Of a DNA stretch of 64,000 nt, positions 1 through 64,000 are shown in pieces. The notes under the pieces were generated by a model. The model ran no database searches. It was not told where the DNA came from and saw only the letters and a program-made list of their open reading frames with translations. Within the stretch, counting starts at the first letter, position 1. Each line of letters starts with the position of its first letter. The stretch covers positions 3,235,001 through 3,299,000 of the forward strand of contig NZ_CP043869.1 of NCBI RefSeq assembly GCF_008630635.1. Reading direction: 5' to 3'. Source of the stretch: Neptunomonas concharum (GTDB taxonomy: Bacteria; Pseudomonadota; Gammaproteobacteria; Pseudomonadales; Balneatricaceae). A program made the position numbers and the translations under genes.

Positions 1-141
1 TTTTTGAATCATTTTGCTGCAACGCTTGACTTAGCCTTCAATAAACAAATACTTAAAAATCATTAATTATCAAGTACTTATTTATCAAACCCTTCCTGCC
101 CAAGTTCGCCTGTTTGGCGCTCTCTGCCGGAAGAGGTGCGC

Positions 142-169
142 ATTCTACAGACACCCCAAAAAGTGTCAA
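142..169 (-). promoter_or_regulatory. Strong rRNA-type promoter firing off the left edge
   Basis: On the minus strand a perfect -35 TTGACA (164-169) lies 16 bases before a -10 TAGAAT (142-147). A GC-rich discriminator (GCGCACC, 135-141) follows, and an AT-rich stretch at about 170-211 could act as an UP element. This is the layout of stringently controlled stable-RNA promoters. Bases 1-134 would be untranslated leader and I see no gene in them. From memory, an rRNA operon sits beside msrPQ-pssA-ilv in Pseudomonas aeruginosa, so a 16S gene beyond the left edge is likely; the RNA gene itself is not visible. Confidence 0.72.
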
Positions 170-211
170 CACCTTATTGATAAAAAGTAACGAAAAATAT
201 GAAATATTTAC

Positions 212-829
212 CTAGAGCACCGATTTTGTTTGCGATGGACCCCACTTCAGGGACATACGCTCGACAAGAGCCCCACTTAGCAAAATTCCAAATACAATAG
301 CATCCAGATAATCAGCCCGGATCATCCAAATAATATGCCCCATGACGAGAATAGATATAACAAAAACTAACCGATGCAGCATCTTCCAGCTTTTACCCAA
401 ACGACGCTGCATACCTTTTGTGGATGTCACCACCAAAGGAATCAACAAAAGTACAGCTAAAGCCCCCATAATAATATACGGTCTCTCACTTAACTCTTGA
501 AATAGCAAATCCGCACGCCACCCCACCATGAATGTCGCGAATGCTACCAAGTGCAATATGGCATAGAAAAAGCCATATAATCCCAATAGCCTACGAAATC
601 TGATAAGCCAACCTAGCCCTAAACGCCGCTTCAGAGGAGAAACCCATAAGTCCACCCACAAAAAGATGGCCGCCCAGAGACCTAGCTCCAACACTATCTC
701 TTTAGCAGGGTCTGCACCTAACCTATTTGTCGCCGCATCGTATATCAGCAACACCAACGGCAGCAGAGACCCCAGAAAAACACCCCACCATAAAACTCGG
801 CTATTCTTTGGATTTATCCTCAAAACCAT
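212..829 (-). CDS. msrQ: MsrQ, haem-binding membrane subunit of methionine sulfoxide reductase
   Basis: Inner-membrane b-type cytochrome that passes electrons from the respiratory chain to periplasmic MsrP, which repairs oxidised methionines in envelope proteins. The 205 residues are mostly hydrophobic, with about six membrane segments and conserved histidines for haem (HLVAFATF near residue 93, HRLVF near 152, GHIIW near 164). This is the ferric-reductase-like fold and usual length of the YedZ/MsrQ family. Its start overlaps the end of msrP by 10 bases, so the two are translationally coupled. Confidence 0.93.
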
Positions 830-1818
830 TTTCGAAGATCCATCCCCGAGTAGAGATGCGCAACCTCGTCGCCATAACCATTAAATGGCTGCGTATCTAT
901 AATGTTTGGGGAGAATAGAGACGATGGTAAGCGGCGCTCTGTTTTCTGAGTCCAGCGAGGATGATCCACACCCGGATTCACATTGGCGTAGAATCCATAT
1001 TCTTTCGGTGCAGAACTATTCCATGTCGTGATAGGCATTTCCTCTGTAAAACGAATTTTGACAATCGATTTAATACTTTTAAATCCATACTTCCAAGGAA
1101 CAACCAAGCGAAAAGGCGCTCCATTTTGAGGCGGCATCGCTTGTCCATACAAACCTGTAGCCATGAAGGCCAGAGGGTTCATGGCTTCATCAATCCTTAA
1201 CGCCTCAACATAAGGCCAGTCCAGAGTACTGAACACACCTTTTTGGCCTGGCATCTGCTCTGGCGCATAGAGCGTTGTAAACTCCACGTACTTAGCCTTA
1301 CTGTTTGGCTCAAACCGCTTCAGCATATCGGCCAAAGGTATACCAATCCATGGAATCACCATTGACCACGCCTCAACACAACGCAGACGATATATGCGCT
1401 CTTCCATCTGATAAGGACTCAGCAAGTCCTCTAATGCGAAAACACCCGTTTTTGCCGCTTCACCTTCTATCGCAACGGACCACGGATCCGTCTTAAACCC
1501 TTGTGCTCTTCGACTAGGGTCCTGCTTTGATAAGCCAAACTCGTAGAAGTTGTTATGCGTGATTATATTTGAATAAGGAGCCAGCTTTTCCTGTGTTGAA
1601 AACGCCGCATTCTTCTTAGCATCATTTAGAGCTGAACGCATCCAGTCGGGCCCTAGATAACGCGGAGCCTCGCTTTCCAGCTCATAAGCAGCCAATGCTG
1701 ATAGAGGACTTACCGCAAGGGTCGCAGCCACCCCTTTCATAAATAAACGACGCTGCTGGTAGACAGACTCAGATGTAATTTCTGAGCTTTTAATGGTATC
1801 TGGTTTTTTAATCAACAT
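820..1818 (-). CDS. msrP: MsrP, periplasmic molybdopterin methionine sulfoxide reductase
   Basis: Molybdenum-cofactor catalytic subunit that reduces methionine sulfoxide in periplasmic proteins. The N-terminus carries a twin-arginine signal (QQRRLFMKG followed by an Ala-rich stretch), as expected for a cofactor-loaded export substrate. The sulfite-oxidase-type domain holds the molybdenum-ligand cysteine in RLRCVEAW. I prefer the ATG at 1818, which follows a GGGG stretch, over a GTG at 1830. The product is about 332 residues, normal for the family. Two genes for making its cofactor (moaC, moaD) and one for inserting molybdenum (moeA) lie at 52-56 kb of the same window. Confidence 0.94.
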
Positions 1819-1883
1819 AGGAAGCCCCACTACAGAAAAGCTGTAATAGAGCTTTAGACCTTAATACCTAAAAAAATTCCCCA

Positions 1884-2645
1884 TCAGGCCTTCTTGCGCT
1901 TACGCCATAGCCAAAACATAGGACCAGAAATGCTATAAGCCAGAAAGAGCAACCAAAGGAATAAAGAAGGCTCTATGGAGATGACGCCAACCAATAAAAC
2001 AATACCTGCCAATATTACGAAGGGCACCTTGCCCTTGAGATCAACATCCTTGAAGCTGTAGTAAAGCGCATTAGTAACCATCATCACCCCGGTCAAGGCC
2101 ACATAGAATGCAATCAGATAAGCGAAAGGCTGGGGATCAACACCATACTCTGTTGCCGCCCACACCAAACCAGCTACCGAGGCTGCTGCAGCTGGGGACG
2201 GAAGCCCCATAAAATAGCGCTTATCCAATGAACCAATTTGTGTATTAAAACGAGCAAGCCGTAAAGCAGCCCCAGCTACATATATAAAAGAAGCAAACCA
2301 GCCTATCTTACCGATATCTCCTAAGACCCAACTAAAAGTCACTAGCGCAGGAGCAACACCAAAAGAGACCATGTCAGATAATGAATCATATTCAGCTCCG
2401 AAGGCACTTGATGTATTGGTCATCCTTGCGACACGGCCATCCAACCCATCAAATACCATGGCTACAAAGATCGCTATGGCCGCTGCTTCAAACTGGCTAT
2501 TCATACCAGCTACTACGGCATAAAAGCCGGAAAATAAAGCGCCCGTCGTAAATAGATTCGGTAGCAAATAAATACCACGACGCGGTTTTATATTTTCTTT
2601 AGGCTCTTCGTTACTTCCAACAACAGGCTTCTGATCTTCGCTCAT
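1884..2645 (-). CDS. pssA: CDP-diacylglycerol-serine O-phosphatidyltransferase
   Basis: Makes phosphatidylserine from CDP-diacylglycerol and L-serine at the inner membrane, the committed step to phosphatidylethanolamine. The full CDP-alcohol phosphatidyltransferase signature is present: DG, AR, G, D and D with canonical spacing in the stretch from DGLDGRVAR to YDSLSD, near residues 67-92. Several membrane segments follow. At 253 residues it is the integral-membrane (Bacillus/Pseudomonas) type and not the phospholipase D-like enzyme of E. coli. It lies 65 bases upstream of msrP on the same strand, so the two may be cotranscribed. Confidence 0.94.
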   Translation of the reverse strand: MSEDQKPVVGSNEEPKENIKPRRGIYLLPNLFTTGALFSGFYAVVAGMNSQFEAAAIAIFVAMVFDGLDGRVARMTNTSSAFGAEYDSLSDMVSFGVAPALVTFSWVLGDIGKIGWFASFIYVAGAALRLARFNTQIGSLDKRYFMGLPSPAAAASVAGLVWAATEYGVDPQPFAYLIAFYVALTGVMMVTNALYYSFKDVDLKGKVPFVILAGIVLLVGVISIEPSLFLWLLFLAYSISGPMFWLWRKRKKA

Positions 2646-2737
2646 AACATCACTATTCTATATATGGAGCATTGCATTCTACAGAGATGCTCTCTGATAC
2701 GGTAGCCCATCCTACTCAGCAACAGCCACCAGAAACA

Positions 2738-3133
2738 CTACGTAAACAAAGCTTCAACTTCAGCAGGAAGAAACGGGCGCCCTTTCTGATTAAGTGCAAC
2801 CCCCACCACTAAACCTTCGACACAGACTTTCCCATCGGACTCACGAACAACCCTTTGCCGAAATCCAAACTTCACCTTACTCAAACGCTCGACTGCAACC
2901 TCAACCCAAAACCCATCCCCGCTCATGAGGGAACTTTTATAGTCAAGCTCCGAACGAATCACAACTAAGTTCACCCCCTGCTTAGACAGCGCAGCAAAAT
3001 CAACACCTTTTGACAATAGAAACTCATGACGCGCATGCTCCAGATAATTAAAATAAACGCCATTATTAACAATACCTTGCATATCTAATTCGTAATCACG
3101 AACTTTTAACACCAACCTAAACAACTCACCCAT
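2738..3133 (-). CDS. Acyl-CoA thioesterase, hotdog 4HBT family
   Basis: A 131-residue single hotdog-fold protein of the 4-hydroxybenzoyl-CoA thioesterase/YbgC type. The signature DMQGIVNNGVYFNYLEHAR near residues 17-35 has the catalytic Asp, the V-N-N-x-x-Y core and the helix Glu. It should hydrolyse an acyl-CoA, but the substrate cannot be told from sequence. AAGGAG lies 8 bases before the ATG, so the start is firm. It sits between the ilvH terminator and pssA, where Pseudomonas has ilvC as I recall. Confidence 0.82.
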   Translation of the reverse strand: MGELFRLVLKVRDYELDMQGIVNNGVYFNYLEHARHEFLLSKGVDFAALSKQGVNLVVIRSELDYKSSLMSGDGFWVEVAVERLSKVKFGFRQRVVRESDGKVCVEGLVVGVALNQKGRPFLPAEVEALFT

Positions 3134-3228
3134 ACTGCTATCTCCTTATTAAAACCATTATGCTATTTAGCGTTATCCATTAAGAGACTTTTACTACGTA
3201 AACACCCTATTTAACATATAGCAGAAAC

Positions 3229-3258
3229 AAAAAAGCCGCCCTAAAGAGAGCGGCTTTT
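3229..3258 (-). terminator. Rho-independent terminator of ilvIH
   Basis: A 9-bp perfect stem (AAAAGCCGC / GCGGCTTTT) with a 10-base loop, followed by a T run on the minus strand. It lies 17 bases beyond the ilvH stop codon, so pssA and the thioesterase need their own promoter. Confidence 0.88.
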
Positions 3259-3275
3259 CTACAGAACATCGACTG

Positions 3276-3767
3276 CTATAAGCTCAGGACCTTTTCACCA
3301 CGAGCAATACCAGAAACACCCGAACGCACAACTTCCATAATGCTGGTCGTCCCTAATGCGTCAATGAAAGCATCCAATTTCGCACTAGAACCTACCAGCT
3401 GAACCGTATAGGTATTAGGTGTAATATCAATAATTTGCCCGCGAAAAATATCCGCTGTACGCTTAACCTCAGCACGGAAAGCACCCGACGCTTTGAATTT
3501 AATCATCATAAGCTCACGCTCAATGTGATCACCCTCCGTCAGGTCGACAACTTTCACAACATCAATCAACTTATTGAGCTGTTTAGTAATCTGCTCAATA
3601 ACACGGTCATCACCCAACGTTGTCACGGTCAAACGAGAAAGCGTTTCATCATCTGTTGGCGCGACGGTTAGTGACTCAATATTGAAGTTACGCTGAGAAA
3701 ACAAACCTACAACACGAGATAATGCTCCCGGCTCATTCTCAAGAAGAACAGAAATGATATGACGCAT
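3276..3767 (-). CDS. ilvH: Acetolactate synthase small (regulatory) subunit
   Basis: Regulatory subunit of acetohydroxyacid synthase, the first common step of branched-chain amino acid synthesis. It confers valine feedback inhibition and activates the large subunit. The N-terminal ACT domain begins at once (MRHIISVLLENEPGALSRV), followed by a second ACT-like half; about 163 residues is the normal length. The ATG at 3767 comes two bases after the ilvI stop. An upstream in-frame start at 3797 would only add residues from inside ilvI, so I reject it. Confidence 0.96.
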   Translation of the reverse strand: MRHIISVLLENEPGALSRVVGLFSQRNFNIESLTVAPTDDETLSRLTVTTLGDDRVIEQITKQLNKLIDVVKVVDLTEGDHIERELMMIKFKASGAFRAEVKRTADIFRGQIIDITPNTYTVQLVGSSAKLDAFIDALGTTSIMEVVRSGVSGIARGEKVLSL

Positions 3768-3769
3768 CG

Positions 3770-5491
3770 TTAAGTCCTCTCCGTTTTGCTCAGCCACATA
3801 TCACGCATAGAACCGCGAGGCACCTGCATTGGATATACATGCTCAAATGGGTCAACAGCGATATCCATGAATACCAAACGATCTTTCAGAGAAAACGCTT
3901 CTGTCATCGCAGCTTCTAAGTCAGCATAATGATCAACTTTCATACCGATATGACCATAAGACTCCACCAGCTTCACAAAGTCTGGGAGCGACTGCATATA
4001 AGATTGCGAGTGGCGAGACTCGTAGTTCATATCCTGCCACTGTCGAACCATACCTAAAGACTGATTATTCAAGCAGATAATCTTAACCGGCAGATCGTAC
4101 TGTTTGCAGGTAGATAACTCCTGGATATTCATCTGTATGCTACCTTCACCCGTAACACAGGCGACATCAGCATCAGGGAAGTTCATTTTAACGCCCATAG
4201 CTGCAGGTAAGCCAAAACCCATCGTCCCCAAACCACCGGAGTTAATCCAACGATTCGGTTTATTAAACTTGTAATACTGAGCAGCAAACATCTGATGCTG
4301 ACCTACATCCGAACAGACATAGGCATCACCACCGGTTACTTTGCTTAGCATTTCAATAACTTGCTGCGGTTTCATCTTTGCAGAATCATCCGTACGGAAG
4401 AGACCACCATGGCGAAGGCGCCACTCATCAATCTGTTTCCACCAAGCCGAAATCGCTTCTTTATTAGGCTCTTTTTTGCTGGACTTCAGCAACTGTAGCA
4501 TCTCTTCCAAAACAGCTTTAGCAGGCCCAACGATAGGCACATCAGCACGCACTGTCTTCGAAATCGATGCCGGATCAACATCGATATGAACAATTTTAGC
4601 TGTCGGGCAAAACTTATCGACACCATTGGTTACACGATCGTCAAAACGCGCGCCAATAGCTAAAATCAAATCACTGTGGTGCATCGCCATGTTAGCTTCA
4701 TAGCTACCATGCATTCCCAGCATACCGATGAATTGGCGATCCGTACCCGGATACCCACCTAGACCCATTAGCGTATTCGTGACTGGGTAGTTCAAAGCTT
4801 TTGCCAGCTCGATCAACTCAGCGCTAGCTGCACCCATAATGACACCGCCACCCGTGTAGATAACTGGGCGCTTGGCTGCCAACAACAGATCAAAAGCTTT
4901 TTTGATCTGTCCACTATGCCCCTTAGAGACAGGGTTATAAGAACGCATCTTAACTTGCTTAGGAAACTCGTAGGCAAAGCGATCGGTGGGAGTCGTCATA
5001 TCCTTTGGAATATCAACAACGACCGGTCCCGGACGACCCGTTTCCGCTAAATGAAATGCCTTACATATAATCTCAGGGATATCTTCGGGCCTCTGTACGC
5101 TAAAGCTATGCTTAACGACAGGACGGGAAATCCCAATCATATCGGTTTCCTGGAAAGCATCCTCACCAATCAGATGGCTCATTACCTGACCGGTAAGTAC
5201 CACCATTGGGATTGAGTCCATGTAAGCGGTTGCAATGCCTGTTACCGCATTTGTTGCACCTGGCCCTGATGTCACCAACGCGACGCCAGCCTTACCGGTA
5301 GCACGCGCATAAGCATCCGCCATATGAGTTGCAGCTTGCTCGTGGCGCACCAGAATATGTTCGACTTCCTCTTGCTGGAAAATTGCATCATAGACATGAA
5401 GCAAGGCCCCGCCTGGATAGCCATAGATATATTTCACACCCTGATCTCGCAGGGCACGAACAACCATTTCTGCGCCTGATAGTAATTCCAC
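3770..5491 (-). CDS. ilvI: Acetolactate synthase large (catalytic) subunit
   Basis: Thiamine diphosphate- and FAD-dependent enzyme that condenses two pyruvates, or pyruvate with 2-oxobutyrate. At 573 residues it has the three-domain family layout: an N-terminal PYR domain with the catalytic Glu in [14 protein letters not shown] (near residue 48), a central FAD domain, and a C-terminal domain with the ThDP motif that starts at GEGS and ends in CLNNQSLG. The start codon is GTG with GAGGG upstream. A structured leader of about 260 bases precedes it. Confidence 0.97.
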
Positions 5492-5755
5492 TTTATTACC
5501 CTCTAATCGACACCGACCCTTGCCGGTGAGTAAACAGTTCAGAGATTCTGCAAAATGAACATGTCCACGCTACCCCACCCTGATGATGCTGGGATAACAG
5601 AAACCACAAGCACACCACTGTGTTATGGCCCACGTTCGGATGAATGCTGGCTAAGGATCGCTAAACCGGCAGACCTTCTGAGACTTAAGCTGGGTAGTGC
5701 TTAGTTTCGCCGTTTGATTCGGGGTTTCCTACTACAAACGAGCGAAGAAAAATAG
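5492..5755 (-). promoter_or_regulatory. Structured 5' leader of ilvI with a possible leader peptide
   Basis: This gene-free stretch reads as a long untranslated leader. Starting from the predicted promoter it holds a hairpin of 5+6 bp with one bulged base (5706-5746), a CTAAG/CTTAG pairing, an ATAACA/TGTTAT hairpin around 5590-5630, and a CACCG/CGGTG hairpin at about 5510-5527 just before the ribosome-binding site. At 5539-5562 there is a seven-codon frame, M-F-I-L-Q-N-L-stop. Three of the seven residues are branched-chain, as expected of a control peptide. No hairpin is followed by a T run, so classic transcription attenuation is not obvious. Confidence 0.5.
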
Positions 5756-5761
5756 CGCGAC

Positions 5762-5790
5762 ATTCTCGCATTTTGCGCCTCATTGTTCAA
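5762..5790 (-). promoter_or_regulatory. Predicted ilvI promoter
   Basis: Minus-strand -35 TTGAAC (5785-5790) and -10 GAGAAT (5762-5767) are separated by 17 bases. Transcription should start near 5755, giving a leader of about 264 bases before the GTG of ilvI. Confidence 0.5.
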
Positions 5791-5873
5791 CTGCAGCAAA
5801 ACATTCACACAGAGCGGATGCACATAGACGAAAGTCAGGTTATATTGTGTGGAAAAAATGCTGGAGAAAAATC

Positions 5874-6140
5874 ATGAGCGTTATACAAGTAAAAAACAAA
5901 GAGCGCGTCATCAATGAACTAATGCTGTTTATTCGCAAAGTTTTTGCTGAGCCGGAAATTTGCACCATTGCCAAGGAAATTACGCGAAAGCATATGAGCT
6001 CGCCCAACGCCGCCGCTCTGATTGCAGAGGAGTTATCCGCCACTACTAACGTCAAGATCCCTCTTGAGCATAGCGAAGCGGATGACCTGTTTCTTGATCT
6101 ATTGATAGATATTGTTAAAGACGAGACAGCACTGTACTAA
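5874..6140 (+). CDS. Small conserved-looking protein of unknown function
   Basis: I do not recognise this 88-residue protein. It is soluble, probably all helical, with no signal peptide, membrane segment or cysteine-rich motif apart from a single Cys; the C-terminal third is acidic. The ATG at 5874 has GGAG at a good distance, and a TATATT hexamer at 5841-5846 could be its -10 box. It ends four bases before the convergent rlmJ stop. The start context and coding-like composition argue that it is real. Confidence 0.68.
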   Translation: MSVIQVKNKERVINELMLFIRKVFAEPEICTIAKEITRKHMSSPNAAALIAEELSATTNVKIPLEHSEADDLFLDLLIDIVKDETALY

Positions 6141-6144
6141 GCCG

Positions 6145-6984
6145 CTACTCCGGCACGAGCCACTCACTCAGTGGCTCCTTAGCGCAAACATGCCCCAGAA
6201 GTTGACGTAGCCATGGAGTGACTGATTGAATCTTCTCATCAATCTGCCAAGGAGGATTTACTAATAGCATTCCGCTACCAAACATGCCACCGACAGCCTC
6301 GGGCTTTACCCACAATTCAGAGCAATAGATACGTCTAATGCCTGACTTTACTATCACAGCCTTCATCTCTTTATGCAGTTCTGCTGACAGCAGCGGATAC
6401 CAAATAGCAAAACTCCCATTCGGCCAACGCTTGTGCATTTGCACAACCTTCTTTGCGACCTGCTGATATTCCGTTTTTACCTCATAAGAGGGATCAATCA
6501 ATACCAAACCTCTATTGGGCTTCGGCGGTAACAGCGCGAGCACACCCTCATAACCGTCCCTCTGATGAACAGCCACATTTTCATCCTGATAAAAATATGC
6601 TTTCAGCTTGCGCACCTCTCCCGGATGAAGCTCCATAATAGCCAAACGATCAGCATCTCTTGATAACGCTTTGGCAATGGCAGGCGAGCCAGGATAAAAC
6701 GCTAGATTGTTATTTGCATTAGCGTTTTTTATCAGCGACATGTACCCCGTCAATTCAGCCGGTACTTTTTTAGCACCCCAGAGCTTAGCAACGCCTTCCT
6801 GAAACTCACCTGTTTTTAGCGCTTGCTCATCTGACAGGTCATAAAACGCACACCCTGCATGAGTTTCGAGATAACTCCAAGGTTTAGATTTGGCGTTCAA
6901 CGACTCCAATATCCAAGTCACAATAAGGTGTTTATGCACATCGGCAAAATTACCTGCGTGGTAGCCGTGTTGATAACTCAGCAA
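6145..6984 (-). CDS. rlmJ: 23S rRNA (adenine-2030 N6) methyltransferase RlmJ
   Basis: Methylates N6 of A2030 in 23S rRNA using S-adenosylmethionine. The diagnostic N-terminus LSYQHGYHAGNFADVHKH is present, along with YLETHAGCAFYDL for cofactor binding and the catalytic DPSYE (D-P-P-Y type) motif near residue 164. At 279 residues it has the normal length. The start is TTG, eight bases after GGAG, and the sequence aligns with the family from the first residue. Confidence 0.95.
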   Translation of the reverse strand: MLSYQHGYHAGNFADVHKHLIVTWILESLNAKSKPWSYLETHAGCAFYDLSDEQALKTGEFQEGVAKLWGAKKVPAELTGYMSLIKNANANNNLAFYPGSPAIAKALSRDADRLAIMELHPGEVRKLKAYFYQDENVAVHQRDGYEGVLALLPPKPNRGLVLIDPSYEVKTEYQQVAKKVVQMHKRWPNGSFAIWYPLLSAELHKEMKAVIVKSGIRRIYCSELWVKPEAVGGMFGSGMLLVNPPWQIDEKIQSVTPWLRQLLGHVCAKEPLSEWLVPE

Positions 6985-7021
6985 AATCGCGCTCCAAGAT
7001 CAATTCTTTAGCGTATTATCG

Positions 7022-7051
7022 CTGCCATCTGCCGTACGCAAAAGGTATAAT
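7022..7051 (+). promoter_or_regulatory. Predicted promoter of the envelope glycosylation operon
   Basis: A perfect TATAAT (7046-7051) lies 18 bases after CTGCCA (7022-7027, four of six to consensus) in the short gap between rlmJ and the first gene of the five-gene operon. Confidence 0.42.
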
Positions 7052-7093
7052 CGCCAACTTTATTATTTTTTGTTCGGATCTTTGTCCTTTTTC

Positions 7094-8056
7094 ATGCAAA
7101 CACCTTCAACTGACACCCCTTCTTCAAGAAAAAAGCGGTTATCCTGGCTGGCTGGCGGATTGATCTTCGTAGTGATGCTGATCGCTGTTGAAGCACTTGT
7201 TGGCTGGCAAGCGGTGCTAGCACAGTGGAAATCCGTACCCCTCAGCACACTCATACCCGCATTACTACTCTTTGCTCTAAGTTATCTATTAAGAGCTATT
7301 CGTATCTACGATTTATGCCAACCCGCTCTGAAAGGTCGCTTGCTAAGCGTTACCAAGTTGAGCGTATTACACCTCTACGCCAATAATATGCTGCCTATGC
7401 GACTAGGCGAAGGGTTGTTCCCCATTCTGATGAAACGTTATTTTGGTGTGGGTATTGGCGAAGGTATTGCTCGCTTAATCTGGTTAAGAGTATTGGACCT
7501 GCTTATTGCCGGAGCGCTTTTGACTATAACCTTTGGTTATTTTTTCCCACTCTTTTCTATAATCGCCTTCTGCGCCGGTGTCAGTTGTTTGCTGACGGCT
7601 ATCGCCCTGTATCGATTTAAAGGCAAACGCTGGATGCAATCCCACAGACTCTACCCAAAGCTCGAGCCTGTCATTAACAAGCTGCGCATCACAGCACCCC
7701 AGTCTATGAATCAATTCATCCGTGTCGTGGGATGGACCTTTTTATCATGGGGCAGCAAACTAGCGGCCTTAGTTATGGTCACACAAGCGTTACAATCATT
7801 CTCTACCTTTGAGGCGCTAGCAGGGGTGCTCGGTGCTGAGCTGAGTAGTATTTTACCTATACATGGAATCGCAGGTAGCGGCAGCTTTGAAGCTGCATTT
7901 ATGGCTGGCCTTGCACCGCTTGGTTTATTAAGCTCAGAGATTCTGGGCTTAGCCGTAAACCTACACCTCTTTATTTTGGGAGCAACGTCGCTGTTTGCTC
8001 TGATTTGTTTTTGGATTCCCGTTGCTAAAGTAACGCGAGAGGAGATCACTAAATGA
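7094..8056 (+). CDS. UPF0104 membrane protein (MprF-like flippase domain)
   Basis: Polytopic membrane protein of the UPF0104/lysylphosphatidylglycerol-synthase transmembrane family, with about seven or eight hydrophobic segments. The family motif region (NNMLPMRLGEGLFP, then RLIWLRVLDLL) is clear. There is no aminoacyl-transferase domain, so it is the membrane part only. Family members are thought to move lipid-linked substrates across the membrane. Here, next to a polyprenyl-phosphate sugar transferase, it is a candidate flippase for the lipid-linked sugar; that role is inference. The ATG at 7094 has no good ribosome-binding site; a TTG at 7070 is the alternative. Confidence 0.82.
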   Translation: MQTPSTDTPSSRKKRLSWLAGGLIFVVMLIAVEALVGWQAVLAQWKSVPLSTLIPALLLFALSYLLRAIRIYDLCQPALKGRLLSVTKLSVLHLYANNMLPMRLGEGLFPILMKRYFGVGIGEGIARLIWLRVLDLLIAGALLTITFGYFFPLFSIIAFCAGVSCLLTAIALYRFKGKRWMQSHRLYPKLEPVINKLRITAPQSMNQFIRVVGWTFLSWGSKLAALVMVTQALQSFSTFEALAGVLGAELSSILPIHGIAGSGSFEAAFMAGLAPLGLLSSEILGLAVNLHLFILGATSLFALICFWIPVAKVTREEITK

Positions 8057-9090
8057 CTGACACTATCGAAGCTCATGCTCAATCAGCTGAGGGGCTATCC
8101 TCCGTTGAAAAACATCCCTGCGATCAGAGCCTCTCCGTTGTTGTACCTTTTTTCAATGAGGAAGAAAATATCCGCCCTTTCATGGAAGAGGTACACGCAG
8201 CCCTAAAAGACTACCCCGGGAAATGGGAACTTATCGCGGTCAACGACGGTAGCCGAGATCGTACTGCGTCCGCGCTTGATGCAGCAGTTGCGGAGTATGG
8301 CAGTCACGTTCATGTTATCCACTTCGCCCGCAACTTTGGCCAGACTGCTGCTATGCAGGCAGGTATCGATGCTGCCCGCGGCGAACTCATTGCAACCCTT
8401 GATGGTGATTTACAGAACGATCCTGCTGATATCCCTAAACTCATCGTTGCGCTTGAAGAGCGGGATTTAGATATGATCAGCGGCTGGCGTAAAGATCGCC
8501 AAGATGCAGCGATCAAGCGTAAACTCCCCTCCCGCATTGCCAACTGGCTTATCCGAAAAAACACCGGTGTTTATGTAAACGACTACGGCTGCAGTTTGAA
8601 AGTGTACCGCTCATGGGTCATAAAACAGGTACACCTCATGGGAGAGATGCATCGTTTCATTCCAGCCTGGGTTGCCTGTGTAACGTCTCCTGACCGCATC
8701 AGCGATATGCCGGTTAACCACCGAGCTCGTCAGTTTGGCACATCAAAGTACGGAATCTCCCGAACGATTCGTGTGATTCTGGATCTATTAGCGGTGTTCT
8801 TCTTTATGCGCTTTTCTCGCCGCCCGGGTCACTTCTTTGGATCAATCGGTTTATTTCTCGGCACGATTGGCGGCCTGATTCTTACTTACCTATTTGGTGT
8901 CAAGATTTTCATGGGGGAGGATATCGGTAATCGTCCATTACTATTTACCGGCATATTATTTGTGATGACCAGTGCCCAATTGATTACAACCGGCGTTCTT
9001 GCGGAAATTCTTACACGCAGTGCTGCACCCGTACAGATGCCCGTTCGCCCATCAACCAACCCACCCGCAGAAAGAGGCTGGAGTGAATAA
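8053..9090 (+). CDS. Family 2 glycosyltransferase, polyprenyl-phosphate sugar synthase (ArnC/RgtE/DPM1 type)
   Basis: Transfers a sugar from a nucleotide donor to polyprenyl phosphate on the cytoplasmic face. The GT-A domain carries VPFFNEEENI (31-40), VNDGSRD (63-69) and a D-x-D site in TLDGDLQND (115-123), the pattern of DPM1, ArnC and GtrB. Two C-terminal membrane helices (about 258-282 and 294-316) anchor it. At 345 residues it matches ArnC/RgtE in length. It overlaps the preceding gene by ATGA. The adjacent epimerase gene suggests a UDP-galacturonate donor. Confidence 0.88.
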   Translation: MTDTIEAHAQSAEGLSSVEKHPCDQSLSVVVPFFNEEENIRPFMEEVHAALKDYPGKWELIAVNDGSRDRTASALDAAVAEYGSHVHVIHFARNFGQTAAMQAGIDAARGELIATLDGDLQNDPADIPKLIVALEERDLDMISGWRKDRQDAAIKRKLPSRIANWLIRKNTGVYVNDYGCSLKVYRSWVIKQVHLMGEMHRFIPAWVACVTSPDRISDMPVNHRARQFGTSKYGISRTIRVILDLLAVFFFMRFSRRPGHFFGSIGLFLGTIGGLILTYLFGVKIFMGEDIGNRPLLFTGILFVMTSAQLITTGVLAEILTRSAAPVQMPVRPSTNPPAERGWSE

Positions 9091-10648
9091 AACGCCACCT
9101 GTATCAGCAAGCTTACCGTTCCTTTTATCTACGCCAGTACTTATTGTACTGGCGCTGGTAAGCGCATTTGGTTATGCGGCATGGTTGCCTCTATTTGACC
9201 TAGATGAAGGGGCCTTCACAACAGCTACTCGCGAAATGCTGGAAACCGGCAATTGGGTTTCCACCTACATGAATGGTGTGCCAAGACACGACAAGCCCAT
9301 CATGATCTATTGGCTACAGGCAATAAGCGTTTCTGGCTTCGGCCTAAATACACTGAGCCTTCGTCTGCCTTCTTGTTTAGCTGCGCTTGGATGGATTTGG
9401 ATAAGCTACCGCTTTGTTAAAGAGCAACGTAACGATACAGAAGCCAGAGCAATGGTGTGGCTGTTGGCTGCTCTGCCTCTGGCCAGTGTCATATTCAAAG
9501 CCGCTATAGCGGATGCACTACTTAATTTCTTATTATGTGCAGCCTTCTTTGATATCTACCGCTACTACCAGACACCATCAACCAAGCGACTGGTATGGAT
9601 CAGCATCTGGCTAGGTTTAGGCTTTTTAACAAAAGGACCTGTTGCCTGCGCGCTCCCTCTGAGCGCCAGTTTAATTTTATTTGCCTCAGAAGGACGCTTC
9701 AAAGACTGGCTCAGAGCCATCTTTCACCCCATTAGTTTGACCATTTTTATCCTAATCGTGCTGCCTTGGCATATTGCTGTTTACATCGATCAAGGTTGGG
9801 AGTTCTTCAGAGGTTTCTACCTCAAACACAACATCGACCGCTTTAGCAGCACAATGGAAAGCCATGGCGGCAACCCCTTTTATTACGTCGTCTTACTCCC
9901 CCTTCTGCTGCTACCCTTTACAGGACTGATCTGGCCGGTTATTAAATCGCTCTTTGTACAACGCCCCCGTGGATTAGAACTTTATCTACTCACGTGGTTT
10001 TTACTCGTACTCGCCATTTTTTCTTTCTCAAAAACCCAGCTTCCCCACTATATTCTCTACGGCATTACACCTGTCTTAATACTGATGGCAAGACATCTAT
10101 GCCATGCTGGTCGCTGGTCGCTGGGGGCTCCCGCTTTGGGCTTATTACTCTTTAGCCTTCTGCCACTGCTCTTTACGTATGCTGCAGACCAATCCAATAA
10201 GCCGTTTGACAAAGCCGTGCTACTTTTAGCAGCACAGGAGTACACCCTTGTCTTTAAAATCCTCTCTGTAGCGGGGGTTGCATTAGCTATCTCACTGCTG
10301 TTACTCAAACGCTTTAATACCCCAAGCCGTTTATTGGCAGGTGCCGCAGGCTGCATGCTTTCTTTCAACTTTCTGCTACTGCCGCTCATTGGCGCTGCTC
10401 AGCAAGAACCAGTTCGCGAAGCCGCACATATGGCGAAGAGCTTAGGGGGGCCAATCGTCACATATGGAATCAACATGCCTAGTTTTTCAGTTTATATGAA
10501 CCAAATTGTAACTCGACGCGCTCCTCAGAAAGGGGAGATGGTATTAACGCGGGTCGCCCAGAAAGAGAGCCTTTATGCGCTAGACCCAAATGCATCCTTT
10601 AGCCTACTTTTTAGCAAGGGCGGCGTGGAGCTGTATCGTTATGATTAA
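9083..10648 (+). CDS. ArnT/Rgt-like family 39 glycosyltransferase
   Basis: Integral-membrane GT-C enzyme that uses a polyprenyl-phosphate sugar on the periplasmic side. The first periplasmic loop holds the catalytic acidic pair in LDEGAF, and KGP and GGNPFYY motifs of the ArnT/PMT_2 family follow. About twelve membrane helices are predicted over 522 residues. The GTG at 9083 overlaps the GT2 stop by eight bases and follows GAGG. Relatives attach aminoarabinose or galacturonic acid to lipid A or the LPS core; the acceptor here is not known. Confidence 0.87.
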   Translation: MNKTPPVSASLPFLLSTPVLIVLALVSAFGYAAWLPLFDLDEGAFTTATREMLETGNWVSTYMNGVPRHDKPIMIYWLQAISVSGFGLNTLSLRLPSCLAALGWIWISYRFVKEQRNDTEARAMVWLLAALPLASVIFKAAIADALLNFLLCAAFFDIYRYYQTPSTKRLVWISIWLGLGFLTKGPVACALPLSASLILFASEGRFKDWLRAIFHPISLTIFILIVLPWHIAVYIDQGWEFFRGFYLKHNIDRFSSTMESHGGNPFYYVVLLPLLLLPFTGLIWPVIKSLFVQRPRGLELYLLTWFLLVLAIFSFSKTQLPHYILYGITPVLILMARHLCHAGRWSLGAPALGLLLFSLLPLLFTYAADQSNKPFDKAVLLLAAQEYTLVFKILSVAGVALAISLLLLKRFNTPSRLLAGAAGCMLSFNFLLLPLIGAAQQEPVREAAHMAKSLGGPIVTYGINMPSFSVYMNQIVTRRAPQKGEMVLTRVAQKESLYALDPNASFSLLFSKGGVELYRYD

Positions 10649-11471
10649 ACGTATCGACAACTTCTTAACAAGCGATCAAGCGCGCTGGCCTAAACGGCAG
10701 CCCTTTGATGAACAGCTTTTAAAAGTTGCACTCATCGCCTTAGCAATAGGTACGCTACTGCTCATGATCGATGGGCTATCGACTGGTTTTGACTTCGTAC
10801 AGATGTTGAGCCTAATGCTCCCCCCTATCCTTTGGGAACACATTACATTTATGGGAGACACCTTAGTTGTCCTCACCTTAGCCCTGCTATTTGCTTTTCG
10901 TTATCCTCATCTACTACTTGCTCTGCTACTTACAGCCATTATTGGCACATTAATTACCCATGGCATTAAGCCTTGGTTAGCGACCCCAAGACCACCGGCC
11001 ATTTTGGAACCCGGAACATTTCAACTAATTGGTTCCAGTATTAGCAAAAAGAGTATGCCTTCTGGACACACGTTGACGGCTTTTGCCGCTGCAGGATTAT
11101 TAACCCGTCTTACAGCAGACCGTGCTCTACAATATCTGATCTTGATAGCAGCATGCTTTGTTGGTTGGTCTCGCGTTGCCGTCGGAGTACATTGGCCTGC
11201 CGACGTTTTAATGGGTGCTGCGGGCGGACTGATATCTGCTTGGGCCGGGCTGAAACTCTGTGACCGCTGGCAGCATCGTTTTCGTGGATGGGGTTATTTA
11301 ACGCTACTAGGCATTCATGGATTATGTGCCATCGCCCTTTTAGGGTACAACGGCGGAATGCCCCATACAGGTCTTTTCAGCTTATTGACAGGTCTTATCT
11401 GTCTTGGGTTTAGTTTTTATCAGCTTAGTCTTCGCGGCTTTGCTCCGAAGATCCATCTTTTCAGGAGATAA
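10641..11471 (+). CDS. PAP2-family membrane phosphatase (LpxE-like candidate)
   Basis: Membrane lipid phosphatase with all three catalytic blocks intact: K110 to R117-P118 (KPWLATPRP), PSGH at 140-143, and S177-R178 to H184 to D188 (SRVAVGVHWPAD). There are several flanking membrane helices over 276 residues. Relatives act on lipid A phosphates (LpxE/LpxF), undecaprenyl diphosphate or phosphatidylglycerol phosphate. The operon context favours a lipid A or polyprenyl substrate, but motifs alone do not separate these. The ATG overlaps the GT39 stop by eight bases. Confidence 0.87.
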   Translation: MIKRIDNFLTSDQARWPKRQPFDEQLLKVALIALAIGTLLLMIDGLSTGFDFVQMLSLMLPPILWEHITFMGDTLVVLTLALLFAFRYPHLLLALLLTAIIGTLITHGIKPWLATPRPPAILEPGTFQLIGSSISKKSMPSGHTLTAFAAAGLLTRLTADRALQYLILIAACFVGWSRVAVGVHWPADVLMGAAGGLISAWAGLKLCDRWQHRFRGWGYLTLLGIHGLCAIALLGYNGGMPHTGLFSLLTGLICLGFSFYQLSLRGFAPKIHLFRR

Positions 11472-11473
11472 CA

Positions 11474-12472
11474 ATGAGATTTTTAGTGACAGGCGCTGCT
11501 GGTTTTATCGGTTTTCATATGTCACTTCGTCTTCTGAAAGAAGGGCACGAAGTGGTAGGGCTGGATAATATCAATGACTACTATGATCCAAAACTCAAAA
11601 CGGATCGTTTAGCCATGTTAGAACCCTTTAGTCATTTTACTTTCCGTCAGTGTGATTTAGCGGATAAAGAAGGGGTTGAAAAAATCTTTCAGGAGGCACC
11701 GATCCAACGTGTCATCCATCTTGGTGCACAAGCAGGCGTAAGGCACTCTCTTAATAAGCCATTTGACTATGCCAGCTCTAACTTGGTTGGCACATTAGTT
11801 ATCCTTGAATGCTGTCGCCATTTTAAGGTTGAGCACCTAGTCTATGCATCATCCAGCTCTGTCTATGGTACGAATACGAAGATTCCTTTTTCAACCACCG
11901 ACAGTGTTGACCATCCTGCATCTCTTTATGCGGCAACAAAGAAAAGTAATGAATTAATGGCTCACAGCTATTCACATTTATATAACATCCCGACAACAGG
12001 CCTGCGCTTCTTTACGGTATACGGGCCATGGGGGCGGCCTGACATGGCACCTATGCTATTCGCTAGCGCTATCTCTGAGGGCCGCCCTATCAAGGTGTTC
12101 AATCATGGAAAAATGCGTCGAGATTTCACATATATTGATGACATCATTGAAAGTATTTTCCGCATCCAGAACATCATCCCTCAAGCCAACCCAGACTGGT
12201 CAGGAGAAGCCGATGAAAGCGCAGCGCCTTATAAGGTTTACAATATCGGAAATAATCAACCAGTAGAATTAGAAAGCTTTATTCAACATATGGAAACTGC
12301 ATTAGGCATGAAAGCCGAAAAAGAGTATTTGCCTATGCAGCCGGGAGATGTGGTAGAAACGTTTGCCGATATAGATGCTTTAAGCGCAGCCACAGGTTTT
12401 AGCCCAAGCACCCCAATTGACCAAGGCATCGAGCGCTTTATTGAGTGGTATCGCGACTATTACTCTGCCTGA
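11474..12472 (+). CDS. Nucleotide-sugar epimerase, UDP-glucuronate 4-epimerase type
   Basis: Extended short-chain dehydrogenase with the NAD-binding GAAGFIG (7-13), Ser in YASSSSVYG (124-132) and the catalytic Y152-x-x-x-K156. The regions LDNINDYYDPKLK and RFFTVYGPWGRPDMA are typical of the CapI/GlcA-epimerase group, which converts UDP-glucuronate to UDP-galacturonate. At 332 residues it has the normal length. It starts two bases after the PAP2 stop and closes the operon. The UDP-glucose dehydrogenase needed to make UDP-glucuronate is not in the window. Confidence 0.87.
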   Translation: MRFLVTGAAGFIGFHMSLRLLKEGHEVVGLDNINDYYDPKLKTDRLAMLEPFSHFTFRQCDLADKEGVEKIFQEAPIQRVIHLGAQAGVRHSLNKPFDYASSNLVGTLVILECCRHFKVEHLVYASSSSVYGTNTKIPFSTTDSVDHPASLYAATKKSNELMAHSYSHLYNIPTTGLRFFTVYGPWGRPDMAPMLFASAISEGRPIKVFNHGKMRRDFTYIDDIIESIFRIQNIIPQANPDWSGEADESAAPYKVYNIGNNQPVELESFIQHMETALGMKAEKEYLPMQPGDVVETFADIDALSAATGFSPSTPIDQGIERFIEWYRDYYSA

Positions 12473-12493
12473 GAAAAACACAGATTAATAACA

Positions 12494-12515
12494 CCAGCGT
12501 CTTAACGGACGCTGG
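12494..12515. terminator. Convergent hairpin between epimerase and response regulator
   Basis: An 8-bp perfect stem (CCAGCGTC / GACGCTGG) with a 6-base loop that contains the stop codon of the response regulator. AT-rich tracts on both sides would let it terminate in either direction, although the T runs are broken. Confidence 0.6.
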
Positions 12516-13284
12516 CAATATATTTTGATAGGTGTGCCATCTTATCGGGGTCATCATCAACCAGCGCTACTTTGATGTTAATAAACGCAGAGTCTATTCG
12601 AGGCTCCGCTGCTTGTAGCATCTGCACATATCCATTTACACGCGCTACACTATCACCCGATAGCTGTTCAATATCTATAACAGCTTGATCCAAGATTTGA
12701 GGGAAATTCCCGTCATTTTTCACAACAACTAATACATCTTTAAGGCTCAAGTCTTTAATCGCACATTTATAAACTTGATCACGCACACGTAAATGCGCCA
12801 ATCCTTTCGGCTTCGGCATATTTTTTGGCGTAACGGCTTCTTTTTTCTGCTCAGCCTCCAGCATTTTAGCCGCCTGAGCCTGCTTTACGGTGTTGGGAGC
12901 CACTGACTTCTTACCGAGGAGTTTTTGCATCTTTTGCACTAACTGCTCGCTGGTAAATGGCTTACCCAAGTAGTCATTTACGCCCGCCTGAATCGCTTTT
13001 AGCACATACTCTCGCTCCCCCCTGCTAGTAACCATCAAATAGGGGACCGTTTTGTACTGAGCTTGAGCTCGCGTCCACTGCAAAAGCTCTAAGCCACTCA
13101 TTTGTGGCATCTCCCAATCACACAACACAATATCGAACGTTTCCGCCAACATAAGCGTTTGAGCTTCTTTGCCGTTATAGGCCGCTTTGACAGTAAACGA
13201 CGGAAAAGCCTCGCTGACTATCTTTGTCACGTGCTCACAAATAAACTTGGCATCATCAACAATTATTACATTAAGATTCTTCAT
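12502..13284 (-). CDS. Response regulator: CheY-like receiver plus PilZ-like C-terminal domain
   Basis: Residues 1-125 form a complete receiver: acidic pair D10-D11, phosphorylation site D56 (LCDWEMP), T86 and K108. A linker of about 20 residues follows. The C-terminal part (about 140-260) has a beta-rich pattern with KDLSLKD, which resembles the second PilZ motif, but no clear RxxxR. I call it a degenerate PilZ-like domain with low certainty. There is no DNA-binding domain, so output is probably by protein or nucleotide binding. No histidine kinase lies nearby. Confidence 0.78.
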   Translation of the reverse strand: MKNLNVIIVDDAKFICEHVTKIVSEAFPSFTVKAAYNGKEAQTLMLAETFDIVLCDWEMPQMSGLELLQWTRAQAQYKTVPYLMVTSRGEREYVLKAIQAGVNDYLGKPFTSEQLVQKMQKLLGKKSVAPNTVKQAQAAKMLEAEQKKEAVTPKNMPKPKGLAHLRVRDQVYKCAIKDLSLKDVLVVVKNDGNFPQILDQAVIDIEQLSGDSVARVNGYVQMLQAAEPRIDSAFINIKVALVDDDPDKMAHLSKYIASVR

Positions 13285-13548
13285 TCACTCTACTCTAAAA
13301 TCTGTCTCTCCATAGAACAGACTACCACTGAGAGGGTCAGCCGTTTCATCTACTTAACATAGGCTAAAGCTACGATCTTCGCCACTACAACAGACAGTTA
13401 GCACAAGAAAGTACGGAAAAGAGCCATTTCTGCAGACCTTAAACAACCACCTCCCCAGAAATGAGGATAGTACAGCCGAAATTTAGCCTGTATAAAAAAG
13501 GTAGGCCATACATATAATAACAAAGGCTCTAGGACTCAGAACAATACG

Positions 13549-14313
13549 ATGATCAACCTTAGTGCGCATGAACTTAGGCTATTTGAGCGAATACTTGAAG
13601 GGCTGACACACAATTTAGATAGCCAATCTATTCGCTTAAATGCTGCTCTAGATTTACTACAGTTGCTCAATGCAGACCACTACGCCTCTTTTGTGTGGTC
13701 CACACGTCAAAAAGCTTTCGTCGATGGACTAGGCCTTAATATGTCCGAGGACAACCTTCAAAGATATCATGAATATTATCAATTTAAGGACCCGATCACT
13801 CACCAACTTCAAGCTTTTCGTAGAGCAGTCTCCGTCAATGAAGTCATGGAGCAAAAAGAACTTATTAAAACAGAATTTTATAATGACTTTTTGCGAATTG
13901 ATGGATTGTACTGGGGTATGAACTTATACGCCTACAACGGCTCGGATAATATTGGAGATATGCGCATCTGGAGACGAAAAGAAAAAGGAAGCTTTTCCAG
14001 TAAAGAACTAAGTATCCTCAATATGCTCAGAAGTGTGTTCGAGAACTCATTACACCATAGCCACCTCCACCTTGCCCATGATGCCAACTTTTTGTTCTCT
14101 AACGAGGCATTAATGCACAAATTCCAATTAACACCTAGGGAAGCAGAGATCACACGCGCTGTTTTTGAAGGAAAAATGGACGAGCGTATTGCAGCCGACT
14201 TAAACATATCTTTTTCAACGGTGCGTACTCACCTCAAGAATATTTATCGAAAGCTCGCAGTCTGCAATAGAGCTTCTCTCGTCAACCTAGTTCTTGCCCA
14301 CCAGCAAACATAG
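13549..14313 (+). CDS. LuxR-family transcriptional regulator with GAF-like N-terminus
   Basis: The C-terminus (about 188-250) is a LuxR-type helix-turn-helix: FQLTPREAEI opens the domain and FSTVRTHLKNIYRKL holds the recognition helix. The N-terminal 165 residues look like a GAF or autoinducer-like sensor and include EFYNDFLRIDGLYWG. I cannot identify the set of residues that binds acyl-homoserine lactone, and no luxI-like synthase is present. The target is unknown. The 264-base gap upstream (13285-13548) holds a TATAAT near 13515 and no gene. Confidence 0.82.
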   Translation: MINLSAHELRLFERILEGLTHNLDSQSIRLNAALDLLQLLNADHYASFVWSTRQKAFVDGLGLNMSEDNLQRYHEYYQFKDPITHQLQAFRRAVSVNEVMEQKELIKTEFYNDFLRIDGLYWGMNLYAYNGSDNIGDMRIWRRKEKGSFSSKELSILNMLRSVFENSLHHSHLHLAHDANFLFSNEALMHKFQLTPREAEITRAVFEGKMDERIAADLNISFSTVRTHLKNIYRKLAVCNRASLVNLVLAHQQT

Positions 14314-14316
14314 CCA

Positions 14317-14350
14317 AATAAAAAGCGCTTGGTCTCAAACGCTTTTTATT
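14317..14350. terminator. Bidirectional terminator between the LuxR gene and the amidase
   Basis: An 11-bp perfect stem (AATAAAAAGCG / CGCTTTTTATT) with a 12-base loop lies between two converging genes, with A and T runs within the stem suited to either direction. Confidence 0.88.
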
Positions 14351-14364
14351 GGCACGCTCTTAAG

Positions 14365-15927
14365 CTAATCTAAATCTGGAGCTGGCAACATAGGCAACGC
14401 AGCTGTCACACTCATTGCGATAGCTAATAACGCTCTATCCGAGTGTGCTGGCCCACCTAATTGCATTCCCATTGGAAGCCCCTCTGAATTCAAGGCAACA
14501 GGGAAAGCAACACCCGGCAACCCTGCATTACTATCTGGATCGGTATTTCGAATATAAGTACCAAATGTATTTACGATATCTCCGTTTAATTCTACACCAG
14601 TGAGTAAGCCTTCTGTTTTACGAGAAGGTAACGGCGTGGTTGGGATCAACATCGCGTCCAATTGATTGTCATCATAATAGCTTTGGAAAAGTGCTTGCAG
14701 AGCCGGGCGATACGTTCGTATCGCATCTTGGTAAACGCTTTCAGGTATGAGGCCATCTGCTACGCCATCTTTATTCTCATCAACCGTTGTCAACGTTGAA
14801 AATAGGCCGGCGACATCAGGGCTTGCGGTCATAGCTGCTAGCTCACTAAATGTTACACCTGTGTTGTAGATATCCAAATAGCGAGTGAGGCCTTCAACCG
14901 CTTCATAGAGCACAACCGGAAACCCTACTTTCTCATTGAGTTCTGCAACACCTAGCATATCCACTTCCACCAATGACGCACCAGCATCGCGTAAGGTTTG
15001 AATAACACCTTCCGCTGCAGCGGCCATTTCTGGATCGAGATTTTCGTAATAGTAAGAACGCGGCACGCCAATGCGCAAAGTGTTGAGCGCCTTTGAAGGC
15101 ACCAACTCATTTTCACCTGTAATAACAGAATCCAAGATAATTAAGTCTTCTACGCTTCGTGCTAATGGACCTACGGTATCTCTCGTATGAGAGATAGGTG
15201 TCACACCTTCTTGAGCATAACGCCCCATTGTCGGGCGCAAGCTATATACACCGTTCAATGCAGCAGGAATACGAACAGAGCCTCCAGTATCTGTACCTAA
15301 CGCAGCAACCGCCATACCAGCAGCCAATGCTGCTGCACTTCCTCCACTACTCCCCCCAGCGGTGTACTCTGGTTTATATGGGTTACCTACCGCTCCATAT
15401 TCGGCGTTATCAGATGTAATGCCAAATGCCAGCTCATGCATGTTAACCTTACCAAGCACAATCGCACCCGCATCAACAAGAGCCTGTGTGGTAGGAGCGT
15501 TCTCAGAGGGGATAAAGCTAGAAAGGGCTGGCGTACCTGCGGTATTTCGCAAACCAGCTGCATGAATATTATCTTTTAAGACAACAGGAACACCAAAAAG
15601 GGCGCCCTGAGCATTGCCTGCTGCATATATTTCATCCAATTCAGACGCTTTCTTTAATGCGCCTTCTTCATCTAGGGATATAAATATATTCAGGTTTTGG
15701 TGTTTCTTAGCTTGATTAATTAAGGCTTGCGTAAGCTCTACGCTCTTTAAGTTTCCTGACTTTATCTGCGACACTGCCTGACTGGTAGTGAGCTTAATAA
15801 GCTCAGCGTGAGTCCATACTTTGCTCTTGTCACTCTTACTTGAGGCGTTACACCCCACCAAGAAACTCATGCTAGGTACGGTTAAGGCTGCTACTAATAG
15901 CAACTGAGGACACTTCTGTATTTTCAT
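14365..15927 (-). CDS. Lipoprotein amidase, amidase-signature family
   Basis: Hydrolase with the Ser-cisSer-Lys triad: K118 (VVLKDNI), Ser193/194 in AGGSSGGSA and nucleophile S217 in DTGGSVRIPA. The N-terminus is a lipoprotein signal with lipobox LVGC (Cys26), so the enzyme should be anchored on the outer side of the inner membrane or in the outer membrane. This is unlike cytoplasmic GatA. The middle contains DENKDGVADG, which looks like a calcium-binding loop. At 520 residues it is a full-length member. The substrate is unknown, and no GatB or GatC partner is present. Confidence 0.88.
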   Translation of the reverse strand: MKIQKCPQLLLVAALTVPSMSFLVGCNASSKSDKSKVWTHAELIKLTTSQAVSQIKSGNLKSVELTQALINQAKKHQNLNIFISLDEEGALKKASELDEIYAAGNAQGALFGVPVVLKDNIHAAGLRNTAGTPALSSFIPSENAPTTQALVDAGAIVLGKVNMHELAFGITSDNAEYGAVGNPYKPEYTAGGSSGGSAAALAAGMAVAALGTDTGGSVRIPAALNGVYSLRPTMGRYAQEGVTPISHTRDTVGPLARSVEDLIILDSVITGENELVPSKALNTLRIGVPRSYYYENLDPEMAAAAEGVIQTLRDAGASLVEVDMLGVAELNEKVGFPVVLYEAVEGLTRYLDIYNTGVTFSELAAMTASPDVAGLFSTLTTVDENKDGVADGLIPESVYQDAIRTYRPALQALFQSYYDDNQLDAMLIPTTPLPSRKTEGLLTGVELNGDIVNTFGTYIRNTDPDSNAGLPGVAFPVALNSEGLPMGMQLGGPAHSDRALLAIAMSVTAALPMLPAPDLD

Positions 15928-16042
15928 TCTGTTTCTCCTGTCTGGAAAAAACAGTGTGTATTAACAGAACTTTTCAACACATCCCCAAGATTGGGTAGGC
16001 ATATTCAGATATGCTGTTTGTGCACTTTGGACTATGCAGAAA

Positions 16043-16068
16043 AAAGCCCGCTACGATAAGCGGGCTTT
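16043..16068 (-). terminator. clpB terminator
   Basis: A 9-bp perfect stem (AAAGCCCGC / GCGGGCTTT) with an 8-base loop and a T run on the minus strand, 22 bases past the clpB stop. Confidence 0.88.
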
Positions 16069-16089
16069 GGATGATTCCTATAACATCAT

Positions 16090-18669
16090 CTATCGAAAGA
16101 TAAACTCACCCGCTTCCACATCAACGCCGACTTCATCTCCTGGAGCATATTTACCAGCCAGCAACGCTTGAGCCAGCGGGTTTTCAATCCATTGCTGAAT
16201 GGCTCGTTTCAAAGGCCGTGCTCCATAGATAGGCTCAAAACCAACGTCCACCAGCTTATCCATGGCGGTGGGTGTCAGAGTTAAGGTTAGGTCCCGCTCA
16301 GCTAGACGCTGGCGTAAACGTTCTAGCTGAATAGCAGCAATACCCGCTACCTGATCTTTACGCAGGCTGTGGAATACGACGACTTCATCTATACGGTTGA
16401 TAACCTCTGGACGGAAGTGGTTACCTACCTCCTCCATGACAGCGCGTTTCATTAGGTCGTAATCGTCATCATCACTAAAGCTTTGAATCAAGTGCGAGCC
16501 TAAATTTGATGTCATCACCACAATGGTGTTTCTAAAATCAACGGTTCGTCCTTGGCCATCCGTCAGCCGACCATCTTCCAACACTTGAAGCAGAATATTA
16601 AAGACATCAGGATGTGCTTTTTCTACCTCATCCAATAGCAGCACAGAGTATGGCTTACGGCGTACAGCCTCTGTTAGGTAGCCGCCCTCCTCATATCCTA
16701 CATAACCTGGGGGCGCACCGATTAAGCGGGCAACGGAATGTTTCTCCATAAACTCTGACATATCTATGCGTACCATTGCCTCTTCCGTATCAAACAGATA
16801 ACTGGCTAAGGCTTTACATAGTTCGGTTTTACCGACGCCGGTTGGCCCTAAAAACAGGAAACTTCCGTTTGGACGATTAGGATCAGCTAAGCCTGCCCGC
16901 GAGCGTCTTACCGCATTAGATACGGCAACAACGGCTTCAGATTGGCCCACCACGCGATCATGTAGCGCATCTTCCATGCGCAGTAATTTCTCACGTTCCC
17001 CTTCAAGCATTTTGCTCACAGGAATGCCTGTCCAGCGGGATACGACTTCTGCCACCTCTTCTTCCGTCACTTTGTTACGCAGCAGCTTGTTATTATCCGT
17101 ACCCGCTTCTTCTGCCTCACTGGCTACCGCTAACTGTTTCTCTAACTCAGGAATACGTCCATACTGCAGCTCGGACATTTTTTGCAAATCACCTACGCGC
17201 CGTGCTTGCTCCATCTCGATACGCGCCTGATCCAGCTCCTCTTTTACCTTTTGCGAACCTTGCAGAGCGGCCTTTTCCGCTTTCCAGATCTCATCCAGAT
17301 CAGCAAACTCCCGTTCTAAGCCACTAATGGTTTTTTCCAGCTCATCCAAACGTTTACGCGCGGCTTCATCTTTCTCTTTTTTCAGCGCTTCACGTTCCAT
17401 TTTCAGCTGGATTAAGCGGCGCTCTAAACGGTCCATATCTTCGGGCTTAGAGTCCATCTCCATACGTATTCGGGATGCCGCCTCATCAATGAGATCTATC
17501 GCTTTATCTGGCAACTGACGATCAGTAATGTAGCGCTGTGATAGTTTAGCCGCAGCGATAATTGCAGAGTCGGTGATATCAACACTGTGATGAATTTCGT
17601 AACGCTCTTTCAAGCCACGAAGAATCGCCACTGTGTCTTCTTCGCTAGGTTCATCCACCAGCACTTTCTGGAAGCGGCGCTCCAATGCAGCATCTTTTTC
17701 GACATATTGGCGATACTCGTCGAGTGTCGTGGCACCAACACAGTGTAACTCACCTCTTGCCAGCGCAGGCTTGAGCATATTGCCCGCGTCCATGGCTCCT
17801 TCGCCTTTACCGGCACCCACCATGGTGTGTAACTCATCGATAAAGAGGATTACTTGCCCTTCTTGCTTGGATAGCTCATTAAGAACAGCTTTGAGTCGCT
17901 CCTCAAACTCACCGCGGAATTTGGCGCCAGCAATCAACGATCCCATATCCAGCGATAACACCTTCTTGCGCTTGAGGCCTTCCGGCACTTCTCCGTTGAC
18001 AATTCGCTGAGCTAACCCTTCGACAATGGCGGTTTTACCGACACCTGGCTCACCAATCAAGACAGGGTTGTTTTTAGTGCGGCGTTGCAACACTTGAATC
18101 GTACGACGTATCTCATCATCTCGGCCAATCACAGGGTCCAACTTACCCGATTCAGCACGCTCAGTCAGATCAATACAATACTTATCTAGCGCTTGGCGGT
18201 TACCCTCAGCATTTGGATCATTCACGTTCTCGCCTCCTCGCATCTGCTCAATCGCCTGCTCTAAGGCGGCCTTTGTCACACCCGCAGCTTTTAAGGTTTT
18301 TCCTGCGTCCGTTTTATCCTCCAGCATCGCAAGTAAGATCATTTCACTGGTGACAAACTGATCTCCTCGTTGCTGAGTAAACTTATCAGCTAAGTTAAAA
18401 ACACGCGCCATATTTTGCGATAAGCGAATTTCGCCATCGGGTGATTGCACCTGAGGTAGGCTATTTAACGCCTCTGCAATACTTCTTTGGAGTGTGGTCT
18501 GCACCGCTCCAGCATGAGACAGCAGAGGTCTGACGGAACCATCATGCTGTTCAAGAAATGCCGCTAACAAGTGTATCGGCTCTATAAAGTTATGATCTTT
18601 ACCAATAGCAAGCGACTGTGCATCAGCCAGCGCCTCTTGGAGTTTTGACGTAAATTTATCAGGTCGCAT
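16090..18669 (-). CDS. clpB: ClpB disaggregase chaperone
   Basis: Hexameric AAA+ machine that, with DnaK, pulls proteins out of aggregates. The 859 residues show the N domain (1-145), first nucleotide-binding domain with Walker A GEPGVGKT (206-213), a long charged coiled-coil middle domain (about 410-520) and the second ATPase domain with GPTGVGKT (near 605). The length is canonical. GGAG precedes the ATG. It has its own heat-shock promoter. Confidence 0.98.
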
Positions 18670-18735
18670 AGATATTCATCTCCTACGTAGACGGCTGCCC
18701 TATCAGGCACAGCCTTATTGTTTCTATGAAATACT

Positions 18736-18761
18736 ATGGGGGCAGATAGATATGATTCAAG
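18736..18761 (-). promoter_or_regulatory. Sigma-32 heat-shock promoter of clpB
   Basis: On the minus strand a perfect CTTGAA (18756-18761) lies 14 bases before CCCCAT (18736-18741). This matches the sigma-32 consensus, 67 bases upstream of the clpB ATG. Confidence 0.88.
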
Positions 18762-18804
18762 AGAGCATTAGATCAAATATTAAACAATTGTGAGCTAAAT
18801 CAAA

Positions 18805-20787
18805 TTATAATAGCCGGCTAGCTACGTGGTAAGCCAACCAAGCACCTGTCCATGCCAAAGTAAAGCCTAAGCCAATAGAAAGAACAGACCAACGCCAGCT
18901 ACCGGTTTCTCTTCGAATCACAGCCAACGTTGCCAGACAGGGCATATACAGTAGTGAAAAAACCATCAACGCCAAACCAGCAGCAGGAGCAAGCCCTGCA
19001 GCAATAGCGATTTGCAGACCTTGAGTATCATCAAGGTTAGTGTGATAAACCATCGCTAAGGTGGACGCAATGACCTCTTTCGCCAGAAAGCCCGATAGCA
19101 AGGCGACGGTTTCTTCCCAGCCAAAGCCTAACGGCTCAAATACCGGCACAACCAACTGCCCTAGTTGCTCAAGCCAAGACATCTGAGCCCCTTGTGGAAA
19201 CGCCTGCAACGCCCAAACCGCCATGGAGCCTACTAAGATGACACCTCCCACTTTACTCAGGAAGTCTTTAACCTTATCCCACACATGAAGTAATAACGAA
19301 CGAAATGAGGGCCAGCGCCATGGAGGCAACTCCATGATAAAGGTTTCATCTTGCTGCGCTTTAATCCACCGAGAAAGTATCGCAGCAATTACAAAAGCCA
19401 CTAAAATCCCCAGCATATGAATCGCAAAAAGCGCGGTGCCTGCGTGCTCGGCAAAAAAGATGCCTGCCAACAAAACATATACAGGCAAACGAGCAGAACA
19501 ACTCATAAAGGGGTTAATTAAAATAGTAATTAAACGTGCCCTTGGTTCCTCTATGGTTCTCGTTGCCATGATAGCTGGAACATTACAACCAAACCCCATA
19601 ACAAGGGGAACGAAAGCTTTACCGTGTAGGCCCACTTTGCTCATCAGCCGATCTGTCAGGAACGCAGCACGTGCCATATAGCCACTTTGTTCCAGTATCG
19701 CTATAAAGAGAAATAATAAAACGACATTAGGAAGGAAAACCAACACCCCCCCTACTCCAGCCAATAGGCCATCAGTTATCACATCTCGAATAAGGGAGGC
19801 AGGGAGATTGACCTCAACCTGCTGACCAACCCACCCAACTGCCTGATCAATCCAATCAGCAGGATACGCACCTACCGTGAATGTCGCTTCAAAAACCAGC
19901 CACAGCAAAAAGAAAAACAAAGGCAACCCGAGCCAACGATGCAAGGTCACGCTGTCTAATACTCTATCAACTAAACTAATATCAATATGCGCTTCATCCA
20001 GCCCATGCAGTAAGCCATGAATAAAACCATAACGCCCTTGAGCAATAAGCTCCGTGGCAGACTCGTCGTGCCAATGCTGTAATTTTTCGAGTGCGGAGAC
20101 AACGCCGATACGCTCCGATTCCGTTAGCAAGAAAGCCACGTCACCACCGGACTCTAACGCCTGTACTGCTTGCCAACGCGTCAATCCCTCTTCTGTCAGA
20201 GATAGGATCGCTTGCTCCACATGCGGTTCATAATCAATGATGAGTGATTGGGCGGTGGTCACGAATGAACCCTTATGCATCGCTATTGCTTTAAGGGAGG
20301 ACACTATTTGATCCAGCAATGGCGCGATGACAACTTTCTTTCTGCCATCACTCGCCAAAACCGGTATACCCAGCTCTAGCTTCAATGCCTGAATATCAGG
20401 AATGCACTGTAAACGAGCCGCCTCATCCATCATATTCAAGGCAAGTACGACCGGCAGGCCTTGCTCAAGCAGCTGAGTAGTAAGCGCTAAATGTCGCGTA
20501 AGATGACTTGCATCCACAACATTAAGTATAAGATCAGGGGGCGAATTAAAGAGATATTCCCGTGTGACCCGCTCTTCTACTTTGTTCTGACTGAGTGAGT
20601 AGATCCCCGGCAGATCAACAAAGTGCAACATTACATCTTGGTGCTCACATCGCCCCTTTTTCACTTCAACCGTAACACCTGCCATGTTACCGGTACGTTG
20701 ATGCGCGCCTGTCAGCAAATTAAATAGCGACGTCTTACCACTGTTTGGGTTACCTACTAACGCAACGGTAAATTCTGACTTACTCAT
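18805..20787 (-). CDS. feoB: FeoB ferrous iron transporter
   Basis: Inner-membrane Fe(II) importer with an N-terminal G-protein domain: G1 GNPNSGKT near residue 12, G3 DLPGIYS and G4 NMMD. The transmembrane part carries the two Gate motifs, including GFGCNVPA and the FLAKEV region. At 660 residues it is shorter than the E. coli protein (about 770) but complete in motifs. The ATG at 20787 lies 18 bases after the feoA stop; a TTG at 20799 is possible. No feoC follows. Confidence 0.96.
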   Translation of the reverse strand: MSKSEFTVALVGNPNSGKTSLFNLLTGAHQRTGNMAGVTVEVKKGRCEHQDVMLHFVDLPGIYSLSQNKVEERVTREYLFNSPPDLILNVVDASHLTRHLALTTQLLEQGLPVVLALNMMDEAARLQCIPDIQALKLELGIPVLASDGRKKVVIAPLLDQIVSSLKAIAMHKGSFVTTAQSLIIDYEPHVEQAILSLTEEGLTRWQAVQALESGGDVAFLLTESERIGVVSALEKLQHWHDESATELIAQGRYGFIHGLLHGLDEAHIDISLVDRVLDSVTLHRWLGLPLFFFLLWLVFEATFTVGAYPADWIDQAVGWVGQQVEVNLPASLIRDVITDGLLAGVGGVLVFLPNVVLLFLFIAILEQSGYMARAAFLTDRLMSKVGLHGKAFVPLVMGFGCNVPAIMATRTIEEPRARLITILINPFMSCSARLPVYVLLAGIFFAEHAGTALFAIHMLGILVAFVIAAILSRWIKAQQDETFIMELPPWRWPSFRSLLLHVWDKVKDFLSKVGGVILVGSMAVWALQAFPQGAQMSWLEQLGQLVVPVFEPLGFGWEETVALLSGFLAKEVIASTLAMVYHTNLDDTQGLQIAIAAGLAPAAGLALMVFSLLYMPCLATLAVIRRETGSWRWSVLSIGLGFTLAWTGAWLAYHVASRLL

Positions 20788-20805
20788 TACCGACCCCAAG
20801 CAGCA

Positions 20806-21030
20806 TCACCTCGATACATTGTGCGTCCTCTTACGTAAGCAGATCTGCTGACGCCCTAAGCGATACGCACGCGGGTTCCCCCATGGAGAAACAGCGCTTA
20901 GCTCTATGGCATGGCCTTTTAAAATTCCGAGTGTGGCCAGACGCTGGCGCAATGTAGCCGGCCCTTTAATCGCCGTTATTTGAGCAGCCATGCCTTTTTT
21001 CAATTGATCCAACGTCATCCAATCAGTCAC
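20806..21030 (-). CDS. feoA: FeoA, small SH3-like iron transport protein
   Basis: Cytosolic 74-residue SH3-like partner needed for FeoB function. Family landmarks are LATLGILKGHAIEL and the C-terminal RQQICLRK. It is first in the feoAB operon, directly downstream of a Fur-like box. Confidence 0.92.
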   Translation of the reverse strand: MTDWMTLDQLKKGMAAQITAIKGPATLRQRLATLGILKGHAIELSAVSPWGNPRAYRLGRQQICLRKRTHNVSR

Positions 21031-21043
21031 TATCTATAAAAGA

Positions 21044-21060
21044 GAATACGAATGATTATC
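21044..21060. promoter_or_regulatory. Probable Fur box between feoA and the XRE-cupin gene
   Basis: On the minus strand GATAATCATTCGTATTC matches the Fur consensus closely in its left half and partly in its right half. It lies 14 bases before the feoA start and 23 bases before the divergent regulator gene, so iron may control both. Confidence 0.62.
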
Positions 21061-21082
21061 GAATTTACTCGTAAGAAAATAA

Positions 21083-21763
21083 ATGATCTTTATCAACCCC
21101 TCCCCAACTCCCGCACAAAACGGGAATAAGGACAAAGATAACGCTTTGTTTTATGATGCAGCCCAATTAGCTCAAACCGGTATTATTCACGTGACCCAGA
21201 GAAACACCCCAAATCTTGGCGCCGCCATGAAGCAGCGCCGTAAAGCGCTAGGCTTAAACCTCTCTCAATTAGCAGAGCTTTCAAAGGTCTCCCGCTCAAT
21301 GCTCTCTGAGATAGAGCGCGGCAATGCAAACCCCACCTTTACGACGCTCTGGAATATTACTCAAGCACTGGGCGTTAGCATCGACGAGCTTGCTCAAAGC
21401 AGCGTTGAAGACCCGCCTTTGAGAATCACTCGTCAAGACGCTCTCAATACCCCTCGAATGCGCAGCGACGATCAAGGGTGTGAACTGGTTGCCTTCAATC
21501 CAGTCACGACTGCTACCGAGTTTGAATGGTATGAGCTGATTATTCAGCCAGGTTGTGAAATGAGTTCAGAAGCTCACGCTGTCGGCACACAAGAGCACCT
21601 CTCAGTCATTGAAGGACAAGTTCAGGTCATGTTGAATGAAGAGGTTCATGAAACTGCCGGTCAAGGAGATACCCTAAGATACCCAGCCGACACCTTACAT
21701 AGTGTAAAAAACCCAGGAGAGAGCGTCGCCCGGGCTTTTTTAGTAGTGCACAAACAGAAGTAA
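21083..21763 (+). CDS. XRE-family regulator with C-terminal cupin domain
   Basis: The helix-turn-helix occupies about residues 46-105 (MKQRRKALGLNLSQLAE, then SRSMLSEIERGNANPTF). A cupin sensor domain (about 130-225) follows, with EAHAVGTQEHLSVIEGQVQV and a GD turn. Such proteins repress or activate nearby amino-acid, polyamine or sugar genes in response to a small ligand. It converges on tdh-kbl, which makes that operon a plausible but unproven target. About 46 residues precede the HTH, and the start lacks a strong ribosome-binding site. Confidence 0.84.
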   Translation: MIFINPSPTPAQNGNKDKDNALFYDAAQLAQTGIIHVTQRNTPNLGAAMKQRRKALGLNLSQLAELSKVSRSMLSEIERGNANPTFTTLWNITQALGVSIDELAQSSVEDPPLRITRQDALNTPRMRSDDQGCELVAFNPVTTATEFEWYELIIQPGCEMSSEAHAVGTQEHLSVIEGQVQVMLNEEVHETAGQGDTLRYPADTLHSVKNPGESVARAFLVVHKQK

Positions 21764-21784
21764 TCGCATTGCTAATGCAGGGGT

Positions 21785-22813
21785 CTACTCAGACCAGTTC
21801 AAGATCACTTTCCCTGATTCACCCGAACACATTGCATCGAAACCTTTCTGAAACTCGGATGCAGGATAATGATGCGTAATAATCGGCGTTAAATCTAACC
21901 CCGACTGGATCAAACTCACCATTTTATACCAGGTATCATACATCTCTCGTCCGTAGATACCCTTTAACTCAAGCCCTTTGAAAATCACTTTGGACCAGTC
22001 GATGGAAGTCGAATCTGGCAGAATGCCTAGCATTGCTATCTTTCCACCGTGGTTCATTAAGTCCAGCATGGAACGGAACGCTTCGGCTGAACCCGACATT
22101 TCCAGACCAACATCAAATCCCTCTTTCATACCCAAGGCCGCCATCTCATCCGCAAGAGAGTACTGCGACACATTCACCAAATGCTTGATACCCATCTCCT
22201 TCGCCAGCGCTAGGCGGTACGGATTTACATCCGTCAGTACCACATGCCTCGCACCTACATGCTGCGCTACGGCTGCTGCCATAATTCCAATTGGGCCTGC
22301 GCCTGTGATCAAAACATCTTCGCCAACAACATTAAACGACAATGCGGTATGCACTGCATTTCCAAAAGGGTCAAAAATCGCTGCAAGATCATCCGAAATA
22401 TCATCCGGTATCTTAAATCCATTGCTTGCAGGGATCACCAAGTAGTCAGCAAATGCTCCCGCACGATTAACACCGACTCCCTGTGTATTTCGGCATAGAT
22501 GGCGACGCCCTGCCCGGCAGTTACGACACAAACCACAGGTTACGTGCCCTTCACCGGATACACGATCACCGACACTAAAACCTTCTACCTCACAGCCAAT
22601 TTCTTCGACAATCCCAACATACTCATGCCCAACCGTCATGGGGACAGGAATTGTTTTCTGCGCCCAGTCATCCCAGCGATAGATATGCACATCCGTGCCA
22701 CAAATTGCCGTTTTCTTAATTCGTATCAGAAGATCATTATGCCCAACCAGAGGCTTTTCTGCTTCATGCAACCAAATACCCTCTTGAGGATATAGCTTTG
22801 CTAATGTTCTCAT
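21785..22813 (-). CDS. tdh: L-threonine 3-dehydrogenase
   Basis: Zinc- and NAD-dependent oxidation of L-threonine to 2-amino-3-oxobutyrate. It shows the catalytic-zinc Cys38 ([10 protein letters not shown]), GHEYVG, the four-cysteine structural zinc lobe (CGLCRNC, then C) and the Rossmann [10 protein letters not shown]. At 342 residues it matches the E. coli enzyme. It starts 12 bases after kbl, the enzyme that consumes its product. Confidence 0.97.
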
Positions 22814-22825
22814 ATTACCGTCCTT

Positions 22826-24016
22826 TTAAATCACGCCCAGCTCTTTACCCACTTCAGTAAAAGCGGCAACCGCTGCATCCAACTGTTGCCGCGAATGAGA
22901 TGCGGACATTTGGGTACGAATCCTTGCCTGATCCTTAGGCACGACCGGAAAAGAGAAACCGATGACATAAACACCTTTCTCTAATAGCCTGTCAGCCATA
23001 CGCGATGCCAAGGAAGCATCGCCTATCATGACAGGGATGATGGCATGATCACATCCCGCTAAAGTAAAACCTACTTGCTCCATTTCTTTACGAAAATAAT
23101 GAGCATTTTCTGATAGTTGCTTGCGTAACTCCCCACCCTGCTCCACCAAATCCAATGCCTTTAACGTTGCCTGAACGATAGACGGTGCCAAGGAGTTAGA
23201 AAACAAATACGGACGAGAACGCTGCCGCAACCAACTGATGACCTCTTTACGCCCAGCGGTGTAACCGCCCGAGGCTCCCCCAAGCGCCTTACCAAATGTG
23301 CCGGTGAGAATATCTATGCGATCGAGCACCCCTGCATACTCATGGCTACCACGGCCATGCTCTCCGACAAAGCCAACCGCATGAGAATCATCAACCATGA
23401 CGAGCGCGTTATAGGTATCAGCAAGGTCACAAATTCCGGCCAGATCAGCAATGACACCGTCCATAGAAAAGACGCCATCAGTCACAATGAGACGAACCCG
23501 TGCATCCTGAGCTTGTTGCAAACAGGTTTCTAGTTCCTGAAGGTTATTATTGGCGTAGCGCATGCGCCGAGTTTTACTTAAGCGAACACCATCGATGATA
23601 CTGGCATGATTTAGCGCGTCACTGATGATGACATCCTCTTCCCCAAGAATGGTTTCAAACAACCCACCATTGGCATCGAAACAGGATGAATAAAGAATGG
23701 CATCGTCCATGCCAAGAAAAGCACTTAGCCTCGCTTCTAACGTTTTATGAATATCTTGTGTGCCACAAATAAAACGAACTGAAGATACGCCAAAACCATG
23801 TTCCTCCAACCCTTGTTTTGCTGCCGCTATTAGCGCTGGATGGTTGGACAGACCTAAATAATTATTGGCACAGAGATTAATGACCTCTTGCCCACTATCA
23901 AGTTGAATGATTGCAGATTGAGGCGAGGTGATAAGTCTTTCACGCTTAAACAGACCCTGCTCTTTTAACTGCTCTGTTTGGGCCGCTAGTTGCTGAAAAA
24001 ATACAGAACGATGCAT
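22826..24016 (-). CDS. kbl: Glycine C-acetyltransferase (2-amino-3-ketobutyrate CoA ligase)
   Basis: Pyridoxal-phosphate enzyme that splits 2-amino-3-oxobutyrate with CoA into glycine and acetyl-CoA. With Tdh it forms the threonine-to-glycine route. The PLP-binding lysine is in [10 protein letters not shown], and VDDSHAVGF is the aspartate motif. The ATG at 24016 follows GGAGG, giving about 396 residues, the usual length. It is first in the operon and has two tandem operator-like sites upstream. Confidence 0.97.
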
Positions 24017-24038
24017 AGCACCTCCAAATCTCAAATAA

Positions 24039-24107
24039 AGGAATTAATTCCAATATATCAGATAAAAGGGGATTTACCACACTATGCAGGAAATAAATCC
24101 AATATAT
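24039..24107 (-). repeat. Tandem operator-like repeats upstream of kbl
   Basis: Two 20-base copies, AGGAATTAATTCCAATATAT at 24039-24058 and AGGAAATAAATCCAATATAT at 24088-24107, differ at two positions and start 49 bases apart. The first contains a perfect 12-base palindrome (GGAATTAATTCC) and the second a near palindrome. Same orientation and a spacing of almost five helical turns suggest paired regulator-binding sites for kbl-tdh. Confidence 0.6.
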
Positions 24108-24113
24108 AGGATA

Positions 24114-25166
24114 TCAAATAAACTTATCCACCCACTCTTCCATTGCTCCCTCTATTGCAATTCCTTTTGAATTCAACCAGTCATCGTTAAAGTAACTATC
24201 CTGATAACGCTCACCGCCATCACATAGTAAAGTCACGATACTGCCGCTCTCCCCTTTCGTTTGCATCTCCTCTGCTAACTGTAGTACACCGCAGAGATTT
24301 GTACCGGTAGATCCTCCCACGAGGCGATTTAATTTTCTCGACAGGAACCGTGTTGCAGCAATGCTTTGGGCATCCTCTACCTGTATCATCCGATCGATCA
24401 CTTCAGGCATAAATGAAGGCTCAACCTTGGGCCGACCAATACCCTCAATTCTGGATCCGCATGAAAGCGACAATGATCGGTCACCACTGTTGAAAGCATC
24501 GTAAAAAACAGAGCGCTCGGGATCGACTACACACAGCTCACACGGGTTACCCCAGTGCTTTTCATAACGGAGATAACGACCAATCGTCGCCGATGTTCCG
24601 CCCGTACCCGCACTCATTACAATCCAACGAGGTAATGGAAAACGCTCCGCTGACATCTGCTGGAAAATCGACTGGGCGATATTGTTATTCCCCCGCCAAT
24701 CGGTTGCACGCTCAGCATAGGTGAACTGATCCATAAAGTGTCCACCTAACTTCACCGCAATCTCCGCGGCTGCGTGGCATAAATCCGTAGCAGCAACTTG
24801 ATAGCATTGCCCACCATACAATCGGATTTGATCTAGCTTTTTTTGAGCCGTCCCCTCAGGTACAACTGCAATAAAAGGCAGTCCTAGAAGACGCGCAAAA
24901 TATGCTTCAGAGATAGCCGTGCTACCCGAAGATGCCTCAATCACAGGCCTGGCCTCTTTCAACCAACCGTTACACAAGGCATAGAGAAACAACGACCGCG
25001 CCAGGCGATGCTTCAAACTTCCCGTGGGATGGGTAGACTCATCTTTTAGGTAAATATCAATCTGCTCCAGCGCAGGGAAGTCGAGTTTGATTAAATGGGT
25101 GTCGGCAGAACGATTATAGTCGGCTTCTATGATTTGTATCGCACGAGCGGTCCAGTGTTGACTCAT
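24114..25166 (-). CDS. PLP-dependent L-cysteine desulfhydrase (Cds1-like)
   Basis: Fold-type II pyridoxal-phosphate enzyme of the cysteine synthase superfamily, with the Schiff-base lysine K52 in PTGSLKHRLA, substrate loop EASSGSTAISEA and the phosphate-binding SAGTGGTSAT. The PTGSLKHR motif and overall sequence resemble Cds1-type desulfhydrases, which release H2S, pyruvate and ammonia from cysteine, more than CysK or CysM. The 350-residue length also fits. It is divergent from an Lrp-family regulator. A cysteine synthase role cannot be fully excluded. Confidence 0.8.
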   Translation of the reverse strand: MSQHWTARAIQIIEADYNRSADTHLIKLDFPALEQIDIYLKDESTHPTGSLKHRLARSLFLYALCNGWLKEARPVIEASSGSTAISEAYFARLLGLPFIAVVPEGTAQKKLDQIRLYGGQCYQVAATDLCHAAAEIAVKLGGHFMDQFTYAERATDWRGNNNIAQSIFQQMSAERFPLPRWIVMSAGTGGTSATIGRYLRYEKHWGNPCELCVVDPERSVFYDAFNSGDRSLSLSCGSRIEGIGRPKVEPSFMPEVIDRMIQVEDAQSIAATRFLSRKLNRLVGGSTGTNLCGVLQLAEEMQTKGESGSIVTLLCDGGERYQDSYFNDDWLNSKGIAIEGAMEEWVDKFI

Positions 25167-25225
25167 CTCTTCACTCCCCTATATGAAGCATATTATGGAT
25201 GAGTCAGATGAGGAGAAATTTGCTA

Positions 25226-25249
25226 TTATTGCTACTAAAACAGCAATAA
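25226..25249. promoter_or_regulatory. Inverted repeat, likely operator of the Lrp-family regulator
   Basis: A perfect 8-base inverted repeat, TTATTGCT / AGCAATAA, with an 8-base spacer sits in the short AT-rich gap between the desulfhydrase and regulator starts. It is well placed to control both. Confidence 0.55.
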
Positions 25250-25265
25250 ATAGAATTTTTTTCTC

Positions 25266-25733
25266 ATGCAAGAAACAAAAATAGATAAAACAGACCGCGT
25301 CATATTACACGCTCTCCAAGAAAATGGAGAGTTGAGCATTCAGGAGCTTGCAGATTTAGTCAACCTATCCTCAACCCCTTGTTGGCGAAGAGTGCAAAAG
25401 CTTCAAGATTCCGGGGTAATTCGTAAGCATGTAGCTTTACTGGATGCGAGCAAGCTCAACCTGAATGTCTCGGTGTTTGTACACATCAAGACCCGCAATC
25501 ATTCAGCAGCTTGGTATACCCAGTTTGCAGAGAGGGTAGCCAACTATCCAGAAGTCGCAGAGTTTTACCGCATGAGTGGTGAGTATGATTATCTAATGCG
25601 GGTAGTTGTGGCCGATATTGCAGCCTTTGATCGGTTCTACAAACGCCTTGTAGAAGAGACACCTGACCTAAGCGATGTAACCTCAAGCTTTGCTATGGAG
25701 CAAATTAAATACACCACCGCATTACCGGTATAA
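25266..25733 (+). CDS. Lrp/AsnC-family transcriptional regulator (DecR-like)
   Basis: 155 residues: an N-terminal helix-turn-helix (about 8-60; ILHALQENGELSIQELADLVNLSSTPCWRR) and a C-terminal RAM ligand-binding domain (about 70-150). The divergent cysteine desulfhydrase suggests a DecR/YbaO-like role in sensing cysteine, since DecR in E. coli activates cysteine-detoxifying genes. The assignment rests on context. Confidence 0.85.
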   Translation: MQETKIDKTDRVILHALQENGELSIQELADLVNLSSTPCWRRVQKLQDSGVIRKHVALLDASKLNLNVSVFVHIKTRNHSAAWYTQFAERVANYPEVAEFYRMSGEYDYLMRVVVADIAAFDRFYKRLVEETPDLSDVTSSFAMEQIKYTTALPV

Positions 25734-25737
25734 GAGA

Positions 25738-26469
25738 CTAACGCAAAGAAGTCGCAGATTTCCATACCAGCGTTGCCATTCTACCTGTCTGTGGCGTACG
25801 ACGATAAGAGTAAAATCGCTCGGCATCTGTGAAGGTACAATATTCACCACCACTAATGCGATCAATACCTGCCGCTGATAATCGCAAACGCGCAAGGTGG
25901 TAAATATGCGCCATCCATTTCCCCTGACGTGGGGATGGTGTAAAACAATCTGACGATGCACTTAACTGATCACAAAATTGTTCCCTCACCTCCGGGCCTA
26001 CTTCGAATGCGGTCGGCCCAATTGCAGGCCCCAACCAAACGGAAGGCGACTCACCTGAAAAACACGCCAATGTATTCTCTAGCACGCCGTTCACAAGCCC
26101 TCGCCACCCAGCATGGGCCGCAGCAACCCGCTCACCGTCACTAAATACAACAGGCAAACAGTCGGCAGTCATAATCACACAAGCAAGGCCCGATTGATCG
26201 GTCCAGCAAGCGTCCGCCTCCTTTATGTCGCCTTTCGATTCAGCCAAAACACATTGGGTACCATGCACTTGCTTTAACCACTGCGCATGGGTAATTCCCA
26301 GATGAGCCAATAAGCGTGCACGGTTAGTCTGTACGTGTTGAGGATCATCACCCACATGATCTCCAACATTTAAACTATCATAAGGAGGTAGGCTAATGCC
26401 GCCCAAGCGGGTAGTAGAAGCCACGTGAACCTGCTCAAATAATGGAGTACTCGGGCGTATCAGCTGCAT
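25738..26469 (-). CDS. pgeF: PgeF/YfiH family peptidoglycan editing or purine nucleoside enzyme
   Basis: Laccase-domain protein of 243 residues with the metal-binding motifs TADCLPV and AAHAGWRG and the early KQVHG. Family members have been described as peptidoglycan editing factor and as purine nucleoside phosphorylase/adenosine deaminase. It follows rluD by 12 bases, the classic rluD-yfiH pair, and converges with the Lrp-type gene four bases away. Confidence 0.93.
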   Translation of the reverse strand: MQLIRPSTPLFEQVHVASTTRLGGISLPPYDSLNVGDHVGDDPQHVQTNRARLLAHLGITHAQWLKQVHGTQCVLAESKGDIKEADACWTDQSGLACVIMTADCLPVVFSDGERVAAAHAGWRGLVNGVLENTLACFSGESPSVWLGPAIGPTAFEVGPEVREQFCDQLSASSDCFTPSPRQGKWMAHIYHLARLRLSAAGIDRISGGEYCTFTDAERFYSYRRTPQTGRMATLVWKSATSLR

Positions 26470-26481
26470 AAGAGGCGCTAC

Positions 26482-27462
26482 CTAAAATGTCGATTGATCA
26501 AACTGATCACTTTGCTGGCTATCTGTATTCAAGACATCCAACAGCGCTTTGAAATCACTTGGCAGATCAACCTCCCATGACATTAATTCTCCTGTCACTG
26601 GATGCCACAGTTCCAGTTTCTTCGCATGCAGTGCTTGGCGTTTGAAACCTCGTAACATCTCCTGCGTTTCTTCACTCGCGCCTTTTGGCATACGGAAACG
26701 GCCACCATAAAGCTGATCACCAACCAACGGGTAGTTGATATGGGCCATATGGACACGAATCTGATGGGTTCGCCCTGTTTCAAGCTTTAGACGCACATGC
26801 GTATGTGCACGGAATTTATGCAACACTCGATAGTGGGTCACAGCCTCCTTGCCCATCGTAACAACCGCCATCTTTTGACGGTTTCTGGCATGGCGCCCCA
26901 TAGGCTCCTCAACACAACCACCACCGGTCATAACACCTTGAACAACCGCTTCATATTCACGCCCCATAGTGCGCTCCTGCAATTGGGACACCAGTTCCGT
27001 CTGAGCTTGAATGGTTTTAGCAACCACCATCAATCCGGTGGTATCCATATCAAGGCGATGCACAATACCTGCGCGAGGTACAACGGCGATATCTGGGTAG
27101 TGATGCAGCAATGCATTCATCAGCGTTCCCGAACGATGGCCCGCAGCGGGGTGAACGACTAAACCTGCCGGCTTATTAACCACCAGAATATCATCATCCT
27201 CATAGACGATATCCAGCGGGATATCTTCACCCTCATGACCTTCCATTGCTTCAATGGTGGCCTGAATGACAATATTTTCGCCACCGTACAGTTTTTCTCT
27301 GGGCTTCACCTGTTTACCATCAACGGTAATAGCCCCCTCTTTTATCCACGCTTGCAAGCGAGAACGGGAAAAGTCGGAAAAAAGCAGGGCCACGACCTGA
27401 TCTAGCCGTTTTCCTGTATGTTCACCCGGGACAATTGCCTCTAATTCTATCTTTTCTGACAT
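26482..27462 (-). CDS. rluD: 23S rRNA pseudouridine synthase RluD
   Basis: Makes pseudouridines 1911, 1915 and 1917 in helix 69 of 23S rRNA. It has an N-terminal S4 RNA-binding domain (about 15-75) and the catalytic Asp in IVHRLDMDTTGL. About 326 residues is the normal length. The ATG at 27462 is preferred over a TTG three bases upstream. It is divergent from bamD, as in many gammaproteobacteria. Confidence 0.95.
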   Translation of the reverse strand: MSEKIELEAIVPGEHTGKRLDQVVALLFSDFSRSRLQAWIKEGAITVDGKQVKPREKLYGGENIVIQATIEAMEGHEGEDIPLDIVYEDDDILVVNKPAGLVVHPAAGHRSGTLMNALLHHYPDIAVVPRAGIVHRLDMDTTGLMVVAKTIQAQTELVSQLQERTMGREYEAVVQGVMTGGGCVEEPMGRHARNRQKMAVVTMGKEAVTHYRVLHKFRAHTHVRLKLETGRTHQIRVHMAHINYPLVGDQLYGGRFRMPKGASEETQEMLRGFKRQALHAKKLELWHPVTGELMSWEVDLPSDFKALLDVLNTDSQQSDQFDQSTF

Positions 27463-27603
27463 CAATCTACCGATCTGTTGCTCTGATGATTTTGCTTAGC
27501 TTCCGGTTATGGTTAAATAGGCCGTTACGAAGCACTTTGCTCAGTATAACCGATACGGCGGGTACGCCGATAATCGACTACTTGGAATATCAGGATTTAT
27601 TTC

Positions 27604-28530
27604 ATGCGTTTGGTAAAAATCGTTAGCATTATAACCCTTTGTACTCTGGCATCCGCTTGTTCTTGGTTTGGCGGTGATAAAGAGCTCCCCGATATCCCTG
27701 AGCAGCAGCTTTATGATGAAGCCATCTCCGCTCTGGAGAGATCAGAATATCAGGTTGCTGTCGACAAACTGCAACTACTCGAAGCTCGCTACCCGTTTGG
27801 TCGCTACTCCGAGCAAGCACAGCTAGAGCTGATCTATGCTTATCACAACAATTATGAGCCTGATGCGGCCAGCGCGGCAGCTGATCGTTTTATCAGACTT
27901 CACCCCTCTCATGAGAATATTGACTATGCGTACTACCTCAAAGGGCTAACCGCCTTTGAGCAGGACCGTACGTTCTTTGAAAAGTACCTACCAATCGATA
28001 TAACTCAGCGAGACCCAGGTGCGGCGCTCGCATCGTTTGAGAGCTTTTCTACTTTGCTGAATCGTTATCCCGACAGCCAGTATGCTCCTGATGCCCAAAA
28101 GCGCATGGTGTTCCTAAAAAACCGTCTGGCAACTTATGAAGTACATGTTGCTCGCTATTATATGAAGCGTGGTGCCTTTGTCGCTGCTGCAAACCGTGGC
28201 CGCTTTGTTGTAGAAAACTTAAAAGAGACACCTGCTGTACCAGATGCACTCGCTGTTATGTTTCAGGCATACACCGAGCTTGGTATGACCGATTTAGCCA
28301 ACAGTGCTCAGGAAGTTCTACTGAGTAACTATCCAGACTATGATTTAAAAACCTATAGACAAGAAAATAAATCATTAATGGAAACAGCGACATTTGGGCT
28401 ATTAGGGGGCGCGGAAGAGCCTGTCCCACCGACACGCGCAATTAACCCTAAAGCTGCTGAAGCAGCAAAAGAGAAAGCTAAACAAGAGCGGTCTTTCTTC
28501 GACAAAATAACCTTTGGCGTTTTTGAGTAA
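27604..28530 (+). CDS. bamD: BamD, outer-membrane assembly lipoprotein
   Basis: Essential lipoprotein of the BAM complex that inserts beta-barrel proteins. The signal ends at the lipobox ASAC (Cys19). Five TPR-like repeats follow ([20 protein letters not shown] onwards, with [18 protein letters not shown]). At 308 residues it is longer than E. coli BamD (245) because of a lysine- and alanine-rich C-terminal tail. Confidence 0.95.
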
Positions 28531-28552
28531 CGAGTACCGGAGAGCAAGTGTG

Positions 28553-29386
28553 ATGAATGCTGATGCGATTATCAAAGAGATGCGTGTATTACCCCAAATC
28601 GATGCTAACTTTGAAATTAATCGCCGCGTTGACTTTATTAAACAGTCTTTACGCGACTCCGGCCTGACTCACTTGGTTTTAGGTATTAGCGGCGGTGTCG
28701 ACTCTTCCACCTGTGGACGCTTAGCACAGCTCGCTGTTGACTCGCTTAACCAAGAGACGGGTAACGATACGTATCAGTTCGTTGCCGTACGTCTACCCTA
28801 TGCTACTCAAAAAGATGAGGCCGACGCTCAACTTGCCCTGTCGTTCATTCAGCCGAGTCAATCGCTTAGCGTGAATGTACAACCCGGAACCGATGCTATC
28901 CATCAGGAAGTCAGCAAGAGCTTACAAAGTACAAATCTACTGACCAGCAATGAAGGCGCCGTCGACTTTGCCAAGGGGAATGTGAAAGCCCGCGCCCGAA
29001 TGATTATCCAATACGAAATTGCCGGATTACTCGGGGGATTGGTATTAGGTACAGATCACTCGGCTGAAAACATTACGGGCTTTTACACCAAATGGGGAGA
29101 TGGCGCCTGCGATCTTGCACCATTATTCGGACTCAGCAAACGTCAAGTGCGACAGCTTGCCAGTACCCTAGGGGCACCCGAATTGTTGGTACATAAAACA
29201 CCAACGGCTGATCTTGAGTGCCTAACGCCCCAGAAAACGGATGAAGCAGCTCTTGGCTTAACCTATGAGCAAATCGATGATTTCCTCGAAGGGAAACTAA
29301 GCGACCCTGAGGCTGAAGCGCGTATTATTGAGATCTACCTTAAAACTCAGCATAAGCGCCAGCCTATTCCCACGATCTACGATTAG
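28553..29386 (+). CDS. nadE: Ammonia-dependent NAD+ synthetase
   Basis: Last step of NAD synthesis: adenylates and amidates nicotinate adenine dinucleotide with ammonia. The PP-loop SGGVDSST is near residue 48, and [19 protein letters not shown] is the family signature. About 277 residues and no glutaminase domain make it the short bacterial type. The ATG at 28553 follows CGGAGAG; a GTG at 28549 is less likely. Confidence 0.95.
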
Positions 29387-29409
29387 AACATCAAAACCAA
29401 CGTCTATAG

Positions 29410-30501
29410 CTATATACGACCTGCTAATTGGTAAGCTTGCGGATCAATGACAGGCTCTCGACCTAGCAGAAGATCAGCGTGTAGTCGCGTTGACGCTGGC
29501 GCTAATACAAGTCCATTACGAAACTGCCCTGCATTAACAGATAGATTCTCCCAGCCGGGTACAGAACCAATATAAGGTATTCCCTGCGGTGAGCCAGGCC
29601 GTAACCCTGCCCAATGATAAGCTATAGGATACTCGGCTAGCGCCGGAATAATGTTAATGGCCGTTTGGTAGAGCACGTCTTTGGCTGCGTCCGTGGGTGT
29701 TTTGTCAAAACCTTCTTTCTCTAAGGTAGAGCCCACCAGCACGTGCCCATCGTTTCTTGGAATCACATAGCGCCCAGCCATCAATACCACTCGGTTAACT
29801 AAACCAACCGGGGCTTTAAACACCATCATCTGCCCCTTTACAGGCCCAACCGGAAGTTGGATATTTAGTGAAGCAAGCAACTGGCTACTCCAAGCACCTG
29901 CCGCAACAACCGTATGGTCTCCATAAAACGCAGCCCCTTGTGCTTTAACCCCTAGCACGGATTTACCTGTATGCAAAAAGCACTCAACATCATGATGTTC
30001 ACATATCGAAACATTCGGCATCTGCTGCAAACTTTGCTTTAATGCTTGACCTAACCTCGGATTCCGAATACTCGCAACCTCTGGCATCCATAAGGCCGAA
30101 CGATAACCGGGCTGGAAATTTGGCTCAAGGTTATAGAGGTGCTTATCATCAACTTGGGAGAGTGGGCGATGGTATTTTTTAGCCCAAGCGAGTGCGGCTT
30201 CCTCATCCTCCACATCCACCATATACATACCTTTTTGGCGTAGTTCAGGATCACAGTCTGTTTCTTCTAACAGCGCTTGAGATAGATGGATGTAACTGCT
30301 CTGAGACCAGGTTGCAAGAGAAGTAACTGGATCTGCGTAGCGCCAAGGGTAAAGCGGTGACACAATACCTCCACCAGCCCACGTGGACTCAGAAGCACAA
30401 TGGTTTCGATCAAGTAACGTAACCGTTGCGCCTGCTTGCGCCAGCTCTCGCGTTAACATCATACCCATGACGCCCGCCCCTACGATGACAAAATCGCTCA
30501 T
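29410..30501 (-). CDS. thiO: Glycine oxidase ThiO (FAD-dependent D-amino-acid oxidase family)
   Basis: FAD enzyme that oxidises glycine to iminoglycine for the thiazole ring of thiamine. It has the dinucleotide-binding GAGVMGMM (8-15), a conserved WAGGGIVSPLYPWRY, and the C-terminal WAGLRPGSPQGIPYIG. At 363 residues it matches ThiO. No other thiamine gene is nearby, so a general D-amino-acid oxidase role remains possible. Confidence 0.88.
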   Translation of the reverse strand: MSDFVIVGAGVMGMMLTRELAQAGATVTLLDRNHCASESTWAGGGIVSPLYPWRYADPVTSLATWSQSSYIHLSQALLEETDCDPELRQKGMYMVDVEDEEAALAWAKKYHRPLSQVDDKHLYNLEPNFQPGYRSALWMPEVASIRNPRLGQALKQSLQQMPNVSICEHHDVECFLHTGKSVLGVKAQGAAFYGDHTVVAAGAWSSQLLASLNIQLPVGPVKGQMMVFKAPVGLVNRVVLMAGRYVIPRNDGHVLVGSTLEKEGFDKTPTDAAKDVLYQTAINIIPALAEYPIAYHWAGLRPGSPQGIPYIGSVPGWENLSVNAGQFRNGLVLAPASTRLHADLLLGREPVIDPQAYQLAGRI

Positions 30502-30534
30502 GTCGAACCCTATATCGAAGAAAACAGCAGCATA

Positions 30535-31110
30535 TCAAATCTCAGTCGATCGTACCCGCCCTATACGATTTAACACCAAACGGCGCTCTTTACCACTGCC
30601 CGAATGTACCACACGAAATGTGCCATTACTAAACTTCAGACGGCCACTGGACGCATAAGCCAAGTAGTCACCTCGCCCCCACTCCACCGACATAGCATCC
30701 GGAAACTCTGTGACATACAGAATTTGATCCAAGCCCTGATCAAACTGCTTATTCCTATTCACATCATGAAAAACCAACATACCTCTAGCCCATTGCGTGC
30801 GCCCGACGCCCCGCTTGCCAGAGCACTGCTGGAGATCTGCGGCTAAACTGCAAATATGCATCAAGCCTGAACGCTTCACCGATTCTGATCGCGCAATATG
30901 TAGACCTTGCCTGATAGACAAAGAAGCGGATTGCAGTTCATGTCGAACCAACGCCTGCGAAAATGAGGGAATGCCCAGAGTGATAAAGATAAGCAAAATC
31001 GTCATAGTGACGAGTAATTCAATCAAGGTAAAACCTGACTGCTGCCGAAACGGCATAGAGAGAATGCCCAGAATACGGGGGCACGGGTAAGCAAACGCGT
31101 CCTTGCACAT
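30535..31110 (-). CDS. fimT: FimT-type minor pseudopilin (GspH/FimT family)
   Basis: Type IV pilus minor pilin-like protein with the prepilin signature SG-FTLIELLVTM, the Glu at mature position 5 and a long hydrophobic helix. GspH/FimT hallmarks (ALVRHELQSASLSIRQGLHIARSESVKR) follow. GGAGG lies five bases before the ATG at 31110, which gives an unusually long 26-residue leader; an internal ATG at 31056 has no good ribosome-binding site. It lies 51 bases after pilE and is the second GspH-type gene in the cluster. Confidence 0.85.
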   Translation of the reverse strand: MCKDAFAYPCPRILGILSMPFRQQSGFTLIELLVTMTILLIFITLGIPSFSQALVRHELQSASLSIRQGLHIARSESVKRSGLMHICSLAADLQQCSGKRGVGRTQWARGMLVFHDVNRNKQFDQGLDQILYVTEFPDAMSVEWGRGDYLAYASSGRLKFSNGTFRVVHSGSGKERRLVLNRIGRVRSTEI

Positions 31111-31161
31111 AAAAACCTCCGGCCATTCCTTGGCCTTCTGTTCATTTTTTTAAGTTAGTCG

Positions 31162-31590
31162 TTACCAGCAATCATTAACCGTGCCAGTACCGCTCTCCGT
31201 CCTCGTACCTTGCTCATTCAGTGTTAGCGTACCGCACTGTGTATCACCGGCTTGCGCCCCTTGAGGAACAGCTTGGATAATATAAGCCTGTGCACCCGCC
31301 GCCAAATTACCAACCGGAGAAAATGAAAAGGTATAGCGTGCATCCATACCATTCTCAGCCGTACAGCCATCCGCTGGAAACGCACCAGCATAACTCATCG
31401 GTGTAGCGGTGGTATAACGTCTCTCCATCGCTTGCCCTAGCTGTAAAACACAACCGGTTGCCGTCGTTCGCCAAGAGCGCAACACATGCTGCTGATAACT
31501 GGGGTAAGCAATCGATGCAAGAATCGCAACGATTGCCACAGTGATCATCAGCTCGATAAGGGAGAAGCCGGTTTCAGAATATCGCTTCAT
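31162..31590 (-). CDS. pilE: PilE minor pilin
   Basis: 142-residue type IV pilin with a short basic leader cleaved at G-FSLIELMITVAIVAILASIAYPSY, Glu5 in place, and a C-terminal disulfide region (Cys residues near the end, DCW terminus). It belongs to the minor pilin group of the FimU-PilVWX-PilY1-PilE complex that primes pilus assembly. Its ATG overlaps the pilY2 stop (ATGA). Confidence 0.92.
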   Translation of the reverse strand: MKRYSETGFSLIELMITVAIVAILASIAYPSYQQHVLRSWRTTATGCVLQLGQAMERRYTTATPMSYAGAFPADGCTAENGMDARYTFSFSPVGNLAAGAQAYIIQAVPQGAQAGDTQCGTLTLNEQGTRTESGTGTVNDCW

Positions 31591-31907
31591 TTGATAACCA
31601 CAGATATATGAATAATTTCAGGTAAATAAGCCTTTTTTCTTTCTTTAAAAATTACTCGAACCTCTTCCCCATCTGATAAATGACGGAGTTTTATAGGTTT
31701 GCCCCCATCACTTATTTTTGCATAAGGTGCAATAGTGTAAAGCTTATTATTTATTGATAACGTCCTATCTTTAACGCTGAGTTGTTGAATTTCGCCCGAT
31801 GTATGTCGCTCATCTCCCTTTCGAGCAGCAAACCCATTTATGCTTATTGAGCAGATAATGACTGCCAGAAAAAATGAAATTAGCTTATTACCAACTATAT
31901 ATCTCAT
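31587..31907 (-). CDS. pilY2: Small exported PilY2-like protein
   Basis: 106 residues with a cleavable signal peptide (about 1-28, ending near GFAA) and a short basic, beta-rich domain with the SGEIQQLSVKDRTLSI stretch. I recognise it mainly by position: in Pseudomonas PilY2 is a small protein between pilY1 and pilE. The molecular role is not known. Confidence 0.66.
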   Translation of the reverse strand: MRYIVGNKLISFFLAVIICSISINGFAARKGDERHTSGEIQQLSVKDRTLSINNKLYTIAPYAKISDGGKPIKLRHLSDGEEVRVIFKERKKAYLPEIIHISVVIK

Positions 31908-31927
31908 ACACCCTCCCCATAAATGCT

Positions 31928-34900
31928 TTAGCGACTTATCTGCTGCCAGCTTTGTCGATTTACATTATCCCCTTCATAAAGATCGACAATATCAATCTTA
32001 TCTGTTCCTGATATAATAACCTTGTCCACATCAGTCCCTGGCATAAAACTTGGTGAATTCCCCCCCGATGCGACTTTTATTCCAGTCGCCACCACAGGAT
32101 CTCCCCCTTCGCTGAAGCGCTTATCTCCTTGGCCAAAACTTCGATCTTTATCGATGTCATATGTATGATTCAATCGACCTCCGTTAAGAGCGTCCATCGT
32201 CATAATCCAACTATCACCACTAGGCGAACATGGATCATCCGCAGGAATACTGGTTACATAGATTATGCGATCGCCTCTAAGTACGGGAGCCGAAATCAAG
32301 CGCTCCCCTCTTTCACTGTTGTTACCCGGTGGTACTAGGTCGATATACCATCCCAAATTTGACGTTGATGCATAATTATTAGATGTCTTCCTTAACGGTA
32401 CGATCTCCTGAAAATCATCGCTTGTATCATCAGGAGTGCCGTTTTTGTTAATAACTGAGATAGGAACTTCGCTTATAATTGACTGCTCCAAAAGCGCTGA
32501 GCGGCTTGCAACCGTTGCGCCTTTATCCCAAATACCATAAAAACTCTGCACACCACCAGCTGCACCGTTATTGTCTGTCGTTTCAAGATATTTCCCAGTG
32601 CCAAAGTACACCATATGCCCAATACCATTTTTTGAGCGCCCTACGGTGACAGGAGTCGTTATTGGTTGTGTGTTGGATGCGCCGCAGGAAACTCCACTAC
32701 ATGCGGTAAATAGGCGGTAATCCAATTCCCATTTGGATGTATCAGCATCACTGACATCGAATTTCCACACATTACCAAACAGGTCACCTCCATAGATATA
32801 GTCAACAACATTATCACCTGTCACATCTACTGGAGTAATTGTCGAAAAACCGTTTGGTCTATTAGCAGAAGTCGGATCCTTCGAACTACCAGTATCAACA
32901 GTAATTTTCTTGAAAAGAGTTCCTGTCCATAAATCAACAATATATATTGCAGCATCCCCTGTGGTACTCACGTTACCGTCGACTTCAGTATTATTGTATC
33001 CATTACCAAACACGGCATACCACTTACCATCCCGCATTTTGATTATCTTGGGCCTGCTGTAGGTATATCCTAAGTCAGCATCATTAGCATCTGTGAATTC
33101 CCACAAAAACAAAGAAGACGCATTGGACTCTGAAAAGGTGCTAGGATCAGTAATATCTAAGGCATAAATAGCCTGCCCTCCTTGATTCAAGCCGCCAACA
33201 AGTACAGTTCGCCATTTCTGATTCGTTGCGTCAAAAGCATCTACAACTGTTGGGGAACCATCAACATAATACTTGTGCACATAATTAGGTTCAGACAATT
33301 CACGAAGCTTGGGCAGTAAAGAACCTGGGATGAATGCAAATTTTTCTACGCCTGAAGCTGCGTCCATACCGTGGAGCATCCCATCATTCGCTCCAACATA
33401 AACCATAGGTGTTCGATCTTTATATGTCGCCGCGAACTCCGAATACTTTTCAGACTCAAACGTATCTGTATAGCGTGCTGATGGCGCGCCCACATAATAC
33501 GGAGAGGAATGGACAATATCGCCTAAGTTATTGTACTTCCCAGATGACTGAGGTCTTGCCCTATAAATCGAAACATCACGGTTTGAGTCGCTAGTATTTC
33601 GCCCTCTAAGATACTGAAGCATAGCTTGGTCATTATTGAAATATCTATCACGCTCGCTATTAGCCCCCCCAGTAAATTGCCCCCATCTAAAAGGAATCCC
33701 GCTATTACCGCCTGACGCGACATTAGCTTTATTCGATATGATAGTTCTAGCGTTCCAACCTGGTATTTTAAAGGCGGCATCAAAAGCAGGCACTACGTTA
33801 CCTGACAAATCTTCTTTCAAGTTACCATAGTTAGGATTGGTAGGATCTGACTCAATATCAAACGCAAGTAATGCACCACTCCAGTCCGCGCTATTAAAAC
33901 GAGCCTGGTAAACACGAGAGCCCGCTTGAACCCTCCCTGTACTTGCTGCAGCAGATGAAGAAGACCCAGATTTCTCAGCTATATCCTGCAATGCAGCTTT
34001 TAAAGCAGCTAATAACGTATCTTCATTGTTTGCCAAATAGAACTGGCCGTCAGCAGGATTGTTATCGAATCGCCCAGTATCAGCCGCATCGATTAACATT
34101 TGATTATTAACCGCAAACCCAACCGTGTAAGTAAGCATATTCTGCCTAGAAAACGCAGCATCATTAAAAGAAATACCGGCAGCATCATCACCTGACTTTT
34201 TAAAATCAGTATCCCAAGCAAACAGAGCAATATCATCTAAGTGTAGATTAGAACCTTCCTGATCTTCATTCCCTCCTGTACCATCATTGCTAGCATTACC
34301 ATCCCAGTTTTGGACTGTTCTTCCAGAGGGCACATCCGGATCAGAAGAGGGAAACGTCGCATCATATGTCGGTAAGCCGTCTGTCAGAATGATGGTGAAA
34401 TTCTTTTGGCAACGATACTTGATAGGGCTTCCACTAGGGAAACCATTTGATGCTGATGCCCCTATCCCCCTAAAATAGCGTGTCACTTCATAATAAGCCT
34501 CTGCAAGCGGAGTCCAAGTGGAGGCAGTCAAGGCTGAAATTTCATCCTCTAGTAGATTTTTGTGGGTATAACCCGTATTACTAGGATTCGGCAACGAGTT
34601 AGGATCTGCACACCCAGCAACCACGGTTCCAGCAACCGTGTTATCGTCTAGGCTATTGCCATCCCATTTACCTAACTTGGTTAAGCCAAAACGTATGTTA
34701 GGCGTTTCATCGATGATTTTTCGTGCAACACGCCTTACTGTTTCCATTCTTGTTATCTGAGCATCGGCGCTTAAGGCATTTGCGCCTGATGTCAAATCAA
34801 CAGTACTACTATTCACCCCATGATTTTCAAACAAATAGTTGAGATAATTCCCGAGATAGCGCGTATTACCACCCTCCGGAGCAGGCAATATCAAACAACG

Positions 34901-35257
34901 CCAAGCACCGGCAGAGTTTTCCCCGTACTTTCCCCCGTTTGTACAATTCCCGATGTTACTAGAGAAAACTGTGTTTCTTGACTGCCAGTTTCCGTCCGAC
35001 CAGTCATTATATACAACAGAGTCGTTATAACCTGAACTCCAAACAAGCGTGCCATTATTATCCTCTGTGTATACGCTATCCCACACAATATGATTCATAC
35101 TCCCAGAGTTATCCAGCAGTAACATAACATTGGGAGCAACCGACCTAGAAACTGACAACGGGGCTTGAGATAAGCTGAGCGGATCTGCCTTGAGCAGCGC
35201 CGGAAAACAAACATACAGGGCGACAAACAAACCCTTCTTATACAGTGAGCCTAACAT
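31928..35257 (-). CDS. pilY1: PilY1, pilus-tip adhesin and mechanosensor
   Basis: 1109-residue exported protein needed for pilus assembly, adhesion and surface sensing. A signal peptide (1-24) is followed by a von Willebrand A-like part with the metal site LLLDNSGSMN near residues 46-55 and TDGLPTYD. The C-terminal half is the PilY1 beta-propeller (YVGANDGMLHGMDA, then GGLNQGGQAIYALD) with a calcium-loop-like DVTGDNVVD and a second DIDKDRSFGQGD. The length is typical. It starts 11 bases after pilX. Confidence 0.95.
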   Translation of the reverse strand: MLGSLYKKGLFVALYVCFPALLKADPLSLSQAPLSVSRSVAPNVMLLLDNSGSMNHIVWDSVYTEDNNGTLVWSSGYNDSVVYNDWSDGNWQSRNTVFSSNIGNCTNGGKYGENSAGAWRCLILPAPEGGNTRYLGNYLNYLFENHGVNSSTVDLTSGANALSADAQITRMETVRRVARKIIDETPNIRFGLTKLGKWDGNSLDDNTVAGTVVAGCADPNSLPNPSNTGYTHKNLLEDEISALTASTWTPLAEAYYEVTRYFRGIGASASNGFPSGSPIKYRCQKNFTIILTDGLPTYDATFPSSDPDVPSGRTVQNWDGNASNDGTGGNEDQEGSNLHLDDIALFAWDTDFKKSGDDAAGISFNDAAFSRQNMLTYTVGFAVNNQMLIDAADTGRFDNNPADGQFYLANNEDTLLAALKAALQDIAEKSGSSSSAAASTGRVQAGSRVYQARFNSADWSGALLAFDIESDPTNPNYGNLKEDLSGNVVPAFDAAFKIPGWNARTIISNKANVASGGNSGIPFRWGQFTGGANSERDRYFNNDQAMLQYLRGRNTSDSNRDVSIYRARPQSSGKYNNLGDIVHSSPYYVGAPSARYTDTFESEKYSEFAATYKDRTPMVYVGANDGMLHGMDAASGVEKFAFIPGSLLPKLRELSEPNYVHKYYVDGSPTVVDAFDATNQKWRTVLVGGLNQGGQAIYALDITDPSTFSESNASSLFLWEFTDANDADLGYTYSRPKIIKMRDGKWYAVFGNGYNNTEVDGNVSTTGDAAIYIVDLWTGTLFKKITVDTGSSKDPTSANRPNGFSTITPVDVTGDNVVDYIYGGDLFGNVWKFDVSDADTSKWELDYRLFTACSGVSCGASNTQPITTPVTVGRSKNGIGHMVYFGTGKYLETTDNNGAAGGVQSFYGIWDKGATVASRSALLEQSIISEVPISVINKNGTPDDTSDDFQEIVPLRKTSNNYASTSNLGWYIDLVPPGNNSERGERLISAPVLRGDRIIYVTSIPADDPCSPSGDSWIMTMDALNGGRLNHTYDIDKDRSFGQGDKRFSEGGDPVVATGIKVASGGNSPSFMPGTDVDKVIISGTDKIDIVDLYEGDNVNRQSWQQISR

Positions 35258-35268
35258 CCTGAAACTCC

Positions 35269-35898
35269 TTACTTAAATCGTCTGGCAAAAATAGTTTGCA
35301 CTATTGCTTGAGCATTAGGGCTACCACCTGCTGCTTTAACCGTGTTTCGATAAAGATCTGTTCCGCGGTCGTCAACGTCTCCAAGCCCTTGATCGAATGA
35401 ATCCTTTTTAAATACGATATACTCAACCATTAATAAGGGATTTGCAGCAACCACCGCACCCGAGGGGTTCCCTGTATGATCAATTTTACTGCCAGTCGGT
35501 ATACCAATGGTTGTACCGCCCGCATCTTTGACCGCACCGTATGCCATCGCAGCCGTATCCCAACTGGCAGCGCCACTCAATAAAGCATTTTGGGCCGCAG
35601 GATCTGACTGATAGGAATTAACAACCTGGCAACTACTCGTGCATGCCGAAAAACCTTTTCCTTTATCGAGCGTATTCATGGTTTTTAAAAAACCTTCTTC
35701 TACATAACGCAACGCTGTTTCACCACCATTAAAAGCGACCGTAATATCTCTCATATTGCCACTCATTTTCTCTTGCATCGCGGTCCCTTGCATCGCACTT
35801 AACCCAATGATGGTTAGCAACAGCAGCATAATCAAACCAACGATTAGCGCTGCGCCTTTCTCACGCAAAGGCTTCTGTTTATCTATTTTAGTTCTCAT
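35269..35898 (-). CDS. pilX: PilX minor pilin
   Basis: 209-residue minor pilin of the PilX/GspK type. The leader ends at KG-AALIVGLIMLLLLTIIG. Mature position 5 is Val and not Glu, as is usual for this capping subunit. A conserved region (QEKMSGNMRDITVAFNGGETALRYVE) follows the helix. It lies between pilW and pilY1 in one operon. Confidence 0.92.
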   Translation of the reverse strand: MRTKIDKQKPLREKGAALIVGLIMLLLLTIIGLSAMQGTAMQEKMSGNMRDITVAFNGGETALRYVEEGFLKTMNTLDKGKGFSACTSSCQVVNSYQSDPAAQNALLSGAASWDTAAMAYGAVKDAGGTTIGIPTGSKIDHTGNPSGAVVAANPLLMVEYIVFKKDSFDQGLGDVDDRGTDLYRNTVKAAGGSPNAQAIVQTIFARRFK

Positions 35899-35926
35899 AA
35901 CAGATCCTATAATCTTCCTAGAAAAC

Positions 35927-36652
35927 TCAAGGCATTTTGTTTCTTAGTACAATCGTATTACTAAACACTTGGTACATTCTTCGATCTGAAGTATCGACAG
36001 CTGCAAAAGGAGCTGATGGGGTTTGCGCTGTTTCAACAATACCCGCCCCCCCAGCAGCAACTAATATACTGACTCTTACGGCAATAACGTCCTCCCACTG
36101 GCCCGCACCAACAGCAGTTCGCGTATTAAAGCTATCAGGCTCCCTATCACCATCCGTATCTACACCATAAAGAAACTCAATGGCTTCAACTCCCTCTACA
36201 ACAGCATCGGCATTACGATACAAAGAGCTCTCTCCACTCACATCCGGCGCTAAATAGTAGTAAATGTCACCAACAAGCGTTCCAGCACCATCTCTAAATT
36301 CATTCATATTTAGCTGCAAGATATCACTGGCAACCCCATTATTAATGACCGCAGAAGGCAAGGGAGTAGAGTTTGGGTGCCCAGTGACAGCCACAATATC
36401 TGTATCTCTATTAGCCCCAATGGGAATTACATTCTGAAACCCTGCATTTAACAAATCCCTCTGAATGATATCTAATGCAAATCGCCCAGACTCTTGAACT
36501 CTAAACAAAGCTTCCTGCAGACGATATGTTTGGCTGGAACCTAAAAACAGGTTTACTACTCCAACCAAAAGGAGCAATCCCAGCAGCATAGCAATCATCA
36601 ACTCAACTAATGAGAAGCCTTGCTGCGCTTTTTTTCTGTAATACTTACTCAT
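35927..36652 (-). CDS. pilW: PilW minor pilin
   Basis: 241-residue minor pilin of the PilW/GspJ type with signature QG-FSLVELMIAMLLGLLLL. The later GVDTDGDREPD stretch resembles a calcium-binding loop and recurs in PilW proteins. Its ATG overlaps the pilV stop by one base (TAATG). Confidence 0.93.
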   Translation of the reverse strand: MSKYYRKKAQQGFSLVELMIAMLLGLLLLVGVVNLFLGSSQTYRLQEALFRVQESGRFALDIIQRDLLNAGFQNVIPIGANRDTDIVAVTGHPNSTPLPSAVINNGVASDILQLNMNEFRDGAGTLVGDIYYYLAPDVSGESSLYRNADAVVEGVEAIEFLYGVDTDGDREPDSFNTRTAVGAGQWEDVIAVRVSILVAAGGAGIVETAQTPSAPFAAVDTSDRRMYQVFSNTIVLRNKMP

Positions 36653-37131
36653 TAAAGCCCCGACACAAACGTAAAGCAGGTTGCTGGCTGTGTACCACTG
36701 CGGTCCTCATCCCAACAAACTTGAATATTCACTTCAGAAATATTACCCACCGTACTGACAGCTATCGAGCCTTGCCCACTAGGCAACTCATTTGCTAAAG
36801 CAGCCAACCAATCACTCTGATCTTGCTCCGCCGTATCGGCTGGACTTGTTGGAGCCGTCGCTCCAAGGGTAAAGTCATAATCCCCCCCTTCAGCGGCATC
36901 GGGGTTTGCTCGAATCCTGTCAGCCATATCATTAGCCAGATTCACGGCTTTGGTTCTTAGCAAGGCATCATTATTAAGCTTCACCGCATCAAACTGCAAT
37001 GTAGCCATGCCAACCAAGCCTACCGACATCACTAATACCGTAATCAGTATCTCTATTAGCGTTGCACCTTGCTGCGCTTTGTCTATCATGTGCCTATAAA
37101 CACGCTTTCTCATATCTTTACCATTCAACAT
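36652..37131 (-). CDS. pilV: PilV minor pilin
   Basis: 159-residue minor pilin of the PilV/GspI type. Signature QG-ATLIEILITVLVMSVGLVGMATLQ with Glu5, then the conserved NDMADRIRANPD. The first ATG overlaps the fimU stop by seven bases; an ATG six codons later is also possible. Confidence 0.92.
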   Translation of the reverse strand: MLNGKDMRKRVYRHMIDKAQQGATLIEILITVLVMSVGLVGMATLQFDAVKLNNDALLRTKAVNLANDMADRIRANPDAAEGGDYDFTLGATAPTSPADTAEQDQSDWLAALANELPSGQGSIAVSTVGNISEVNIQVCWDEDRSGTQPATCFTFVSGL

Positions 37132-37604
37132 GCTGTACGCGTCACACTCACTCGACCAGAGGCGTTGATACGAATCGTTCGGCTTCGATCACCCGTACAG
37201 TTGTTATACTTTGTTGTCAGGGTAACGGCTCCCGTATTTAAGCGACCGCTCCCTGTAAAAGTAATAACCCCTGCGACATCTTTTGTTATTACGGCTCCTG
37301 CATCGGGGGCATCCCAACTGCGCAGAAGTTCCGTGTCCGAAAGTTGCACATTCCAACCATCCGTCAATGCACCTGCACAGGTGGTTCGATTGGTACCTGC
37401 ACAAAACTCCACATTGGTATTACGCTTGACCGCTTCACTGCGTGCATAGTTCAATGCAGTGACGACCGAATTTGCTAATGCCGCTGAACGGCTGTTTTGT
37501 ATCAGATTGATAAAGCTAGGTATGGCGACGGTGATTAATATTACCAATACAGCCACAGTGACCATTAGCTCGATCAATGTAAAACCACGGTTACGTTTCA
37601 TCAT
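37125..37604 (-). CDS. fimU: FimU minor pilin (GspH/FimT family), first gene of the pilus operon
   Basis: 159 residues with a short leader MMKRNRG, cleavage at G-FTLIELMVTVAVLVILITVAIPSF, and the GspH motif (SAALANSVVTALNYARSEAVKR). Cysteines and the C-terminal GRVSVTRTAC fit FimU. It heads the fimU-pilV-pilW-pilX-pilY1-pilY2-pilE-fimT run. Two adjacent ATG codons are possible starts. Its promoter should lie in 37605-37825. Confidence 0.92.
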   Translation of the reverse strand: MMKRNRGFTLIELMVTVAVLVILITVAIPSFINLIQNSRSAALANSVVTALNYARSEAVKRNTNVEFCAGTNRTTCAGALTDGWNVQLSDTELLRSWDAPDAGAVITKDVAGVITFTGSGRLNTGAVTLTTKYNNCTGDRSRTIRINASGRVSVTRTAC

Positions 37605-37745
37605 CTTTGTATATTCATACCATAGACTCCTTTTGGTTATTCAGTTTTATCCGTAAAACTAATCGCTCTCATTGTAGCGAACGCAAGCTGTATAAAAACT
37701 AAACAGCCCCATGTTTGAGTATAGACGCTATTCTGAGATTACGCC

Positions 37746-37760
37746 TTGCCATATTGGCAA
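37746..37760. promoter_or_regulatory. Perfect palindrome upstream of fimU
   Basis: TTGCCA, three bases, TGGCAA: a perfect 6+6 inverted repeat about 140 bases upstream of fimU, beyond the fkpB terminator. It could be an operator for the pilus operon; the binding protein is unknown. Confidence 0.38.
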
Positions 37761-37783
37761 CATAGAAAGATAACAGAATTGAG

Positions 37784-37808
37784 CAGGAAGGCAATGATTG
37801 CCCTCCTG
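37784..37808 (-). terminator. Hairpin downstream of fkpB
   Basis: A stem of ten pairs with one A-C mismatch (CAGGA.GGCAA / TTGCC.TCCTG) around a three-base loop, 17 bases after the fkpB stop. The T run is weak, so termination strength is uncertain. Confidence 0.55.
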
Positions 37809-37825
37809 TATATGAGGGTAGGTTT

Positions 37826-38254
37826 TTATTGAACAGATAGAATTTCTACCTCAAAAGCCAGCACCTTGCCCGCCAATGGGTGATTAAAATCTACTTCAAC
37901 ATTAACATCATCAAATGCGCGTATGACGCCGGGTAATTCACCACTTGCATCCTGGAAGGCAATAACTAACCCTTCTTCAAGCTCCATACCCGAAAAGCTC
38001 TCACGTCCTACTTTCTGAATATTGCTAGGGTTAGGCATTCCAAAGCCGTGTTCGGGCGTTATTTCAAGTATCGTCCGATCTCCCGCTTTCAGCCCAAACA
38101 TTGCAGCTTCAAACCCAGCTAGCATATTGCCGTCTCCGACGGTAAAGGTGGCCGGAGCGCGTTCAAAATTACTATCAACTACCTCACCATTTTCAAGACG
38201 TATCTCAAAATGCAATGTCACTGTGGTTTCTGGCCCTATCACTATATCTGTCAT
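37826..38254 (-). CDS. fkpB: FKBP-type peptidyl-prolyl isomerase, SlpA/FkpB
   Basis: Small SlyD-like proline isomerase of 142 residues with an FKBP core interrupted by an insert-in-flap domain (AMFGLKAGDRTILEITPEHGFG, then NPSNIQKV). Its ATG overlaps the lspA stop (TAATG), the usual lspA-fkpB arrangement. In many relatives ispH follows; here it does not. Confidence 0.93.
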   Translation of the reverse strand: MTDIVIGPETTVTLHFEIRLENGEVVDSNFERAPATFTVGDGNMLAGFEAAMFGLKAGDRTILEITPEHGFGMPNPSNIQKVGRESFSGMELEEGLVIAFQDASGELPGVIRAFDDVNVEVDFNHPLAGKVLAFEVEILSVQ

Positions 38255-38787
38255 TATTTTCTCCGATCGGGTTGGCCATGAAGCTCTTCAAGGTCGCGCT
38301 GTTTTTCCAGAAATAGCATATCAATAATCATCACGACAGCTCCTAACGTAATGGCACTATCTGCCAGATTAAAAGCTGGAAAATAGTAGCTCTGATAATG
38401 CACTGAAATAAAATCCACAACGTACCCTAGAAAGATTCGATCATGAATATTCCCCAGCGCGCCTCCCAGTATCAAAGCCAGCGCCATTCCTAGCCACCAT
38501 TGCTGCTTTTCGGTGCGTTTAAGCCACACCAGTAACAAACCACTGACTGCTAACGCAATCGCTATAAAAAACCAACGCTGCCAACCGCCAGCATCTGATA
38601 AAAAGCTAAAAGCAGCGCCGGTGTTATACAACAGTGTCATATCCAAGATAGGGATGACTTGATTAGGCACCCCATATTCCAGTAGCTGCTGCGCCAAGCT
38701 CTTGGTCCATAGGTCTACGATGAGCACGAGTGCTGTGAGCCAAAGCCAAACCAATGAACCTACAGCCGATCTGAATGATTTATTCAT
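38254..38787 (-). CDS. lspA: Lipoprotein signal peptidase II
   Basis: Inner-membrane aspartyl protease that removes signal peptides from prolipoproteins such as BamD and the amidase in this window. Four membrane helices. The catalytic aspartates lie in GNIHDRIFLGYVVDFI and FNLADSAI. At 177 residues it has the normal length. It starts six bases after the ileS stop. Confidence 0.96.
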   Translation of the reverse strand: MNKSFRSAVGSLVWLWLTALVLIVDLWTKSLAQQLLEYGVPNQVIPILDMTLLYNTGAAFSFLSDAGGWQRWFFIAIALAVSGLLLVWLKRTEKQQWWLGMALALILGGALGNIHDRIFLGYVVDFISVHYQSYYFPAFNLADSAITLGAVVMIIDMLFLEKQRDLEELHGQPDRRK

Positions 38788-38793
38788 AACGAA

Positions 38794-41625
38794 CTAAGCG
38801 AATTGACGCGCTTCTCCCTCACCTGCAACGTTTTCAACGCAACGACCACATAGCTCAGGATGCTCTGGGCTATGTCCCACATCCTCTCTATGATGCCAGC
38901 AGCGTTCGCATTTGGTGTGCGAAGAGATGGCTAATTCAACCTTCAGCCCATCAAGTTCAGTATCACGAGCATTTTCAGCGTGACTGAGGGGCTTCAAAAT
39001 CACATCAGAGGTGATCAAGACAAATCGCAGTTCATCTCCTAGTCGTGATAAATCTTCCATGATTTCATCACTCACAAACAGCGTAGCTTCGGTTGATAAT
39101 GAAGCTTTTACTAATTTTTCATTACGCGCCGCTTCCAACGCTTTGTTGACCGCACTCTTCACATCAAGAATACGAGACCAGAAAGCGCGCCCCAACTCCT
39201 CATGCTCTGATAGCTCAAACAAGCCTTCATACCACGTATCCAGAAAAACACTCTTCTGCTTTTCTACTCCTGGCAATGCCGCGTAGATCTCTTCGGACGT
39301 GAAGCTTAAAATTGGCGCAATCCAGCGCGTCAGCGCCTGTGCAATATGGTAAAGCGCTGTTTGGCATGAATGACGCGGCAAACTATCTGCTTTAGTGGTG
39401 TATTGACGATCTTTAATGATGTCCAGATAGAAACCACCCAGCTCTTGCACACAGAAGTGGTGTACTTGTTGGTACACATCTAAGAAGCGATATTGCTCAT
39501 AGGCGACTTTCACTTTCTCCTGCAAGCGCGCTGTTGCATCTACCGCCCAGCGATCCAATGCCAGCATATTCTCGGGTGAAACCAAATCGGTTTCCGGATT
39601 AAAGCCGTTGAGGTTTGCCAATAAGAAACGTGACGTATTACGAATACGACGATACGCATCAGCTGTGCGTTGCAGAATCTGCTTAGAGACAGCCATTTCG
39701 CCAGAATAATCCGTCGATGCAATCCACAAGCGCAAGATGTCTGCTCCCAGTGTATCCGTCACTTCCTGTGGCACAATGACATTGCCCAATGACTTGGACA
39801 TTTTGTAACCCTTTTCATCGACGGTGAACCCGTGTGTTAGCAACGCACGATAAGGCGCATTACCATCAATAGCACAACCGGTCAGCAAAGATGAGTGGAA
39901 CCAACCACGATGCTGGTCAGACCCTTCTAAATACAGGTCTGCACGCGGCCCTTGATCATGTCCCATCTCATGGGAGCCACGCAGCACATGCCAATGAGTG
40001 GTTCCGGAATCAAACCATACATCCAGTGTATCAGTTACTTTTTCATACTGATCCGCTTCAGCGCCTAGTAGTTCAGCACCATCTAGCTTAAACCACGCCT
40101 CAATGCCTTCTTGCTCAACACGCTGCGCCACTTGCTCCATCAGCGTTACGGTATCGGGGTGAAGCTCACCACTCTCTTTATTCAAGAAGAAGGGGATTGG
40201 CACCCCCCAGTTGCGCTGACGAGAAATACACCAGTCAGGGCGGTTAGCAATCATGCTATGCAAGCGAGGCTTACCCCAGTTTGGCACAAACTGAGTTTCT
40301 TCAATGGCATTCAGCGCTTTTTCACGCAGACTGCTGCCGTCAGAAGAGGTACGATCCATACCCACAAACCACTGCGCTGTTGCGCGATAAATCAGTGGTG
40401 TTTTGTGACGCCAGCAATGCATATAGCTGTGAGTAATGACGGTATGATCTAACAGTCGATCGTTCTCACGCAGCTTCTCAACAATTTCCGGATTGGCATC
40501 CCAAATCGACAGGCCACCAAAAAATTCCAGATCCTCGACATAGACACCATCTGCCTTCACCAGATTTAGAATCTGGTCAAATGCCATGCCATACCGGCGA
40601 CAACTTGCAAAGTCATCCTCTCCATAAGCGGGTGCCGAATGAACGATGCCAGTACCTGCATCCAATGCAACGTAATCAGCCAGATAGATAGGCGACTCAC
40701 GATCATAAATAGGGTGCTGAAATGCGATCAATTCCAGCGATTTACCGGCAGTTTTTGCAACAATCTGCCCTTCAAGCTCAAAACGCGCCAATGCACTCTC
40801 GACAAGATCTGCTGCCAATAGTAACAGGCGCTCACCCGTATCAACCAATGCGTACTCAAACTCCGGGTGCACATTCATGGCCTGGTTAGCCGGAATCGTC
40901 CAAGGTGTTGTCGTCCAGATGACAGCAAAAGCAGGCTTTTCTAGTGTATTCAGGCCAAATGCCGCGGCTAACTTTGCAACCTCTTTACACTCAAACGCCA
41001 CATCTATTGCAGAAGACTTTTTGTCGGCATATTCAACCTCGGCTTCAGCCAATGCTGACCCACAATCGAAGCACCAGTTAACAGGCTTTAAGCCTTTGAA
41101 AACATATCCCCCTTCAACCATTTTTGCTAAAGCACGAATTTCTCCTGCCTCATTAGCGAAGTCCATGGTTTTGTAAGGATTATCCCAAGCACCAAAAACG
41201 CCTAATCGAATAAAATCTGACCTCTGGCCTTCGATTTGCTCTTGGGCATAGCTGCGACAGAGTTCACGGGTCTTATCCGCTCCCATATTCTTACCGTGGG
41301 TCACTTCGACTTTATGCTCGATTGGAAGACCGTGGCAATCCCAACCTGGGACATAAGGCGCATCAAAGCCATCCAAGGTCTTGGCTTTGATAATGATATC
41401 TTTCAGCACTTTATTGACGGCATGACCTAGGTGAATGTTGCCATTCGCGTAAGGAGGACCATCATGCAGGATAAACTTGGGGCGACCCGCACTAACCTTA
41501 CGAATCTGCTCATATAACCCCATATCCTGCCATGCTTTAAGCATATCTGGCTCACGTTTGGCGAGATTGCCACGCATTGGGAATGCCGTATCCGGCAGAT
41601 TCAGTGTCGATTTATAGTCGGTCAT
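38794..41625 (-). CDS. ileS: Isoleucyl-tRNA synthetase
   Basis: Class I synthetase of 943 residues with the HIGH-type motif GNIHLGHA near residue 64, a large editing domain ([14 protein letters not shown] onwards), the KMSKSLGN loop and the C-terminal zinc-binding CERCWH and CGRC. All parts of the E. coli type are present. Confidence 0.98.
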
Positions 41626-41640
41626 TGCTTTGATTCCAGA

Positions 41641-42576
41641 TTAGTGTGGTAGCGCAAAGTAGCCGCGCGCCGCATCGATATCATTAAATATATGTTCTTT
41701 GAGCTGTTCCAGCCCTTCAAATTTCTGCTCATTACGCAGAAATTTCTCGAATTTTACGCTCAATAAGCGTCCGTAAAGGTCACCCTGATAATCCAAAAGG
41801 TGGACCTCCAGCACCGGCTGTGAACCGTTGACGGTTGGCCTTACACCAATATTGCAAACGCCATTGCCTAAAAATACATCTTTCTCCGTATATACACTTA
41901 CCGCATAGACTCCCCTAAGCGGAGCTGCAAAACGGTGCATACGGATGTTAGCTGTCGGCACCCCTAGTTGACGCCCCAATTTTTGCCCGTGCATCACTCG
42001 ACCTGAAATACGATAAGGCCGACCTAATAAACGCTCTGCTGCACCAAAGTTATTCTCTGTTAAACACGCTCGGACACGGGTACTGCTAACACGGAGATCA
42101 TCTATTTCAAAAGTCTTCGTATTGACCACAGCAAATCCTTGCTGCTCGCCAACTTGCTTCAACATTTGATAGTCGCCCGATCGATCACAACCAAAACGGA
42201 AATCATCGCCAACCACAAAATGCTTAACATCCAAACCACGAAGCAGTAGATTTTCAACAAATGCTTCCGCTGTCATCTTCTGCAGCCTAGCATTAAAACT
42301 TAAACAAACGACGCGATCGATTCCCTGCGCTTGCAAAAGGCGAACTTTCTCGCCAAAGCGCGTCAGCCTTGGAGGAACTTGCGATCCACCAAAATACTCT
42401 CGCGGCTGAGGCTCAAATATAATCACGGTTGTTGGCAAACCCAACTGAGCGGCTTTTTCTTTGACCTGTGCTAAAACACGCAAATGCCCTAAGTGAACAC
42501 CATCGAAGTTCCCGATAGTCGCCACACAGCCTCGATGCCTTTCACGTAGATTATGAAGTCCGCGAATCAGTTCCAT
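41641..42576 (-). CDS. ribF: Bifunctional riboflavin kinase / FAD synthetase
   Basis: Converts riboflavin to FMN and FAD. The N-terminal nucleotidyl-transferase domain has ATIGNFDGVHLGHL and SSTRVR; the C-terminal kinase domain has GRPYRISGRVMHGQKLGRQLG and the PTAN motif. I use the ATG at 42576 (MELIRGLHNL), which matches relatives, instead of a start eight codons upstream. Confidence 0.96.
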   Translation of the reverse strand: MELIRGLHNLRERHRGCVATIGNFDGVHLGHLRVLAQVKEKAAQLGLPTTVIIFEPQPREYFGGSQVPPRLTRFGEKVRLLQAQGIDRVVCLSFNARLQKMTAEAFVENLLLRGLDVKHFVVGDDFRFGCDRSGDYQMLKQVGEQQGFAVVNTKTFEIDDLRVSSTRVRACLTENNFGAAERLLGRPYRISGRVMHGQKLGRQLGVPTANIRMHRFAAPLRGVYAVSVYTEKDVFLGNGVCNIGVRPTVNGSQPVLEVHLLDYQGDLYGRLLSVKFEKFLRNEQKFEGLEQLKEHIFNDIDAARGYFALPH

Positions 42577-42652
42577 TAAATCTTTACAGCCAGAAAACAA
42601 ACGCAGAATTATAGCTCAGTTAATAAACAACGAGTACCGCAAATCGGTGGGT

Positions 42653-44248
42653 TTATGCGCGAATATGCCGAATCCTGAGGCCGCAGAGCAATAAAGTCAT
42701 AAAATATGCCGCCACGCCCGCTACTACCAACTTCAACATTAAAACGATCCGACCAAAAACATCATGCTGCAACCAAACCTCTTTATCTACATTTAACAGC
42801 ATTATGACCACACCTAGAGACAGCAACGCAGCCATTAACCTTGTCAAATAAACGCCCCATCCCGGCTGCCAACGAAACACCCCAGCTTTCAACAGTCCCA
42901 TAAGCAGCAGGCCCGCGTTCAAAAAAGCCGACAATGATGTCGCCAACGCCAATCCAACATGCTGCAATGGCCAAATCAGCAACAGATTTAATATCATATT
43001 GGCAACCATCGCCTGAACAGCGATCTTTACAGGCGTTTTCATATCTTGTCGGGAAAAGTAGCCCGGCGCTAACACTTTAATTAGCATAAACGCCAGCAGA
43101 CCTGCACCATAAGCCTGCAAACTCATAGCAGACATCATGACATCCCGCTCCGTCATAGCGCCGTATTTAAAGAGCGTAATAATTAGAGGCTCTGCCAACA
43201 TCACTAATGCCAATGCACAAGGCAACCCAATCAACAGGATCATTCTCAGCGCCCAATCCAATGTTTGAGCAAATGCTTCTGATGACTTGTTAGCATGTTT
43301 GCGAGATAAACTCGGCAGAATGACGGTCGAAATAGCGATGCCAAACACACCCAAGGGCAATTCTGAAAGCCGATCAGAATAATAGAGCCATGAAACACTG
43401 CCTGTTTGCAAAAATGACGCAAGCACCGTATCTAGCAATAAGTTTATTTGTGCGACCGAAACACCAAACAGCGCAGGCAACATCAATTTGAGTATGCGCT
43501 GCACGCCTTCATCCTGCCAACCAAAACGCGGCTTAGGCAGCAGGTGGATATGTCGCAAAAACGGCAGCTGAAACACCAACTGAGCAACACCTGCCATTAG
43601 AACACCCCAAGCCAAAGCTACGACAGGCTCCTCTAACAGAGGACTAAGAAACAGCGCACTACCAATCAAACAGATATTTAACAAAACCGGCGTAAAGGCA
43701 GGGACAGCAAAGCGCCCATAACTATTGAGTATGGCACCCGCAAATGCCGTGAGAGAGATGAGTAAAAGATAGGGAAAAGTGATACGCAACATATCAGTGG
43801 CCAAAGCAAACTTATCACCTTCAGCCATGTAGAACCCAGGCGCAAACAGCGCCGTTAGCAGCGGCGCTGCTACGACTGCTAGTAAGGTAATTACCAACAG
43901 GACCAAACCCAACGTGCCTGCCACGTTGTTGATCAACAGCTGCACTTCTCTCAATGAGCGCTGCTCTCGGTATTCAGACAGCACAGGAACAAAAGCCTGC
44001 GAAAAAGCCCCTTCAGCAAACAAGCGTCGCAAAAAATTAGGAATCTTGAAGGCAACAAAAAACGCATCTGCGCTGCCGCTTGCACCAAAATAGTTTGCAA
44101 TAACGACATCACGGGCCAAACCCAACACCCTTGATAACATCGTCATCATGCCAACAACACCGCTCGACCTCAGTAGACCTGCCGGTTTAACCGCCTTTTG
44201 GTTTTCAGTCCCAGCCACTTTACTTCCTTTTTGCTTACCGCTAATCAT
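42653..44248 (-). CDS. murJ: MurJ lipid II flippase
   Basis: Fourteen-helix MOP-family transporter that flips lipid II across the inner membrane for peptidoglycan synthesis. The segment SRVLGLARDVVIANYFGA near the start and FFVAFKIPNFLRRLFAEGAF are typical. At 531 residues it is full length. It is divergent from rpsT, as in Pseudomonas. Confidence 0.96.
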   Translation of the reverse strand: MISGKQKGSKVAGTENQKAVKPAGLLRSSGVVGMMTMLSRVLGLARDVVIANYFGASGSADAFFVAFKIPNFLRRLFAEGAFSQAFVPVLSEYREQRSLREVQLLINNVAGTLGLVLLVITLLAVVAAPLLTALFAPGFYMAEGDKFALATDMLRITFPYLLLISLTAFAGAILNSYGRFAVPAFTPVLLNICLIGSALFLSPLLEEPVVALAWGVLMAGVAQLVFQLPFLRHIHLLPKPRFGWQDEGVQRILKLMLPALFGVSVAQINLLLDTVLASFLQTGSVSWLYYSDRLSELPLGVFGIAISTVILPSLSRKHANKSSEAFAQTLDWALRMILLIGLPCALALVMLAEPLIITLFKYGAMTERDVMMSAMSLQAYGAGLLAFMLIKVLAPGYFSRQDMKTPVKIAVQAMVANMILNLLLIWPLQHVGLALATSLSAFLNAGLLLMGLLKAGVFRWQPGWGVYLTRLMAALLSLGVVIMLLNVDKEVWLQHDVFGRIVLMLKLVVAGVAAYFMTLLLCGLRIRHIRA

Positions 44249-44298
44249 GCTTCATGAGGCGCATGGTAAACTTTTGATAATTAAATTTCTTCATTTTA

Positions 44299-44327
44299 TT
44301 GACATCCATCGCCGAAATATGAATAAT
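44299..44327 (+). promoter_or_regulatory. Predicted rpsT promoter
   Basis: A perfect TTGACA (44299-44304), 17 bases, then AATAAT (44322-44327) and a GC-rich CTCGCG discriminator, about 70 bases before the rpsT start. Confidence 0.62.
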
Positions 44328-44395
44328 CTCGCGTCTCAAATTCTGGTGCAGCGCATCAGGATATTTAATAACCTAAGTATATAAGGAGCCGGATC

Positions 44396-44659
44396 GTGGC
44401 TAACTCCGCAGGATCCCGTAAACGTGCTCGCCAGGCGGAGAAGCGTCGCCAGCATAATGCTAGCCTCCGCTCCATGGTTCGCACGTACATTAAAAAAGTT
44501 GCTGCTGCTATCGACAGCGGTGACAAAGCTGCTGCAGCTGAAGCACTTAAAGTTGCTCAGCCAATCATGGACTCTTCTGTCAACAAAGGCATTTTTAGCA
44601 AGAACAAAATTGCCCGTAGCAAGAGCCGCATGAACGCACGCATCAAGGCAATGGCGTAA
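44396..44659 (+). CDS. rpsT: 30S ribosomal protein S20
   Basis: 87-residue basic helical protein that binds 16S rRNA (ANSAGSRKRARQAEKRR, then KNKIARSKSRMNARI). The start is GTG with AAGGAG at 44383-44388. A weak start codon on rpsT is also known in E. coli (UUG), where it helps S20 autoregulation. Confidence 0.97.
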   Translation: MANSAGSRKRARQAEKRRQHNASLRSMVRTYIKKVAAAIDSGDKAAAAEALKVAQPIMDSSVNKGIFSKNKIARSKSRMNARIKAMA

Positions 44660-44675
44660 GCCAAGGCTTAGCAGT

Positions 44676-44702
44676 AAAAAAACCGGCTTTGCCGGTTTTT
44701 TT
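44676..44702. terminator. rpsT terminator
   Basis: A 12-bp perfect stem of A run plus CCGGC paired with GCCGG plus T run, with a three-base loop, 16 bases after the rpsT stop. Confidence 0.92.
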
Positions 44703-44726
44703 GTACCCACAATTCCTAACCCAAAC

Positions 44727-44750
44727 AAAAAAGCAGCCCGAAGACTGCTT
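44727..44750 (-). terminator. proB terminator with UUCG tetraloop
   Basis: On the minus strand AAGCAGTC-TTCG-GGCTGCTT forms an 8-bp stem with one T-G pair, closed by a UUCG tetraloop and followed by a T run. It lies 21 bases past the proB stop. Confidence 0.85.
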
Positions 44751-44771
44751 AAGAAAAACCACAGAATAAAC

Positions 44772-45902
44772 CTAAGCCAGTACCAGATTATCCCTGTGCA
44801 CCAACTCTTCTTCACTCACATAACCCAACAGCGACTCAATCAGAGCACTGGGCTTACCTATGATTTTTTCAGCATCGGCAGCTCCATAGTTCACTAGCCC
44901 GCGAGCAACCACCTTACCCGACTCATCCGTCATCAACACCATCTCACCACGGGTAAAACGGCCAGATAAACTACGTACACCCGCCGGCAACAAACTCTTA
45001 CCGCGCTCACTTAATGCAGTCACAGCCCCTGCATCCAAAACCAATGTACCGCGTGCCTGTAAATGCCCCGCGATCCACTGTTTTCGAGCAGCCATAGGCG
45101 AGCGCTCTGGCACCAATAAAGTACCCAACTGCTCACCTGCCTTTAGGCGCAGCAATACATTTTCTTCCCGACCACTCGCAATCAAGGTAACAGCACCCGA
45201 ACGAGCCGCTAAACGCGCTGCACGCACCTTAGTAGCCATACCACCACGACCAAGCCTTCCACCATCACCAGCCATCGCAATGATAGATTCATCCTCAGCA
45301 CGCACCTCAGAGATCAACTCAGCATCCGGATTGCTGCGCGGATCCCCCGTAAACAAACCTTGCTGATCTGTGAGCAGGACCACCCCATCCGCTTCAATGA
45401 GGTTTGCCACTAACGCAGCTAAAGTATCATTGTCGCCAAAACGAAACTCATCAGTCACTACCGTATCGTTCTCGTTAACAACCGCTACAACCCCCATAGA
45501 AATCAAGGTTTTTAACGCCGCACGGGCATTCAGATAACGATTACGACTGGTTAAATCATCATGAGTCAACAAAATCTGAGCCGTGTGGGTATCATGGCGT
45601 TGAAAATTCGCTTCATATGCCTGCACCAGCCCCGTCTGACCGACTGCCGCAGCCGCCTGCAAACGATTAAGCTCATTGGGTCGAGAAGACCAACCCAAGC
45701 GCGTCATCCCTTCCGCCACAGCACCTGATGACACCAACACGATCTCCACACCCTGCTGACGAAGCACGGCCAACTGATCCACCCAACGACGAATCGCCTC
45801 CGAATCCAACCCCTGACCATCATTTGTCAGTAAAGCACTACCTATTTTTACAACCCAGCGACGCGCTTGTTGCAACTTTGCTCGACTTGACGACACACCC
45901 AC
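44772..45902 (-). CDS. proB: Glutamate 5-kinase
   Basis: First step of proline synthesis, phosphorylating L-glutamate. The amino-acid-kinase domain ([13 protein letters not shown], then [10 protein letters not shown] and NENDTV) is followed by a C-terminal PUA domain (about 285-370). At 376 residues it is the two-domain type. It follows obgE by 12 bases. Confidence 0.96.
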
Positions 45903-45914
45903 CTCTACTCATCC

Positions 45915-47162
<1,248 letters not shown>

Positions 47163-47170
47163 TCAGAAAC

Positions 47171-47200
47171 AAAAAAAGCCCCGCTATGCGGAGCTTTTTT
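47171..47200 (-). terminator. Hairpin terminator between rpmA and obgE
   Basis: Stem AAGC.CCGC / GCGG.GCTT with one internal mismatch and a three-base loop, flanked by A and T runs, 17 bases after rpmA. It may attenuate readthrough into obgE. Confidence 0.78.
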
Positions 47201-47217
47201 CAGCAACAAACCAGAAC

Positions 47218-47475
47218 TTATGCTGGAACGATGCTGACGTATTTACGGTTATTCGGGCCTTTAACTTCGAACTTAACAACACCGTTCTCTTTTGCGAACA
47301 ATGTGTGGTCTTTACCCAAACCTACGTTTGTGCCCGCATGGAACTTAGTACCACGCTGACGAACAATAATGCTACCAGCAGTCACAACCTGACCACCGAA
47401 ACGCTTAACACCTAGACGCTTTGATTGTGAGTCGCGGCCGTTACGCGTTGAACCACCAGCTTTCTTATGAGCCAT
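47218..47475 (-). CDS. rpmA: 50S ribosomal protein L27
   Basis: 85-residue ribosomal protein near the peptidyl transferase centre. It starts [16 protein letters not shown] and contains the conserved [21 protein letters not shown]. It follows rplU by 24 bases. Confidence 0.98.
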
Positions 47476-47499
47476 TACCTATCTCCTGTTAAAACCAGC

Positions 47500-47811
47500 T
47501 TATGCGCTGATTCCAGTGATTTTAACTTCAGTAAACCACTGACGGTGGCCCTGACGCTTCATACTATGCTTACGACGACGGAACTTGATAATAGTTACTT
47601 TATCAGCGCGGCCGTGATCTACAACTTCAGCTGTAACTTTAGCACCATCAACAGTCGGCAGGCCAACTTTAACGTCATCACCATTACCAACCATCAAAAC
47701 ACGGTCAAACTCCAAGCTTGCACCTGCTTCAACGTTCAGCTTTTCCAGCTTCACCGTTTGACCTTCTTTAACACGGTACTGCTTACCACCGCTTACGATT
47801 ACTGCGAACAT
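47500..47811 (-). CDS. rplU: 50S ribosomal protein L21
   Basis: 103-residue ribosomal protein ([18 protein letters not shown], then [16 protein letters not shown]). The ATG at 47811 follows GGAG; a start four codons upstream is not needed. Confidence 0.98.
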
Positions 47812-47912
47812 ACATTTCTCCAAGTTATGCTTATCCGGCTACTAAAACAGAACCTACTTCTAATGGTGACCCATATGGTAGGGAGCAAAGTTGGACAAGC
47901 TCAGGGCGCGGG

Positions 47913-47941
47913 ATTTTATAGTATTAGTACCGATAATTCAA
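47913..47941 (-). promoter_or_regulatory. Predicted rplU promoter
   Basis: Minus strand -35 TTGAAT (47936-47941), 17 bases, -10 TAAAAT (47913-47918), then a GC-rich CCCGCGCC discriminator as in ribosomal protein promoters. Confidence 0.58.
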
Positions 47942-47969
47942 GCCCGACTACGCTTATTCTGCTCAATTC

Positions 47970-47998
47970 TTGACACCCTCTGTCGCAGCACCTAGCAT
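47970..47998 (+). promoter_or_regulatory. Predicted ispB promoter
   Basis: A perfect TTGACA (47970-47975), 17 bases, then TAGCAT (47993-47998), 38 bases before the ispB ATG and divergent from the rplU promoter. Confidence 0.55.
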
Positions 47999-48036
47999 GC
48001 GCGCTAATGTTTTCATCATAATGATAAAGTTATCCC

Positions 48037-49005
48037 ATGCAGCCACACCAGTTAAACCCGATTATTGAACCGCAGTTCGAGTCCGTAAATGATTATATTA
48101 TCAATCATTTAGGATCCAATGTTCCCCTTGTGGAAAAGATTGGTCACTATATCGTGGAAGGCGGCGGTAAGCGCTTAAGACCGCTACTTGTCTTACTGGC
48201 GGCCAATGCATGTAATTATCAGGGCAAACACCATATACCCCTTGCCGCTGTTATCGAATTTATTCATACCGCGACCCTCCTACACGATGATGTGGTGGAT
48301 AACTCCGATATGCGTCGCGGCAAAGATACAGCCAATGCCCGCTGGGGAAATGCGCCTAGCGTGCTGGTAGGCGACTTTCTCTATTCGCGTGCTTTTCAGG
48401 TCATGGTGGAGATCGGCAGCATGCCGATTATGGAAGTAATATCCAATGCCACCAATGTAATTGCCGAAGGTGAAGTGCTACAGCTATTGAACTGCCGCAA
48501 CCCCGACACTACGGAAGAAGCGTATATGCAGGTGATCATTGGCAAAACGGCTATGCTCTTTGAAGCCGCCACCGAAGTTGGCGCCATCTTGGCAGACGCA
48601 ACAGACGAGCAACGCGATGCATTGCGCCGCTATGGGCATCACTTAGGTATTGCATTCCAGCTCATTGACGACGTTATGGACTACCTATCTACCGCAGAGG
48701 AGATGGGGAAAAACGTGGGTGATGATTTAGCAGAGGGCAAACCAACCCTGCCTCTCATCCAAGCAATGAAGGCCGGCACCGAAGAGGAGCGCCTGTTGAT
48801 TCGTCAAGCCATACGCAAAGGCGGTCTTGAGGACTTAGAACCTGTAATGGCAGCGGTTAAGCGCACCGGTTCAATCGAGTACACTCAGCAGGCTGCACAC
48901 AGCCAAGCCAATCATGCTATTGACGCACTCAGCGTGCTGCCAGATTCAAGCTTCAAAGAGACGTTAACAACACTAGCACATATGGCCGTCAAGCGTAGCG
49001 CCTGA
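48037..49005 (+). CDS. ispB: Polyprenyl (octaprenyl) diphosphate synthase
   Basis: Makes the long isoprenoid tail of ubiquinone. The first DDxxD motif is at 84-88 (LHDDVVDNSDMRRG) and the second in QLIDDVMDY. At 322 residues it has normal length. The chain length (C40 or C45) cannot be set from sequence by eye. Confidence 0.95.
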   Translation: MQPHQLNPIIEPQFESVNDYIINHLGSNVPLVEKIGHYIVEGGGKRLRPLLVLLAANACNYQGKHHIPLAAVIEFIHTATLLHDDVVDNSDMRRGKDTANARWGNAPSVLVGDFLYSRAFQVMVEIGSMPIMEVISNATNVIAEGEVLQLLNCRNPDTTEEAYMQVIIGKTAMLFEAATEVGAILADATDEQRDALRRYGHHLGIAFQLIDDVMDYLSTAEEMGKNVGDDLAEGKPTLPLIQAMKAGTEEERLLIRQAIRKGGLEDLEPVMAAVKRTGSIEYTQQAAHSQANHAIDALSVLPDSSFKETLTTLAHMAVKRSA

Positions 49006-49009
49006 TTTG

Positions 49010-49651
49010 TCAGGCGCCAGAACGAATATCAACAAGTTTATAAACCGCTTCCGTTCTACCTCGATCCCTATCGCTGGTTAACTGAGTTCGTCCTAAACAC
49101 GCCACCTGAAATCTCCCCGCAAACAGTTCGACTACTTCCGACTCAGGGACAGAGAATGGCGGCCCTTGATCGCCTTCAAACTCTAGCGTCACTAACAATA
49201 TTTGAGCCTTAGCAGGTAAAATCTCACAAAGGTGCTGAACATAGCGCTCACGCATCACAGGCGGTAGCGCGATCAGTGCTGCCCGATCAAATACACCCTG
49301 TATGTTCTCGACATCGCCTCGTTCTAAATCAAAGAAATCCCCGCACCATAACGCCACACCGTCTCGGTTTAAACAGAGAAACCGACCATTACTCACCTCT
49401 TCCGGCAGCACCTCCTGCTCTGCATAGAAGTCTCTACAGGCTCGTTCACTCAGCTCCACACCCAATACAGAACACTTTTGCTCACGCAACCAAAGCATAT
49501 CCAGAGACTTTCCACACAAAGGCACTAAAACTTCAGCTTGAGCAGGGATATCCAAGCTCCCCCAATACCGCTTCAAGTACTCATTCACTTCTGCCTGATG
49601 AAAGCCTATTCGTCCTTTCGCCCAACGATCGTGCCAAAAAGCGTGTTCCAT
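49010..49651 (-). CDS. tpm: Thiopurine S-methyltransferase
   Basis: S-adenosylmethionine-dependent methyltransferase. It opens with MEHAFWHDRWAKGRIGFHQ and has VPLCGKSLDMLWL as the cofactor motif and FDRAALIALPP. Bacterial members methylate selenium and tellurium oxyanions and thiopurines. I use the ATG at 49651 over a TTG two codons earlier. It converges with ispB four bases away. Confidence 0.95.
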   Translation of the reverse strand: MEHAFWHDRWAKGRIGFHQAEVNEYLKRYWGSLDIPAQAEVLVPLCGKSLDMLWLREQKCSVLGVELSERACRDFYAEQEVLPEEVSNGRFLCLNRDGVALWCGDFFDLERGDVENIQGVFDRAALIALPPVMRERYVQHLCEILPAKAQILLVTLEFEGDQGPPFSVPESEVVELFAGRFQVACLGRTQLTSDRDRGRTEAVYKLVDIRSGA

Positions 49652-49790
49652 TCTCAATTACCACCCTAAAATCTGATAAAAACTCCTGCTTTGGACCAAT
49701 TTACATGACTCAGATCGTGCCTAGTGGACCCCAAACCGGTATAATCATCCGATATTTTGACTAAAAATTCTCTGGATAGACAGTTTCCAC

Positions 49791-50306
49791 ATGACTAAAG
49801 CTTCTTCTTTTGAACGCGAAGACCTGTTGAAATGCGGGTATGGCGAAATGTTTGGACCCGGCAACGCTCGTCTGCCTGTCGGTAATATGTTGATGATGGA
49901 TCGCATCACCAGCATCAACTCAGATGGCGGCCAATTCGGCAAGGGTGAAATCATCGCTGAGCTCGATATCAATCCTGACCTCTGGTTTTTCGAATGCCAC
50001 TTTCCTACAGATCCGGTTATGCCCGGCTGTTTGGGCTTAGACGCTATGTGGCAAATTGTAGGCTTCTATTTGGGATGGCGGGGCAACAAAGGCCGCGGGC
50101 GTGCCTTAGGCTCGGGAGAAGTGAAATTCACAGGTCAGGTACTGCCTACAGCGAAAAAGGTTACCTACCATATAGAATTAAAACGAGTAATTGAGCGCAA
50201 GCTGGTAATGGGTATTGCCGACGGCACCGTGTCTGTTGATGGCCGAGAGATCTACACAGCAAAAGACCTCCGCGTTGGCCTGTTTACGTCAACAGACAAC
50301 TTCTAA
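49791..50306 (+). CDS. fabA: 3-hydroxydecanoyl-ACP dehydratase/isomerase FabA
   Basis: Dehydrates 3-hydroxydecanoyl-ACP and isomerises the product to the cis-3 form, the branch point for unsaturated fatty acids. Catalytic His70 (FFECHFP) and Asp84 (GLDAMWQ) are in their canonical places. At 171 residues it has normal length. A TATAAT at about 49739-49744 may be its -10 box. fabB follows. Confidence 0.97.
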
Positions 50307-50314
50307 TCAGCTTT

Positions 50315-50361
50315 TTGCCCGCTCTTGTTTCACACCCTTACAGCACTAAGTTAGCGGGCAA
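50315..50361 (+). promoter_or_regulatory. Long-loop hairpin in the fabA-fabB gap
   Basis: A 9-bp perfect inverted repeat, TTGCCCGCT / AGCGGGCAA, encloses a 29-base loop just after fabA and 53 bases before fabB. There is no T run after it, so it looks more like an RNA-processing or stability element than a terminator. Confidence 0.45.
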
Positions 50362-50413
50362 TAACATTCATCAACGAATAATAAGAAAATCCTATTAACA
50401 GGAGACACAACAT

Positions 50414-51631
50414 ATGCGACGCGTTGTAGTGACAGGAATGGGAATCGTTTCCTGCCTAGGTAACGATAAAGAAACCGTCCTCGATTCTTTAAAAGAGGGA
50501 CGCTCTGGAATCAAATTTCAGGAAGAGTACAAAGAGTTAGGATTCCGTAGCCATGTCGCGGGCAGTATCGATATTGACTTGGATGAATTGATCGACCGCA
50601 AGCTCCGCCGCTTCATGGGGAATGCCGCGGCATACTCCTACCTTGCAATGGATCAGGCTATTAAAGATGCCAACCTGACAGAAGAGCAGGTCTCTAACGT
50701 ACGTACCGGCTTAATCGCAGGCTCCGGCGGCGCCTCATCTGCAGACATTGTAGAAAGTGCTGACATCCTTCGTGACAAAGGTGTTCGCCGTGTTGGCCCT
50801 TACCGCGTTACCCGCACGATGGGAAGTACCGTATCAGCTTGCTTAGCAACACCCTTTAAAATCAAAGGCATCAACTACTCCATCACATCAGCATGTGCCA
50901 CTAGCGCTCACTGTATTGGCAATGCGATGGAGCAAATCCAAATGGGCAAACAGGACATCGTCTTTGCAGGCGGCGGCGAAGAGCTACACTGGTCGCTAAC
51001 CGTTATGTTTGATGCAATGGGCGCACTGTCCAGCAAATACAACGACACACCAGAGAAAGCATCTCGCGCCTATGATGCCAACCGCGATGGTTTCGTGATT
51101 GCCGGCGGTGCAGGTATGTTGGTTTTAGAGGATCTAGAACACGCTAAAGCGCGCGGTGCAAAAATCTATGCCGAAGTTGTAGGCTACGGTGCCACTTCCG
51201 ACGGCTACGACATGGTAGCACCTTCTGGAGAAGGGGCTATGCGCTGCATGCAGCAAGCGATGAGTACCGTCGACGGCAATATTGACTATATCAACTCTCA
51301 TGGTACATCTACTCCTGCCGGCGACATTCAGGAACTGAAGGCGATGAAGCAAACATTTGGTAGCGACATGCCACCCGTTAGCTCCACTAAATCACTGACA
51401 GGTCACTCTTTGGGCGCTACCGGCGTACAAGAAGCGATCTACAGCCTGCTAATGATGGAGAATGACTTCATCTGCGCATCCGCAAACATTGATGAATTAG
51501 ATCCCGAAGCGGATGGCATGCCTGTTGTTCGTGAACGCATGGATGGTGTCAAACTGAACCGCGTAATGTCTAACAGCTTCGGTTTTGGTGGCACCAACTC
51601 AACCTTGGTATTCCAACGCTTTAACGGCTAG
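50414..51631 (+). CDS. fabB: 3-oxoacyl-ACP synthase I FabB
   Basis: Condensing enzyme that extends the cis-decenoyl intermediate from FabA. The active-site Cys161 is in [11 protein letters not shown]; the two histidines lie in [11 protein letters not shown] and [11 protein letters not shown]. At 405 residues it is full length. GGAG is upstream of the ATG. A shared transcript with fabA is likely. Confidence 0.97.
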
Positions 51632-51666
51632 TCATTTAACAGGCGCTTTCTCACAAAACGCCCATT

Positions 51667-51702
51667 AAAAAAGGGACGGTATTTATTACAGTCCCTTTTT
51701 TT
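51667..51702. terminator. Terminator shared by fabB and plsC
   Basis: An 11-bp perfect stem (A run plus GGGAC / GTCCC plus T run) with a 13-base loop between two converging genes. Confidence 0.9.
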
Positions 51703-51720
51703 GTTACTTCAAAAACCGCT

Positions 51721-52470
51721 TTATTGCTGCTGAGCATCAAACTGATCTAACTGCCCCAACAGCCATTCCACTGACTCAGTATGCACCTCATCAACACTGC
51801 GACCTGCAGCCTCTACCGGCTTGCCAATACGTAGTTGAATGGTACCCGGGTGCTTAGCAAAACTTTTACCGGGCCAGTAATACCCAGCATTATGCGCAAT
51901 AGGTACAACCGGAACACCCGCACTGACCGCTAACATAGCACCACCTTTATTGAACTTCCCTCTTTCACTCACCGGTAGTCGTGTACCTTGGGGAAAAATT
52001 AATACAGGAATGCCATTCTCTAGTCGATCTTTTCCCTGAGAAAGCAGCTGCTTCAATGCACCTCGACGTTGACTGCGATCCAGTGCGATGGGTTCAAGCA
52101 GCTTCAAGGCCCAGCCGAAAAAAGGCAGTTTCAGTAGCTCCTGCTTTAAGACGACACACTGCGGCCTAATCAGCAACTGGAAGTAAATCGTCTCCCATTC
52201 ACTTTGATGGTTAGAGATAGCAACAAAAGCACCTTCTTTCGGAAGATTCTCTCGCCCCTCAATTTTCACATCCACACCACAACAAATGCGCAACCAAGCG
52301 ATGTAAAAGTAGTTGATCGTCGTTACAAACTTAAACCGCTGCCGAAAGGGCATCATAGGCGTCACGATCAAGCACAATAAGCTATAAATAATCGTAACCG
52401 GATAGAAGCCCGCATAATAAAATAACGCTCGAATATTTCCTAACAGACCTGCAGACTGATTTACACTCAT
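51721..52470 (-). CDS. plsC: 1-acylglycerol-3-phosphate acyltransferase (PlsC family)
   Basis: Acylates lysophosphatidic acid to phosphatidic acid at the inner membrane. It has an N-terminal membrane segment and the catalytic block NHQSEWE, with Glu in the place of the usual Asp of HX4D; I recall this in related proteobacterial acyltransferases. FPQGTR is the glycerol-phosphate-binding motif. At 249 residues it has normal length. It starts three bases after moaD. Confidence 0.9.
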   Translation of the reverse strand: MSVNQSAGLLGNIRALFYYAGFYPVTIIYSLLCLIVTPMMPFRQRFKFVTTINYFYIAWLRICCGVDVKIEGRENLPKEGAFVAISNHQSEWETIYFQLLIRPQCVVLKQELLKLPFFGWALKLLEPIALDRSQRRGALKQLLSQGKDRLENGIPVLIFPQGTRLPVSERGKFNKGGAMLAVSAGVPVVPIAHNAGYYWPGKSFAKHPGTIQLRIGKPVEAAGRSVDEVHTESVEWLLGQLDQFDAQQQ

Positions 52471-52473
52471 GGA

Positions 52474-52725
52474 TCAACCACCTGTAACCGGCGGGAAAAA
52501 GGCAACTTCATCCCCATCCTGTAATTCTGAACCACGATCAGCCATCTCTTGGTTAACCGCCACCAGCAAATTCTCAGTCTGAAGAACTTCGGACCAAATA
52601 GCGCCTCGGCTGGAAAGCAATGCTAGGAGAGCTGATACATTAGACAACTCCGCATCCCATGGAAGCTCTTCACGCTCTAATCCCAACCGCTCGCGCACTT
52701 GAGCAAAGTAGACTACCGTAATCAT
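52474..52725 (-). CDS. moaD: MoaD, molybdopterin synthase sulfur-carrier subunit
   Basis: 83-residue ubiquitin-like protein whose C-terminal Gly-Gly (FFPPVTGG) is thiocarboxylated and delivers sulfur to make the dithiolene. The ATG overlaps the moaC stop (ATGA). The partner MoaE, usually next, is not here. Confidence 0.93.
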
Positions 52726-53207
52726 GACTCATCCTCCGCCAACCAATGGCCGCTTTTACCACCCTTTTTTTCTAGCAGCCTGATATCGGTAATCTGCATG
52801 CCTTTATCAACCGCTTTACACATATCATACAGGGTCAGCGCAGCCACCGATGCTGCTGTTAAAGCCTCCATCTCTACACCAGTTTGGCCCGCAAGACGAC
52901 ATAAGGTATTAATCCGAATCAACGATGCTTCTACATCCGGCTCCAACTCAACAGAAACCTTACTGAGCATTAACGGGTGACATAGTGGTATTAAGTCACT
53001 GGTACGCTTGGCGGCTTGTATACCTGCAATGCGAGCCACCGCCATCACATCACCTTTTCTATGACTACCCGACACAATCATCTGTAGCGTTTCTGGTTTC
53101 ATTTTGATACTGGCACAGGCGCGAGCTTCCCGGGTTGTTACCGCCTTTTCCGAGACATCCACCATATGGGCATGCCCTTGATCATCCAGATGCGTTAGCT
53201 GACTCAT
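52722..53207 (-). CDS. moaC: MoaC, cyclic pyranopterin monophosphate synthase
   Basis: Second enzyme of molybdenum cofactor synthesis, acting after MoaA. It shows LIPLCHPL and the signature [23 protein letters not shown]. At 161 residues it has normal length. It overlaps the upstream acyltransferase by four bases (ATGA). Confidence 0.96.
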
Positions 53208-54319
53208 ATAATACCTTGCTGGTTTTTTACAGGATTAGCATACATTTGCCGCAGTATCTCGGCTTGCTGCTCATCAAGGCCATCAAAGCGCGCCTCAAAT
53301 TGCGCGATCTGCTCAGCCGTTGCCTTTTCCGTTTGTCCCGCCGCAATATAGTTCGAGGGATGTAGAAAATAGTTTTTATAGATCTGACGGTCCAATTCAT
53401 TAGCCAAAGACTCAGGGGTTTCAAAACTTTCGGTAATAACATCCCCAAAGTGAACATGCACAGCGCCTTTAAATCCTGTGATACCTTGCACAATACTTTC
53501 AATATCCTCGAACTGCCCTTTTTCATAAGAGCCAGAGGCCTGCAAAGAAGCAAGCTCTTTAGCTTTTGCCCGATCACAAGGGTCAAACTCATAAGAGATA
53601 GAAACGGGAACAATATTGAGCTTTTTAGAGATATCAGCAAAGCTACCCTGCTTTCTTTGGCTCATATAGAACATTTTCAAAATGGCGGGGTCAGTTTTGT
53701 CGTTACCGTCTTTGGCACGTCCTTCTCTTTGCGCAATCCAGACCGACTCTCCCTCTTCAATACTGTGATTAATATACGCTGACAACTGAGTTACAGCCGC
53801 CATGGTCTCACGAGGACCTTTGGTCGAGCGTTTTACAATAAAGCTTTTATTCAGACGCATTAAATCAGAGACGTAAGGCTTGCGCAGCAAGTTATCACCG
53901 ATGGCAATTCTGACTGTCGGTAATTTGCACTGATACCTGACCCAATTAACAAAAGCAGGGTCCATCGCAATATCTCGGTGATTCGATATGAACAGATACG
54001 CTTCATCCTCCTCCAGCTCTTCCATACCGCTGCAGGTCAACTTGGTTGTAGAGCGCGCGATCATTTTTGACATATAGCGTGCAACAGCAATTTGGAAGCC
54101 GTGCACACTATCGATATCACCAAACTCGCGCGCCATAGCAATACGAACAAAGGGTTGCACAATCCGCGATAGCCAGTTTGGCATGGAGGGAAACTTATAA
54201 CGAGTCACCGCCGAGACAAGCTCATCATCATGAAGCATATGCTGAAGAACAGCCTCCACTTCATGGTCATAATAGGGTCGAATCTCTTTAAATGGGTCTT
54301 GTTGCGCGTTCACGTCCAT
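53204..54319 (-). CDS. Glycerol-phosphate-type acyltransferase family protein
   Basis: 371-residue protein with a PlsC/PlsB-like acyltransferase domain: [14 protein letters not shown] (near 131-144) as the His-Asp catalytic block, with His to Asp one residue wider than the classic spacing, and [14 protein letters not shown] as the acceptor-binding block. It has no clear membrane anchor apart from a hydrophobic N-terminal stretch. The substrate is unknown, and it is too short for PlsB. It heads a coupled run with moaC, moaD and plsC. Confidence 0.78.
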
Positions 54320-54384
54320 TAAGGTCTCTGGCCAAATAAGAAACTGGGGATTTTACCTGTTATTACCCGTTAAACCCAACCGAA

Positions 54385-55602
54385 TCACCCCAGCAACTCA
54401 GAAAAAGGGATAAAGCCCACTAAGTCGCCTAGCTGAATCTGTGTATCGGCCGGCACGACAGCAAGTCCGTGTGCCCAACTGGCGCTTGAAAGCACACCAG
54501 AACTTTGATTAGAAAACGGGACGGCTTGCCCATGCTCGATTCGTGCACGAAGATACTCTTGGCGCCCTCCTGAATGGGAGCGTTTGAACCCAGCAGGCAC
54601 TTGAAACATCAGCGGGGAAGTTACCTTTGAGCCTTGTAATGTCAGCAGAAAAGGGCGCGCTAAGATGCAAAAGGTGATGAGCGTAGACGCAGGGTTACCG
54701 GGCAACCCAAAGAAGGGGGTTGAAGCCACTTCACCGAACGCCAAAGGCTTACCGGGCTTGATCTTCAATCGCCACATAGATAAAGAGCCTAGAGCCTCGA
54801 CAGACGACTTAACGTGGTCCTCTTCGCCCACAGAGACGCCTCCCGTACTAATAATGCAGTCAGCTCTCTGAGCGGCTTTTTCCAATGCCTCACGTGTGTC
54901 TTCTGGGTTATCCGCTACTCGACCTATATCAACCACAGAAAAGCCCAGCTGCTGCAACAAAGCCGAAAGCACAAATCGATTGGAGTTGTAAATCTGTCCA
55001 GGCCCCAATGCCTTACCCGGCTCAACCAACTCATCCCCCGTCGACATCACTGCTACCGTCAAAGGTCGATAAACTAGGACGCTATCTAATCCAACCGAGG
55101 CAAGTACACCAACATCAGCTGGCTGAAGACGTCGGCCTTGCTCCAAAACTGCCTGACCTGCGCGAATATCTTGCCCTCGTGGGCGAATATTCTGTCCAGA
55201 GAAAACACCGTGCGGAACAACAACACGTCCACCGTCAAGCACGACATCTTCCTGCATCACGACGGCATCCGCGCCTTCAGGAATCTCAGCGCCGGTAAAA
55301 ATACGCGCAACAGTACCGGACAATAATGGGCCGGGCGCATGCCCTGCAGGTATGCGTTGGGAAATCACAAAAGAGGTGGGGTCTTCTGCGTTCAGGCTGC
55401 TACAAGCCACGGCATAGCCGTCCATACTACTGTTATCAGCAGGAGGAACATCAACTTTTGCCAGCGGCGATTCCGCCAATACTCTACCCACCGCTTTTTC
55501 TAGATAAACCACTTCGGTTTCAGGTTGAGTGACAACACTACGCAGCATCTCTGCCAACGCCTCTTCTACCGGAACCAAACCCGGTTGATCACATCCAGAC
55601 AC
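54385..55602 (-). CDS. moeA: MoeA molybdopterin molybdenumtransferase
   Basis: Inserts molybdate into adenylated molybdopterin. Domain order is normal: VDVPPADNSSMDGYAV near residue 55, RIFTGAEIPEGADAVVMQEDV, MSTGDEL, and SVGEEDHVK. At 405 residues it is complete. It lies 65 bases upstream of the acyltransferase-moaCD-plsC run on the same strand and is divergent from the SirB2-like gene. Confidence 0.95.
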   Translation of the reverse strand: MSGCDQPGLVPVEEALAEMLRSVVTQPETEVVYLEKAVGRVLAESPLAKVDVPPADNSSMDGYAVACSSLNAEDPTSFVISQRIPAGHAPGPLLSGTVARIFTGAEIPEGADAVVMQEDVVLDGGRVVVPHGVFSGQNIRPRGQDIRAGQAVLEQGRRLQPADVGVLASVGLDSVLVYRPLTVAVMSTGDELVEPGKALGPGQIYNSNRFVLSALLQQLGFSVVDIGRVADNPEDTREALEKAAQRADCIISTGGVSVGEEDHVKSSVEALGSLSMWRLKIKPGKPLAFGEVASTPFFGLPGNPASTLITFCILARPFLLTLQGSKVTSPLMFQVPAGFKRSHSGGRQEYLRARIEHGQAVPFSNQSSGVLSSASWAHGLAVVPADTQIQLGDLVGFIPFSELLG

Positions 55603-55707
55603 GCTATAACTCCTTACTTCATCAAAGCCTTACTCACTAAGGAGAGGCTTGCAGACATCCCGCGCACAAGGTCTAATAGACCTCCACTTTCCGATATGAG
55701 AGCTAAC

Positions 55708-56094
55708 ATGGCTGAGTTATATCCCATCTTTAAACACATTCATTTAACCAGTGTCGGCTTGAGCATTTTGTTCTTTCTCGTCCGCGGAGCTGGCATGTTG
55801 GCAAACGCTCGCTGGCTACAAAAAAAGCTGGTAAGAATTGCTCCACATATTATAGATACTATCCTGCTTGTCAGTGCCATTCTATTGACCATCAGCATTA
55901 GCCAATACCCTCTTCAAGAAAACTGGCTAACCGCTAAGGTCGTTGGCCTGATACTTTACATCGCCTTCGGAACTATCGCCTTAAAACGCGGAAAAACAAA
56001 AACAACCCGTGTGGCGGCATTCGCACTTGCTTTATTAACGCTTGCCTATATTGTCAGCGTTGCGATCACGCACAATGCGATGCCATGGGTGTAG
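55708..56094 (+). CDS. SirB2-like integral membrane protein
   Basis: About 129 residues with four hydrophobic helices: FKHIHLTSVGLSILFF, an internal RIAPHIIDTILLVSAI, and LALLTLAYIVSVAITH. The family (SirB) was named for a Salmonella invasion regulator, but its biochemical role is unknown. The ATG at 55708 has GAGAG upstream; an ATG four codons earlier is possible. Confidence 0.8.
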   Translation: MAELYPIFKHIHLTSVGLSILFFLVRGAGMLANARWLQKKLVRIAPHIIDTILLVSAILLTISISQYPLQENWLTAKVVGLILYIAFGTIALKRGKTKTTRVAAFALALLTLAYIVSVAITHNAMPWV

Positions 56095-56100
56095 CTAAGG

Positions 56101-57012
56101 CTATTCTTTTCGGTAGATCTCCCGCAACACAGCCGCCAGCTCGTTTCTCCATGGACGCTGGCGGATTCCAAATGTACTCAGCAATTTTTTACATTTCAAA
56201 ACCGACGAAGCAGGGCGTTCGACCTCAACATGCAGGGCTTTTGAAGGCACCGGCACGAGTTCCTCTGTTTTTAACGCTTCGTACTGCCTAGCACCCGCTA
56301 AAATCGCTTCGGTAAATCGATACCGGGTCGTCACTTCTGCCCCACAATAGTGATAAGTACCCCAAGAATCAGCCCCGCTATGCAACTGCTTAATCATCGC
56401 CAGAATCACACGGCCAACATCGGCTGCTGAGGTTGGACAGCCTCGGCGATCATCCGCCGCCTCAATAGCACAATCTGTGCGCGCCTTGTGCAACATCCGC
56501 AGTAAATAATTATCCCCACGGGCACTGAATATCCAGCTAACACGAAGAATAATATGACGAGGTTGATATTGACGAAGCAACTCCTCCCCCTGGCGCTTAC
56601 TCTCACCAAATACACCTAGCGGCGAGACCTCATCCTCTTCACTGTAACCGCTGGCATAATGCCCATCAAAAAGGTGATCCGTTGATAGGTGCACCACAGG
56701 AATAGATAAAGCACCACAGGCCTTCGCCAACTCACCAACCGCATTCCGATTCAGTGCAAAGCTCTTTTCATGCTCATGCTCAGCCGCATCCACCTTATTA
56801 AATGCTGCCGTATTGACGACAAAATCGGGCAAATACGTATCCAACGCCGCACTGATAGAATCAGGTGAGCACACGTCCATAGCATTTACATCCAGTGGAA
56901 TCATCTCAAAATGGGAATCAAGGCGACCTAAGGCAACCAGTTCATGAGCAACTTGCCCATGGCAACCCGTGACCAATACCTTGATAGGAGCAGGTTGTGT
57001 CCACTCAGTCAT
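56101..57012 (-). CDS. RmlD-like sugar-nucleotide reductase with Tyr-to-Phe change
   Basis: Extended short-chain dehydrogenase of the dTDP-4-dehydrorhamnose reductase/MAT2B type. NAD(P)-binding VTGCHGQVAHEL (14-25) and HLSTDHLFDG (108-117) are clear. The YxxxK catalytic motif reads F135-G-E-S-K139 (VFGESK), so the tyrosine is replaced by phenylalanine (codon TTT). No other rhamnose gene is nearby. It may be a weak enzyme, use another proton donor, or act as a binding protein. Confidence 0.84.
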   Translation of the reverse strand: MTEWTQPAPIKVLVTGCHGQVAHELVALGRLDSHFEMIPLDVNAMDVCSPDSISAALDTYLPDFVVNTAAFNKVDAAEHEHEKSFALNRNAVGELAKACGALSIPVVHLSTDHLFDGHYASGYSEEDEVSPLGVFGESKRQGEELLRQYQPRHIILRVSWIFSARGDNYLLRMLHKARTDCAIEAADDRRGCPTSAADVGRVILAMIKQLHSGADSWGTYHYCGAEVTTRYRFTEAILAGARQYEALKTEELVPVPSKALHVEVERPASSVLKCKKLLSTFGIRQRPWRNELAAVLREIYRKE

Positions 57013-57082
57013 GCAATAAAACACCTACATAAAAAACGTATTTCCTGAGTATAAAGGAAGTCTTAGTACAGCGACCAGATTA

Positions 57083-57109
57083 AAAAAGCCTCGCTAAACG
57101 AGGCTTTTA
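57083..57109 (-). terminator. ssb terminator
   Basis: A 10-bp stem (AAAAGCCTCG / CGAGGCTTTT) with a five-base loop and a T run on the minus strand, 25 bases after ssb. Confidence 0.9.
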
Positions 57110-57133
57110 AATTCAGAGAGCAATCAAGCTAAT

Positions 57134-57643
57134 TTAGAACGGAATATCGTCGTCAAAATCATCAAAGTTTGGAGCGGCCTGCGGTGCTTGCTGCGCGGGT
57201 GCTTGCTGCTGAGCCGGAGCTTGTTGTTGAGGCGCTCGCTGCTGCGGAGCTTGCTGTTGAGGCGCATAACCAGCATCTTGATTATACCCGGCGTCACTAC
57301 TACCACCTCGGCCACCTAGCATCTGCATTTCGCTAGCGACTATTTCGGTTGTATAACGATCTTGGCCACTTTGATCCTGCCATTTTCGCGTACGTAAGGA
57401 ACCTTCAACGTAGACTTGAGAGCCTTTTCTCAAGTATTCACCTGCAATTTCTGCCAACTTATTGAAGAAAACAACGCGATGCCATTCTGTTCGCTCTTGG
57501 TTCTGCCCTGTTTGTTTATCTTTCCATGTTTCACTGGTCGCCAGCGTAATATTGGTTACAGCATTACCTGATGGCATGTATCGCACTTCAGGATCACCAC
57601 CCATATTACCTACCAGAATCACTTTATTTACACCGCGTGCCAT
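57134..57643 (-). CDS. ssb: Single-stranded DNA-binding protein
   Basis: OB-fold protein ([22 protein letters not shown]) of 169 residues with a long Gln/Pro/Ala-rich linker made of near repeats of QQQAP and the acidic C-terminal tip DDDIPF that recruits partner proteins. The ATG at 57643 follows GGAG and matches relatives; an upstream in-frame extension is not convincing. Divergent from uvrA, a common pairing. Confidence 0.97.
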
Positions 57644-57765
57644 GCTTTTCTCCACCTCGTATCGCTTAATCAGGCTATTACTCAGCCGATTCTTTATTTG
57701 CGTAGAGCATAACATAGTCCGGTACTTTATAATCACCCCTTTTTGTTGGTCTCGCTGGAGTTAAC

Positions 57766-60591
57766 ATGGACACTATTCTGGTTCGCGGTGCGCGCACTCA
57801 CAACCTGAAAAATATTGATCTGGACATCCCAAGAGATAAGTTGGTGGTGATTACCGGGCTCTCAGGTTCAGGGAAGTCTTCCCTAGCATTTGACACACTC
57901 TATGCAGAGGGACAGCGTCGCTATGTTGAGTCACTCTCAACTTATGCCCGACAATTTTTGTCTATGATGGAAAAGCCCGATGTCGATCATATTGAAGGGC
58001 TATCCCCTGCTATCTCTATCGAGCAGAAATCCACATCCCACAACCCCAGATCCACCGTCGGTACTATCACCGAAGTATACGATTATCTGAGACTTCTTTT
58101 TGCACGCGCTGGGGAACCACGCTGCCCAGAGCATGATCTACCCTTAGCTGCTCAAACGGTTAGCCAGATGGTCGACCAGGTGCTTGCTTTAGAAGAGGGT
58201 TCGAAGCTCATGCTGTTAGCTCCTGTTATTCAGGGCCGCAAAGGTGAGCACTTACACACACTACATGATCTAAGAAAGCAGGGATTTGTTAGAGCGCGCA
58301 TCAATGGTATCGTAACAGATCTAGACACAGCACCTGAGCTGGACAAGAACAAAAAGCATACGATTGAAGCAGTTGTTGATCGCTTTAAAGTCCGTGATGA
58401 TCTGCAAATTCGTTTAGCAGAGTCTTTTGAAACAGCCCTTAATCTTACCGACGGCATTGCACGCATCGCATTTATGGATGGCGACCATGAAGATCTGATA
58501 TTTTCATCTCGGTTTGCCTGCCCCGTCTGCGGACATAGTATTCAAGAATTAGAGCCTCGACTCTTCTCTTTTAACAATCCACATGGTGCGTGTCCGAGCT
58601 GTGACGGCCTAGGCGTGAAACAGTTTTTTGACCCCAAAAAGGTGGTTCACGACCCTAGCCTGACGTTATCAGAAGGCGCTATTCGGGGATGGGATAGAAG
58701 GACACTCTACTACTTCCAACAACTCAAGGCCGTTGCCGAGCACTATGGCTTTGATATAGATACTCCCTTTGAAGCACTGGATAAGAAGCACCAACAAGCC
58801 ATTCTCAAAGGAACCGGGAAAGAGGCCATCGCTTTTAAATACCTGAATGATCGGGGTGACAGCATCACCAAGTCACACCCCTTTGAAGGCGTGCTGAACA
58901 ACTTGCAGCGGCGCTATAAAGAGACCGAGTCGGAGATGGTCCGCGAGGACTTAGCCAAGTACTTAAACATGCAGCCTTGCCCATCCTGTGACGGCACCCG
59001 TTTACGCCGCGATGCAAGGCATGTCTTTATCGACCAACACACACTGCCCGACTTGGTTCGCATGCCGATTGGTATAGGGCTTGAGTACTTTGAGAACCTC
59101 CAGCTAGCGGGAAAACAGGGGGAGATTGCTGAGAAAATCCTCAAAGAGATACGCTTACGCCTCTCGTTTCTCGTTAATGTAGGGCTCGACTACCTCTCAC
59201 TGGACCGCAAAGCCGATACACTCTCAGGCGGAGAAGCTCAACGTATACGACTTGCCAGCCAGATAGGTGCCGGTTTAGTAGGCGTTATGTACATACTTGA
59301 TGAACCCTCCATTGGCTTACACCAACGGGATAACGAAAGGCTCCTCCATACACTGATCCACCTTCGAGACCTTGGCAACACCGTGATTGTCGTCGAGCAT
59401 GATGAGGATGCCATTCGCCTTGCGGACTTCGTTGTCGATATCGGCCCTGGTGCCGGTGTTCATGGAGGCAGTGTTGTTGCTTATGGCACACCGTCCGAGG
59501 TCATGAACAACCCTGCTTCACTTACAGGACAATATTTATCAGGTAAGAAGCAGATTGCCATCCCTGCTACACGGCACATCGCCAAAGACAGCAAATTTTT
59601 AACCCTTAAGGGAGCTACCGGCAACAACCTTCAGGAAGCAACACTCAAGATTCCTGTTGGGGTCATGACCTGCGTTACTGGTGTTTCTGGCTCAGGCAAA
59701 TCGACCCTAATAAATAATACACTCTACCCTGTAGCAGCGACCGTGCTAAATAAAGCAACCACATTGGAAGCGGCTCCCTATGAAAGTATTGAAGGCCTAG
59801 AGCACTTTGACAAGGTCATCGATATCGATCAAAGCCCTATCGGTAGAACCCCACGCTCAAATCCAGCGACCTACACCGGCATATTCACTCCTATCCGTGA
59901 GCTTTTATCAGGCACACAAGAAGCCCGATCCCGAGGTTATAAACCTGGCCGGTTCAGTTTTAACGTGAAAGGCGGACGATGCGAAGCCTGTCAGGGCGAT
60001 GGTGTAATAAAAGTGGAGATGCACTTCCTTGCTGACATTTATGTGCCTTGCGATGTCTGTAAAGGGAAGCGATACAACCGTGAAACACTAGAGATCCAAT
60101 ATAAAGGGAAGAGTATTGATCAGATTCTCGATATGACGGTTGAAGATGCTAGGGCTTTTTTCGATGCCATTCCCGCACTCGCCCGACGCTTACAAACCCT
60201 GATTGATGTAGGCTTATCCTATATTCGACTTGGACAAGCAGCAACCACCCTCTCAGGAGGGGAAGCTCAAAGGGTCAAACTCGCCAAAGAGCTCTCCAAA
60301 CGCGACACAGGTAAAACGCTTTACATACTGGATGAACCAACCACTGGTCTGCATTTTCACGACATAGAGCAGCTAATGGCAGTACTCTCCAAGCTTCGAG
60401 ATCATGGCAATACAATAGTCGTGATTGAGCACAACCTCGATGTCATTAAAACCGCAGATTGGATTGTCGACTTGGGACCTGAAGGGGGCATTAAAGGGGG
60501 ATATATCATTGCAGAAGGAACCCCGGAAGAGGTAGCGCTGAACTCTGATTCCCATACGGGCCGATTCTTAAAACCTATGTTAGGGCTGTAA
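57766..60591 (+). CDS. uvrA: UvrA, excision nuclease ATPase subunit
   Basis: Damage-recognition ATPase of nucleotide excision repair. The 941 residues contain two ABC ATPase modules with Walker [10 protein letters not shown] (near 32) and GVSGSGKST (near 640), two zinc-binding Cys clusters (CPVCGH to [12 protein letters not shown] to CDVC) and two LSGGEAQR signatures. All canonical parts are present. Confidence 0.98.
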
Positions 60592-60630
60592 AGCCCTCTT
60601 GAGACTTAATCTTTATAGACCATACAAACA

Positions 60631-60657
60631 AAAAAACCCGGCATTGCCGGGTTTTTT
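60631..60657. terminator. Terminator between uvrA and rplQ
   Basis: A 12-bp perfect stem (A run plus CCCGGC / GCCGGG plus T run) with a three-base loop; it serves both converging units. Confidence 0.92.
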
Positions 60658-60669
60658 ATAAAGAAGAAA

Positions 60670-61062
60670 TTAATCTTCAGAAGCTTCTACAGCTGCACCA
60701 GTAACCTGACGGTCAACTAGTTCAACATAAGCCATCGGTGCATTGTCACCTGGACGATTTCCACATTTCAGAATGCGGATATAACCACCTGGACGATTCG
60801 CATAGCGAGGTCCTAACTCGTTGAAAAGCTTACCAACAGCTTCTTTACTACGAGTACGGTCAAAAGCCAGACGGCGATTAGCAACCGAGTCTTCTTTCGC
60901 CAATGTAATCAGCGGCTCAGCTACGCGGCGAAGTTCTTTCGCTTTTGGCAAAGTTGTTCTGATCAGTTCATGTTCAAACAAAGAGTTTGCCATGTTCTTG
61001 AACATCGCTTTGCGGTGCGAGCTGGTACGATTTAAATGGCGACCAGATTTACGATGACGCAT
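60670..61062 (-). CDS. rplQ: 50S ribosomal protein L17
   Basis: 130 residues; starts [20 protein letters not shown], the family signature. Last gene of the alpha operon. Confidence 0.98.
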
Positions 61063-61101
61063 TATAAATTCCTTACCAACTTGGTCAGTTAAAACCGCGT
61101 C

Positions 61102-62106
61102 TTAAGACGCGATTTTATCGTCGTTCTTCAGGCTAGCCGGTGGCCAGTTTTCAAGACGCATACCCAGAGACAAGCCCTTAGATGCAAGTACGTCTTTGAT
61201 CTCTGTCAGCGACTTCTTACCCAGATTTGGTGTTTTCAATAGCTCAACTTCTGTACGCTGAATCAGATCACCAATATAGTAGATCTGCTCTGCTTTCAGA
61301 CAGTTAGCGGAGCGAACCGTCAACTCCAAATCATCGACAGGGCGCAACAAGATCGGATCAACTTCCGGTTCTGCTGGCTCGTCTTTCGCCTGATCAGCTG
61401 CATCTTCAAGATCAACAAATACAGACAACTGATGTTGAAGAATAGTCGCTGCACGACGAATGCACTCTTCCGGATCAATCGTACCGTTGGATTCGATATC
61501 AATGACTAACTTATCCAAGTCAGTACGCTGCTCAACACGAGCGCTTTCGACTACATAAGAAACACGGCGTACCGGGCTATAAGTTGCATCCAGCTGGAGA
61601 CGACCAATAGCACGAGTTTCATCTTCATCACTGATACGAGTGTCAGCAGGAACGTAACCGCGACCGCGTGTTACTTTCAACTGCATGTTCAGAGTCGCAC
61701 CAGAGTTCAAGTGAGCAATCACGTGATCCGGGTTAGCCACTTCAACATCCTGATTCAACTGAATGTCGCCCGCTGTTACTGCACCTGAGCCAGTTTTGCT
61801 CAGTGTCAGCGTTGCTTCCTCGCCATTGTGTAGCGCAATCGCAACACCCTTCAAGTTAAGCAGGATTTCGATAACATCTTCCTGCACACCTTCAATTGTG
61901 CTGTATTCATGCAGGACGCCTTCGATCTCAACTTCAGTGATGGCACAGCCAGGCATTGAAGAGAGTAGAATGCGACGCAGAGCATTACCCAAAGTGTGAC
62001 CGAAGCCACGCTCAAGTGGCTCGAGAGTCACTTTTGCACGTGTGTTACTGATCTCCTGAACGTCAATGTGACGAGGACTCAGAAACTCATTTACAGAACG
62101 CTGCAT
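61102..62106 (-). CDS. rpoA: RNA polymerase alpha subunit
   Basis: 334-residue alpha subunit. The N-terminal assembly domain ([22 protein letters not shown]) and C-terminal DNA- and activator-binding domain ([19 protein letters not shown], then [11 protein letters not shown]) are joined by an acidic linker. The ATG at 62106 (MQRSVNEFL) matches relatives. Confidence 0.98.
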
Positions 62107-62132
62107 AGTTCCACCAATCAAGAGTTCATGAA

Positions 62133-62753
62133 TTACTTGGAGTACAGCTCTACGATCAGCTGCTCATTGATGTCAGCAGACAGTTCGCTACGCTCTGGAG
62201 CTGAGCGATAAACGCCCTCCATTTTGCCAGCATCAACTGTTACCCACTCAATAGAAGCACGCTGAGAAGCTAGGTCAAGTGCACTTTTAACACGCAATTG
62301 ATTCTTAGCTTTTTCACGAACTGCGACCACGTCACCTGCCTGCACTTGGTAGGAAGGAATGTTCACAACCTGACCATTAACAGTGATTTGGCGATGTGAC
62401 ACGATCTGACGAGCTTCAGCACGAGTAGAGCCGAATCCCATACGAAACACCACATTATCCAAGCGTCCTTCCAACAGCTGTAACAAGTTCTCACCTGTAG
62501 AGCCTGAAAGACGCGCGGCTTCTTTGTAGTAGTTGCGGAACTGACGTTCCAATACACCGTAAATACGACGTACTTTCTGTTTTTCACGCAGCTGTAGACC
62601 GTAATCGGACAGACGACCGCGACGAGCGCCGTGAACACCAGGAACAGTTTCAGCTTTACACTTACTGTCCAGTGCACGAACACCGCTCTTCAAGAACAGG
62701 TCTGTACCTTCACGGCGTGACAGCTTGCACTTTGGTCCAAGATATCTTGCCAT
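62133..62753 (-). CDS. rpsD: 30S ribosomal protein S4
   Basis: 206 residues with [18 protein letters not shown] at the N-terminus and an S4 RNA-binding domain (about 96-155; [12 protein letters not shown]). In E. coli S4 represses the alpha operon through its leader. Confidence 0.98.
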
Positions 62754-62768
62754 TATACCGTCTCCAGT

Positions 62769-63158
62769 TTATACACGACGTTTTTTAGGTGGACGACAGC
62801 CGTTATGAGGTATCGGCGTGATGTCCGTAATGTTTGTAATTTTGTAGCCGCAACCGTTCAGCGCACGAACTGCCGATTCACGTCCTGGTCCAGGACCTTT
62901 TACAAACACGTCGAGGTTTTTCAAACCATATTCCAGGGCTGCCTGACCGGCACGTTCTGCTGCTACCTGAGCTGCGAACGGTGTACTTTTACGAGAACCA
63001 CGGAAGCCTGAACCCCCGGAAGTTGCCCATGAAAGTGCATTACCCTGACGATCGGTAATGGTGATAATAGTATTGTTAAAAGAAGCGTGGATATGAGCTA
63101 ACCCATCCACTACCTGCTTTTTAACTTTTTTACGTGTGCGATTACCTGGCTTAGCCAT
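62769..63158 (-). CDS. rpsK: 30S ribosomal protein S11
   Basis: 129 residues, with [12 protein letters not shown]-like ([15 protein letters not shown]), [18 protein letters not shown] and the C-terminal [13 protein letters not shown]. Confidence 0.98.
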
Positions 63159-63183
63159 ATTGGAAATTCCTATCGCTTAACAC

Positions 63184-63540
63184 TTATTTACGGATCGGCT
63201 TACGCGGACCTTTACGCGTACGCGCGTTGGTCTTACTACGCTGCCCACGAACCGGCAAATTACGGCGGTGACGAATACCACGGAAACAACCGAGGTCCAT
63301 GAGACGTTTGATGCTCATGGAAACCTCACGACGGAGGTCACCTTCAACTGTAAACTTGCCAACTTCACCACGAACTACATCGAGTTGCTCATCGCTTAAC
63401 TCGGAAATCTTTGTAACTTCAGCAATGCCAGAAGCTTCACAGATTTTCTTTGCAGTTGTGCGGCCAATCCCATAAATGTAAGTTAGAGAAATAACCGCAT
63501 GCTTATTGTCAGGAATATTGACGCCAGCTATACGGGCCAT
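63184..63540 (-). CDS. rpsM: 30S ribosomal protein S13
   Basis: 118 residues; starts [17 protein letters not shown], with [10 protein letters not shown] and the basic C-terminal tail. First gene of the alpha operon, preceded by its own promoter and a leader hairpin. Confidence 0.98.
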
Positions 63541-63560
63541 TCAACTTACTCCATTCAAAT

Positions 63561-63573
63561 GCGTCACAGACGC
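63561..63573 (-). promoter_or_regulatory. Leader hairpin before rpsM
   Basis: A perfect 5-bp stem GCGTC / GACGC with a three-base loop in the short rpsM leader. It could be part of an S4-responsive translational operator; that is inference from the E. coli alpha operon. Confidence 0.42.
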
Positions 63574-63606
63574 AAGTATCTATAATATGTTCATAGAAGG
63601 CGCGCA

Positions 63607-63635
63607 ATTATACGCCTTGATTAAAAATAAATCAA
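63607..63635 (-). promoter_or_regulatory. Alpha operon promoter upstream of rpsM
   Basis: Minus strand -35 TTGATT (63630-63635), 17 bases, a perfect TATAAT (63607-63612) and a GC-rich GCGCGCC discriminator. It allows rpsM-rpsK-rpsD-rpoA-rplQ to be transcribed apart from the spc operon. Confidence 0.65.
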
Positions 63636-63666
63636 GGCCCGCACCCTCTACTCCCTTGCCAGGTGA

Positions 63667-63783
63667 TTAACCCTGACGCTGCTTATGGCGGGGTTCCACC
63701 TTGCAGATCACGCGCACGGAACCGTTGCGACGTACAATCTTGCAGTTACGGCAAATCTTTTTAACAGACGCGCGTACCTTCAT
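63667..63783 (-). CDS. rpmJ: 50S ribosomal protein L36
   Basis: 38-residue zinc-ribbon protein: [20 protein letters not shown], then [14 protein letters not shown]. The zinc ligands Cys11, Cys14, Cys27 and His33 are present, so this is the zinc-binding form. It lies 18 bases after secY, as in most bacteria. Confidence 0.95.
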
Positions 63784-63801
63784 GATCCACTCCTGAGGGG
63801 T

Positions 63802-64000
63802 TTAGCGCAGCAAACCTGCACCACCACCTTTGAGATTTGATTTTTTCATCAGGGACTCATATTGGTGAGACATCAAATGTGACTGCACCTGAGCCATAAA
63901 GTCCATTACAACGACTACTACGATCAGCAACGAAGTGCCACCGAAGTAAAAGGGTACATTCCATGCTACAACCAAAAATTGAGGCATAAGAGAGACCGCT
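63802..64000 (-). CDS. secY: SecY preprotein translocase subunit, C-terminal end (cut by window)
   Basis: The last 65 residues of the protein-conducting channel, beginning inside [10 protein letters not shown]. They contain the last membrane helix ([19 protein letters not shown]) and the cytoplasmic tail [17 protein letters not shown]. The start lies beyond the right edge. Confidence 0.95.

Follow-up and report, generated by a model that had tools for sequence, protein, structure and literature searches.

A stand-alone UPF0104 membrane protein of Neptunomonas concharum is probably (with a probability of about 0.7) a flippase for a polyprenyl-phosphate sugar, and as such probably the missing inner-membrane carrier of its pathway. 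Our best reading is a flippase or scramblase with the MprF fold that acts on undecaprenyl-phosphate-GalA in place of GtrA or ArnEF; we infer transport, direction, sugar and acceptor. The original prediction, that the protein could fill a missing flippase step, gains support from the lack of a GtrA or ArnEF-like gene elsewhere in the genome, from a recurring link to a GT2 glycosyltransferase gene, from the separate clade that the protein belongs to and from its fold, that of the MprF flippase domain. Transport as such and the exact sugar are predictions from this context. The window mentioned below is the whole stretch of 64,000 nucleotides that was analysed.

The reading frame is open from 7070 to 8056 on the forward strand. 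Its most likely start is the ATG at 7094, which gives a membrane protein of 320 aa. The start codon of GT2, at 8053, lies inside the UPF0104 stop codon (ATGA). The predicted overlap with a polyprenyl-phosphate-sugar synthase gene was confirmed, with a length of 4 bp and a GT2 of the ArnC/RgtE type as the partner. A ribosome-binding-like GAGGAG is located ~9 nt upstream of the GT2 start. The operon encodes the GT2 synthase and the GT-C transferase together with the flippase candidate, the first gene, which would do the flipping (Table 1). The GTG start of the GT-C gene was deduced from the sequence, and the queries were run with 9077–10645. To the left of the operon lies rsmJ in divergent orientation, adjoined by a 97-aa open reading frame (5847–6137) with no match in Pfam or NCBIfam. 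In the region, 15 terminator-like sites were found vs 5.9 expected. Promoter-like sites numbered 8 vs 8.0 expected by chance, so their number is no better than chance.

Table 1. Features of the UPF0104 operon in the window
Feature	Position	Strand	Evidence
Weakly supported promoter-like site preceding the operon	7022–7051	+	10/12 hexamer matches
Candidate flippase for a polyprenyl-phosphate sugar: UPF0104 (PF03706) membrane protein, MprF-flippase fold	7094–8056	+	Pfam, AlphaFold, fold searches
GT2 polyprenyl-phosphate-sugar synthase, ArnC/RgtE type	8053–9090	+	PF00535, NCBIfam, PDB match, orthologues
ArnT-like GT-C (PMT_2) glycosyltransferase	9083–10648	+	Pfam, NCBIfam, PDB 5ezm ArnT (78.5 bits)
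PAP2 phosphatase, LpxE-like; start 10590 or ATG 10641	10590–11471	+	Pfam; best PDB match 6ebu LpxE (53 bits)
NAD-dependent sugar-nucleotide epimerase, perhaps UDP-glucuronate 4-epimerase	11474–12472	+	PDB and NCBIfam matches
Bidirectional terminator-like hairpin after the operon	12494–12515	.	Two top-ranked sites, one per strand

The protein matched PF03706 (UPF0104, LPG_synthase_TM) over residues 18–300 with 87.7 bits (cut-off 33.4). The match is above the gathering score and covers profile positions 1–300 of 302. No second Pfam domain was found in the 320 aa: the DUF2156 lysyl/alanyl-PG synthase domain of MprF is absent, and there was no match to PF04138 (GtrA). The gene is the sole PF03706 match in the complete one-contig genome (3,561,992 bases, 3.56 Mb).

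The other flippase families were searched for in the same genome. GtrA (PF04138) had no match, in contrast to 102 of the 229 genomes surveyed in the class, and SMR (PF00893) had no match at E 0.1. EamA (PF00892) had 42 matches. Apart from a fragment of 67 aa that scored under the cut-off, all were in open frames of 292–355 aa. Two-domain-sized proteins are thus present, and no ArnE/F-sized one-domain protein over the cut-off was found among the 42. The predicted lack of a GtrA or ArnE/F-like gene is therefore correct for the operon, and no GtrA, SMR or one-domain EamA over the cut-off turned up elsewhere in the genome. As far as these families go, a flippase is missing from the genome. A GtrA or SMR protein encoded elsewhere as the needed flippase is ruled out (zero of either genome-wide).

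The AlphaFold2 model, built from 50 aligned sequences (alignment A4), had a mean pLDDT of 92.8 and a pTM of 0.90. Alignments A3 and A4 leave out the proteins of L107 and L099, which are of another PF03706 kind, and that of L078, which has a wrong start. In Foldseek, the first five PDB matches were MprF, with modest E values (4.5e-4 to 1.1e-2). VIA-align ranked six MprF chains first (Z 16.2–17.7 over 276–289 residues), and the next chain had a Z of 6.0. The MprF flippase domain (LPG_synthase_TM; PDB 6lvf, 7duw, 9goe), which belongs to the same Pfam family, is by far the best fold match. The UPF0104 profile gave no match to PDB sequences at E 0.01, and the sequence identity to MprF in the alignments was 13–17%. 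Apart from this low identity, the window protein differs from MprF in lacking the LPG synthase domain, in standing alone, in having sugar enzymes as neighbours and in the Lys222/His93 signature of its clade.

The fold also bears on a different role, in which the protein would be an accessory or scaffold subunit holding GT2 and GT-C together and the flipping would be done by another protein (MOP/Wzx or a two-domain EamA). Two-domain-sized EamA proteins are indeed present in the genome, and GT2–ArnT cassettes without UPF0104 exist (G141). However, a mere scaffold fits poorly with the conserved charged residues and with a fold confidently assigned to the MprF flippase domain, and among the annotated genes of the neighbourhoods examined, no gene other than those of the cassette enzymes was seen recurring by GT2. 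We consider the scaffold role highly improbable.

A tree of 62 cassette proteins and 30 other PF03706 proteins placed the cassette proteins in one clade (support 0.94). The distances of UPF0104 and GT2 were correlated over 64 loci (Mantel r 0.91, reached by 0 of 999 permutations), a value that includes the shared species history. The residues that separated the clade from the others, which were a biased sample of 30 high-scoring PF03706 matches, one per genome, include the following four. Lys222 and Arg103 were present in 62 of 62 cassette proteins, and the others had Glu in half of the cases and Lys in 47%, respectively. His93 was found in 95% of cassette proteins (Gly in 80% of the others) and His291 in 98% (Arg in half of the others). 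The window protein carries the clade signature at both Lys222 and His93. Lys222, Arg103, His93 and His291 may line the cavity.

The link to GT2 was checked by searching the GT2 alignment (A1) against genome contigs. The best 80 of at least 585 confirmed matches, from gamma-, beta- and alphaproteobacteria, form the named loci, which were thus chosen by GT2. Any match below E 1e-8 was counted as UPF0104, and distances were taken from its open reading frame to the tblastn match of GT2 rather than to the GT2 start codon. Of these best 80 loci, 65 had UPF0104 no more than 3 kb from the GT2 match, and in 53 the distance was at most 300 bp. The two genes were on the same strand in 45 of the 65 loci and divergent in 20; therefore, the linkage survives rearrangement. 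Within 5 kb, ArnT-like genes were found in 64 of the 80 loci, PAP2 genes in 44 and epimerase-like genes in 12. The remaining 15 loci had no UPF0104 in the stretch examined (L120, L121, L130, L133, L137, L140, L146, L149, L155, L156, L157, L159, L164, L167, L172). Some of these end at a contig edge; the Thiocapsa, Thiocystis and several of the Dechloromonas loci do not.

The GT2 orthologues in rhizobial loci had 55–61% identity. In Rhizobium phaseoli (L153), the order was UPF0104 (minus strand, divergent), GT-C, GT2, GT-C, GT-C, each confirmed by Pfam. By analogy, this layout would correspond to an rgtA/B/C/E locus.

The cassettes vary in their PAP2 genes. A PAP2 of 193–198 aa lies between UPF0104 and GT2 in L078, L079, L083 and L086; elsewhere in the cassettes, including that of the window, the longer kind occurs. 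GT-C and PAP2 are each present twice in some loci (e.g. L118, L130), as would be expected if two positions of lipid A were served. Open reading frame L002, examined as a possible GT2 fusion, turned out to be overlapping frames.

The link was also examined in 229 genomes of the class of the window organism. A profile of the cassette UPF0104 proteins found the clade in 24 genomes (E 1e-20 or better), and a GT2 orthologue with at least 56% identity was also found in 24. Both were present in 19 genomes (Fisher 6e-19, a p value that ignores phylogeny). A close ArnT-like enzyme was found in 19 genomes, 16 of which had the clade as well; here too, the p value ignores phylogeny. The expectation that UPF0104 genes would be linked with ArnC-type GT2 genes across genomes is thus borne out by the 65 of 80 loci and the 19 co-occurrences, and the link recurs in a distinct clade with a flippase fold.

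Of the GT2 genes among the matches listed, those with UPF0104 within 5 kb numbered 15 of 24 at an identity of at least 56%, 1 of 12 at 44–50%, 1 of 48 at 35–43% and 4 of 66 below 35%. The neighbourhoods add two adjacent cases (G192, which is not among the matches listed, and G076, at a contig end), leading to 17 of 24. Chance adjacency was rejected as an explanation: the rough chance is ~0.5% per gene vs 15 of 24 among the matches listed. Two GT2 genes of the superfamily stand in tandem in G080, G201 and G174 (L102, L103, L105), and neither UPF0104 nor GtrA was seen within 5 kb of them.

Clade members were rarely found outside such surroundings: 23 of the 24 in the class were within 5 kb of a cassette GT2, ArnT-like or PAP2 gene, and the 24th (G123) had only a weak ArnT-like neighbour (26 bits). 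This placement and the clade with its subfamily-specific invariant residues argue against a general phospholipid scramblase of the YbhN-like kind that is not dedicated to a sugar carrier. Such a scramblase would be in line with the broad scrambling by PaMprF and with the tie of Escherichia coli YbhN to cardiolipin genes, both described in the accessible part of PMC11980842, but we hold it to be very unlikely. If the protein is a scramblase, it could carry other lipids too. The UPF0104 frame of G206 (L198:3700–4907) contains stops and adjoins a PAP2 gene, in a genome without a close GT2 or ArnT. It is possibly a decaying cassette or a sequencing error.

GtrA was counted in the same way. Among the matches listed, none of the 24 GT2 genes with at least 56% identity had GtrA within 5 kb, and neither did any of the 12 with 44–50% or of the 48 with 35–43%; below 35% identity, 26 of 66 did. 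UPF0104 and GtrA were never both within 5 kb of the same GT2 (0 of 150 among the matches listed). At the distant GT2 genes, GtrA thus has a place comparable to that of UPF0104, and GtrA has been proposed to flip the loaded carrier (PMC11127046, accessible part). This speaks against carrier recycling, in which UPF0104 would not flip the loaded carrier outward but, once GT-C has used the sugar, bring the free undecaprenyl phosphate back from the outer leaflet to the inner one. The same pathway needs such recycling, and the MprF fold can scramble many lipids (PMC11980842, as far as accessible). However, both known recycling families are already present in the genome, DedA/VTT with two matches and DUF368 with one. 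We therefore regard recycling as the task of UPF0104 as unlikely.

The partner enzymes indicate what the flippase might carry. The best PDB match of GT2 was ArnC (8vxh, 162.8 bits), followed by the sll0501 enzyme (5eke, 86.6 bits), which we take to be a GtrB. In NCBIfam, the best matches were ArnC (186.6 bits, model cut-off 529) and PgfS (116.7 bits), both below the cut-off. Among 12 PDB entries listed for the epimerase, 5u4q reached 480 bits, 6zl6 174 bits and MoeE5 (6kv9) 119 bits; the latter two are presumably UDP-glucuronate 4-epimerases. The best NCBIfam match of the epimerase was GalE (153.9 bits, below the cut-off of 262.3). Three NDP-sugar dehydrogenases over the cut-off were found in the genome. 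If the UPF0104 protein is a polyprenyl-phosphate-sugar flippase, the evidence leans towards GalA as the sugar. This remains uncertain because the nearest PDB entry of the epimerase, 5u4q, carries another name (dTDP-glucose 4,6-dehydratase, given by its depositors).

Together, the operon enzymes would fit a route from UDP-GalA via polyprenyl-phosphate-GalA to GalA on lipid A or core, by analogy with the rhizobial Rgt pathway, a known polyprenyl-phosphate-GalA pathway whose enzyme functions are described in PMC7663294 (accessible part). The epimerase would convert UDP-GlcA to UDP-GalA, and GT2 would load GalA onto undecaprenyl phosphate at the inner face. UPF0104 would then flip or scramble the undecaprenyl-phosphate-GalA across the inner membrane through an MprF-type cavity, out of the cytoplasmic leaflet and into the periplasmic one. 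In the periplasm, the ArnT-like GT-C would attach GalA to lipid A or core, once the LpxE-like PAP2 enzyme had stripped a phosphate from lipid A.

The UPF0104 clade was missing from five of the 24 genomes of the class that carry a GT2 orthologue (G009, G026, G064, G141, G172). Therefore, the clade is not the only solution. In G009, G026 and G172 (L091, L092, L093), no close ArnT-like gene adjoins GT2; in G172, the neighbour of this kind is weak (52 bits). Because both UPF0104 and a close ArnT-like enzyme are absent alongside, the GT2 type in these three loci may serve another acceptor. In L092, GT2 stands among other glycosyltransferase genes. G064 and G141 have GT2 and a close ArnT-like enzyme, yet no PF03706 match at all, and therefore the pathway may run without UPF0104. 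The GT2 contig of G064 ends 456 bases upstream. G141 has a confirmed GtrA gene (L192:5238–5627) with no adjoining GT2 within the stretch examined, and this GtrA is a possible replacement flippase.

In G053, GT2, GtrA and an ArnT relative (33% identity) are located side by side. Among 23 genomes with an ArnT-like match of at least 176 bits, GtrA was present in six of the seven that lack the clade vs four of the 16 that have it (post hoc test, p 0.019). These genomes were picked by score after the data had been seen, and G058 (clade present; a 128-bit fragment at a contig end) was left out. A replacement of the UPF0104 clade by GtrA in some ArnT genomes is only suggested by this. The signal is weak because the set is post hoc, in G031 and G064 GtrA lies beside or inside other GT2 genes, no GT2 adjoins ArnT in G051 and G190, and in G121, counted as being without the clade, a UPF0104 of another kind adjoins GT2.

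One of the sources on the wider family is, we assume, the work of Makarova and colleagues. In its accessible part, all COG0392 proteins are thought to be likely flippases, the archaeal ones being tied to glycosylation via AglD (PMC5898192). The C-terminal domain of Haloferax AglD, an archaeal UPF0104, is a predicted flippase and is likewise coupled to a glycosyltransferase of glycosylation (PMC5898192). AglD is a fusion, whereas the window has separate, overlapping bacterial genes with an ArnT-type transferase. According to the accessible part of PMC11980842, PaMprF scrambles lipids promiscuously, and what it does depends on the enzyme with which it is associated. This fits a stand-alone UPF0104 that is bound to a synthase through a shared operon and overlapping genes.

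Three further systems share parts of this layout. The GT2 and GT-C of the window resemble ArnC and ArnT of the ArnC-ArnE/F-ArnT aminoarabinose pathway. Unlike in that pathway, an ArnE/F-like gene was not found in the genome, UPF0104 stands in its place, and the operon includes an epimerase and an LpxE-like PAP2 gene. The accessible part of PMC11127046 covers three-component systems in which the flippase is GtrA or a protein of the small multidrug type. The GtrA-GtrB-Gtr systems have the same logic of GT2, flippase gene and GT-C (PMC11127046), but they differ in the GtrA that was not seen near the window type of GT2. In Pseudomonas, GpgF is also a UPF0104 protein of a glycolipid operon and a predicted flippase, according to the accessible part of PMC12713373. 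The GpgSDF system differs in its phospholipid substrate and GT4 synthase, and a gpgF mutant still makes the lipid (PMC12713373).

Another related case is the dodecaprenyl-phosphate-GalA pathway of Rhizobium (RgtE with RgtA/B/C/D/F). The one rhizobial locus checked, with GT2, three GT-C genes and UPF0104, resembles the Rgt set; the comparison concerns the gene set. The accessible parts of the literature on the Rgt pathway name no flippase for dodecaprenyl-phosphate-GalA. It is plausible that the stand-alone MprF-fold clade is a further proteobacterial class of polyprenyl-phosphate-sugar flippases, not assigned before and dedicated to undecaprenyl- or dodecaprenyl-phosphate-GalA, and the missing Rgt flippase, with Lys222 helping to select the anionic sugar. 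UPF0104 as a flippase family has already been predicted in print. The new part appears to be the defined pathway, the clade, the partner and the rhizobial case. No assignment of a bacterial UPF0104 clade to ArnC/RgtE-type pathways was found in the open-licence literature, which was represented mostly by titles and abstract openings and is weak evidence of novelty.

Single-sugar polyprenyl-phosphate flippases have largely been assigned by context. According to the accessible part of PMC11127046, the MATE- and SMR-type candidates discussed there still lack direct evidence of flipping. This work adds a case in which the clade and the partner enzyme are defined and a substrate is likely. As the clade is present in rhizobia with a known polyprenyl-phosphate-GalA pathway, the question is testable by one gene deletion. 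If true, the finding would mean that in bacteria the MprF fold handles polyprenyl-phosphate sugars as well as phospholipids.
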